Source: Nitrospira sp.
Lineage (GTDB): Bacteria > Pseudomonadota > Gammaproteobacteria > Acidiferrobacterales > SPGG2
Reading direction: 5' to 3'
Assembly (NCBI GenBank): GCA_019456345.1
Contig: VRUB01000003.1
Span: 1 to 46,446, forward strand
DNA length: 46,446 bases
The notes below the pieces were generated by a model. The model ran no database searches and was not told the origin of the DNA. It saw nothing but the letters and a program-made list of their open reading frames with translations. The translations under genes were made by a program, and so were the position numbers. Of the stretch, positions 1-46,446 are shown piece after piece (position 1 is the first letter of the stretch; every line of letters starts with the position of its first letter).

Positions 1-332
1 CAACGTCCGTAAGATATTGAAATAAAATAGAAAAGTTCTCATTTGCGGGCGTGCAGCCCGCTGCGCCCTACGCTCGCCCGAATCACTGGCTAAGCTAAGA
101 GAACGCCGCAACGGTATACGCGGTCCGTTGCGCATCAGGGATGACCCCGGTCTCGTAATGAATTGCTTGGACGCACACACACCATGAGCCCCGCGGACCA
201 CTTCCGCGGGCACGCCGCCGAGTATTCCGGCTATCGGCTGACCCACCCGGACATGCTGTTTGAGCGGCGGGTCGCTGTGGTGTTGTCACGCCGGTTGGCC
301 TGGGACTGCGGCACCGGCACAGTAAGCAGCGT

Positions 333-779
333 ATGAACGTAAAACGCTTTCTCGCCGGTTGCATCATAGTGTCCGCCTACGTATTCGCCCATGAATGGGT
401 GTTCCACGGCATCGTGCTGGAAGATCTGTATGCACACAGTCCGCCGCTATGGCGCACCCCGGCGGATATGGCGGGGCGTATACCCTGGCTGGTGCTGGGC
501 CAGCTTATGTTTGCCGTGCTCTTTTGTTTCACCTTCACGCTCGGCTATGAAAGCAAAGGCCTGATGCGAGGGCTGCGTTATGGTGTGTTTATTGGCCTGG
601 TGTTCACGGCCACCAACGTCATCATGTACGCGTTTCAGCCCGTTCCTTATGAACTGCTGCTCGCATGGGTGGGTGGCGGTATCCTGGAGCTGACTATCGC
701 GGCGATCATCATGGCCGTAGTCTATCGGCCGGTGCAACCATCAGCATTGCCGCCGGACGACGTGCCAGCGGAGTCCTAA
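333..779 (+). CDS. Small integral membrane protein, hypothetical
   Basis: 148-aa ORF with about four hydrophobic segments; longest plausible ORF here; no family recognised. Confidence 0.6.
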   Translation: MNVKRFLAGCIIVSAYVFAHEWVFHGIVLEDLYAHSPPLWRTPADMAGRIPWLVLGQLMFAVLFCFTFTLGYESKGLMRGLRYGVFIGLVFTATNVIMYAFQPVPYELLLAWVGGGILELTIAAIIMAVVYRPVQPSALPPDDVPAES

Positions 780-955
780 TCTGCCGGGCGGGCCCGCTCT
801 TCGTCTGCAATCGGGGCTCGGCTTGACCAAAAGGGCAAAAAACCGACAAAACCCCGCCACTTCGTGTTTGGTCTTTGCCGTTTCTCCTCGCTACTAGCCA
901 CTCGCTACTAGCTACCGCTTTATTACCGATCACCGCTCACGATTCACGGATAATG

Positions 956-1291
956 TCAGGCGCCAATAAGCGCGTTGAACTTCGCCGCACAGATGAAGTC
1001 GTTCTCCGACAATCCGCCGATGGCGTGCGTACTGTAGCGCACACGGCAGCGCTTGTAGCCGACCTCGATGTCGGGGTGGTGATCTTCGCGGTGCGCGACC
1101 CACGCCAGCGCATTGACGAAGGCCATGGTCTGATAGTAATTCTTGAACTCGTAGGTGCGAGCGATCTCGCCACCACCTTCACTGATCTCCCACCCCGGGG
1201 TCTGTTGCAGCAATGCTTGGGCCGCTTGCGGCGTCAGCGGCTTGGTGCCGCCTTCACAGGGCTTGCAGGTCTTGCTGACCAGTTCTGTCAT
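956..1291 (-). CDS. phhB: 4a-hydroxytetrahydrobiopterin dehydratase (pterin-4a-carbinolamine dehydratase)
   Basis: MTELVSKTCKPCEGGTKPL...W..F.NALAWVAHREDHHPDIEVGYKRCRVRYSTHAIGGLSENDFICAAKFNAL; typical PCD motif (HHPD, H..GGLSENDF.A). Confidence 0.93.
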   Translation of the reverse strand: MTELVSKTCKPCEGGTKPLTPQAAQALLQQTPGWEISEGGGEIARTYEFKNYYQTMAFVNALAWVAHREDHHPDIEVGYKRCRVRYSTHAIGGLSENDFICAAKFNALIGA

Positions 1292-1539
1292 GATCGCCTC
1301 CTCGTGTTACCTGTCCGTTTTCGCGGGTGCCAACGGTGCTATCTTGATTGTATGGCGTTGGGTACGGCGTTACCGTGACTCGCACATGCTCAATTGGCCG
1401 CCGCGCCACCCTCGGCCCGGTAAGGGCGGTCAGCGCGAACCCGCCCAAATACAAGACGGTCAAGCCATTGCTGCCCTCACGGTGATATCATGGGCCGGGC
1501 ACAACCGCATACGTTTAAGATTAGAACTGGAGATAACGG

Positions 1540-2106
1540 ATGGCGCAAGTACCTCCCGGGGGCCAGGACCCCAATGCTTTGATCTGGATTGACCTGGAGA
1601 TGTCAGGGTTGGACACGCAGTCGGACCGGATTCTGGAGGCGGCCACAATCGTCACCGACAGTGAGCTCAATACGCTCGCCGAGGGGCCGGTGCTGGTGGT
1701 GCATCAGCCGGCGGCGGTACTCGACGGCATGGATGAGTGGAATACCCGCACCCATGCCGAAACCGGGCTGTGCGAGCGCGTGCGCGCATCCAGCTTGACT
1801 GAAAGCGATGTCGAACGGCAAGTGCTCGAGTTCCTGCAACAGTATGTGCCGAAGGGCCGGTCGCCCATGTGTGGCAACAGCATTTGCCAGGACCGCCGGT
1901 TTCTGGCGCGCTGGATGCCCGATTTCGAGGCATGGTTTCACTACCGCAATCTGGACGTGAGCACGATCAAGGAGCTGGCCCGGCGTTGGAAACCCGAGAT
2001 TTACGCCGGGATGGTCAAAAAGAATACCCACAAAGCGCTTGATGACATTCGCGAGTCGATCGAGGAGCTCAGGTACTACCGCAAGCACTTCCTGCGCCTG
2101 GACTAG
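1540..2106 (+). CDS. orn: Oligoribonuclease (DEDDh 3'-5' exonuclease)
   Basis: [11 protein letters not shown]...[10 protein letters not shown]...[39 protein letters not shown]...[18 protein letters not shown]. Confidence 0.96.
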
Positions 2107-2289
2107 GGTGACGTAGCCACCCCCCGGTTGGCGCCGCACGGCCGTGGCCCGGCCCGCCCGGAAAGGACTTTCCAAACAACTGCTTAACGACGGAAACGGC
2201 ACCGCGTGGGCGGCAGTAGATGCTTATGCCCACTGAGGTATACTATTTTTATTGCCATTCTGGCATGTGATTGGAATCCGGAGGTAGCC

Positions 2290-2859
2290 ATGGGGCGGAC
2301 AGAGACCACGATGCGCGCGGCGATTGTACTGATAGCTGCGCTTTTTCTTGCGGCCTGTGCCGGCAAGACCACGGTGAAGAGCAATCTTCATATCAAGGGG
2401 GCGCCCAGTTGGGTTAACAAGGGCACCAACACCCTCAACGATAAGAACGGACGCCTGTTTCACGGCGTTGGCATCGCCCCCGACATAGGGGATATATCGC
2501 TGCAGAAGGACACGGCGGACAATCGTGCGCGCGCTGAGGTCGCACGCATCCTGTCCTCGTACATGGAGGTCGTATCCAAGGATTACTCCACCGCGAGCGA
2601 CGTCGACGGCCAGCGGATCAGCGAACAGGAGGTGTCGCGCGAGATCAACAATGTCACAAGGACCAATCTCTCGGGCGCCAAGATCATCGGCCGCTGGCGC
2701 CACAAGAAAAATAAGACGATGTACTCGCTGGCCGAGCTGGATGTGCGTCACGTGAAGCAGACGGTCAAGACATTCCGCGACATGAATGACGGTTTGCGCG
2801 ATTACATCGAGCAGAACGCCGATGTCGTTTTCGACAAGTTCTCCGAGCAATCCCGATGA
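2290..2859 (+). CDS. LPP20-family lipoprotein
   Basis: Start chosen at ATG 2290 behind GGAGG; lipobox LAAC (MRAAIVLIAALFLAACAGK); APSWV...GVG..D..LQKDTADNRARAEVARIL is LPP20-like. Confidence 0.75.
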   Translation: MGRTETTMRAAIVLIAALFLAACAGKTTVKSNLHIKGAPSWVNKGTNTLNDKNGRLFHGVGIAPDIGDISLQKDTADNRARAEVARILSSYMEVVSKDYSTASDVDGQRISEQEVSREINNVTRTNLSGAKIIGRWRHKKNKTMYSLAELDVRHVKQTVKTFRDMNDGLRDYIEQNADVVFDKFSEQSR

Positions 2860-3464
2860 AGCCCGCCCGGACGCCCGGTCTCCGCCTCGTGGCTGTGCTG
2901 GTGGTCCTTGTGATGGCCGGCTGCGGAACCTCCGTCCAACGGATGGACACCGAGAAGGTCAAGGATCTGAGCGGTGCCTGGAACGATACCGACTCGCGGC
3001 TTGTATCCGAGGAGATGATCGAGGATGTGCTCTCCCAGCCGTGGCTGCGCGATTTCACGCGCAAGAACCGGGCGCAGCCGGCGCTGATCGTGGGCGGCAT
3101 GCGTAACCTGAGCCACGAGCACATCAACCTGAACACGTTCGTCGCCGACATCGAGCGAGCGATGATCAGGTCGAATAAGGTGCAGTTCGTGGCGTCGCCG
3201 ACGGAACGAGGCTCGGTGCGAGCGGAGCGCAAGGACCAGGACCTGCATGCAGCTGAGGCGACGCGCAATCCGATGGGCCAGGAGCTCGGGGCGGATTTTA
3301 TGCTTCAAGGAACCATCAATACCATCGTCGATGTCTCCGGTACCAAGCAGGTACGCTACTACCAGGTCGATATGACCCTGGTCAGCCTGGCCGATAACCG
3401 CAAGGTGTGGGTCGGGCAGAAGAAGATCAAAAAGCTGGTCAAGCGTAGCAAGCTGCGATTTTGA
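2856..3464 (+). CDS. lpoB: Penicillin-binding protein activator LpoB-like lipoprotein
   Basis: Lipobox MAGC; LSGAWNDTDSRLVSEEMI...GGMRNLSHEHINLNTFVADIERAMI...LGADFMLQGTINTIVD....YYQVDMTLVSLADNRKVWVGQKKIKK. Confidence 0.88.
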   Translation: MKPARTPGLRLVAVLVVLVMAGCGTSVQRMDTEKVKDLSGAWNDTDSRLVSEEMIEDVLSQPWLRDFTRKNRAQPALIVGGMRNLSHEHINLNTFVADIERAMIRSNKVQFVASPTERGSVRAERKDQDLHAAEATRNPMGQELGADFMLQGTINTIVDVSGTKQVRYYQVDMTLVSLADNRKVWVGQKKIKKLVKRSKLRF

Positions 3465-3477
3465 AGCGCACGCCGGT

Positions 3478-4848
3478 GTGCGCCATCCCCTGCGTTATTA
3501 CGTGTTCGAGCTTTTCCGTCCATCGCGTACAAACTGCGTTGACCGGATACTGTTTGCTGTGGGCATTGCCCTGCTGGCCGGGGCCTGCGCCACCGGCAGT
3601 AACAGCTCCTACACGCTTGAACGTCACCTCGCTGCCCAAAAGCCCGAGCGCGCCCTCAAATCGTTAGAGCAGCAAAGCCGGCAGTGGGCACGCCGCGACC
3701 AGGTTTTGTATCTGCTGAACAAGGCCATGCTGTTACGCATGCAAGGCGATTTTGTCGCGAGCAACGACATCTTCGAGCAGGCCAAGCAGCGCATCGACAA
3801 ACTTTACGGCGTCAGTGTTACGGAGCAGATCGGATCGGTCATTATCAATGACCTCACCCGGCAGTACGTCGGCGAGGAGTTTGAGCAGGTATTGATGCAC
3901 GTTTTTGAAGCGCTGAATTACCTGGCGCTTGGGCAAGCCGACGCGGCACGCGTGGAGGCGCTGCATATTGACCTGAAGCTTCGCCAGCTTGGGAAGAGAA
4001 TCGAAAAGAACAAGTACACGGAGGATGCGTTTGCCAGGTATCTGGCGGGGATGATCTACGAGGGGCAGCGAGAGTGGAGCGATGCCATGATCGAGTACCG
4101 CCAGGCCTATGTCGCATACCGCGTGTATAAGAAGGAGTACGGCGTTCCTGTGCCGCACAGCCTCAAGCAAGACTTGCTGCGGCTGAGCGAGAGGGTGGGG
4201 CTAACGGCGGAGATGGAACGTTACGAGACCGAATTCGGCATGGAACGCGGTCAAGACATGGAGATACGCGAAGGGAAGGGCGAGCTCATTTTCGTGTTGA
4301 GCAAGGGCCTGGCGCCCGTGAAACGCGAGAACTCGATCTTCGTGCTGGTGCCGCCGACCCATACGCTGGTGAAGGTCTCCTTACCTTATTATCAGTCGCG
4401 CGTAGCGCCCGCGGTCGCCGCGCGTATCCGGGTCGACGGTGAGGTTATACCGATGGAGGAGGTGGAGGACATCAGGGCCATCGCGATCAGGACCCTCAAA
4501 ACGAAGCTGCCAGGGATCCGGGCGAGAGCGATCGCGCGCGCGAGCATCAAGGGCACCGTAGCATACACGCTCAAGCACCAGGATAACTGGCTGCTCGGCG
4601 TGCTGGCAGAGTTGGGCGGGTTGGTGACGGAACGCGCCGATACACGCAGCTGGATTACGCTCCCAAGCAACATATTCCTGGCGCGCATTCCGCTGGCGCC
4701 CGGTAAGCATAACATCGAGCTGGAGATTCTCGATCGCCGTCACGCGGTTATCGCTAGGCGCGAGTTCCGCAACGTCACTATTAATAAGGATCGTATGACC
4801 TTTCTATCACATCACTGGATTGTGCCGCAGCATTTGTTTTTCGAGTAA
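3478..4848 (+). CDS. COG3014-like uncharacterised lipoprotein with TPR-like N-terminal region
   Basis: 456-aa ORF; lipobox-like LLAGAC; helical repeat content; position directly after lpoB as in conserved LpoB/COG3014 neighbourhoods. Confidence 0.7.
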   Translation: MRHPLRYYVFELFRPSRTNCVDRILFAVGIALLAGACATGSNSSYTLERHLAAQKPERALKSLEQQSRQWARRDQVLYLLNKAMLLRMQGDFVASNDIFEQAKQRIDKLYGVSVTEQIGSVIINDLTRQYVGEEFEQVLMHVFEALNYLALGQADAARVEALHIDLKLRQLGKRIEKNKYTEDAFARYLAGMIYEGQREWSDAMIEYRQAYVAYRVYKKEYGVPVPHSLKQDLLRLSERVGLTAEMERYETEFGMERGQDMEIREGKGELIFVLSKGLAPVKRENSIFVLVPPTHTLVKVSLPYYQSRVAPAVAARIRVDGEVIPMEEVEDIRAIAIRTLKTKLPGIRARAIARASIKGTVAYTLKHQDNWLLGVLAELGGLVTERADTRSWITLPSNIFLARIPLAPGKHNIELEILDRRHAVIARREFRNVTINKDRMTFLSHHWIVPQHLFFE

Positions 4849-4853
4849 GCACG

Positions 4854-5921
4854 ATGAGGACCGCACTGACAATCGTATTAGGCGCCTGGTTGCTGCTGGC
4901 AGGGTGTGCCGGTAAGCCGGCCCGACCCGACTGGACCGCGGGCAGCAGCGCGCGTTATCCCGATACCCGTTTCCTTGTAGCGCGGGGACAGGGACCCAGT
5001 GAAAGCAAGGCCGCCGATCGGGCACGAGCGGAGCTGGCCAAAATCTTCCACGTCCGGATCAGCGATGAGAGCGTGGACACGCAGACGATTGTAAGCCGTA
5101 CCGAACGCGGCAAGACGCAACGCGAGCAGCGAGGAAAGGTGACCCGTACCGTCGTCGCCGGGACCGATCGGATTCTCGAAGGCGTAGAAGTGAAAGAGTT
5201 CTGGCTGGATCCGCACACGCAAGTGCACTATGCACTCGCCGTGCTCCCGCGGGCACGGGCCAGCGCCCGACTCGAACAACGGATGGCGCATCTGGATGCG
5301 GCGACGCGCGACTATTTGGCCCAGGTGCATACGCGCAGGGACGTGCTGCTGCGGCTTGGCGCTGCCGAGCGCGCGCTCACGGCCCAGCACGAGCGCCAGG
5401 CCCTGCAAGACTCGCTCCGCATCGTCGATCCCGCCGGGCGCGGCATGGCACCGCGCTGGGAGCTGAGCGACTTGCAACGCGAGTTTGAAAAGCTGTTGCC
5501 GCAGCTACAGCTCGTGCCCGAGGTGCAGGCCGATCCGATTGGTGGGCTGGGGACCGCCTTGTCGGGTGCCATCGCGGCGGCGGGATTTACGCTGGTGCAG
5601 GGCGCACAGGCGGATTATGTGCTGGCGGCCACCTTGCAGATGGATGATCTGGGCGAGCGCGACGGTTGGCTGTGGCTCAAGGGTACACTGGAGATCAAGC
5701 TCGTGGAGCAGACGAGTGCGCGTGTGCGTGGCGTCCAGCGCTGGACGGTGAAGGTCTCGGCGCAGCAACGACGCACGGCGCGGCGCCGCGCCGTGGACCG
5801 GGTGGTGTCGATCCTGAAGCAGGAGCTCCAATCGACAATCGTCGGTTTTGGCGGCGGCGCGGGTGGGCGCGCAAGCGCTCAGTCGTGGGCCGGCTCGGGG
5901 GAATCACGATCGCCGGGTTGA
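4854..5921 (+). CDS. LPP20-family lipoprotein, second copy in cluster
   Basis: Lipobox LAGC; RPDWTAGSSARYPDTRFLVARGQGPSESKAADRARAELAKIFHVRI is LPP20-like. Confidence 0.78.
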   Translation: MRTALTIVLGAWLLLAGCAGKPARPDWTAGSSARYPDTRFLVARGQGPSESKAADRARAELAKIFHVRISDESVDTQTIVSRTERGKTQREQRGKVTRTVVAGTDRILEGVEVKEFWLDPHTQVHYALAVLPRARASARLEQRMAHLDAATRDYLAQVHTRRDVLLRLGAAERALTAQHERQALQDSLRIVDPAGRGMAPRWELSDLQREFEKLLPQLQLVPEVQADPIGGLGTALSGAIAAAGFTLVQGAQADYVLAATLQMDDLGERDGWLWLKGTLEIKLVEQTSARVRGVQRWTVKVSAQQRRTARRRAVDRVVSILKQELQSTIVGFGGGAGGRASAQSWAGSGESRSPG

Positions 5922-6985
5922 TGGTGTTGTGCCAGCGCCCAGTGCACGTGCTCGCGCACCAGCGCGGAGGGGTGCGTGAGACGCGTCTGAAGGGCGGCGA
6001 TTACGGCGGCGCTCATCGGGGCGTTGCCCAAGGCCACTGCGATGTTCCGCAACCAGCCCTCGTAACCGGTGCGGCGAATGGCCGAACCGCGCGTGCGCTC
6101 GTCGAACTCGGCCTCGCTCCAGGAGAACAAGTCCACCAGCTTGGCCCCATCGAGATCCTGGCGCACGGCGAAATCAGGCTCCGCGGTCGGTCGGGCAAAA
6201 CGATTCCACGGACACACGAGCTGGCAGTCGTCGCACCCGAAGATGCGGTTACCTATTAATGGTCGCAGCGCCAACGGGATCGGGCCGCGCAGCTCGATGG
6301 TCAGATAGGAGATGCAGCGGCGCGCATCGAGCTGATAAGGGGCGACGATCGCCCGGGTGGGGCAGACATCAATGCATGCCTGGCAGCTACCGCAATGGTT
6401 TTGCGATGGCCGGTCCACCGGTAGCGGCAGATCGGTATAGATCTCACCGAGAAAAAACCATGAACCAGCCGTGCGGCTGAGCACATTCGTGTGTTTGCCG
6501 ATCCAGCCGAGCCCGGCCTTCTGTGCCAGCGGTTTCTCCAGCACCGGCGCGCTGTCGCTAAACACGCGGTAGCGATGCGGGCCAACGGCCCGCTCTATCC
6601 GCACGGCAAGTTGGTCCAGGCGCTTACGCACGACCTTGTGATAATCGCGCCCAAGCGCGTAGCGTGAGATAAAGCCCAGGGACGGATTATCGAGCACCGC
6701 CTGTGTGTCGGCGGCCTCTGCCGGGTAGTAATCCATGCGCGCACAGATCACACGCACGGTTTCCGGCAACAAGGCGTGGGGCCGGCTGCGCCGGGTACCG
6801 TGTGCAGCCATGTAGTGCATCTCGCCATGGCGCCCGCCAGCGAGCCATTCGAGCAGGCGTGCCTCGGCCTCACCCAGGTGTCGATCGCTGACCCCGATTT
6901 GCTGAAATCCGAGTTCCTGCCCCCAGTGTTTGATATCACGGGCAAGGCGATTCAAGTCGATGGACTGTGTATGTGCGTTATCCAT
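5879..6985 (-). CDS. queG: Epoxyqueuosine reductase
   Basis: LARDIKHWGQELGFQQIGVSD..., CGSCQACIDVCPTRAIVAPYQLDARRCISYLTIELRGPIP, FGCDDCQLVCPWNRF; start placed at internal Met (MDNAHTQS). Confidence 0.95.
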   Translation of the reverse strand: MDNAHTQSIDLNRLARDIKHWGQELGFQQIGVSDRHLGEAEARLLEWLAGGRHGEMHYMAAHGTRRSRPHALLPETVRVICARMDYYPAEAADTQAVLDNPSLGFISRYALGRDYHKVVRKRLDQLAVRIERAVGPHRYRVFSDSAPVLEKPLAQKAGLGWIGKHTNVLSRTAGSWFFLGEIYTDLPLPVDRPSQNHCGSCQACIDVCPTRAIVAPYQLDARRCISYLTIELRGPIPLALRPLIGNRIFGCDDCQLVCPWNRFARPTAEPDFAVRQDLDGAKLVDLFSWSEAEFDERTRGSAIRRTGYEGWLRNIAVALGNAPMSAAVIAALQTRLTHPSALVREHVHWALAQHHQPGDRDSPEPAHD

Positions 6986-7159
6986 CCAGGCCTGTGGGTT
7001 ACTTGACCCGTAGCGAGTGGCGGGTAGCGAGTAGCGAGGAATACACGGACACATCGTAGCGTACCCATGCATTCCTAGCTACTCGAAACTCGCTACTATT
7101 ACCTATGTCCACTGCGTACTCCGCGGTTAGAATACGCTGACAATAGGGCTGAGAGTTGT

Positions 7160-8662
7160 ATGAATCTACCTGAACCATTGTATTTCGCCGAGCAGAGCCG
7201 CGCGCTTGACCGCATCGCTATAGAAAGGCACGGCATAGCGGGATACACCTTGATGCAGCGCGCCGGGCAGGCGGCGTTCGAGCTCTTGCGCAGCCGCTGG
7301 CCACGGGCGCAACGCATTGCCGTCGTCTGTGGGCCCGGTAACAACGGCGGTGATGGTTACGTGATTACCCGGCTTGCGCGCGAAGCAGGAATGGACGCAA
7401 TGGTGCTGGCGCTGGGCGATCGGGCGCGTCTGCAAGGTGACGCGCTGCAAGCGCGCGAGGCGCTGGAGGCAAGCGGGGTCAGGGTAGCACCGTTCGGGCC
7501 CGAGCGGTTGGCGGATGCCGACGTAATTGTGGACGCACTGTTTGGCACTGGCCTGGAGCGCACGGTGCGCGATACGTGGCGCGAGGCCATAGACGTCATA
7601 AATACAACGGCGGCAGTACCGGTGCTGGCCGTCGACATTCCATCGGGCCTGCATGCCGATTCCGGTCGTGTGCTGGGCGTGGCGGTACGGGCACAGGCCA
7701 CCATTACTTTCATAGGGCTCAAGGCCGGTCTTTTTACCGGTCACGGGCGTGACTATTGCGGCGAGATCGTGTTCGCTGACCTCGGCGTTCCGGCGGAGAT
7801 CTACGCGGGCGTTACGCTGGCGGCGCGGCGGATAACGCCGGGCGTACTCGCAGACCTGCTTCCGCGCCGGGCGCGCAGTGCGCATAAAGGTGCGCTTGGG
7901 CACGTTGCCGTGATCGGGGGCGACGAGGGCATGCCCGGCGCCGCCCGCCTGGCCGGAGCGGCCGCCTACCGTGCCGGTGCCGGTCTGGTCACGGTGCTCA
8001 CCCACCCGGCCCACGCGGCCCAGATCAATAGCGGCTGCCCGGAGCTGCTGGTCCAAGCCGTGAGCGATGCGCGCGCGCTGCGCGCGGCCGTGCAACGCGC
8101 CGACATACTGGCGATCGGCCCCGGACTGGGGCAGGGGCCGTGGGGCCGCGAGCTACTGGCGGCGGCGTTGGAATCATCGCTGCCGAAGGTAGTGGACGCG
8201 GACGCATTGAACCTGCTGGCGGCGGAACCGCTCAAGCGCGACGATTGGGTGCTGACGCCGCACCCAGGTGAGGCCGCACGCTTGCTCGGTATCACGACCG
8301 CACAGGTGCAGGACCAGCGCTTCGATGCGCTGCAGGCGCTGGTGCAGCGCCTGGGTGGCGTCTGTGTGCTGAAAGGCTCGGGGACACTGATCGGGCACAG
8401 CGGCGAGGCGCAAGCGTGGCTGTGTGATGCCGGCAACCCGGGCATGGCGAGCGGGGGCATGGGGGACATTCTTACGGGCGTGGTGGCGGCATTGATGGGG
8501 CAGGGCCTGACGGCACCGGACGCAGCGCGCCTCGGTGTGTGGGTGCACGCCGTCGCCGGTGACGATGCTGCGCGCCAGGGCGGTGAGATCGGCCTTATGG
8601 CATCGGACCTGATGCTTTTTGTGCGCAGCCGATTGAACGAGCTCAGCGGCGATGAGGGTTAA
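7160..8662 (+). CDS. nnr: Bifunctional NAD(P)H-hydrate epimerase / ADP-dependent NAD(P)H-hydrate dehydratase
   Basis: N-terminal YjeF_N (CGPGNNGGDGYVIARL-like), C-terminal carbohydrate-kinase-like domain (VLTPHPGEAARLL, GNPGMASGGMGDILTGVVAALMGQG). Confidence 0.95.
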   Translation: MNLPEPLYFAEQSRALDRIAIERHGIAGYTLMQRAGQAAFELLRSRWPRAQRIAVVCGPGNNGGDGYVITRLAREAGMDAMVLALGDRARLQGDALQAREALEASGVRVAPFGPERLADADVIVDALFGTGLERTVRDTWREAIDVINTTAAVPVLAVDIPSGLHADSGRVLGVAVRAQATITFIGLKAGLFTGHGRDYCGEIVFADLGVPAEIYAGVTLAARRITPGVLADLLPRRARSAHKGALGHVAVIGGDEGMPGAARLAGAAAYRAGAGLVTVLTHPAHAAQINSGCPELLVQAVSDARALRAAVQRADILAIGPGLGQGPWGRELLAAALESSLPKVVDADALNLLAAEPLKRDDWVLTPHPGEAARLLGITTAQVQDQRFDALQALVQRLGGVCVLKGSGTLIGHSGEAQAWLCDAGNPGMASGGMGDILTGVVAALMGQGLTAPDAARLGVWVHAVAGDDAARQGGEIGLMASDLMLFVRSRLNELSGDEG

Positions 8663-9107
8663 GCTGGCGGTCCCCAGCGTCGCCGAGATGGAGGCCTTGG
8701 GCGCGCGGCTTGCGCGCCGAATCGACCAGGTCCATCTGCTCTACCTGCACGGGGCGCTCGGCACCGGCAAGACCACCCTGGTGCGCGGCATCCTGCGCGC
8801 ACTGGGGCATGGCGGCCTGGTCAAGAGCCCCACGTTTACACTGGTGGAGCCGTACTCGTTCGATGGACTCATCGTTTACCATATCGATCTCTATCGCGTT
8901 TCTGACCCCGAGGAGCTGGAATTTCTCGGATTTCGCGATTATCTTGAAAGTGAGAGCGTATGCCTGGTGGAGTGGGCTGAGCGCGGCGTAGAAAAATTGC
9001 CGTCCCCGGATCTTGACGTAACGATTCAGAATGTTGACGATACGCGCACCGTGGAGCTTGAATCGTATTCCGATCGAGGCACCGAACTACTCAGCGGTCT
9101 GACATGA
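8652..9107 (+). CDS. tsaE: tRNA threonylcarbamoyladenosine biosynthesis ATPase TsaE
   Basis: LHGALGTGKTTLVRGILRALGHGGLVKSPTFTLVEPY, YHIDLYRVSDPEELEFLGFRDYL, LVEWAERG. Confidence 0.95.
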   Translation: MRVKLAVPSVAEMEALGARLARRIDQVHLLYLHGALGTGKTTLVRGILRALGHGGLVKSPTFTLVEPYSFDGLIVYHIDLYRVSDPEELEFLGFRDYLESESVCLVEWAERGVEKLPSPDLDVTIQNVDDTRTVELESYSDRGTELLSGLT

Positions 9108-10411
9108 GGACCGCGCGTTTTTTCCTCCTCCTCCTGCTTGGCCTGATTCTCACACTGGGCCAAGCGGGGGCCGTCTCCGTGAAGAATCTGCGCGTGTGGC
9201 GGGCACCCGACCACACCCGGCTTGTATTCGATCTGAGCGCGCCGTTGGAGCACCGGTTATTTACGCTCACCAATCCCGACCGGATCGTCATCGACATGCA
9301 GAATGGGGAGTTACAGGGTGCGCTGCCTCGACTGGACTTCAGCGGGCCGTTCCTTGCCGGCGTGCGTACGGGATCACAGCAGCGAGACACGTTGCGGGTG
9401 GTGCTGGATCTCAAACGTCCCACACGGCCGCGCACGTTCGTATTGCAACCGAATCAGCAGTACGGACACCGGCTGGTGATCGATCTCTACGACGTCAGCA
9501 CGTTCATTCAGGAACAGCCGGTACAGCCGCGCCGCGTCAAGCCCACGCGGAAGAGCATTGTAATCGCTATCGATGCCGGCCACGGTGGTGAGGATCCGGG
9601 GGCGATCGGTCGGCGATACCGGACCCGCGAAAAGCACATTGTGCTGGGTATCGCGCGCGCACTCAAGAAGCTCATAGCCGCCGCCCCCGGGATGCAGCCG
9701 GTTATGATTCGCGATGGTGACTACTATGTGAAACTAGCCAAGCGGTTCCAGAAAGCACGCCGCTACGAGGCTGAGCTGTTCGTGTCCATCCACGCCGATG
9801 CCTTGCCGGGCGGGCGCGCACGAGGCACCTCGGTCTACGCGCTCTCCGAGCGCGGCGCCACCAGTGCACTCGCAAGGATCGTTGCCGACAGGGAAAATGC
9901 CTCTGATCTCATCGGCGGAGTTCGCCTCAGTGACAAGGATGATCTGCTGGCGAAGGTTCTGTTGGATCTCTCGCAGACCGCCACCATCAGCGACAGCTTG
10001 CAGCTCGGCGCGGATGTGCTGTACGGGTTGCGTCGCTACGCGCCGATTCATACCCGGGTGGTGCAGCAGGCCGGGTTTGCGGTGCTGAAGGCACCCGATG
10101 TGCCATCGATACTGATCGAAACGGGCTATATCTCAAACCCCAGCGAAGAGAAAAAGCTTCGCAGCCGGTCATATCAACGCAAGCTGGCGCAGGGAATTTT
10201 TGACGGCATCAAGCGCTACGTCTCCCGCAGCAAGTTTCGTGCTCAACGCCAACAGGTCGTAGACAACGGTCCGCGTGTGCATATCGTGCAGCCCGGGGAC
10301 ACTCTGTCGGCGATCGCCCGGATCTATGGAATCCGCGTTGATGCATTACGCTTCGCCAACAACATGAGCACCACTCAGCTCAAAGTCGGCAGTCGGTTGA
10401 TTATTCCCTAA
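9104..10411 (+). CDS. N-acetylmuramoyl-L-alanine amidase (AMIN + Amidase_3 + LysM)
   Basis: AMIN domain at N-terminus, IAIDAGHGGEDPGAIG...KHIVL, FVSIHADALP, SILIETGYISNPSEEKKL, C-terminal LysM HIVQPGDTLSAIARIYGI; AmiB/AmiC-type. Confidence 0.93.
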   Translation: MRTARFFLLLLLGLILTLGQAGAVSVKNLRVWRAPDHTRLVFDLSAPLEHRLFTLTNPDRIVIDMQNGELQGALPRLDFSGPFLAGVRTGSQQRDTLRVVLDLKRPTRPRTFVLQPNQQYGHRLVIDLYDVSTFIQEQPVQPRRVKPTRKSIVIAIDAGHGGEDPGAIGRRYRTREKHIVLGIARALKKLIAAAPGMQPVMIRDGDYYVKLAKRFQKARRYEAELFVSIHADALPGGRARGTSVYALSERGATSALARIVADRENASDLIGGVRLSDKDDLLAKVLLDLSQTATISDSLQLGADVLYGLRRYAPIHTRVVQQAGFAVLKAPDVPSILIETGYISNPSEEKKLRSRSYQRKLAQGIFDGIKRYVSRSKFRAQRQQVVDNGPRVHIVQPGDTLSAIARIYGIRVDALRFANNMSTTQLKVGSRLIIP

Positions 10412-10434
10412 TCCGTGATCCACCCCCTCCCTAA

Positions 10435-10457
10435 CCCTCCCCCAATCTGGGGGAGGG
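10435..10457. terminator. Strong hairpin just downstream of the amidase gene (10-bp arms CCCTCCCCCA / TGGGGGAGGG, 3-nt loop)
   Basis: Perfect inverted repeat 24 bp after the stop codon; no T-run, so terminator function is uncertain and it may be an intergenic repeat. Confidence 0.45.
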
Positions 10458-10842
10458 AATTGGGTGTGGCGGGAGGGATAACTACAGTAGCAAGTTACAA
10501 CTACCAAGTGGCAAGGAGCTTATACAGCAAGGACCTGGGACTGAGGACGGGGGACCATGGTCCGTGAAGCGTGAGTGGTGAAGGGTGACTTCAGTTGCAA
10601 GTGGCAAGTAACAAGTAGCGAGGGGGTTAATTCTGTGAGGCGTGAAGGGCACCCGCCGTTCTTGCCGGCGATGGCGCAGGTGCAGATGGCTTTGGGAACT
10701 TTGGCCGAAACCAAAGTTCCTCGTCTGCCGGGACGAGACCCGGCTAGTATATTCGCCGGTAGGCGACTCCCTCCACAGTGACATCCGGGTAAACCCTATG
10801 CGGTTAAAGAGTCGACCGCGCCCGGTCCCACACACTACTTCT

Positions 10843-12489
10843 TCAAGTTTTCAGACCTTTCCTGGTAAGCTCCCGTTCCCGCAACTCCACGCGCCTGACC
10901 TTGCCGGTGGTGGTCATCGGTACCTCGTCGATAAACTCGATCTCCCGAGGATACTCGTAGGCGGCCAGTCGCGTGCGTACCGAGTCCTGAATCTCTTTCT
11001 TGAGGTCGTCCGATGGCCTGTAGCCTTTGGCGAGTACGATAAATGCCTTCACGATGTTGCCGCGCAACTCGTCCGGGCTACCGATTGCGGCGGCCTGCAC
11101 GACGGCAGGGTGTTTGAGTAAACAATCTTCGATCTCACCGGGTCCGATGCGATAACCGGCACTTGAAATCACGTCGTCCTTGCGCCCCACGAACCACAAG
11201 TATCCGTCTTCATCGCGTACACCGACGTCACCCGTACAAAACCACTCACCGATGAATTTCTCGCGTGTGGCGTCTTCATTGCCCCAATAACCGAGAAACA
11301 TCACAGGGTCCCCCGAGCGCGCGGCAAGCTCTCCAGTCTCGCCTGCCCGCATCGGCTGTCCGTCCTCGCCGATCACGTCCACGGTATGGCCTGGATACGG
11401 CTTGCCCATCGAGCCTGGCCTGACGGGCATGATCTCGGAACAGTTACCGACCAAGTAATTGAATTCTGTCTGGCCCCACATTTCATTGACTTTTACCGCC
11501 AACGCTTCGGCGGTCCAGCGATAAAGCTCCTCCCCGACGGCCTCGCCCGCGGACATGATGCCACGAACCCCGAGTCTAAAACGATTCCCGATATTGTCGA
11601 CCTGCCGCATCATCTTCAGGGCGGTAGGGGGGATAAAGGCGTTCGTCACAGCATACTTATGCATTAGATGACATGCCTTCTCGGGATCAAATTTTCCACC
11701 CTCATAGGCGACGATCGGTTTCGCGTAGTACCACGTTGGCAAAAGTCCATCCAGCAACCCGCCGGTCCAGGCCCAGTCAGCGGGAGTCCAGAACACATCA
11801 TCGTCACGCGGAAAAAAATTCTGTGATAACTCGAACCCAGTCAAGTTACCAAGCAGCGAGCGATGTGCAATCAGCGCGCCCTTGGGTGGGCCGGTGGTCC
11901 CCGACGTATAGATCAAGAGCGCCGGGTCGTCGGCACGTGTCGCAACTATTTTCAACGCATCCGATGCCTGCTCGAGCAGTGGCCAGAATGCCAGCTCGCC
12001 TTCGGCTTCATCATCGCATCCGATGACTGTCTGAAGCTCAGGCAGAACAGGCTTCATCGCTTGCAGCATGGGCAAGTGATCATTGTCCGTGACTACCGCT
12101 TTCACGCCGCTGTCCCGCAACCGATATTCGACCGCATCCGGCCCAAACAGGATCGACAAGGGCAAGGCGACAGCGCCGATCTTGTAGGCCGCGAGGTGAG
12201 AGATGGCGGTCTCGGCGCGCTGCGACAGGATAATCGCTACCCGGTCGCCGCGGCTGACTCCAAGCGCCAGCAGGGCATTGGCGAACCGATTCGACAGCGA
12301 CTTGATCTGGCCGAACGTGAACGTTTGCTCTTTGCCGTCCGCATGCTCATAAAACAGGGCAACGTCGTCGGCATGGCGCGTGTGCCTGTCACACACGTCG
12401 TGGGCGATGTTGGAGTACTCGGGAATGTTCCACTTAAACGAAGCACAGATGGCGTCGAAATCTCGAAGATTGGCACTAATGAGGCTCAT
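10843..12489 (-). CDS. AMP-forming acyl-CoA synthetase (acetyl/medium-chain acyl-CoA synthetase-like)
   Basis: LLIYTSGTTGPPKGALIAHRSLLG; MWGQTEFNYLVGN; WFCTGDVGVRDEDGYLWFVGRKDDVISSAGYRIGPGEIEDCL; C-terminal TTTGKVRRVELRE; start at MSLISAN. Confidence 0.9.
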   Translation of the reverse strand: MSLISANLRDFDAICASFKWNIPEYSNIAHDVCDRHTRHADDVALFYEHADGKEQTFTFGQIKSLSNRFANALLALGVSRGDRVAIILSQRAETAISHLAAYKIGAVALPLSILFGPDAVEYRLRDSGVKAVVTDNDHLPMLQAMKPVLPELQTVIGCDDEAEGELAFWPLLEQASDALKIVATRADDPALLIYTSGTTGPPKGALIAHRSLLGNLTGFELSQNFFPRDDDVFWTPADWAWTGGLLDGLLPTWYYAKPIVAYEGGKFDPEKACHLMHKYAVTNAFIPPTALKMMRQVDNIGNRFRLGVRGIMSAGEAVGEELYRWTAEALAVKVNEMWGQTEFNYLVGNCSEIMPVRPGSMGKPYPGHTVDVIGEDGQPMRAGETGELAARSGDPVMFLGYWGNEDATREKFIGEWFCTGDVGVRDEDGYLWFVGRKDDVISSAGYRIGPGEIEDCLLKHPAVVQAAAIGSPDELRGNIVKAFIVLAKGYRPSDDLKKEIQDSVRTRLAAYEYPREIEFIDEVPMTTTGKVRRVELRERELTRKGLKT

Positions 12490-12676
12490 AGCGCTAAACC
12501 GAGAGTAGCAAGTGTGAAGTGGCAAGTAGCAAGGCTACACATCTAAGGGCCCGGTTCGTAAAGTACGCAGTCAACAAATGTCCTTACCGCTTACAGCTTG
12601 CTAGTTGGTACTTCTTACTTGTCACTTGCTACTGCAACTCGCAGCTCGTTACTTACTAGTTGCCACTTGCAACTTG

Positions 12677-14008
<1,332 letters not shown>

Positions 14009-14054
14009 CTAGAGTTTACGCCCCATTGCAGTCGTCGATGTCGACGAAAGGCGA

Positions 14055-14223
14055 CTAGCAGGCTGCTGAAAAACTATTTTCAGCAGCCTGCTAGAGCGGC
14101 GCAAGGAAGCACCGCACACTTTTCAAACACTTACGTGTTTGAAAAGTGGAGCAGAGCAAAAACCGCCCTTTTTGCTCTACGAGCGGAAAAAGCCAGGGAC
14201 GGACTTTTTCAGCACCCTGCTAG
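14055..14223. mobile_element. MITE-like element with CTAGCAGGSTGCTGAAAAA terminal inverted repeats and internal hairpins
   Basis: Left end ctagcaggctgctgaaaaa; right end ctttttcagcaccctgctag (one mismatch in reverse complement). Internal perfect palindromes at 14055-14094, 14117-14148 and 14153-14178. No ORF of substance. Confidence 0.7.
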
Positions 14224-14365
14224 TGAAGCCCCGCCGGCGCACCGGGGAAACCCATTCGGGACGCAGACAGAGATGTCGCGTCGAGCGGCTCGTGGCGCGG
14301 GCGGAAAAAGGCGACACTCTGGAGCCGCGAGTCGGCATCGGCGGCATGATGTCGCTCTTCTTCGA

Positions 14366-14839
14366 TTAATTAGAAATCACTTTCGTCCGCTTTGAAGAGA
14401 TTACCCCGGTATTCACACCGACAAAATTGAGGCCTCCGAACAGCCGTGCATGCTCGATCTTCATGCAGCGATCCATCACCACGTCCAAACCGGCCTGCCG
14501 CGCACGCTCCGCCGCTTCCTCGTTGACAATACCAAGCTGCATCCAGACAACCTTGGCGCCGATATCGATCGCATCCTCTCCGAATGGCAGTACCTGGTCG
14601 GCGCGTTGAAAGATTTGCACAACATCTACGGGCTCTGGAATATCACGCAACGTCGGATAGCATTTCTCACCAAGGATCTCCTCGTAACGTGGATTGACCG
14701 GGATGATCCTGTAGCCGTGCTCCTGCAGATACTTCGCTGCAAAATAGCTCGGACGGTACCAGTTGGCCGAAAGACCCACTACGGCAATAACACGGTTCTG
14801 TTGCAGGATCCGGCGCAACGTCGGGATATCAATCATCAT
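14366..14839 (-). CDS. CoA-binding domain protein (YccU-like)
   Basis: IAVVGLSANWYRPSYFAAKYLQEHGYRIIPVNPRYEEILGEKCYPTLRDIPEPVDVVQIFQRADQV; WMQLGIVNEEAAERARQAGLDVVMDRCMKIEH. Confidence 0.92.
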   Translation of the reverse strand: MMIDIPTLRRILQQNRVIAVVGLSANWYRPSYFAAKYLQEHGYRIIPVNPRYEEILGEKCYPTLRDIPEPVDVVQIFQRADQVLPFGEDAIDIGAKVVWMQLGIVNEEAAERARQAGLDVVMDRCMKIEHARLFGGLNFVGVNTGVISSKRTKVISN

Positions 14840-14991
14840 GAATCTCCACACAAGATGGGCACTGGTCTTTAAGTCTGCGCGGCATCGTCCAGGCACGTAT
14901 CCAGCACGATGAAATCCAGCCTAATGCAAAAATCCGGTACGGGCAACCGCGTGCATTGCCACAAAGCGCGCACACGCCGCCAGCTCACAGG

Positions 14992-15435
14992 CTATCCGGG
15001 CAGCACACGCGCAATGTAGGTCGCGGAAAATGTCACCGCGGGCCTGTCGTTGACACGGATATCGGAGTGCAGCTCCCAGCGCGCCTTGCCGCTGGTAAGT
15101 AACTTGGTCTTGAACTCGCGCAGCACGGGCTCAGTGGGCATGGCGCAAACAGCCTCGAGGTCCTGGTGCACGGGCATCAAGTAGCGGATGCGCCCGTCGC
15201 TGATCACCACGTCGCCCTGGCGCCCAAGCGCCTGCACAACGAGGTGGGTAAGCGCCCAGCCACTGAGCGTCAGCAGCGTTGCCAGGCTGCCGGCAAACGC
15301 CGTTGTCTTGTCGTTGATATTGGCCGACAGCGGTGCCGTCAAAATCAGCCCGCTATCATCGTATCGCCCGACGCGGATGCCCATGGCCCGCGTGATCGGT
15401 ATCTCGCGATAAAGGTACGTCTGCAGCTTTTCCAT
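14992..15435 (-). CDS. YiiD C-terminal-like thioesterase (hotdog fold)
   Basis: IPITRAMGIRVGRYDDSGLILTAPLSANINDKTTAFAGSLATLLTLSGWALTHL. Confidence 0.8.
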   Translation of the reverse strand: MEKLQTYLYREIPITRAMGIRVGRYDDSGLILTAPLSANINDKTTAFAGSLATLLTLSGWALTHLVVQALGRQGDVVISDGRIRYLMPVHQDLEAVCAMPTEPVLREFKTKLLTSGKARWELHSDIRVNDRPAVTFSATYIARVLPG

Positions 15436-15578
15436 GGTTCAATCACTGTTTGGCATTGCGAACCGATCGCCCTACAGGCGGTCGGCACCCGCACAGGCTC
15501 GGCCGACGCACGCCCGTCGAGCGCAGCATGAATCGAGCGGTTGGGCTTTGTGCGAGGTCAACGCCTCAAGGTCTTCGG

Positions 15579-16826
15579 CTACTCGTACTTGCGGATGTCG
15601 TCGATGACTTTCCCATCGTTCGCCAGGCTGCCCGGACTGGCGAATACGATCTCGCCGCGCAGCTTGCAGACCTCGCGAATGCTCTCGGCAATGGCGTCGG
15701 CAAGATCCTGGCTGCCCCCGCCTTCGACCTCGCAGTGGAACGTCATGATGTCATTCATCGCATCGCGATCGACGACCAGGCGCCCGTTCTTGATCTGCGA
15801 GTGCCGTTTCACCACCGCGGCCACTTGCGAGGGCGTGACGAACATGCCGCGCACCTTGGTCGTCTGATCCGCACGTCCAAGCCATCCTTTGATGCGGGCA
15901 TTGGTGCGACCGCACGGGCTTATCCCCGGCATGGCCGCCGAAAGATCGCCGGTGGCGAAGCGGACCAGCGGGTAATCGGGGTTGAAGGTCGTGACCACCA
16001 CCTCGCCGATCTCGCCGTCCTCCACGGGATCGCCGGTGCCGGGGCGCACGATCTCGACGATTACGCCTTCATCGATGATAAGCCCTTCCCTGGCGGACGA
16101 CTCATAAGCGATCAGGCCCAGATCGGCCGTGACATAGCACTGTAGCGCCTCCACACCGCAGCTCTTGAGATCCGCGTGCAAGCTCGGCGGAAATGCCTCG
16201 CCGGAAACAGCGGCCTTACGCAGGCTGGAGGTATCGGCTCCCAGCTCGCCGGCCCTGCCCAGGAGGATTTTGAGGAAAGAGGGCGTACCGACATAACCAT
16301 CCGGGCGCAGATCCGCAATGGCTTGCACCTGTAGCTCGGTCTGCCCGACTCCGCCGGGAAAGACCGCACAACCCAGTGCATGCGCCGCCGTCTCCACCAT
16401 CGAACCGGCGGGTGTTAAATGATAGGCAAAGCTGTTGTGTACCAGGTCGCCTTTACGAAAACCGGCGGCAAAGAGCGCTCGCGCCAGGCGCCAGTAATCC
16501 CGCCGATGGGTCTCGGGTTCGTAGATCGGACCGGGTGAAGAGAATATATTCGCGCTCTCACCCCTTTTTACCGTGGCGAATCCGCCGAAAGGGGGTTCAC
16601 GGCGTTGCAGCTCGGTCAGCTCCGATCTTCGCGTGACCGGCAGCTCCGCGAGCGCAGCAGCACTCGTAATGTCGGCACTGTTGGTGCCGGCGAGAATCCT
16701 GGCGAAGGCCGGGGCATTTTTCTGTGCGTGCGCGATCTGCTGTGGCAGCGCCTCAAACTGCGCGCGCTGGCGCTCCTGCGGGTCGCGGGTCTCAAGCTCG
16801 TCGAAGTATTCCTGACCAACCGCCAT
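15579..16826 (-). CDS. Phenylacetate-CoA ligase-family (PaaK-like) AMP-forming ligase
   Basis: N-terminal YFDELETRDPQERQRAQFEALPQQIAHAQKNAPAF; LRKAAVSGEAFPPSLHADLKS; VVTTFNPDYPLVRFATGDLSAAMPG; RADQTTKVRGMFVTPSQV. Confidence 0.9.
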   Translation of the reverse strand: MAVGQEYFDELETRDPQERQRAQFEALPQQIAHAQKNAPAFARILAGTNSADITSAAALAELPVTRRSELTELQRREPPFGGFATVKRGESANIFSSPGPIYEPETHRRDYWRLARALFAAGFRKGDLVHNSFAYHLTPAGSMVETAAHALGCAVFPGGVGQTELQVQAIADLRPDGYVGTPSFLKILLGRAGELGADTSSLRKAAVSGEAFPPSLHADLKSCGVEALQCYVTADLGLIAYESSAREGLIIDEGVIVEIVRPGTGDPVEDGEIGEVVVTTFNPDYPLVRFATGDLSAAMPGISPCGRTNARIKGWLGRADQTTKVRGMFVTPSQVAAVVKRHSQIKNGRLVVDRDAMNDIMTFHCEVEGGGSQDLADAIAESIREVCKLRGEIVFASPGSLANDGKVIDDIRKYE

Positions 16827-16912
16827 AGCGGGCTAGCTCCGCCTGCATTCGGATGACGCCTTGATTGCTGGCCGCCTCCTTGCAACTTGTCACTCGCAAC
16901 TTGCTACTGCTC

Positions 16913-17728
16913 TCATGCCAACCACCGCTTGCGCCGCCGATAGTGCTTGAAGTCGCGAAAGCTCTTGCGCTTCTCCCCACTCACTCCAAGGTAGAACTCC
17001 TTGACGTCCTCGTTTTTCGCCAGGTCCTTGGCCTCGCCGTCGAGTACCACGCGCCCATTTTCCAGGATGTAGCCATACTGCGCGTAGTGCAAGGCCATGT
17101 TGGTGTTCTGCTCGGCTAGCAGAAAGCTCACGTTCTCGCTCTCGTTGAGGCGCTTGACGATATCGAAGATCTCCCCAACGAGCTGCGGGGCGAGGCCCAT
17201 GGACGGCTCGTCGAGCAATATCATCCTGGGCCGCGACATCAGTGCCCGGCCGAGCGCCGTCATCTGCTGCTCGCCGCCGGAGATGTATCCAGCCTGACCC
17301 GTTCGCCGCTCCTTGAGACGCGGAAAGTAACTGTAGACCATCTCCAAATCCTGGGCAACGCGATCGCGGCCATCGGTGCGGGCGTGGGCGCCAGTCAGTA
17401 GATTTTCCTCGACCGTCAGGTGCTCGAAGCAGCGTCGCCCCTCCATGACCTGAATCACCCCGCGCTTGACGAGGTCGGACGGCAAGAGCCTGTCTACCCG
17501 CTCACCCTGGTACTCGATGGAACCTTTGGTGACCTCGCCGCGCTCGGCCTTGAGCAGATTGGAGATGGCCTTGAGTGTAGTAGTCTTGCCGGCGCCGTTG
17601 GCCCCAAGGAGGGCGACAATGCCCCCCTCGGGCACCTCCAGCGAAACACCTTTCAACACCAAGATGACGTGGTCATAGATCACCTCGATGTTGTTGACGA
17701 CAAGCAGTGACGAACCGTCGGCCGTCAC
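16913..17728 (-). CDS. livF: Branched-chain amino acid-type ABC transporter ATP-binding protein
   Basis: Walker A LGANGAGKTTTLKAIS, signature YISGGEQQMTALGRALMSRPRMILLDEPSMGLAP. Confidence 0.93.
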   Translation of the reverse strand: MTADGSSLLVVNNIEVIYDHVILVLKGVSLEVPEGGIVALLGANGAGKTTTLKAISNLLKAERGEVTKGSIEYQGERVDRLLPSDLVKRGVIQVMEGRRCFEHLTVEENLLTGAHARTDGRDRVAQDLEMVYSYFPRLKERRTGQAGYISGGEQQMTALGRALMSRPRMILLDEPSMGLAPQLVGEIFDIVKRLNESENVSFLLAEQNTNMALHYAQYGYILENGRVVLDGEAKDLAKNEDVKEFYLGVSGEKRKSFRDFKHYRRRKRWLA

Positions 17729-17735
17729 TTATGTG

Positions 17736-19058
17736 TCAACCCATGCACTTGCGCGGCGTGATATTATTTTCCTTGGCGTAGGCCGCCGCTGCTTTCTCGA
17801 TCATGGGCCGTACGACGTCGCGCATCGTTGGAACCCAATCACTAACCATGTTCCACTTCTTGCCGTCCCACTGCTGGACAATGATGGGGCCGCCAGTCTC
17901 GTGGTCCGCGCACGTCACCTCGAAACCCCGCGTGAAACCGCCCATGCCGAGCGCCTTCAGGCGTCCCTCGGTGATGTGCAGGTGCTCGAGCCCCCACCGG
18001 ACCTGCTCGCCGGTCATCGGCTTGTTGCCGTACTTCTGCATCGCCGTGCGGATCGCCTCGATACCGAACATGGCGTTGACCAGAGTGCGATTGTAGAGCA
18101 CTTCACCAAAGTTGTTCCTATTGGCTTGAGCCACGTCACCATCGTAGACATGCTTGATGATGTCTTTGTGCACTGGGAAGCCCGTACCCGCAAAGTGAAA
18201 TGCCGTGGACTTGTAGCCAATGGCGCCCTTGCCGGCGGGGATCACATCCGCATCGCTTCCGGACCACCAGTTACCGACGAAGTGGTCCATAGGATAGTTG
18301 ATGGCAGCCGCCTCCTTCACGGCGACCTGATTCATGACTCCCCATCCTGACATGAAGACCCAATCGGGTTTGAGCCTGCGGATCTGCAGCCACGTCGCCT
18401 TCTGCTCCTGACCCGGGTGGTCGACAGCCAGCATGGTTAGCTTGTAGCCGTACTTCTCAGCCAATACCTGCAGAGTGGGATTCGCCTCCTTGCCGTAGGC
18501 GCTATTGTGGTAGACATGGGCGATCTTCATACCCTTAAGCTTGTCCAAGCCGCCTTCCTGCTGGGCGACGTAATTGATGAAGCCTGAAGCCTGGCTCCAG
18601 TAGCTGGTCGGGAAGTTGAAGATCCAAGGGAACACGCGCCCGTCAGCGGCGGCGGTGCGGCCATAGCCCATGGACAGTATCGGAACCTTGTCGACCGGCG
18701 CCTTCGGGATCAGCTGGTAGGTGATGCCCGTGGAGAACGGATTGACCAGCGCCGCGCCGGTCGGACCCTTGTTTTTGAGCTTCTCGTAGCATTCGACCCC
18801 GAGCTTGGTGTTGTACTTGGTCTCGCACTCCTCGAAGGTGACCTTCACCCCGTTGATGCCGCCGTCGCGCTTGTTGACGAGCGTATAGTAATCACGGAAG
18901 CCGTTGGCGACCGGGATACCGCTCGGGGCATAGGGACCGGTGCGGTAGACGAGCATCGGGATGAATTGCTCGTTCTGAGCAACAGCCTCCGCCGAAAACA
19001 CGCCTGTCACGGCGATCAGCGCGCCTAGGCCGGCGATAACCAGTTTTTCGAGTCTCAT
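17736..19058 (-). CDS. ABC transporter periplasmic substrate-binding protein (LivK-like)
   Basis: Signal peptide; type I periplasmic binding protein content, adjacent to livF. Confidence 0.9.
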   Translation of the reverse strand: MRLEKLVIAGLGALIAVTGVFSAEAVAQNEQFIPMLVYRTGPYAPSGIPVANGFRDYYTLVNKRDGGINGVKVTFEECETKYNTKLGVECYEKLKNKGPTGAALVNPFSTGITYQLIPKAPVDKVPILSMGYGRTAAADGRVFPWIFNFPTSYWSQASGFINYVAQQEGGLDKLKGMKIAHVYHNSAYGKEANPTLQVLAEKYGYKLTMLAVDHPGQEQKATWLQIRRLKPDWVFMSGWGVMNQVAVKEAAAINYPMDHFVGNWWSGSDADVIPAGKGAIGYKSTAFHFAGTGFPVHKDIIKHVYDGDVAQANRNNFGEVLYNRTLVNAMFGIEAIRTAMQKYGNKPMTGEQVRWGLEHLHITEGRLKALGMGGFTRGFEVTCADHETGGPIIVQQWDGKKWNMVSDWVPTMRDVVRPMIEKAAAAYAKENNITPRKCMG

Positions 19059-19169
19059 ATTCCCCTCCTACCTAGTGCCATTGATGGTTGATAAATTTGC
19101 GGTGAGCGAGAAACTCTAGCACGGTCCCGCCCCCGGGCAAAGATCTGGCAAAATGAAACCCCCATGATG

Positions 19170-20246
19170 CTAGTAGGGGAATGGCCAGCGCCTGAGTTTC
19201 TCCTTGGCGATCTGCCACAGACGTGCAAAACCATGGGGCTCGACGATCAGAAAATAGATGATCAGCCCGCCGAAGATCATCACCTCCAGGTGCTTTTGCA
19301 GGTCGGTGGCCATGGTGATACCGAACATCTGCGGCGCGTTCGTGAGAAAAACCGGTACCAGAGTGATGAACGCGGCTCCCAGAAACGAGCCGAGGATGCT
19401 GCCCAGCCCCCCGATAATGACCATGAACAGTACCTGGAACGACACATCGATATTGAACGCCTCGGTCTCGGCGCTGCCGAGCCACAGAAACAGGGTCATT
19501 GCGCCTGCCACGCCACAGTAGAACGAGGAGATCGCGAAGGCCAGCAGCTTGGTCTGGAACGGACGAATCCCGATGATCTCGGCCGCGATATCCATGTCGC
19601 GGATGGCCATCCAGGACCGTCCGATGCGCCCGCGCACCAGGTTTTTAGCGGCCAGCGCGAAGACCGCCACGAGCGTGAGTGCCACCAGATAGCGCACAGC
19701 CGCGGTAGCCTCCGGGCCTGTCACCATGATGCCGGCCATCATACGGGGCGGCGCGGTGATGGTTCCGGATGGATTGTAGTTATAGAACCAGCCGACCTTG
19801 TTGAACAGCCAGCTCAGGAAGAACTGTGCCGCCAGCGTTGCCACCGCCAGGTAAAAACCTTTGATGCGCAGGCTCGGAATGCCGAAGACAACGCCCACGC
19901 CGGCGGCGATCAGACCTGATATCAGAAAGGCGGCGATCACATTCAACTCCGGAAACATCGTGACGAGCTTGTAGGTGGCATAGGCACCCACCGCCATGAA
20001 CGCGCCAGTGCCGAGGCTCAGCTGCCCCGCATAGCCGGTGAGCAGATTGAGCCCGATCGCTGCCATCGCGAACACCAGGAACGGAATGATCACGGCTTGC
20101 AACCAGTACTCGTTCGCAACAATAGGCACGACCAGGTAGGCGACCGCAAGAACCGCGAAGATGAACCAACGATCTTGCGCGATCGGGAATATCGCCTGAT
20201 CGGCGACATAGCTCGATTTGAACTGCCCGGATTCTCTGTAGAACAT
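19170..20246 (-). CDS. livM: Branched-chain amino acid-type ABC transporter permease (LivM-like)
   Basis: LNLLTGYAGQLSLGTGAFMAVGAYATYKL; GVVFGIPSLRIKGFYLAVATLAAQ; VVIGGLGSILGSFLGA-like. Confidence 0.93.
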   Translation of the reverse strand: MFYRESGQFKSSYVADQAIFPIAQDRWFIFAVLAVAYLVVPIVANEYWLQAVIIPFLVFAMAAIGLNLLTGYAGQLSLGTGAFMAVGAYATYKLVTMFPELNVIAAFLISGLIAAGVGVVFGIPSLRIKGFYLAVATLAAQFFLSWLFNKVGWFYNYNPSGTITAPPRMMAGIMVTGPEATAAVRYLVALTLVAVFALAAKNLVRGRIGRSWMAIRDMDIAAEIIGIRPFQTKLLAFAISSFYCGVAGAMTLFLWLGSAETEAFNIDVSFQVLFMVIIGGLGSILGSFLGAAFITLVPVFLTNAPQMFGITMATDLQKHLEVMIFGGLIIYFLIVEPHGFARLWQIAKEKLRRWPFPY

Positions 20247-20389
20247 AGTTTCGTCAGTCGTTAGTCGCGAATCGTTACCCTAAGACTAAGGACTTAGGGG
20301 CTGAGGACTGAGTATTGTAAGTTGCGTGTCTCGACGTGGTTTCCCTACGTCCTGAGATCTCAGTCCCAGTCCTGATAACCAGTTACCAA

Positions 20390-21325
20390 TTACACCCTTT
20401 CAATGATTCTTTCTCCAAACAATCCCTGCGGTCGGAACAACAGGAACGCCAGCGCCAGCATGTATGCAAACCAGTTCTCGATGGCGCCACCGACCAGCGG
20501 GCCCCAGTAGATTTCTGCAACCTTTTCGCCCACGCCAATGATCAGTCCGCCGACGATGGCTCCCGGGACCGATGTGAAGCCGCCGAGAATCAGCACCGGC
20601 AACGCCTTGAGCGCGATCAGTGACAACGAGAACTGCACTCCGCTCTTGGCGCCCCACATAATACCGGCCACCATCGCGACGATGCCTGCCACGGACCACA
20701 CGATAATCCAGATGGTTTTCAACGGGATGCCCACGGACAATGCCGCCTGATGATCATCAGCTACGGCGCGCAGCGCCCGACCCACTGATGTCTTGTGGAA
20801 AAATACCGCCAGCACGGTGACTAGCGCCGCCCCGATCGCGGCGGCATACAGGTCGAACTCGTTCAGCAATATGCCGCCCACCTCGAATGATTCGCTGGGG
20901 ATACCCACATCCAACATCTTCACATTGCTGCCCCACATCAACTCACCCAGCCCTTCGAGAAAGAACGTGAGTCCGATGGTCGCCATGAAGAGGATAATGT
21001 GCTCCTGATTAACCAGCGGTCTGAGCATCAAACGCTCAATGGCGATGGCAAGCGCGACCATAACGAGCATCGTCAGAATCAGGGCCAGCCACACCGGCAC
21101 ACCGTGCTCCATCAGACCGACCAGCGTCAATGCGGCGAACAGAACCATTGCTCCCTGGGCGAAATTGAACACGCCGGAGGCCTTGAATATCAACACGAAT
21201 CCCAGCGCGACCAGCGAGTACATCACACCGGTCAACACACCGCTGATGACGACCTCGGAGAAGAATACCGGGGAGGTCCACATATCCACGAACGGTGCAA
21301 CAACGATCGAGTATAAAATCTCCAT
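20390..21325 (-). CDS. livH: Branched-chain amino acid-type ABC transporter permease (LivH-like)
   Basis: GVLTGVMYSLVALGFVLIFKASGVFNFAQGAMVLFAA; ALKALPVLILGGFTSVPGAIVGGLIIGVGEK. Confidence 0.93.
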   Translation of the reverse strand: MEILYSIVVAPFVDMWTSPVFFSEVVISGVLTGVMYSLVALGFVLIFKASGVFNFAQGAMVLFAALTLVGLMEHGVPVWLALILTMLVMVALAIAIERLMLRPLVNQEHIILFMATIGLTFFLEGLGELMWGSNVKMLDVGIPSESFEVGGILLNEFDLYAAAIGAALVTVLAVFFHKTSVGRALRAVADDHQAALSVGIPLKTIWIIVWSVAGIVAMVAGIMWGAKSGVQFSLSLIALKALPVLILGGFTSVPGAIVGGLIIGVGEKVAEIYWGPLVGGAIENWFAYMLALAFLLFRPQGLFGERIIERV

Positions 21326-21365
21326 GGGCTTTTATGCCTGAGCTTAAGTCTATTGCTTACAAACC

Positions 21366-22157
21366 CTAATTGCGGGCCACACCCAGGTAGGCATCAATGA
21401 CCTCCTGGTTAGCGCGCACTTCATCCGGCGTGCCGTCGGCGATCTTACGCCCATAGTTCAACACCACCACTCGGTCCGATATATCCATGACAACGCTCAT
21501 GTCATGCTCGATGAGGACAATAGTGGTGCCGAACTCGTCGTTAACGTCGAGGATGAAGCGACACATGTCTTCTTTCTCCTCCGTGTTCATGCCGGCCATG
21601 GGTTCATCGAGCAACAACAGCTCGGGCTCGGCGGCGAGCGCGCGCCCGAGCTCGACCCGCTTTTGCAGGCCGTACGGCAACCGCCCCACCGGCGTCTTGC
21701 GAATGGCCTGGATCTCCAGGAAATCGATGATGCGCTCGACACTCTCGCGGTTCGCGATCTCTTCCCTGCGCGCGGGCCCCAGGTGCCACGCCTGCAGCAG
21801 GAAATTCTTGCGCATCTTGAGATTACGCCCAGTCATAATATTGTCGAGCGTGCTCATACCCTTGAACAGGGCGATGTTCTGGAATGTGCGCGCAATCCCC
21901 TGCGCCGCCGCCTCGTGCGTGCGCATCTGCTTGCGCGTCTTGCCCTTGTACGTAATGACCCCGTCCTGCGGGTGGTAAAAGCCGTTGACCACGTTGAGCA
22001 TGGAGCTCTTGCCGGCGCCGTTGGGGCCGATAATGGCCCGGATCTCGCGCTCGCGGACGTCGAAGCTGACATTCTCCAGCGCCCGCACACCTCCGAAGGA
22101 GAGGCTGATATCCTCCACGCTTAACAACACCCCCCCAAATTGTCTGCCATGTGCCAC
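21366..22157 (-). CDS. livG: Branched-chain amino acid-type ABC transporter ATP-binding protein (LivG-like)
   Basis: SLSFGGVRALENVSFDVREREIRAIIGPNGAGKSSMLNVVNGFYHP; LPYGLQKRVELGRALAAEPELLLLDEPMAGMN. Confidence 0.93.
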   Translation of the reverse strand: MAHGRQFGGVLLSVEDISLSFGGVRALENVSFDVREREIRAIIGPNGAGKSSMLNVVNGFYHPQDGVITYKGKTRKQMRTHEAAAQGIARTFQNIALFKGMSTLDNIMTGRNLKMRKNFLLQAWHLGPARREEIANRESVERIIDFLEIQAIRKTPVGRLPYGLQKRVELGRALAAEPELLLLDEPMAGMNTEEKEDMCRFILDVNDEFGTTIVLIEHDMSVVMDISDRVVVLNYGRKIADGTPDEVRANQEVIDAYLGVARN

Positions 22158-22168
22158 TCCAAGCTCCG

Positions 22169-24157
22169 CTAGTTCACCGCGGCAACTGGCTGGACCGCAG
22201 GCACGTTGCGAAGCTCGAGGTCAGCGCTGACGGAACCCTTGCGCCCGTCCTCGAACGTTACTTCGGTCTTGATTTTGCAGCGCGCCTCGCCCGAGTAGAG
22301 CGCATCGACCAGCTTGTCGTACTTCTGTGCGACGAAGCTGCGGCGTACCTTGCGCGTGCGAGTCAGCTCGCCATCGTCTGCATCCAATTCTTTGTGCAAG
22401 ATCAAGAAACGCTTGATCTGAGAAGTTGCAAGCTGTGCGTCCTTGGCGAGATCGCGGTTGACTTGCTCGACACAGCCCTGGATCAACTCGTATACCTCCT
22501 TGCGCGCAGCAAGCTCCTGGTAACTGCCGTAGGGAATACTGCGCCGCTCCGCCCAGTTCGCTACCGCCTCTAAATCAATATTGAGCAACGCCGTCGTGTA
22601 ATCGCGGTCGCCACCAAATGCGACGGCCTCCTTGATATACGGAAAGAACTTGAGCTTATTCTCGAGGTATTTGGGCGCGAACATCGAGCCATCATTGAGC
22701 TTGCCGACATCTTTTGCCCTATCAATGATCTTGAGCTGGCCGTCGTCGTCGAAGAATCCGGCATCGCCGGTGTGGACCCAGCCATCCGGCGTCTTGGTCG
22801 CGGCCGTAGCTTCGCTGTCCTTGTAATACTCCTGAAAGACGCCTGGGCTGCGGTACAACACCTCGCCGTTGTCGGCAATCTTGATCTCTACCTCTGGGGC
22901 CGGAGTGCCCACGGTGTCGAGCTTGACCTGCGCATCTGGCTGCATCGTGACAAACACGGACGCTTCCGTCTGGCCGTAGAGTTGCTTCACGTTGATCCCG
23001 AGCGATCTATAGAAATCGAAGATGTCCGGGCCGATTGCCTCGCCCGCCGTGTACGCCAGGCGTATACGAGAGAAACCTAAGGTATTGCGCAGCGGCGCGT
23101 ACACAAACACGTTGCCAAGCGCATAAAGCAATCGGTCTTTGAGGGGTACCGTTTTGCCATCGAGGATGGGCGCGCCGCTGCGCCGCGCCACCGTCATGAA
23201 GTAGTGAAACAGCTTACGTTTCAGCCAGCCAGCATCCTCCATCCGGATCATCACGGTCGTGAGAATGTTTTCGTAGATGCGCGGCGGCGCAAAGAAAAAG
23301 GTCGGCCCCACCTCGCACAGATCCATCAACACGGTCGCGCTGCTCTCGGGGCAGCTGATACAGAACCCGCCCACGTAAGACTCACCGTATGAATATACAT
23401 GGTCGCCAACCCACGCCATGGGTAGATACGCCAGCACCTCGTCATCTTCATGCAGATTGTCGAACTTGATGCCGTTGCGCGCCGAGATGATGACGTTGTC
23501 GTGCGTCAGAATGACGCCTTTGGGATTACCGGTCGTGCCTGAGGTGTACAAGATAACCGAGACATCGTCTCCCCGGCCGGTATCGACCTGATCCATGAAA
23601 AAGCCGGGGTTACTTGCGTCGAACTCACGTCCCAGCTTCTGAACTTCCTCGAAATCGTACAAATTCTCCTGCGTGTAGTTACGCAACCCGCGCGCATTAT
23701 CGTAGATAATCAGCTCCAGTTTCGGGCACCGATCCTTGATCTCCAACAGCTTGTCGACTTGCTCCTGGTCCTCGGCCAGCGCAAACCGCGCCTCCGCATG
23801 TTCCATCACAAACTGGAGCTCTTGCGCGACCGAGTCCTGATACATCGGCACCGGGATCCCGCCCAGGCACTGGGCGGCACACATGCCCCAGTACAGACGC
23901 GGGCGATTGTCGCCAATAATGGCAAGCTTATCCCCGCGTTTGAAACCTATGGCAGCCAGGCCGCACGCAAGCGCGCGCACCTCCTGCGCGACCTCGCGCC
24001 AGCTCCACGTCTGCCAGATGCCGTAGTCCTTCTCGCGGATGGCGGGTTTTGCGCCCAGGCGCTGTGCGCGATCCAGGAGCAGCCTCGGAAACGTGTCCAG
24101 TCCGCGCGTCGGCATGGCAGCCGGGCGGACCGCATGGCTTTTTAGCGAGTCGCTCAT
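22169..24157 (-). CDS. Long-chain acyl-CoA synthetase (FadD15-like, AMP-forming)
   Basis: VILYTSGTTGNPKGVILTHDNVI; LYGQTEASVFVTMQPDAQVKLDTVGTPAPEVEIKI; WVHTGDAGFFDDDGQLKIIDRAKDVGKLNDGSMFAPKYLENKLK. Confidence 0.93.
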   Translation of the reverse strand: MSDSLKSHAVRPAAMPTRGLDTFPRLLLDRAQRLGAKPAIREKDYGIWQTWSWREVAQEVRALACGLAAIGFKRGDKLAIIGDNRPRLYWGMCAAQCLGGIPVPMYQDSVAQELQFVMEHAEARFALAEDQEQVDKLLEIKDRCPKLELIIYDNARGLRNYTQENLYDFEEVQKLGREFDASNPGFFMDQVDTGRGDDVSVILYTSGTTGNPKGVILTHDNVIISARNGIKFDNLHEDDEVLAYLPMAWVGDHVYSYGESYVGGFCISCPESSATVLMDLCEVGPTFFFAPPRIYENILTTVMIRMEDAGWLKRKLFHYFMTVARRSGAPILDGKTVPLKDRLLYALGNVFVYAPLRNTLGFSRIRLAYTAGEAIGPDIFDFYRSLGINVKQLYGQTEASVFVTMQPDAQVKLDTVGTPAPEVEIKIADNGEVLYRSPGVFQEYYKDSEATAATKTPDGWVHTGDAGFFDDDGQLKIIDRAKDVGKLNDGSMFAPKYLENKLKFFPYIKEAVAFGGDRDYTTALLNIDLEAVANWAERRSIPYGSYQELAARKEVYELIQGCVEQVNRDLAKDAQLATSQIKRFLILHKELDADDGELTRTRKVRRSFVAQKYDKLVDALYSGEARCKIKTEVTFEDGRKGSVSADLELRNVPAVQPVAAVN

Positions 24158-24353
24158 GTCATTGCACCTTTAAAGACGGCCGAATCGACCAAGCATTCAG
24201 ACGGCAGTACACAAACGTTGCAATCTTCCCGATTTAGGATGACTTTGCAATAGCTACACGGCGTTTTTTGACGGTCACCGCGCCGTGGCATGCCCGCATG
24301 AACTCCAGTGGGCCCCTACATCAACGGATTGACTGCACCCACCTCATCGTGTT

Positions 24354-24375
24354 AAAACAAACAGTCGTTTGTTTT
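24354..24375. promoter_or_regulatory. Palindromic operator AAAACAAAC-AGTC-GTTTGTTTT upstream of tetR
   Basis: Perfect 9-bp inverted arms around a 4-nt centre, 10 nt before the ATG at 24386; fits the CAAAC(N2-4)GTTTG consensus described for PsrA-type TetR regulators. Confidence 0.7.
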
Positions 24376-24385
24376 CTATATTGCT

Positions 24386-24979
24386 ATGGCAGCTCATTCC
24401 ACCACCCCCGCGCCGCGCCAGGACAACCGGCGACAGCAACTGCTCGACACGGCCGCGCGCTTGTTTCGTCAACACGGTTATCACGCCACCTCCATGCGCG
24501 ACATCGCGAGCGCCGTAGGCATGTTGCCTGGCTCTATTTACTACCATTTCGCCTCGAAAGACGAGCTACTGGTCACGGTCTATCGCGAAGGCGTGTCGCG
24601 CATAGCCGAACGCCTCGATGCCGCCGTGGCGGGCAAAAAAGAGCCGTGGCAGCAACTGGAGGCGGCCTGCATCGCTCATCTGCAAACCGTGCTTGACCAC
24701 AGCGACTACGCGCAGGTCGTCATCCGGGTCCTGCCTGATGACGCCCCTGCGGTAAGGGTACGACTCGCGGCCTTGCGCGACCAGTACGAAGAGCGCTTCA
24801 AAGACCTGGTGGCGGCCCTCGATTTACCCGCTTACGTCGACCGGCATTACCTGCGCTTGCTGCTGCTCGGGGCGCTGAACTGGTCGCAGGTGTGGTACCG
24901 GCGCGGTGGCGACTCGCCGCGCACCATCGCGAAACGTTTCCTGCAAGTACTGCACGGAATTCAAGCGCAGCAGCGATGA
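24386..24979 (+). CDS. TetR-family transcriptional regulator
   Basis: RRQQLLDTAARLFRQHGYHATSMRDIASAVGMLPGSIYYHFASKDELLVTVYREG. Confidence 0.95.
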   Translation: MAAHSTTPAPRQDNRRQQLLDTAARLFRQHGYHATSMRDIASAVGMLPGSIYYHFASKDELLVTVYREGVSRIAERLDAAVAGKKEPWQQLEAACIAHLQTVLDHSDYAQVVIRVLPDDAPAVRVRLAALRDQYEERFKDLVAALDLPAYVDRHYLRLLLLGALNWSQVWYRRGGDSPRTIAKRFLQVLHGIQAQQR

Positions 24980-25419
24980 GCATGAACCACCCGTTCGATG
25001 CCGATGAGCGCCCGCCCAAGGTCCTGGTCACCAAGATTGGTCTGGACGGTCATGATCGTGGGAGCCGCATTATCGCGGCGTACCTGCGCGACGCGGGCAT
25101 GGAAGTCGTCTACACCGGCCCGTGGCAAGAGATTCCCGCCGTGGTCGAGCTGGCGATACAGGAGGATCTTGATGTGATCGGCGTCAGCTCGCTCGCAACC
25201 GATCACCTGCTGGTGCCGAAGCTGATGGCGGCCCTGCGCGATGCCGGCCTGGCACATATCAAGGTGGTCGTCGGCGGCATTGTGCCCGATGAGGACGAAG
25301 CCTCGCTGCTGGCCGCGGGGATAAGCAAGATATTTCACCCCGGTAGCCCGCGCGAAGAAATCGTATCCGAGATATCTCGCTTGAGCGCCGATGCACGCGC
25401 CGCATCAGGGACAACATGA
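24976..25419 (+). CDS. B12-binding subunit of acyl-CoA mutase (methylmalonyl-CoA mutase C-terminal-domain-like)
   Basis: [63 protein letters not shown]...[11 protein letters not shown]; DxHxxG motif; ATGA overlap with tetR. Confidence 0.94.
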
Positions 25420-27113
25420 AGGAGAACATGATGAACCAGCAACCGATGCAGCTAGCGCTGCCCGGGTTTGAGCGGGCCCACGCAACGTGGCGACAACAAT
25501 ATGCCGCACAGATTGGCGATCGCGACAGAATCTACAACCGTTCCGGCATTGATATTAAGCCGCTGTACACGCCTGACGACTGGGATAGCCATCGCTATGT
25601 GGAGGACCTGGGGTTTCCCGGCCAGGCGCCGATGACCCGCGGCATTTATGCAACCATGCATCGCGGCCGCCCCTGGAGCCAGCGCCAGCTGGTCGGTCTC
25701 GGGGTACCGGAAGACTATAACGCTCGCCTGAAAGGTATGCTTGCCGCCGGTGCCTCGGCCATCAGCCTGATTCCTTGTAACTCGGTCTATCGCGGCGTGG
25801 ACATAGACGAAGTGGATCCGCTGATCTTAGGTACCTGTGGCACCATCGTGAATTCGGTCCAGGATATGGACATCTGTTTGCGCGATATTCCGATCGATAA
25901 GATCTCCACAGCACTCAACGATCCGCTTCCGTTTACCCTGCTCGCCTTCCTGCTTGCTGTCGCCAAACGCCGTGGAATCCCCTGGTCCAGGATCACCGGT
26001 ACCTCCAATCAGAGCGATTACATATCCCACTTTGTCGCCAATCACATGTTTTTCCGCATCGCGCTGGCCGGATCACGGCGCATTCTGGTCGACCATCTCC
26101 AGTTCACCAACAAGCATGTGCCAAACTGGAATCCGGTGTCGGTCGTGGGCCAGCATATGCAGCAAGCGGGCGCCACACCCGCTCAGGCCATGGCATTTAC
26201 GCTATGCACGGCGATTCAGTACGCGGAGGACTGCATGGCGCGCGGCATGGCGCCTGACAGCTTCTTGCCGCGTTTCACATTTTTCTTCGACCTATCGATA
26301 AGCTTCTTCGAAGAAATCGCGAAGTTACGGGCGGGGCGACGCGTGTGGTCACGGCTCACGCGCGACCGCTTGGGCGCCACGGACTCGCGTTCCTGGCATT
26401 TCAAGTTCCACGCACAGACATCAGGCGTTGACCTCACGCGGCAACAGCCCCTGAATAATATTACTCGCGTCACCGTGCAGGCGATGGCGGGTTTGCTCGG
26501 GGGGCTGCAGTCCTTGCACACGGACGCCTACGATGAGGTGTTCAGCACGCCGGTTGCCGAGGCCGCTCGTGTGGCGGTGAGCACACAGAACATCCTGCGC
26601 GACGAGGCGCGCCTTGCCGACGTCATCGACCCGTTGGGTGGCTCTTATTATATGGAGACGCTGACCAACCAGATGGAACAAGAGATCGAGAAGATTATCG
26701 TCCAAATCGATGATACCGGCGGTATGTACAGTGCCGTCGAAAGCGGGCTCGTGCAGAACATGATCGGTGCATCCGCACTGGCCTTCCAGGAACGAGTAGA
26801 ACGCGGGGAACAGAAAATCGTGGGCGTCAATGCCTTTCAGGCCGACGAGGACTCCGCGCGACACGCGCCGCTTGAGCGACCCGAACCAGCCGCGATTGAA
26901 GCGCAGCTCGCGCGTCTCAAAGCCTTCAAAGCCGCGCGCGATCGCGCAAGCGTACACGCGGCGCTGGATGCGCTGGTGGCGGCCGCCAACAGCGAAAATC
27001 AAAACGTTTTCAAGCATGTGGTGGATGCCGCCGCGGCGGGAGCAACCCATGGCGAGATCATCGGGGTGCTGCGGCGCGAGCTGGGCTTCGGTGAGCCGCT
27101 GGTTATAGTGTGA
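25416..27113 (+). CDS. Acyl-CoA mutase large subunit (methylmalonyl-CoA mutase superfamily, divergent substrate pocket)
   Basis: [95 protein letters not shown]; real start may be 25431, with AAGGAG 6 nt upstream. Confidence 0.92.
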
Positions 27114-27174
27114 TCGTCATGCTACCTAGAACAGAGAAGGTTCTTTCGGATTTAAGTTGCAACCCGTCAATGGT

Positions 27175-27205
27175 AGGGTGGATTCGGCTGCGCTCATTCC
27201 ACCCT
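27175..27205. repeat. REP-like hairpin AGGGTGGA...TCCACCCT
   Basis: agggtggattcggctgcgctcattccaccct; inverted arms around a short loop; resembles intergenic GGGTGGA REP-like palindromes. Confidence 0.55.
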
Positions 27206-27228
27206 CCGTCTTGCCCCTCACCGTTACC

Positions 27229-27464
27229 AACGAGGCAGGTGTGCTGCCAACGCGTCGTTGGTGACGCGCGGAACAAGGGTGAGCCGGAAACAGGCGACGA
27301 TCCAGTGAATCGTCGCCCCGGCGAACGCCCGAGCCAGGAGGGCTCGGGCCGGTACCCAAGCGGAGCACGGACCGCGAAGCGCAGGGATGGAACGCGACAC
27401 CATCGATTCGAGCGGAACAGGGACGTGGAGCGAAATTAAGCGGCGGTAGCACACCTGCCTCGTT
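27229..27464 (+). ncRNA. Candidate structured RNA or MITE-like element bounded by 20-bp inverted repeats
   Basis: AACGAGGCAGGTGTGCTGCC (27229-27248) versus GGTAGCACACCTGCCTCGTT (27445-27464), one mismatch; nested perfect stems inside (GCGACGAT/ATCGTCGC, GCCCGAGCC/GGCTCGGGC, CGCGTC/GACGCG); no good ORF; strand uncertain. Confidence 0.5.
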
Positions 27465-27529
27465 CTGATCCTCTATAGGGGTATTCTTCGACACGTATTT
27501 TGTTAACGTATTAATAATATCGACCAGTC

Positions 27530-27955
27530 TCAGACAGGCAAATTCCGTTTCACCCGCTCGCACACATCCTTTACGGCATCCATATCGCCAGGATGCAGAC
27601 CCCAATTGAGCTTCACCTCATCGCCCACGCGGCGCGGCAGAATGTGCATGTGAAAATGCTGCACGGATTGGGCGGCGCCCTTTCCATTCGCCTGCACCAA
27701 GTTTATTCCATCCGGGTTCAGGGTCTGGTTCACGACTCGGGCTATCTTTTGTACTGTCTGTACGGTTGCCGCTAGCAGCTCCGGCGAAATGGCATAAACA
27801 TCTTCCCAATGTTCTTTTGGAATGACCAGCGTGTGACCCTCGTTCGCAGGGTTGATGTCCATGAATGCGATGGTCTGGTCATCCTCGTACAATTTGAAAC
27901 ACGGGACATCCCCCGTGACAATCTTGCAAAAGATACACTCCGAGTCAGTACGCAT
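27530..27955 (-). CDS. HIT-family (histidine triad) nucleotide hydrolase
   Basis: CIFCKIVTGDVPCFKLYEDDQTIAFMDINPANEGHTLVIPKEHWEDVY; HFHMHILPR; start at MRTDSE. Confidence 0.95.
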   Translation of the reverse strand: MRTDSECIFCKIVTGDVPCFKLYEDDQTIAFMDINPANEGHTLVIPKEHWEDVYAISPELLAATVQTVQKIARVVNQTLNPDGINLVQANGKGAAQSVQHFHMHILPRRVGDEVKLNWGLHPGDMDAVKDVCERVKRNLPV

Positions 27956-28060
27956 AATGTCTCCGTAGTTTGTAATTGGTGACTCGTGATCGGTCAACCG
28001 TGAGTCGTGACCAGCAGCGCCTGCACTGATCATAAGAGATCTCCACCTACCAGTCACCAG

Positions 28061-28768
28061 TCACGAATCACTGCCTACCGCCTTTCTCGCATTCCGCAAG
28101 AACGCCTCCATATGAAATCGCATTTGCCCGGGGGAGTACATGTATGTACGGCCGATCGGGCAGGCGCGCCGCGCCAGACAGCCTTGCTGCAGACAGTCGG
28201 CACCTGCCTGGCGCCCAATGTGGTCGCGGCATGTCTTCACGTCGTAGCGACCCGGCGACAACGCTGCCACCGGACAGGCAGTCAAACACGGCCGGCTCGC
28301 ACAGCTTTCACACGGACTGGGGTGTGCAGCGACTTGCGGGAATTCAATCGATCGGGCAAAAGCGAGTGCCCCGCGATACGCGTGCCACAAGCCGTAGTCT
28401 GGATGGATCAAGGGTCCGATCGGTGAGGGCATGACCGGCTCGGCGCGCTGGGCCCAGCGTTGAAACGGGAGATACGGCGGCCCATCAAACGGAAACAACG
28501 CATGCGCGTCGCACGTACGCGCGAGCACCGTCAGCACCTTGCGCGTCCAGGCATCCAACGAAAGCGTTGTCCCAGACTGCCGGCGAGCACGCTGGAATGC
28601 GTGCCACATCGAATCGCCGGCGTTGCCGACAAGAACTACGGTGGCAACCGTGCCACCGTCCGGCATTGACAGCACCGCGTCCGCCGGCGTGGGGTAAAAT
28701 GCGCCGCGGGTTGTGAATCCCGCGGAGCGTACGGCCGACTCAACGTGGGCGAGGTTCATCGGGCGCAA
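28061..28768 (-). CDS. 4Fe-4S ferredoxin-domain protein (distantly QueG-like)
   Basis: CESCASRPCLTACPVAALSPGRYDVKTCRDHIGRQAGADCLQQGCLARRACPIG; Cys-rich cluster. Confidence 0.75.
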   Translation of the reverse strand: MRPMNLAHVESAVRSAGFTTRGAFYPTPADAVLSMPDGGTVATVVLVGNAGDSMWHAFQRARRQSGTTLSLDAWTRKVLTVLARTCDAHALFPFDGPPYLPFQRWAQRAEPVMPSPIGPLIHPDYGLWHAYRGALAFARSIEFPQVAAHPSPCESCASRPCLTACPVAALSPGRYDVKTCRDHIGRQAGADCLQQGCLARRACPIGRTYMYSPGQMRFHMEAFLRNARKAVGSDS

Positions 28769-28770
28769 TG

Positions 28771-29469
28771 CTATGACTCAGGGCTCGTGTCAGCATATAC
28801 GAAACCGTCGCGCTCGCTGATCGCTCCCATGCGTACGGCTATGGCGTGACGAAACATCGGTCCGGCGTAGGCAAATGTATGGAACTCTCCATTTTCCCCA
28901 CAGGGGTCGACGCTAGCTGGTAGATCGGCAAGCAGCTTGGCATCGTACACGCGCCCGGCAAAGGACCTCGGAAGAGATTTTACATCGACGCAGATGATAC
29001 GCGCGCGCAAGCCGGCCGCTACCATTTCTTCCGCAAGCGCCTGCGTGTCGCGCCCCCATAACGGAAAGAGCGGCTCGATGCCGGTGCCCGCGAGCAGTGA
29101 CTCACGATAGGCGCGAATGTCTTCGAGAAACAGATCGCCGAACACAACGGCGTCGATGCCGGCAGACTTTGCGTCCTTCAGCGCTGCGCCGACTGCCGCC
29201 TCGTAGTGCTCGTTCGAACACGGATCCGGAATGACCACTCGTTTTACGGTAAGGCCGCAGGCGTCCGCCTGCACCGCCAACAGCGATTCCGGCACCGCGT
29301 GCACGGCCACGCGGTTGGGCGGGCGGTTCACGGTTGTCAGCAGCCCCACGACCTCCACGTCCCCTTGCTGACGCAAGGTGTACAAGGCGTAAGCACTGTC
29401 TTTTCCGCTACTCCAGAATATCAGCGCCCTTCGCGCTCGCGCCTGCCCTGTAGCGTTGCGGGCCTCCAT
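28771..29469 (-). CDS. PP-loop ATPase of the Dph6 / diphthine-ammonia ligase-like family
   Basis: ALIFWSSGKDSAYALYTLRQQGDVEVVGLLTTVN; VVFGDLFLEDIRAYRESLLAGTGIEPLFPLWGRDT; CGENGEFHTFAYAGPMF. Confidence 0.88.
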   Translation of the reverse strand: MEARNATGQARARRALIFWSSGKDSAYALYTLRQQGDVEVVGLLTTVNRPPNRVAVHAVPESLLAVQADACGLTVKRVVIPDPCSNEHYEAAVGAALKDAKSAGIDAVVFGDLFLEDIRAYRESLLAGTGIEPLFPLWGRDTQALAEEMVAAGLRARIICVDVKSLPRSFAGRVYDAKLLADLPASVDPCGENGEFHTFAYAGPMFRHAIAVRMGAISERDGFVYADTSPES

Positions 29470-29574
29470 AAATGCACTGTAATCTTTTTACGACCGGTTG
29501 CAAGGCAGCGGCGAGGTTCTCATGCCGAAGGCCGGTGTTCCTGGCTTGCGGATCTTGTTACGCTTATCCGTCCT

Positions 29575-30354
29575 ATGCGCGTGGTATCCCTGAACTGCTC
29601 CAATACTGAGATTGTCTGTGCACTCGGCTGTGCCGGGCTCCTGGTGGGCGTCGACGATCACTCTGACTTTCCCGAAGAGGTAGTTCAGCGCCTGCCCCGC
29701 GTGGGCCCCGATCTCGGCATAGATGTCGAGAAGGTCAAGAAGCTGCGGCCCGATCTGGTGCTGGCCTCGCTCACCGTTCCGGGGCACGAGCAGGTGGTAG
29801 GCGCGCTGGCACAGGCGGGTTTGCCCTATCACGCCCCCGAACCGGTTTCGCTGGAGGATGTGCACCGCGACATCCGTCAGATCGCGCAGCTCCTCGGTGT
29901 GCCGGAAAACGGGCAGGCAGTGGTGGACGACATGCGTCGCCGCATGGTGCCACGCGATGGGCACGCGCCTCGCCACCGGCCCAACATACTGGTGCAGTGG
30001 TGGCCCAAGCCCGTTATTGCTCCCGGCAGGCATAGCTGGGTCAATGGCCTGCTGACCGCAGCGGGTGCCGACAACCCGCTGGCGGACCGTGACGTTAAGA
30101 GCATGCCGTTAGAAGACGCCGAGGTACGTACGCTCGATCCCGACGCGATTGTCATTTCCTGGTGCGGTGTACCACCGGAGAAATATCGACCGGAGGTCAT
30201 TTATCGCAATAAGGCATGGCAAGGTATGAAAGCGCTGGCTCGCCAGCACATCTATTGTGTACCTGAGGGTCATCTGGGGCGACCTTCACCGCGTCTGGTA
30301 GATGGCTACAACGCATTGCGGACAATCGTGCAGAAGTTAGGGCAAGAACCATAA
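29575..30354 (+). CDS. Cobalamin-binding / BtuF-like periplasmic-binding-fold protein
   Basis: MRVVSLNCSNTEIVCALGCAGLLVGVDDHSDFPEEVVQRLPRVGPDLGIDVEKVKKLRPDLVLAS; start placed at internal ATG 29575; no obvious signal peptide. Confidence 0.85.
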   Translation: MRVVSLNCSNTEIVCALGCAGLLVGVDDHSDFPEEVVQRLPRVGPDLGIDVEKVKKLRPDLVLASLTVPGHEQVVGALAQAGLPYHAPEPVSLEDVHRDIRQIAQLLGVPENGQAVVDDMRRRMVPRDGHAPRHRPNILVQWWPKPVIAPGRHSWVNGLLTAAGADNPLADRDVKSMPLEDAEVRTLDPDAIVISWCGVPPEKYRPEVIYRNKAWQGMKALARQHIYCVPEGHLGRPSPRLVDGYNALRTIVQKLGQEP

Positions 30355-30418
30355 ACAGACCAAACAAAAACCAACGCCAAGGCGCGGGGAGCCCGAAGTT
30401 TTTCCAATCTAAAGAACC

Positions 30419-30446
30419 CTTTGCGTCTTTGCGCCTTTGCGTTGAG
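30419..30446. repeat. Dispersed repeat CTTTGCGTCTTTGCGCCTTTGCGTTGAG
   Basis: Related sequence in opposite orientation at 33890-33918 (actcaacgcaaaggcgcaaaggatgcagag) and degenerate copy near 33956-33979. Confidence 0.6.
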
Positions 30447-30465
30447 TTGTTCAAGCGGACACCGT

Positions 30466-31233
30466 ATGAGTACATCGTTTGATCTTTCCGGGGAAGTAGC
30501 GCTGGTTACCGGAGCATCGAGTGGTCTCGGTCGCCACTTCGCGCAGACGCTCGCCAGCGCCGGGGCCAGGGTCGTAGTGGCCGCGCGTCGCAGGCAGCGG
30601 CTGCAAGCGCTGGCCGCGCAGATCGAATCCGAGGGCGGCCACGCGCTGGCGCTTTCCATGGACGTGACCGAGGCCGAGAGCGTGGCTGAGGCATTCGCAA
30701 CAGCACAGGATAAGCTGGGCCCGGTGACCGTGGTCGTGAACAATGCCGGCGTGATCAGCGCCGATGCTGCATTGGAAGTCAAAGAACGCGATTGGGACCG
30801 GGTTGTGAACACCAATCTGAAGGGTGCCTGGCTGGTCGCGCAGGAAGCAGCGCGGCGGCTGGTTGCTGCCGGTGTTGGCGGCAGTATCATTAATATCGCA
30901 TCGATTCTCGCGGTGCGCGTTGCCGGCCACACGGCGCCCTACGCGGCGTCAAAAGCAGGACTCATGCACCTGACGCGAGTGCTGGCGCTCGAGTGGGCGC
31001 GTCATGGTATTCGCGTGAACGCTATAGCCCCGGGCTATGTGGAGACGGAGCTTAACCGTGAGTTCTTCGCAACTCCCACGGGCCAGGCCATGATCAAGCG
31101 CATTCCGCAGCGCCGGTTGGGCAAACCCGAAGATCTCGATGGTGCATTGTTGCTGTTGGCGTCCGACGCCTCACGGTACATGACAGGCAGCACGATCGTC
31201 GTCGACGGCGGGCATCTACAATCCACTCTCTAA
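30466..31233 (+). CDS. SDR-family oxidoreductase
   Basis: EVALVTGASSGLGRHFAQTLASAGARVVVAARR; NNAGVISADAALEVKERDWDRVVNTNLKG; YAASKAGLMHLTRVLALEWARHGIRVNAIAPGYVETELN. Confidence 0.95.
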   Translation: MSTSFDLSGEVALVTGASSGLGRHFAQTLASAGARVVVAARRRQRLQALAAQIESEGGHALALSMDVTEAESVAEAFATAQDKLGPVTVVVNNAGVISADAALEVKERDWDRVVNTNLKGAWLVAQEAARRLVAAGVGGSIINIASILAVRVAGHTAPYAASKAGLMHLTRVLALEWARHGIRVNAIAPGYVETELNREFFATPTGQAMIKRIPQRRLGKPEDLDGALLLLASDASRYMTGSTIVVDGGHLQSTL

Positions 31234-31246
31234 ATTAAGGACAGCC

Positions 31247-32446
31247 ATGGATTTCACACTGGGCCCAGAGATAGAGGATTATCGGCAACGCGTTCGCGCG
31301 TTCGTTGACAAGCACATTATACCGCTCGAATCCGACCGCGACGCCTACAATCGAGGCGAAAATATCAGCGACTCGCGTCTGCAGCCGTTGCGCGTGAAAG
31401 CCAGATCCGAAGGCTTGTGGTGTTTGCAAATGCCCAGTGAGCGTGGGGGTCAAGGGCTCAGCATGGTCGGGATGGCGGCATGTTATGAGGAAATGGGCCG
31501 CTCGATCTTCGGACCGGTCGTGTTCAATTGCGCCGCGCCCGACGACGGCAACATGATACTGCTTAATAAGGTCGGCACCGTCGCGCAAAAGGATCGCTGG
31601 CTGCAACCTATCATCGATGGCGAAGCGCGCTCGGCCATCGTGATGACAGAACCTCATCCCGGTGGCGGCTCGGATCCAGCCGGCATGATGCGCACGACGG
31701 CCACCAGGAAGGGAGACAAGTGGATTATCAATGGTCATAAGTGGTTCATTACCGGCGCCGAAACCGCCGCGCACCTGATCCTTGTGGCTCGCACGTCGGA
31801 TGATCCTCGCAGAGGGCTTACCGCGTTTTTCTTTCATCGTGATGATCCCGGCTGGGACATCGTGCGGCGCATCCCGATCATGGGCCCAGAGGAACACGGC
31901 GGTCACTGCGAGCTGAAGTTCGACGGGCTCGAGATAGCCGATGAAAATCGACTCATGGGAGTCGGCGACGGTCTCAAGGTCGCCCAGATACGTCTGGGTA
32001 CGGCACGATTGACCCACTGTATGCGCTGGTTGGGAATGGCCCGGCGTGCGTTGGAAATTGCGACGCACTACGTGCGTGAACGCGAAGCGTTTGGCAGCAC
32101 GCTTGCCGAGCATGAAGCGGTGCAGTGGATGCTCGGCGAGGCCGCGATGGACGTGCAAATCGGGCGGCTGCTGACAATGCACGCCGCGTGGAAACTCGAC
32201 CAGGGGGACTTCGCGCGCAAAGAGGTGTCGATGGCGAAAGTCCTGGTGGCCGATACCTTGCACAAGGCCATTGACACCGCAATCCAGCTGTGTGGTGCCA
32301 AAGGTTATTCCAAAGACACCATACTGGAGTGGATGTATCGCTATGCACGTCAGGCACGCCTCGTCGATGGCGCGTCTGAGGTCCACAAGATGGTACTGTC
32401 ACGCAATCTTCTTCAGTCGGGAACAGATTTCTGGTCATGGGGCTGA
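31247..32446 (+). CDS. Acyl-CoA dehydrogenase (ACAD10/11-like)
   Basis: AIVMTEPHPGGGSDPAGMMRTTATRKGDKWIINGHKWFITGAETAAHLILVART; C-terminal QLCGAKGYSKDTILEWMYRYARQARLVDGASEVHKMVLSRNLL. Confidence 0.95.
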   Translation: MDFTLGPEIEDYRQRVRAFVDKHIIPLESDRDAYNRGENISDSRLQPLRVKARSEGLWCLQMPSERGGQGLSMVGMAACYEEMGRSIFGPVVFNCAAPDDGNMILLNKVGTVAQKDRWLQPIIDGEARSAIVMTEPHPGGGSDPAGMMRTTATRKGDKWIINGHKWFITGAETAAHLILVARTSDDPRRGLTAFFFHRDDPGWDIVRRIPIMGPEEHGGHCELKFDGLEIADENRLMGVGDGLKVAQIRLGTARLTHCMRWLGMARRALEIATHYVREREAFGSTLAEHEAVQWMLGEAAMDVQIGRLLTMHAAWKLDQGDFARKEVSMAKVLVADTLHKAIDTAIQLCGAKGYSKDTILEWMYRYARQARLVDGASEVHKMVLSRNLLQSGTDFWSWG

Positions 32447-33483
32447 ATGAGAACGAGATGCGCGCAGCAATTGCGAAGTTCGTCGCGCGCGCCGCCGGCG
32501 CTCGTTCCGTAAACGTGCTGGAGCTCAGGCCGTTGCACGGCGGCGCCATCCAGGAGAACTATGCGCTCGAGCTCGAGATCAGCGGCGGTGAGTTCGCGGG
32601 GAACCGGTCGCTGGTGCTCCGCACGGACTCGCCATCGCAGGTGGGCGCGAGCTTGTCACGAGCGCAGGAGTTTGCCGTACTGCAGGCAGCGTTCGCGGCG
32701 GGGGTGAGCGTGCCCGAGCCGCTGTGGCTTTGTGAGGACAGCTCGGTAACCGGCAAGGCCTTTCTTCTTATGGAGAAAGTTCCGGGCTTGGCCGCCGCGC
32801 GGGATCTCGTACGTGGGCCACTGAGTGACGAGGCGCGCGAGGCGCTGGTCGAACGGCTTGGGGAAGAATTGGCGCGGCTGCATCGCATCAAACCCCCTGT
32901 TGCCGCGCTCGCCTTTCTGCCGATACCGCACCACGCCGCCGCGCTCACACGTGTGGCGCTTTACCGTCAGTATCTGGATGCATTGCCCTCATGCCAGCCC
33001 GCGCTCGAATGGGGTCTGCGCTGGCTCGAGCGCCACGCGCCGCCGCCTTGCGAGCCAATGTTATGTCATTGTGACTACCGCACCGGCAACTATATGGTCG
33101 ACGGAGCCCGGCTTACGGGAATTCTTGACTGGGAGTTCGCAACGTGGAGCGACCCGTACGAGGACCTCGGATGGTTTTGCGCACGCTGCTGGCGCTTCGG
33201 CGCCTGGGACAAAGAGGCCGGTGGCATGGGTAGTCGCGCCGCCTTTTATCGCGGATATGAACGCGTCGCCGGCGCTGCAGTTGATCCCACTCGGGTCGCC
33301 TACTGGGAGGTCATGGCGGCCGTGCGCTGGGCGATCATTGCGCTGCAGCAAGCCGAGCGTCATCATTCGGGGGAGCAATCGTCATTGGAGCTGGCGCTGA
33401 CGGGCCGCATGGTGCCGGAGATGGAACTCGATATGCTCATGCAGATCGATCACATCGAGAGACGGGAGAGCGCGCATGCCTGA
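32437..33483 (+). CDS. APH-type phosphotransferase-family protein
   Basis: LCHCDYRTGNYMVDGARLTGILDWEFATWSDPYEDLGWFCARCWRFG. Confidence 0.93.
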   Translation: MGLNENEMRAAIAKFVARAAGARSVNVLELRPLHGGAIQENYALELEISGGEFAGNRSLVLRTDSPSQVGASLSRAQEFAVLQAAFAAGVSVPEPLWLCEDSSVTGKAFLLMEKVPGLAAARDLVRGPLSDEAREALVERLGEELARLHRIKPPVAALAFLPIPHHAAALTRVALYRQYLDALPSCQPALEWGLRWLERHAPPPCEPMLCHCDYRTGNYMVDGARLTGILDWEFATWSDPYEDLGWFCARCWRFGAWDKEAGGMGSRAAFYRGYERVAGAAVDPTRVAYWEVMAAVRWAIIALQQAERHHSGEQSSLELALTGRMVPEMELDMLMQIDHIERRESAHA

Positions 33484-33880
33484 CCGCCCGACAGGCGCAG
33501 AGCTGCTCCAAGCGGCACGCGAGACGTTGTTAAGCGAGCTGGCGGCGCAGCTACCCGCCGAGCAAAAGTACCCTGCACTCATGGTCGCCAGCGCCATGGG
33601 CATCGCCGCGCGTGAGGCTGAAATCGGGAGCGCGGTCCTGGACGTAGAATCGGACATGTTTGCGCAGCTCTACGGCGAGCAGAGTATGACGCAGGCCGGT
33701 ACCGAGGGCGCCGAGCAGCTTGCCGCTTTGCGTGCGCGCCTGGCGGATGAGATTCGCTGCGGAAAATTTGATGGTGAGCCTGGCGATCGACTGCGCCTGA
33801 TGCTGCTCGAGTGGGTATGCGCACGCCTGCGGGTCAGTAACCCGAAGTACCTTAAGGCGGCGGGGTTTGGCGATGAGTAG
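33476..33880 (+). CDS. DUF6285-like protein
   Basis: 134-aa ORF overlapping the APH-like gene; LLQAARETLLSELAAQLPAEQKYPALMVASAMGIAAREAE. Confidence 0.75.
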   Translation: MPDRPTGAELLQAARETLLSELAAQLPAEQKYPALMVASAMGIAAREAEIGSAVLDVESDMFAQLYGEQSMTQAGTEGAEQLAALRARLADEIRCGKFDGEPGDRLRLMLLEWVCARLRVSNPKYLKAAGFGDE

Positions 33881-33889
33881 CCCGGCAAC

Positions 33890-33918
33890 ACTCAACGCAA
33901 AGGCGCAAAGGATGCAGA
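33890..33918. repeat. Dispersed repeat, reverse-complement relative of 30419-30446
   Basis: caacgcaaaggcgcaaaggatgcagag. Confidence 0.6.
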
Positions 33919-34019
33919 GTTTTTGTGATTTGACGATAGCGGCTTAAGACTCTTCGTCTTTGCACCTTGGCGTTGAGCAGATCTCGTTGAGCAGATCTAA
34001 TGATGCGAAGGAATTCGCT

Positions 34020-35657
34020 ATGAACACGTTCGATCAGCACCTCGTAAAGAATGCGGCGAACTTTACGCCGCTAACGCCGCTAAGCTTCCTCGCGCGCTCG
34101 GCCGCAGTCTATCCCGCGAAGACTGCCGTGATTCACGGGGGCACACGATTCGACTACGCGACTTTTTACGCGCGCTGCCGGTGTCTGGCGTCAGCACTCG
34201 CCGGTCGCGGCATCGGCCTCGGCGATACGGTCGCGGTAATGGCACCGAACGTGCCCGCACTGCTGGAAGCGCACTATGGGGTGCCGATGTGCGGGGCCGT
34301 CTTGAACGCGCTGAACATTCGGCTCGATCCGAACACCATAGCGTTCATTTTGAAACATGGCGAGGCAAAATTGCTGATTGCCGACCGTCAGTTCGCCGAC
34401 GTTATCGGCAAGGCCACGTCGCAGCTGGACAATCCGCCGACCGTGATTGATATCAATGATCCACTCAGTGAGGCGGGCTCGGCAATCGGCGAGAAAGACT
34501 ACGATGCGTTTCTTGACGAGGGCGATCCGGATTACAGTTGGCAGCTTCCGCGGGACGAGTGGCAGGCGATTTCGCTCAACTACACTTCGGGCACCACCGG
34601 TAACCCCAAGGGAGTCGTGTATCACCATAGAGGGGCCTATCTGAATGCACTCGGCAACATCCTGGCATTGGGGCTGCGCGCCGATTCCGTGTACCTGTGG
34701 ACTTTACCGATGTTTCACTGTAATGGCTGGACCTACACCTGGGCCGTTACCGCCGTCGGCGGCACACACGTGTGCTTGCGCCAGGTCGATCCGGCGCTCG
34801 TGTTCGCATCCATCGCGGCGAACGGCGTCACCCATATGTGCGGCGCCCCCATCGTGCTCAATGCGCTGATCAACGCGCCTGAAGAAGCCAAGAAAACATT
34901 TCCCCAGGTCGTCGAGGCCGTCACCGGCGGCGCTGCGCCGCCAAGTACTGTTATCAGCAAAATGGAGGCAATGGGTTTTCACGTCATCCATCTCTATGGG
35001 CTCACGGAGAGCTTTGGGCCGGCAACCCTGTGCGCCTGGCAGGACGATTGGGATACCCTCGACAAGGCAAAGCAAGCGGACATGGTCGCCCGTCAGGGCG
35101 TAGGCTACTCCACTTTGGAAGACGTCCGGGTGGTGAATCGTGAAACCCGATCCGACGTTCCCACCGACGGCCAGGTCATCGGTGAGATTTGGCTCAAAGG
35201 CAACACGGTCATGAAGGGATATCTCAAGAACCCGAAAACCACGGACGAAGCCTTCGCCGACGGCTGGTTCCACACCGGGGATCTAGCGGTCGTACATTCG
35301 GACGGTTACGTCGAGATCAAGGATCGCGCCAAGGACATCATCATTTCTGGCGGTGAAAACATCTCGAGCCTCGAGGTGGAAGAAGTGCTTTACAAACACC
35401 CGGCCGTCATGGAGGTCGCTGTCGTGGCGCAGCCGGATGAATACTGGGGTGAAATACCTTGCGCCTTCGTAACGCTCAAGCCGCACGCCAGCGATGTCGG
35501 GGAAGCCGACATCATCGGTTTCTGCCGCAACAACTTGGCTCACTTCAAGGCACCGAGGAAGGTCGTGTTCTGCGAGCTACCCAAGACCTCCACCGGCAAG
35601 GTCCAGAAGACTGTGCTGCGTGAGCGCGCACGTTCGCTGTCGGATTCGCCGAACTAA
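34020..35657 (+). CDS. Acyl-CoA synthetase (AMP-forming, DmdB/AlkK-like)
   Basis: LNYTSGTTGNPKGVVYHHRGAYLNALGNIL; LPMFHCNGWTYTWAVTAVGGTHVCLRQVDP; HLYGLTESFGPATLCAWQ; KTSTGKVQKTVLRE; start at MNTFDQHL. Confidence 0.94.
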   Translation: MNTFDQHLVKNAANFTPLTPLSFLARSAAVYPAKTAVIHGGTRFDYATFYARCRCLASALAGRGIGLGDTVAVMAPNVPALLEAHYGVPMCGAVLNALNIRLDPNTIAFILKHGEAKLLIADRQFADVIGKATSQLDNPPTVIDINDPLSEAGSAIGEKDYDAFLDEGDPDYSWQLPRDEWQAISLNYTSGTTGNPKGVVYHHRGAYLNALGNILALGLRADSVYLWTLPMFHCNGWTYTWAVTAVGGTHVCLRQVDPALVFASIAANGVTHMCGAPIVLNALINAPEEAKKTFPQVVEAVTGGAAPPSTVISKMEAMGFHVIHLYGLTESFGPATLCAWQDDWDTLDKAKQADMVARQGVGYSTLEDVRVVNRETRSDVPTDGQVIGEIWLKGNTVMKGYLKNPKTTDEAFADGWFHTGDLAVVHSDGYVEIKDRAKDIIISGGENISSLEVEEVLYKHPAVMEVAVVAQPDEYWGEIPCAFVTLKPHASDVGEADIIGFCRNNLAHFKAPRKVVFCELPKTSTGKVQKTVLRERARSLSDSPN

Positions 35658-35989
35658 CCCTAGCTACCCAGCCGCGCACCCACGGACCCTGCCGCCGGAC
35701 GGCCCTAGCTCGGCCCTCAGGCCAGCCCGGACGCCTGGCAATGCCGCATCGGCGCGATGCCTGCCAGCAGGCTGTCATGAGCATACGCAGGTAGTCGAGC
35801 CCCTGTCTGCGCCGTTGCCCGGCCCATCGGGCCGGGAGTGCCGGGGCGGGTAGCGGGTCGAAAACCGATTGTCTTTCCGCGCATTGCCGTGGCGGCCCCG
35901 TCGGTCCGAACCGTGCGCGGCCTCGTGCTGACACGCGCCCGACGCACGCTACACTAAGTAAGGTAGATAGCGGGTGAGCCGAGGGGCCG

Positions 35990-38137
35990 GTGGTAAATAA
36001 ACGCCTATTGTCAGCGTGGGTAACAGCATTCCTGGTAATGCTGGGTGGTGAGGTGCATGCGCTCACTCCACAAATACAGCTCCGCCAGCTCGACCACGCG
36101 GCGCAGTCGCTGAAGCAGGAGGTCTTCAAGCTCAACCGGGATCTGCTAATCCTCGGAGAGGAGCTGCGCTACCCCGCTGCGACGCGAGTCGCCGTGTTCT
36201 TGTCGGTGGATGCAAACCAGTCATTCCAGCTGAAATCCGTTGAAATCACGATTGACAACGAGGTGGTAGCGAGTCACCGATATACCGAGCGCGAGACCTC
36301 CGCACTCGTTCGCGGCGGGGTGCAACGGATCTACGTGGGGAATCTGGCCATTGGTGAGCACGAGCTCAATGCATCTGTCAGCGGCAAAGTTGCGAGCGGT
36401 AAAGATTACCGGCAAAGCGGCTCGATGATCTTTTACAAAAGGAACGGCCCGAAGTTCGTCGAAATGACTATCGTAAAACCCGCAGGCAAGCGACAACCCG
36501 AGCTCCACCTGCCGATGACGGTAGCGGACCGTCAGGCACGGCACGTGAAGGATCCCTATTTTGGGACGGTATTGTTCAATGTTTATCAGCAAAAATATTT
36601 TTCGACGGTGACTGGCCTGCTGGCGGCACAAGCAACAAATAACTTGTCGCAACACCAGCACGAGTCGCAGTGGCTACTGGGCGATCTGTATCTTGCTTAC
36701 GGGCTCCACCGCCAAGCCGCGCGGACGTTTGCGCGTTTGATGGACCAGGGTACACCGCCCGATGTAGCTGCGCGTGCTCGCTTTTATCTCGCGAAGAGGT
36801 GGTACCAGCGCGGCGATGTCAAACGGGCACAAGATGAGTTACTGCGTATGCAAGACCCGCTACCGGCGGATATCAAGGATCAACAGCAAGCGCTTCTGGC
36901 TCTGGTTCTTATGAAACGAAACCGCCCGGGCGAGGCCGTAGCCGTGCTGAGTCAGCTGCGAGGCAAATCGGGACGGGCCACCTATGCGCGCTACAACATG
37001 GGTGTGGGCCTAATACAGATCGGGCGCACCCAGGAGGGCGTGGCGCTATTGGGGAAGATCGCGCGCATGCGCGCCAGGAATGACGAAATGCTGGCGCTGC
37101 GAGACAAGGCGAACCTGGCGCTGGGTTTCGCGTTCCTCGGCCTGCCCGACCCCGGTAAGGCGAAATCCTACTTCCGCGAGGTGCGCCTCAGCGGACCGTT
37201 TTCCAACAAAGCGTTGCTCGGGCTCGGTTGGGCGCTGTCCGCCAGGGGCAAGCACAAACAGTCCCTGGTGCCGTGGATGGAGCTGCAGAAAAGAAACGGG
37301 GTCGACGTCGCAGTGCAAGAGGGCCTGCTGGCGGTACCGTACGCCTTGGCTGAGCTCGAAGCCTATAAACAGGCATTACAGAACTACGAGAACGCCATAG
37401 CCGTGTACAACGCCGAGATCGAGCGACTGCGACAAACGGTCGAGGATTTGCGTACAGGCAAGCGCCTGGCAAGCGTCGTTCCGCGAAGTCAACCCACTTT
37501 GACGGAGCGGATCTCGCCAGAGCAAATATTGCCCGACACGCCGGAAAACCGCTATCTCATCCGGCTGTTCGCGAGTAACGACTTTCATGAAGCACTTAAG
37601 AACTATCGTCACATGCAGACTCTGGCACGGCACCTGGATTGCTGGTCTGCGGCACTGGCTGGCAGCAACGAGCAAGACCTCGCGAGGGCGATAGCAACCG
37701 TTGAGCAAGAGCTTGCGAAAGCGCCCGGCAATGCAACTCTGGCCGATGACCAGGAAAATTGCGGACGGTTAATCGACTCGCGACATTGGCAATTCAGCCG
37801 TGGCTACAAGCCAAGCTTGTGGCAAACCAATGCCACCAGCAGCGCGCCCGCTGCGGCAATTGCCGCCGCGGGCTCGCGCATCTCCGTCTCGCAAAATGCA
37901 CCACAGCGAGAGGATGAAAGCCGCGAAGCCGCGGTCACGCGTCTCAGCGAGCTTCGCGCCCGCGTATCCCAGCTCAAAGCGGAAGTCGCTCGCGCCGTGG
38001 GCGCCCACGAGCAATACCTGCAGGACCGCGCGGCACAGGAGCTCGAGCGCCAGAAACAGCGCCTGCGGGCCTACGTCACGCAGGCGCGATTCGGCATCGC
38101 GCAAATTTACGATCGCGCATCAAATCGCGCCCAGTAA
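35990..38137 (+). CDS. Secreted TPR-repeat protein of envelope ExbB/D operon
   Basis: 715-aa ORF; N-terminal signal peptide ...GGEVHALTPQ; TPR-like repeats in the middle; C-terminal coiled-coil. Confidence 0.8.
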   Translation: MVNKRLLSAWVTAFLVMLGGEVHALTPQIQLRQLDHAAQSLKQEVFKLNRDLLILGEELRYPAATRVAVFLSVDANQSFQLKSVEITIDNEVVASHRYTERETSALVRGGVQRIYVGNLAIGEHELNASVSGKVASGKDYRQSGSMIFYKRNGPKFVEMTIVKPAGKRQPELHLPMTVADRQARHVKDPYFGTVLFNVYQQKYFSTVTGLLAAQATNNLSQHQHESQWLLGDLYLAYGLHRQAARTFARLMDQGTPPDVAARARFYLAKRWYQRGDVKRAQDELLRMQDPLPADIKDQQQALLALVLMKRNRPGEAVAVLSQLRGKSGRATYARYNMGVGLIQIGRTQEGVALLGKIARMRARNDEMLALRDKANLALGFAFLGLPDPGKAKSYFREVRLSGPFSNKALLGLGWALSARGKHKQSLVPWMELQKRNGVDVAVQEGLLAVPYALAELEAYKQALQNYENAIAVYNAEIERLRQTVEDLRTGKRLASVVPRSQPTLTERISPEQILPDTPENRYLIRLFASNDFHEALKNYRHMQTLARHLDCWSAALAGSNEQDLARAIATVEQELAKAPGNATLADDQENCGRLIDSRHWQFSRGYKPSLWQTNATSSAPAAAIAAAGSRISVSQNAPQREDESREAAVTRLSELRARVSQLKAEVARAVGAHEQYLQDRAAQELERQKQRLRAYVTQARFGIAQIYDRASNRAQ

Positions 38138-38142
38138 GCACG

Positions 38143-40953
38143 ATGTCAACTCGCTGTTACACCGCACTGATTCTTGGTCTCGTTTTAACGGGGTGTGTCT
38201 CGGCGCCGACCGATAACACAATCAAAAGCATCGAGGAGCAGGAAATTCAAGTACAAAGACAGGCCCCGGAGCAAACCGGGCGAGCGAAGGCGATCGAGAG
38301 TTACCGCGAGTTCTTGCATAAGGAAGAGAACGACCTGCTGCGGGCCGAGGCGATGCGACGGCTGGCGGACCTGGAGTTGGAGCGGTCTGAAGCTGCCTAT
38401 CTCGAGGAGGTAAGAAAACTCGAAACAGATACGAAAAATAAAGATGTGCTCAAACCGGCCGATTACGCCAAGGCTATCGAAACTTATCGAGAGCTGCTCC
38501 GGACTCATCCGAGTTACGCGGGGAACGATCACGTGTTATACCAGCTTGCCCACGCCTATGAGCAGAGCGGGAACTACCCTCAAGCTCTCCGCACCCTGAA
38601 TCAGCTGGTTACGTTGTATCCGAACGTGAAGTTCATTGACGAGGTTCAGTTTCGGCGCGGTGAGCTCCTTTTTGTAATGAAGTCATACCGTAAAGCCGAA
38701 CGCGCGTATCGCGCCGTTCTGAAAATTGGCGACACGTCACTATATTTCGAGAGAGCGCTGTACAAGGGCGGGTGGTCACAATTCAAACAATCACGTTACG
38801 ATTCAGCGCTTAAATCGTTTTTCAGCCTGCTTGACCGCAATTTCAGCAAGAACAAATCGGGGCGATCCACAGCTGCGCCGAAACCGCGAGCCGAAAGGGA
38901 GCTCAATAATGACACATTCCGGGTAATTAGCTTGAGCTTCTCTTATCTTGGCGGCGAGAAATCAATTACCAAGTATTTCAAAAAAAACGGCACACGCCCC
39001 TACGAGGCCCCGGTCTACAACAACCTAGGCCGCCTGTATATCGCGCAAGAACGTTACCAGGATGCGGCCAATGTCTTTATCGAGTTTATCAAGCAGCATG
39101 CGAACGACCGCCGTGCACCGAGCTTCCAGTTGAAGGTCATCGAGGCCTATACGCAGGCGGGTTTTCCGACACTGCTGATCACGGCCAAGGAGGATTATGT
39201 CGTCCGCTATGGTGTCGGCACCAAATTCTGGGCCATGCACGACGATGACACCCACGTATCGATTGCACCGCATCTGAAGAGCAATATCGAAGATCTTGCG
39301 CGTCATTTCCACGCGCGGGCGCAACGCACCGGAAAAACTACAGATTACGATCTGGCCGCCCGCTGGTACGCAGAGTTCGTGGACGAGTTTCCAGACGACG
39401 CGCGCGCGCCCAGAATGATCTTCTTGTTAGCGGAGACGCTGTCGGAGGGAAAACGGTACGCCGAAGCAGCGATCCAGTATGAAAAAACGGCCTACGAGTT
39501 TCCACCGCATGCCGATAGCGCCGAAGCGGGTTACGCTGCGTTGCTCGTCCACAAGAAACGCGAACAGCAGCTACGCGGCCGCAAGCAACAAGAGTACCAG
39601 CAACGTACCATCGCGAGTGCGTTGCGCTTCGGGAATGCCTTCCCTCGCGACAAGCGGGCAGCCGCCGTTCTAACCAAGGCTGCGGAAGACCTGTTTGCCT
39701 TGAAGCAACCGGAGCCAGCAGCCCAAGCCGCGCGCCGTGTTATTGCCATGAAGCCACAGCCAGCACTGCGCCGCACAGCCTGGACCGTTGTTGCCCATGT
39801 CGACTTTGACAAGGGGTCTTACCGGCAAGCTGAAGCGGCCTACAAGGCGGTGTTGCGTCTCACACCGGGCGGTGATCCGCAACGTCCCGCACTGGTCGAG
39901 CGTCTGGCCTCATCTGTTTACAAGCAAGGAGAGCAACAACGCGCCACTGGCGACCTGCGCGGTGCTGTGACGCATTTTCTTCGGGTGAAGAACATCGCAC
40001 CAACCTCAGCGATAACGCCCACCGCCGAGTACGACGCGGCCGCGGGCCTCATCGCCTTGAAGGACTGGCGTGGTGCAGTGAAGGTGCTTGAGGGATTTCG
40101 CAGAGAATTTCCAAACCACTCACTGCAACGCGATGTCCCTGAAAAGCTGGCGGCGGCCTACATGGAAGGCCGGCAATGGTCGCGCGCAGCGGCGGCGTTC
40201 GAGGAAATCGCGCAGCGCCGGCAAGACCCACGGGTACAGCAGGAAGCTCTCTGGCAGGCCGCCGAGCTGTATGAAAAGGACGCGCGCAACGAATCCGCAG
40301 CCGCTGTATACAAACGCTACGTCGCCCTGTTTCCGGGCTCCTTCGAGCGCGCCATGGAGGCACGCTACCGGCTCGCGCAGCTCTATGCCAAGGGCGGGCG
40401 TCGCGCAGACTACTATTATTGGCTAGGCAAGATCGTTGCGGCGGCAGATGCCGGTGGACGGGCACAGACCGATCGCACCAACTATTTGGCGGCAAAAGCC
40501 ACGTTTTTGCTCGCGGAACGCGCGCACCAGCAGTTTCGGAAGGTACGTCTGGTGATTCCGCTGCGGCAAAGTCTCAAGGCCAAGAAGCAGAAGATGCAGG
40601 TAGCGCTGAAGGAGTACGGGCGCGCGGCCGATTACGGCGTTGCCGAGTTTACAACGGCAGCGACCTATCGCATCGCCGAGGTCTACCACAGCCTGAGCCG
40701 GGATCTGCTGACTTCAGAGCGGCCACGTGGGTTGTCTCCTCAGGAGCTCGAACAGTACGACGTGTTGCTTGAGGAGCAAGCCTATCCGTTCGAGGAGAAG
40801 GCAATCGAAATTCACGAGATAAACGTGCAGCGCGTTACCGACAACGTTTACGACGAATGGGTAAGAAAGAGCTTCGAGCAGTTGCGCAATCTGCACCCGG
40901 TACAGTATGCAAAGTTTGAAAAAAGCGAGGCCGTGAGCGATGCGATCAAATAG
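38143..40953 (+). CDS. Large TPR-repeat lipoprotein
   Basis: 936-aa ORF, lipobox LTGC (MSTRCYTALILGLVLTGCVSA), repeated TPR motifs (Y...LRTHPSYAGNDHVLYQLAHAYEQSGNYPQAL). Confidence 0.85.
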   Translation: MSTRCYTALILGLVLTGCVSAPTDNTIKSIEEQEIQVQRQAPEQTGRAKAIESYREFLHKEENDLLRAEAMRRLADLELERSEAAYLEEVRKLETDTKNKDVLKPADYAKAIETYRELLRTHPSYAGNDHVLYQLAHAYEQSGNYPQALRTLNQLVTLYPNVKFIDEVQFRRGELLFVMKSYRKAERAYRAVLKIGDTSLYFERALYKGGWSQFKQSRYDSALKSFFSLLDRNFSKNKSGRSTAAPKPRAERELNNDTFRVISLSFSYLGGEKSITKYFKKNGTRPYEAPVYNNLGRLYIAQERYQDAANVFIEFIKQHANDRRAPSFQLKVIEAYTQAGFPTLLITAKEDYVVRYGVGTKFWAMHDDDTHVSIAPHLKSNIEDLARHFHARAQRTGKTTDYDLAARWYAEFVDEFPDDARAPRMIFLLAETLSEGKRYAEAAIQYEKTAYEFPPHADSAEAGYAALLVHKKREQQLRGRKQQEYQQRTIASALRFGNAFPRDKRAAAVLTKAAEDLFALKQPEPAAQAARRVIAMKPQPALRRTAWTVVAHVDFDKGSYRQAEAAYKAVLRLTPGGDPQRPALVERLASSVYKQGEQQRATGDLRGAVTHFLRVKNIAPTSAITPTAEYDAAAGLIALKDWRGAVKVLEGFRREFPNHSLQRDVPEKLAAAYMEGRQWSRAAAAFEEIAQRRQDPRVQQEALWQAAELYEKDARNESAAAVYKRYVALFPGSFERAMEARYRLAQLYAKGGRRADYYYWLGKIVAAADAGGRAQTDRTNYLAAKATFLLAERAHQQFRKVRLVIPLRQSLKAKKQKMQVALKEYGRAADYGVAEFTTAATYRIAEVYHSLSRDLLTSERPRGLSPQELEQYDVLLEEQAYPFEEKAIEIHEINVQRVTDNVYDEWVRKSFEQLRNLHPVQYAKFEKSEAVSDAIK

Positions 40954-41581
40954 CGCCCTGGTATTTTCGCTGGTTGTGTGCGTGGCCTGGCTTTCCGGTT
41001 GTACCGTGCCCGCACAGCGTCCGGTCGAATCGCAACCCGCTGCGACAGCGGCAGGTGCGTCCAGCGCGGGCAAAACATCGACTATCGACCCGCTGGCTAT
41101 GAGAGAGCACGAACGCGCGCTGGCAGCAATAAAGGCAAAACGCAACGCGCAGGCAGAACAAATACTGCTGGCGATGACACGGAGCTACAGCCAGTTCGCC
41201 GGACCTCATGTGAACCTGGGCATCATTTATCACCGAACTGGGCGGGATCGTGAGGCAGAGCAAGCGTTCCACCAGGCTATCGCGATCAATCCGGAGCGGG
41301 CAGACGCTTACAACCACCTTGGCATTGTGATGCGCGAAAATGGGCGCTTCAGTGAGGCGCGCGAAGCATACGAAAACGCCCTCAAGATTGATCCTTCTTA
41401 TGCCTATGCGTACCTCAATCTGGGCATTCTCTACGACTTGTACCTGTTGAACGCCAAGAAGGCACTGAAACATTACGAGCTGTATCAAAAGCTGGTGAGC
41501 ACGCCCGATCCCGGCGTGGCCAAATGGGTGGTGGATCTAAGAAGACGTATGAAGCGCCATCAAAAGACTGCGGGGAGGTAA
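40940..41581 (+). CDS. TPR-repeat lipoprotein
   Basis: Lipobox LSGC; HVNLGIIYHRTGRDREAEQAFHQAIAINPERADAYNHLGIVMRENGRFSEAREAYENALKIDPSYAYAYLNLGILYDLY. Confidence 0.9.
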   Translation: MRSNSALVFSLVVCVAWLSGCTVPAQRPVESQPAATAAGASSAGKTSTIDPLAMREHERALAAIKAKRNAQAEQILLAMTRSYSQFAGPHVNLGIIYHRTGRDREAEQAFHQAIAINPERADAYNHLGIVMRENGRFSEAREAYENALKIDPSYAYAYLNLGILYDLYLLNAKKALKHYELYQKLVSTPDPGVAKWVVDLRRRMKRHQKTAGR

Positions 41582-41583
41582 CC

Positions 41584-41886
41584 ATGATGAAGCACCTTGT
41601 CACTGTGCCCCTGCTCTTGTACGCGCTTGCAATGACAAATGTGCACGCGCAGGATCGTGTGGAGCTGCCGGGAACCTCGATTATCGGAAACCGAGAGCTG
41701 CCAAAGGTTCTGTACATCGTTCCCTGGAAGCGACCGAACGCGGACAACCTGATGGGAAATCCCGTTGGAAGGCTGGTTAATGAGGCCCTCAGCGCTGTGG
41801 ACCGCGATGTTTTTCTCAGACAAATCGAGTATCACGACATTATTGCCAATACCCACACCTCAACCGACTCGGTGTTAAAGAAATAA
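41584..41886 (+). CDS. Small secreted protein of the ExbB/D operon, hypothetical
   Basis: 100-aa ORF; signal peptide ...MTNVHA; GTSIIGNRELPKVLYIVPWKRPNADNLMG; tightly placed inside the operon. Confidence 0.75.
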   Translation: MMKHLVTVPLLLYALAMTNVHAQDRVELPGTSIIGNRELPKVLYIVPWKRPNADNLMGNPVGRLVNEALSAVDRDVFLRQIEYHDIIANTHTSTDSVLKK

Positions 41887-41930
41887 ATTCCCTGTCATTT
41901 ATCGCTTTAGAATTCTGTTTGGAGGTTACT

Positions 41931-42578
41931 ATGGAAACTTACGGCACGATAGTCCGTTTCTTTCAAGACGGCGGCATATTCATGTATCCGATCATGATTG
42001 TGCTCGCATTAGGTATAAGCATCGCTATTGAACGTTATTTCCATTTGAGCCGTTCGACCAGCGTAAACAAAAAAACCTGGCACGAGCTTATGCCGCTGAT
42101 TAAGGCAGGAGAATATAAAAGGGCGCTTGCCGTATCCACAGAATCCAAGGCAGCTATCGGAAAGATCATGAACTATGGCCTTTCACGCACCACAACGGCG
42201 CGGCGGCGCGATGATATCGAAACTGCCATGGAAGAAGGTCTAATGGAAGTCGTGCCGTCTCTGGAAAAACGTACGCACTATATCGCCACGTTCGCGAATA
42301 TTGCGACGTTGCTGGGGCTACTCGGCACCATCGTCGGTCTTATCAGCGCCTTTACCGCCGTCTCACACGCGGATCCCGCAGAAAAGGCAGATCTTTTGTC
42401 GGCAAGCATCTCGGTTGCGATGAATACCACGGCATTCGGCCTGATGGCGGCAATCCCGCTGCTGCTCATCTACTCGGTCCTACAGTCCAAGACCACCACG
42501 TTGGTCGATAGCCTGGAGATGGCATCGGTCAAGTTCATAAACATGCTCACGGAGCAGAAGAAGGCAAGCGGAGCCTAA
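41931..42578 (+). CDS. MotA/TolQ/ExbB-family proton channel
   Basis: GGIFMYPIMIVLALGISIAIERYFHL; IATFANIATLLGLLGTIVGLISAF; SISVAMNTTAFGLMAAIPLLLIY; start at METYGT. Confidence 0.95.
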   Translation: METYGTIVRFFQDGGIFMYPIMIVLALGISIAIERYFHLSRSTSVNKKTWHELMPLIKAGEYKRALAVSTESKAAIGKIMNYGLSRTTTARRRDDIETAMEEGLMEVVPSLEKRTHYIATFANIATLLGLLGTIVGLISAFTAVSHADPAEKADLLSASISVAMNTTAFGLMAAIPLLLIYSVLQSKTTTLVDSLEMASVKFINMLTEQKKASGA

Positions 42579-42580
42579 TC

Positions 42581-43096
42581 ATGAGATACCGCAGGCGGCG
42601 ACTGAAAAACGACACGACGGAGTTAAATATCACCGCCTTTATGAATCTCATGGTGATACTCGTGCCGTTCCTGCTGATCACTGCGGTGTTCTCACCCATC
42701 ACGATAATGGAACTGAATCTGCCGCCGGCGTCCTCAGGCGAGCTGAGTTCGAAAAAAGACCTGGAGCTGGAAATCATCCTGCGCAAGGATGCGTTGGTGG
42801 TGGGTGACCGAAATAGCGGATTGATAAGGCGCATCAAAAACAACGGCGGCGCCTATGATCTGGAATCGTTGTCGCAGCTCCTGCAACAGATCAAGGCGCA
42901 GTTTCCCGACAAGGACAATGCGATGATCTTGGCGGAAGCGACGACTTCTTATGACTCCCTGGTACAGGTAATGGATGCCGTGCGGCTCGTGGAGGTACTG
43001 CAGGATGAGTCGCTCGTACAGGCCGAGCTGTTTCCCGACATATCCATTGGTGATGCGCCGATGGCCGCCACTGCCCGCAAACGACGCAAGCGGTAA
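42581..43096 (+). CDS. ExbD/TolR-family protein, paralog 1 (Asn at canonical TM Asp position)
   Basis: LNITAFMNLMVILVPFLLITAVFSPITIMELNLP aligns to ExbD INVTPFIDVMLVLLIIFM. Confidence 0.88.
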   Translation: MRYRRRRLKNDTTELNITAFMNLMVILVPFLLITAVFSPITIMELNLPPASSGELSSKKDLELEIILRKDALVVGDRNSGLIRRIKNNGGAYDLESLSQLLQQIKAQFPDKDNAMILAEATTSYDSLVQVMDAVRLVEVLQDESLVQAELFPDISIGDAPMAATARKRRKR

Positions 43097-43102
43097 CGAA
43101 CC

Positions 43103-43603
43103 ATGAAGCTGTCGCGCAGAGCCATAAGAATGCAACGTCACCATGACCGTAGAAAGCCATTTACCGGCTTTAACATGGTGGCGCTGATGGACATCTTTAC
43201 GATACTCGTGTTCTTCTTGCTGGTGAACTCGGGCGAGGTACAGGTGCTGCCCACAACCAAGAGCTTGAAGTTGCCGGAATCCGTCGCCACCAAGAGGCCG
43301 GAAGAGACCCTGGTGATAATGGTCACTGATCAGGACATCCTGATCCGAGGTAAAAGGATCGTATCTGTAGCCGCCATTATTGATTCCCCGTCGCTGGTGA
43401 TCGAGCCGTTAAAAGCAGAGTTGGATTATCTTTCCAAGCGTTCTCGGGGCAAGCGCGAATCATCCACCCGGCGTGCAATCACCATTATGGGGGACAAAGA
43501 GATTCCCTTTAAGCTTCTGAAGAAGGTAATGGTTACCTGCACGCGTGCTAACTACACAACCATTTCGCTCGCAGTTCTGAAGAAAACGCGCCAGGGAGAC
43601 TAA
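43103..43603 (+). CDS. ExbD/TolR-family protein, paralog 2 (canonical TM Asp)
   Basis: GFNMVALMDIFTILVFFLLVNSGEVQVLPTTKSLKLP. Confidence 0.9.
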   Translation: MKLSRRAIRMQRHHDRRKPFTGFNMVALMDIFTILVFFLLVNSGEVQVLPTTKSLKLPESVATKRPEETLVIMVTDQDILIRGKRIVSVAAIIDSPSLVIEPLKAELDYLSKRSRGKRESSTRRAITIMGDKEIPFKLLKKVMVTCTRANYTTISLAVLKKTRQGD

Positions 43604-43607
43604 GACG

Positions 43608-44546
43608 GTGACGGTTGCGCAACTCTCCTACCACTCACCTTATCTCCCGTGGTTGGTATCGCAGGAGGAAAAACGCCGTTTTCGGAAGATCGTCCAATGG
43701 GTCTTTGGCCTTTGTCTTGTGCTCGCGCTCATCGTGCCGTTTCTGCCGGTCCCGGAAGTCGATCGTGAGAAGGCCGAAACCTTGCCGCCCCGGATGGCCA
43801 AGCTGGTTCTCGAGCGCAAGAAAGCCAAGTCCCCTCCCCCGGTCGAGGCACCGGTGCTCGCGCCGAAACAGCAAAAAACAAAAAAGCCGCCCAAGCTGAA
43901 AAAGCAAATGAAACCGGAGAAGACGGTGCAGGACGTACGAACAGCCCGCAAGAAAGTCGAGCGTGCCGGTCTGCTTGCGTTCAAGGATGAGCTCGCGGCG
44001 TTGCGTGATAACTCGGTTGTGGCGGGGTTGAAAAAAGACAGGCGATTGCAACGGGGATCCGGTGAGACAGCGCCAAAGCCGGAGCGTTTCGTGATCGTCG
44101 CGAACGCAGCCAAAACAAGCGGCGGGATTAACACGTCGGATCTCAGCCGCGATACCGGCGGCAGCACCCTTTCCGGGCGGACAAGCACCAAGGTCAACAG
44201 TCCGATTAGCCGCACCCAACAAGCACGCGCATCGCGCAGCCGAAACCGGCGCAAGGCATCACGTACCATCGAAGAAATACAGCTGGTCTTCGACAGAAAT
44301 AAATCGGCCATTTACACGATTTATAATCGTGCGCTGCGCAAGGATCCTACGCTGGAAGGCAAGGTCGTTCTGAAAATAACCATCAAGCCCTCCGGAAAGG
44401 TCACGGCCTGCGAGATCGTGTCTAGCGAGCTCGGCGATCCCAAACTCGAGCGAAAGATCGTTACACGGGTTATGCTTTTTGATTTCGGCAACAAAGACGT
44501 GGAGACCATGGTAGTCACCTACCCAATAGATTTCCTGCCTTCTTAA
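43608..44546 (+). CDS. AgmX/PglI C-terminal-domain (TonB-like) envelope protein
   Basis: Single N-terminal TM, Lys/Pro-rich linker, C-terminal IEEIQLVFDRNKSAIYTIYNRALRKDPTLEGKVVLKITIKPSGKVTACEIVSSELGDPKLERKIV. Confidence 0.85.
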   Translation: MTVAQLSYHSPYLPWLVSQEEKRRFRKIVQWVFGLCLVLALIVPFLPVPEVDREKAETLPPRMAKLVLERKKAKSPPPVEAPVLAPKQQKTKKPPKLKKQMKPEKTVQDVRTARKKVERAGLLAFKDELAALRDNSVVAGLKKDRRLQRGSGETAPKPERFVIVANAAKTSGGINTSDLSRDTGGSTLSGRTSTKVNSPISRTQQARASRSRNRRKASRTIEEIQLVFDRNKSAIYTIYNRALRKDPTLEGKVVLKITIKPSGKVTACEIVSSELGDPKLERKIVTRVMLFDFGNKDVETMVVTYPIDFLPS

Positions 44547-44682
44547 GACTCTGGCTCCGACGCAGCACGGGCGGAAACCGGTGAAACCCGGCGCCGGGTG
44601 CTGACACCGACGGCAGCCAGCGTGTGAGGTAGTGCGTGCTCCGCGTAGTAACAACGTCCACTTCACGACCCGCACGGTTGGA

Positions 44683-45447
44683 ATGCAGAAGCTACACGTT
44701 CTAACGCACAAAGAAGAGCTCGACCCGCAGCGCTTATCCGACAAGGTGGTGGTCGTACTGGATGTGCTGTTTGCCACCTCCACCATGATCGCGGCCTTGC
44801 AGCACGGGGCAGCGAACGTGACGCCTGCCATGGATGAGGCCGCCGCGCGCGCGGAGACATTGAAGTGCGCTGACGGCCGTTACGTCCTGGCAGGCGAGTG
44901 GCATCGCAAGCGCATCCCCGGTTTCGCGCACTACGCCCCGCTGGCGTTGCTCGCGCATGACGTCAGCGACAAACGGGTGATCTACGCGACCACCAACGGC
45001 ACGGTGGCGCTGCTGCAGGCCGCAAGCGCGCCCCATGTTTACGCCGCGGCGCTGCTCAACGGCGACGCGGTGGCACGCCATATCTGCGCGACCCACTCCG
45101 AGGAGACCGTACTTATTCTGTGCGCCGGTTCGCGCAGCGCTTTGACACTGGAGGACCTGTACGGGGCCGGGTTGCTGGCGGACCGACTTGTGGCCGGGCT
45201 CGAACAACGTTGGGCATTGACCGACACCACTCAGGCGGCGCTCAGGCTCTACCGCAGCGGCGATGCACTCGAATGCCTGCAAAATTCTCGCATTGGCCGC
45301 ATCATGAAAGCCGACGGCTTGGCCGAAGAGGTCCGCTTTGCCGCCCGCGTAGACGTGTTCGACATTGTACCCGCCTTGGTAGACGGCCGGCTGAAGCCTG
45401 TTAACGGCGCCGCGCAGGAGCCCCCGATACCGACTGCAAGGCCTTAG
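44683..45447 (+). CDS. comB: 2-phosphosulfolactate phosphatase-like (ComB family)
   Basis: VVVLDVLFATSTMIAALQHGAANVTPAMDEAAA; LAGEWHRKRIPGFAHYAPLAL; KRVIYATTNGTVALLQA; LILCAGSRSALTLEDLYGAGLLAD; start at MQKLHV. Confidence 0.88.
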   Translation: MQKLHVLTHKEELDPQRLSDKVVVVLDVLFATSTMIAALQHGAANVTPAMDEAAARAETLKCADGRYVLAGEWHRKRIPGFAHYAPLALLAHDVSDKRVIYATTNGTVALLQAASAPHVYAAALLNGDAVARHICATHSEETVLILCAGSRSALTLEDLYGAGLLADRLVAGLEQRWALTDTTQAALRLYRSGDALECLQNSRIGRIMKADGLAEEVRFAARVDVFDIVPALVDGRLKPVNGAAQEPPIPTARP

Positions 45448-45450
45448 CGT

Positions 45451-46263
45451 ATGCCTTACCTGACCGTAGGAAAGCAGCGTCTCGAGTATGAATGGATCGG
45501 CCCGGGACCCGCTGAGTCACCAACCTTGGTGTTTCTGCACGAAGGGCTCGGGTGCCTTGGCATGTGGAAAGACTTTCCACCACAGCTGGCGGCGCACACC
45601 GGTTGCGGTGCGTTCATCTACAGCCGTAGCGGTTATGGCGATTCGACGCCTTTGGCACGCCCGCGCACCTCGCGATATCTTCATGACGAAGCATTGACCG
45701 TGCTTCCGGCAGTTCTGCAGGCGATGGAAATCAGCCAGCCTATCCTCATCGGCCACAGTGACGGCGCCTCACTCGCGCTCATCTACGCCGGTAGCGACAC
45801 ATCCGCGGCACGCGGGCTGATTCTTGAAGCCCCTCATGTCTTCGTTGCGGACGTAACGCTTGACGGGATCCGGCGCGCCGGCGAGACCTACCGCAGCACC
45901 GATCTCGCGCAAAAGCTTGCGCGTTTCCATGGTGATCAGACGAATGCGGTTTTCTGGGGCTGGTACGACACTTGGCTAAGCCCCGAGTTTCGCGACTGGA
46001 ACATCGCGGAATACCTGCCACAGATCAAATGCCCAGTCATGATTATCCAGGGAGAGGGTGACGAATATGGTACGAAAAAACAGGTCGACGCGATTACCTC
46101 GCAGATCGCTGGGCCGGTCGAGGTGGTGATGCTGTCCGATTGCGGCCACACGCCGCACCGCGACCAGCGCGAGCAAACGACGTGGGCCGCAGTGCCGTTC
46201 ATCAAGCGTGTGGTGAGCGCTGCGATGAAAGCTGCAGGCGGTGCCGGTGCTTCGGGCGCTTGA
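45451..46263 (+). CDS. Alpha/beta hydrolase
   Basis: LVFLHEGLGCLGMWKDFPPQLAAHTGCGAFIYSRSGYGDS; ILIGHSDGASLALIYAG; C-terminal LSDCGHTPHRDQ. Confidence 0.93.
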   Translation: MPYLTVGKQRLEYEWIGPGPAESPTLVFLHEGLGCLGMWKDFPPQLAAHTGCGAFIYSRSGYGDSTPLARPRTSRYLHDEALTVLPAVLQAMEISQPILIGHSDGASLALIYAGSDTSAARGLILEAPHVFVADVTLDGIRRAGETYRSTDLAQKLARFHGDQTNAVFWGWYDTWLSPEFRDWNIAEYLPQIKCPVMIIQGEGDEYGTKKQVDAITSQIAGPVEVVMLSDCGHTPHRDQREQTTWAAVPFIKRVVSAAMKAAGGAGASGA

Positions 46264-46291
46264 GAACCCACCACCAAGTGTTGCTGCTGCA

Positions 46292-46446
46292 CTACTTGCG
46301 ACGGGGCTGCTTGCGCCTCGAAGGGTATTGTGAACGGTGTTCCAGTTCCCGCATCCATTGCTTGTGCTCGGACCAGCTCCCGCCACGGGGATGCTTCTTG
46401 ATGACCTTTAACACGGTGTGGTGCTCGCGGGCACTGCGTTCCAACA
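46292..46446 (-). CDS. C-terminal fragment of an unidentified protein, truncated by window edge
   Basis: Reverse-strand frame open to the edge: ...LERSAREHHTVLKVIKKHPRGGSWSEHKQWMRELEHRSQYPSRRKQPRRK*; not in the supplied ORF track because it lacks a start in the window. Confidence 0.45.
   Translation of the reverse strand, partial: LERSAREHHTVLKVIKKHPRGGSWSEHKQWMRELEHRSQYPSRRKQPRRK

Follow-up and report, generated by a model that had tools for sequence, protein, structure and literature searches.

The systems most closely related to the locus analysed here are the Agl-Glt and Agl-Nfs machines of Myxococcus and the "core complex" described alongside them. Luciano et al. (2011) reported homologues of aglR, aglQ, aglS, gltC, gltD, gltE, and gltG in one cluster, named the core complex and of unknown function, in several Gammaproteobacteria, one betaproteobacterium, and Geobacter (PMC3169522). 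This cluster has one additional gene, which is without homologues in Myxococcales (PMC3169522). Wartel et al. (2013) reported that AglRQS also drives NfsA-H, which moves the spore-coat glycan around the Myxococcus spore, and suggested that the core of Gammaproteobacteria may be a basal machinery for transport (PMC3858216). AglR binds both GltG and NfsG, and glycan transport by Agl-Nfs requires residue D28 of AglQ (PMC3169522, PMC3858216); movement in the Myxococcus homologues depends on both the proton motive force and this residue. A literature search for a phenotype of, or an experiment on, gammaproteobacterial carriers returned none. The Myxococcus machines are well-characterised homologous operons, which the original prediction had named as a possible refutation, but the stand-alone gammaproteobacterial core is not well characterised.

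The window, i.e. the whole stretch of DNA analysed (46,446 nucleotides), belongs to an assembly that is 84.6% complete and comprises 413 contigs, and absences from this genome are for that reason provisional. Eight genes, named T1, T2, T3, S4, B5, D6, D7, and G8 from 5' to 3', had been predicted in one orientation with overlaps or very short gaps. All eight are present on the plus strand between positions 35990 and 44546, the successive gaps from T1 to G8 being 5, -14, 5, 32, 2, 6, and 4 bases (range -14 to +32). Based on this spacing, the eight genes probably form one co-transcribed operon, with the following features:

35928 to 35955, plus strand: promoter-like CTGACA-16-TACACT before T1; weak, as the region contains 3 such sites against 3.8 expected by chance
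35990 to 38137, plus strand: T1, 715 aa, predicted to be secreted; GTG start, signal-peptide-like start, TPR family matches
38143 to 40953, plus strand: T2, 936-aa TPR lipoprotein, counterpart of NfsD/GltD; lipobox LTGC
40940 to 41581, plus strand: T3, 213-aa small TPR lipoprotein, counterpart of NfsE/GltE; lipobox LSGC; overlaps T2 by 14 bases
41587 to 41886, plus strand: S4, 99-aa protein predicted to be secreted, in the GltF/NfsF position; signal-peptide-like start
41919 to 42578, plus strand: B5, AglR-type channel subunit of the ExbB/TolQ family (PF01618, E 3e-28); relatives suggest the ATG at 41931 as start rather than 41919
42581 to 43096, plus strand: D6, AglQ-type ExbD (PF02472, E 4e-19)
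43103 to 43603, plus strand: D7, AglS-type ExbD (PF02472, E 9e-15)
43608 to 44546, plus strand: G8, 312-aa TonB-like protein of GltG/PglI type; one transmembrane helix, C-terminal domain NF033768

The operon is flanked by an acyl-CoA synthetase gene upstream and a 2-phosphosulfolactate-phosphatase-like gene downstream, both of which look unrelated to it.

Judged from its sequence, the operon is the gammaproteobacterial form of the Agl-Glt/Nfs core complex, an already known kind of cluster. It is thus no undescribed system, the core complex having been described in Gammaproteobacteria by Luciano et al. in 2011 (PMC3169522). Compared with the core complex as presented in the available parts of PMC3169522 and PMC3858216, the window exhibits the same seven homologous genes in one cluster, the gltC homologue being putative, together with an extra gene, and differs by a fusion of a further domain, T0, to T1. 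The likeness to the Myxococcus gliding machinery noted previously reflects real homology to AglRQS and to GltD, GltE, and GltG, and putative homology to GltC. Myxococcota genomes for this comparison were reached through the MglA protein of M. xanthus.

The Nfs cluster of Myxococcus (L248, its genes named by layout) comprises two successive barrels, NfsC, NfsD, NfsE, a 93-aa protein, NfsG, and NfsH, and its order C-D-E-F-G corresponds to T1-T2-T3-S4-G8. T2 scores about 213 bits on NfsD and T3 about 115 bits on NfsE of this cluster, and two barrels stand upstream in many relatives, as nfsA-nfsB do. In contrast, the window has the aglRQS genes inside the operon and neither barrels nor NfsH, its G8 is without an FHA domain, and its D6 and B5 exhibit Asn and Val at two motor positions. 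With regard to the Glt machine, T2 scores 206 bits on GltD and T3 101 bits on GltE (G1-like cluster L277), and G8 scores 41 bits on GltG, whereas the genome of the window, as assembled, is without a GltA/B/H-type barrel, the operon is without GltI and GltJ, and the AglQ-type subunit is of the D28N type. Another cluster, L246, with an 846-aa GltG-like gene, was rejected as the GltD/GltE locus, being a paralogue cluster.

TPR families were assigned to T1, T2, and T3 by Pfam/NCBIfam. T2 matches Myxococcus NfsD/GltD with an hhalign probability of 100% (E 1e-61, 874 columns), and its Cys18 is invariant in 13 aligned members. T3 matches Myxococcus NfsE with a probability of 99.6% and the GltE family NF033758 with 38.6 bits. 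The putative homology of T1 to GltC/NfsC is weaker than the other matches and rests partly on TPR repeats, the T1 proteins of relatives matching NfsC at 94% and GltC at 85% (hhalign, over 160-220 TPR columns); the position and the secretion of T1 agree with GltC/NfsC. Searches of PDB sequences with T1 and G8 gave nothing useful. S4 is conserved in 55 loci and has the slot and the size of GltF/NfsF, with a sequence similarity that is not significant (hhalign 6%). Homology of S4 to GltF/NfsF by motif match was rejected on that value and on column shuffles, 282 of 1000 of which were equally good, and for this reason we claim only the GltF/NfsF position for S4.

T1 of the window is a fusion of the T0 domain (residues ~25-180, ~150 aa) and the GltC/NfsC-like TPR protein (residues ~180-715). 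Among the scanned loci, the fusion occurs only in the window, T0 and T1 being separate adjacent genes in every other locus in which both were found. Such a fusion points to binding between T0 and T1. In the AlphaFold model of the T0 domain (mean pLDDT 86), a helix precedes a beta-sandwich; a fold search against the PDB yielded weak generic matches and no functional lead, and no counterpart of T0 was detected in Myxococcus. Either T0 or S4 may correspond to the extra gene that PMC3169522 describes for the core cluster.

G8 comprises one transmembrane helix, a Lys/Pro-rich periplasmic linker, and an AgmX/PglI C-terminal domain, and lacks an FHA domain. The earlier assignment to the AgmX/PglI type is upheld by the match to NF033768, the AgmX/PglI C-terminal domain (72.6 bits, cut-off 40), and can be refined, as G8 is nearer to GltG (= PglI, 47 bits) than to GltJ (= AgmX, 25 bits). 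Only the C-terminal domain of G8 matches, aligning with that of GltG/NfsG at 99.6% (hhalign), the score against the full-length GltG model being far below its cut-off.

A neighbourhood survey had been proposed on whether the genes are scattered or together in relatives, and they were found together. G8 is present in 18 of 60 near relatives, the genome of the window included, and the order is identical in all 14 relatives in which all eight genes were found. When the class was sampled evenly, G8 was found in 85 of 369 Gammaproteobacteria. These genomes gave 39 usable loci with a length of at most 20 kb, and the order T2-S4-B5-D6-D7-G8 holds in 38 of them, with T0, T1, and T3 in place wherever detected, the exception being L106, which exhibits B5-G8 only. 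G8 was also found in 36 of 195 genomes of the class of Geobacter, with the order kept in 20/20 loci read. The recurrence of this order in almost all relatives examined places the eight-gene set far beyond chance.

The ExbB/ExbD folds and the TonB-like end domain are shared with TolQRA-Pal and ExbBD-TonB, and an auxiliary energiser of this kind, which would open a receptor or keep the outer membrane tight, could be envisaged for the operon. The window differs from these systems by its two ExbD genes and its TPR scaffold, and a TPR scaffold of this size matches Nfs/Glt. No receptor, Pal, TolA, or TolB was found in the operon, in line with the earlier remark that none is nearby, nor in the conserved gene set of its relatives. 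The B5 profile gives 127-154 bits on AglR-type loci and at most 72 bits on all other family members. In a quick tree of the ExbB family with some long branches, the B5 rows cluster together (support 99), and the TolQ/ExbB-like rows are separated from B5 and AglR. Furthermore, the genome has separate TolQ and TolR proteins on another contig. On the basis of the tree and the separate TolQR, a Tol or Ton system was rejected for the operon, in agreement with the original reading that it is neither, and we consider an auxiliary energiser of Ton/Tol type unlikely.

Directly upstream of the core, 18 other gammaproteobacterial loci (8 relatives and 10 across the class) exhibit a block comprising a haem protein with an HZS-alpha-like region, an SH3-domain barrel, a TIGR04565 barrel, a TlpA-like thioredoxin, and a DUF3570 protein; one more locus has a divergent block. 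In Myxococcota, the genes recognised by TIGR04565 are the gltA/gltB pair and further barrels of the Glt/Nfs machines (assigned by position), and the gammaproteobacterial TIGR04565 barrels match GltA with 95% probability (hhalign). TIGR04565 was over the cut-off in 55 genomes of the Gammaproteobacteria sample, 53 of which also carry G8 (p about 6e-39 in a Fisher test without correction for kinship), and in 26 of these 53 genomes the barrel and G8 lie on one contig within about 20 kb (counted from tables). At the level of profile matches, this shows that GltA-type barrels are not confined to Deltaproteobacteria, contrary to the 2011 paper, in which gltA and gltB were reported from no groups other than Myxococcales and Bdellovibrionales (PMC3169522). 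Mutual binding has been reported for GltA, GltB, and GltC of M. xanthus (PMC4488436), and contact between a GltC-type protein and the barrels would agree with this. TIGR04565 barrels were found neither in the genome of the window, which is 84.6% complete, nor in three genomes from its family, and the window is a barrel-less form of the core. The description of the machine as complete has to be qualified, as many relatives also carry barrels, which the genome of the window lacks as assembled.

The position of this block, together with the carriage of the core by 53 of the 55 barrel genomes, could also point to an outer-membrane redox or metal system, in which the barrels, TlpA, DUF3570, and the haem proteins would be the working end; DUF3570 is flavinylated elsewhere (PMC8238504). 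The flavinylation motif is, however, lost in most DUF3570 proteins of the upstream blocks, no ApbE was noticed beside these genes, and the barrels are absent from the genome of the window and from its family. Such a system appears improbable.

We regard a gliding-motility machine, to which the homology to AglRQS-Glt could point, as very unlikely. GltI, GltJ, and barrels were not found with the operon of the window, and T2 matches the Nfs-type and Glt-type D proteins about equally. In addition, Luciano et al. considered the core alone unlikely to drive motility, gliding being undocumented in most carriers (PMC3169522).

With regard to the motor subunits, the D6 profile scores best on AglQ and the D7 profile best on AglS at 6/6 Myxococcota loci. 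The motor is unusual at the residue corresponding to the transmembrane D28 of M. xanthus AglQ, which is an Asn in D6 of the window (FMNLMV). Counting the window, this Asn was found in 56 of the 57 loci from Gammaproteobacteria. The numbering was checked by counting along a Myxococcus AglQ, in which the Asp of FID is residue 28. D7 keeps its transmembrane Asp in all 57 loci (LMDIFT in the window). In B5, the transmembrane Glu of AglR (GISEAM) is replaced by Val, Ile, or Met in 57/57 loci, Val being present in the window, and the two channel Thr are kept. Glu and Asp are retained in TolQ and TolR, respectively, of this genome, so these changes are specific to the Agl-type motor. Conservation is high in the transmembrane helices of both D6 (0.88, remainder of the protein 0.55) and D7 (0.90, remainder 0.56), so the Asn of D6 looks selected rather than drifting. 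D28 is essential in M. xanthus but lies outside the gene-content criteria used for the core in 2011, and this Asp is absent in the window. In the available parts of the core-complex papers (PMC3169522, PMC3858216), no mention of the change from Asp to Asn in the AglQ-type subunit was found.

In the class of Geobacter, 11 of 20 loci exhibit Asn in D6 and Val in B5, and 9 exhibit Asp and Glu, the D6 Asp and the B5 Glu thus being jointly present or jointly missing. In a tree built without the two residue columns, the Asp/Glu group of this class is nested inside Asn/Val rows, and Asp and Glu therefore look regained together. The apparent covariation is striking, but as only about three changes are needed at either site, it does not lend itself to a statistical test. 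Exceptions are locus L103, with Asp and Val, and two Myxococcota paralogues, with Asp and Lys.

These residue states suggest a one-Asp motor. The D28N substitution in M. xanthus AglQ was reported to abolish proton conductance and motility, and sporulation failed (PMC3858216); a motor with Asn at this site consequently needs the assumption of either a heterodimer or an AglS homodimer. Either a D6-D7 heterodimer would have one proton site, or D7 alone would drive the motor. A substitution of the same kind, D22N in MotB, mimics the protonated state (PMC9389320). We give an even chance to a widespread, naturally occurring one-Asp 5:2 motor with an obligate AglQ-type/AglS-type heterodimer, in which only the AglS-type rod would bind the proton, the AglQ-type rod would be fixed by Asn in a protonated-like state, and the loss of the channel Glu would be matched to it.

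Alternatively, the axle could be a homodimer of the AglS-type D7, with D6 either outside the proton path, in a structural or peptidoglycan-binding role, or in a separate inactive complex. This is possible, though rather doubtful. It would agree with the Asp being carried by D7 only, and whether AglQ and AglS form homodimers or heterodimers is called not known in a review of 5:2 rotary motors (PMC9389320). Nevertheless, the transmembrane helix of D6, Asn included, is conserved as strongly as that of D7, and D6 and D7 are always adjacent. Furthermore, there is covariation between the D6 residue and one that lies within the channel of B5, which argues for D6 being in the pore.

The best reading of the operon is that of a trans-envelope device driven by the proton motive force, as originally put forward. 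Gene content, gene order, homology, residue states, and co-occurrence were observed directly, and from these we infer the assembly of the complex, the D6-D7 heterodimer, the flow of protons, the transfer of force by G8, and the output. An Agl-Glt/Nfs-type core machine comprising a B5-D6-D7 motor, a G8 arm, and a TPR scaffold is likely. B5 (AglR-type), D6 (AglQ-type), and D7 (AglS-type) would form a proton-driven inner-membrane motor of the ExbB/ExbD class, in which D7 would pass protons through the B5 ring while D6 shares the axle. With D6 and D7 on one axle, each rod pair would have a single proton site rather than two. G8 would be held beside the motor by its single transmembrane helix, and its flexible Lys/Pro-rich arm and TonB-like end domain would cross the periplasm. 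It would then pull on, or cycle contacts with, the TPR scaffold formed by the secreted, GltC-type T1 and the lipoproteins T2 and T3, with S4 occupying the GltF slot. For the output, the leading candidate is that a component of the outer membrane or of the surface glycan is moved in a directed way or remodelled, comparable to the movement of the spore-coat glycan by AglRQS-Nfs. The nature of this cargo is the weakest step of the mechanism and is put forward tentatively.

If true, the one-Asp heterodimer would answer how AglQ and AglS pair for the Agl-type family, and the 5:2 stepping would differ from that of MotAB and ExbBD. As the AglQ-type rod has lost its Asp in nearly all members and the AglS-type rod never has, this pairing can be tested by structure and mutation. 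As the class of Geobacter comprises both residue states, one-site and two-site operation can be compared between close relatives. Finally, the link to GltA-type barrels suggests where a partner of the orphan core in the outer membrane may be sought.

A conserved block is observed 5' of T0, the gene next to T1 that is fused to it in the window, comprising genes for an HZS-alpha-like haem protein, an SH3 barrel, a GltA-type barrel (TIGR04565), a TlpA-like thioredoxin and a DUF3570 protein. The loci with this block upstream of T0 are:
L026-L032, L036, L075, L077, L078, L080, L081, L087, L089, L098, L105, L110
The [ST]GA[ST] flavinylation motif is missing from most DUF3570 proteins of the block, and no ApbE was noticed adjoining their genes. 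L103 (G073), the sole gammaproteobacterial locus with an Asp in the AglQ-type ExbD (D6), exhibits a divergent orientation of the barrel block and diverged motor genes.

The core of a near relative looks incomplete:
L040 (G055), 5665-8820
S4-B5-D6-D7, the small secreted protein, channel and two ExbD genes, are intact; T1 and T2 were undetected, and the TonB-like G8 is broken off at residue ~165. The copy may be decaying, or the assembly may be at fault here. The record titled 'Comamonas sp. KCTC 72670' (L112 / G422) is probably mislabelled, as its MglA (99%) and glt/nfs clusters place it in Myxococcus.

Two genomes of Geobacter's class exhibit an extra B5-type gene closely downstream of G8:
L313:16976-17626, second B5-type gene
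L319:16385-17107, second B5-type gene
A longer G8, of about 440-530 aa, is observed at L033, L034, L037-L039 and L309-L328, with an N-terminal region before the TM helix where GltG has its FHA domain. In the gammaproteobacterial cases, this region looks like a coiled coil.
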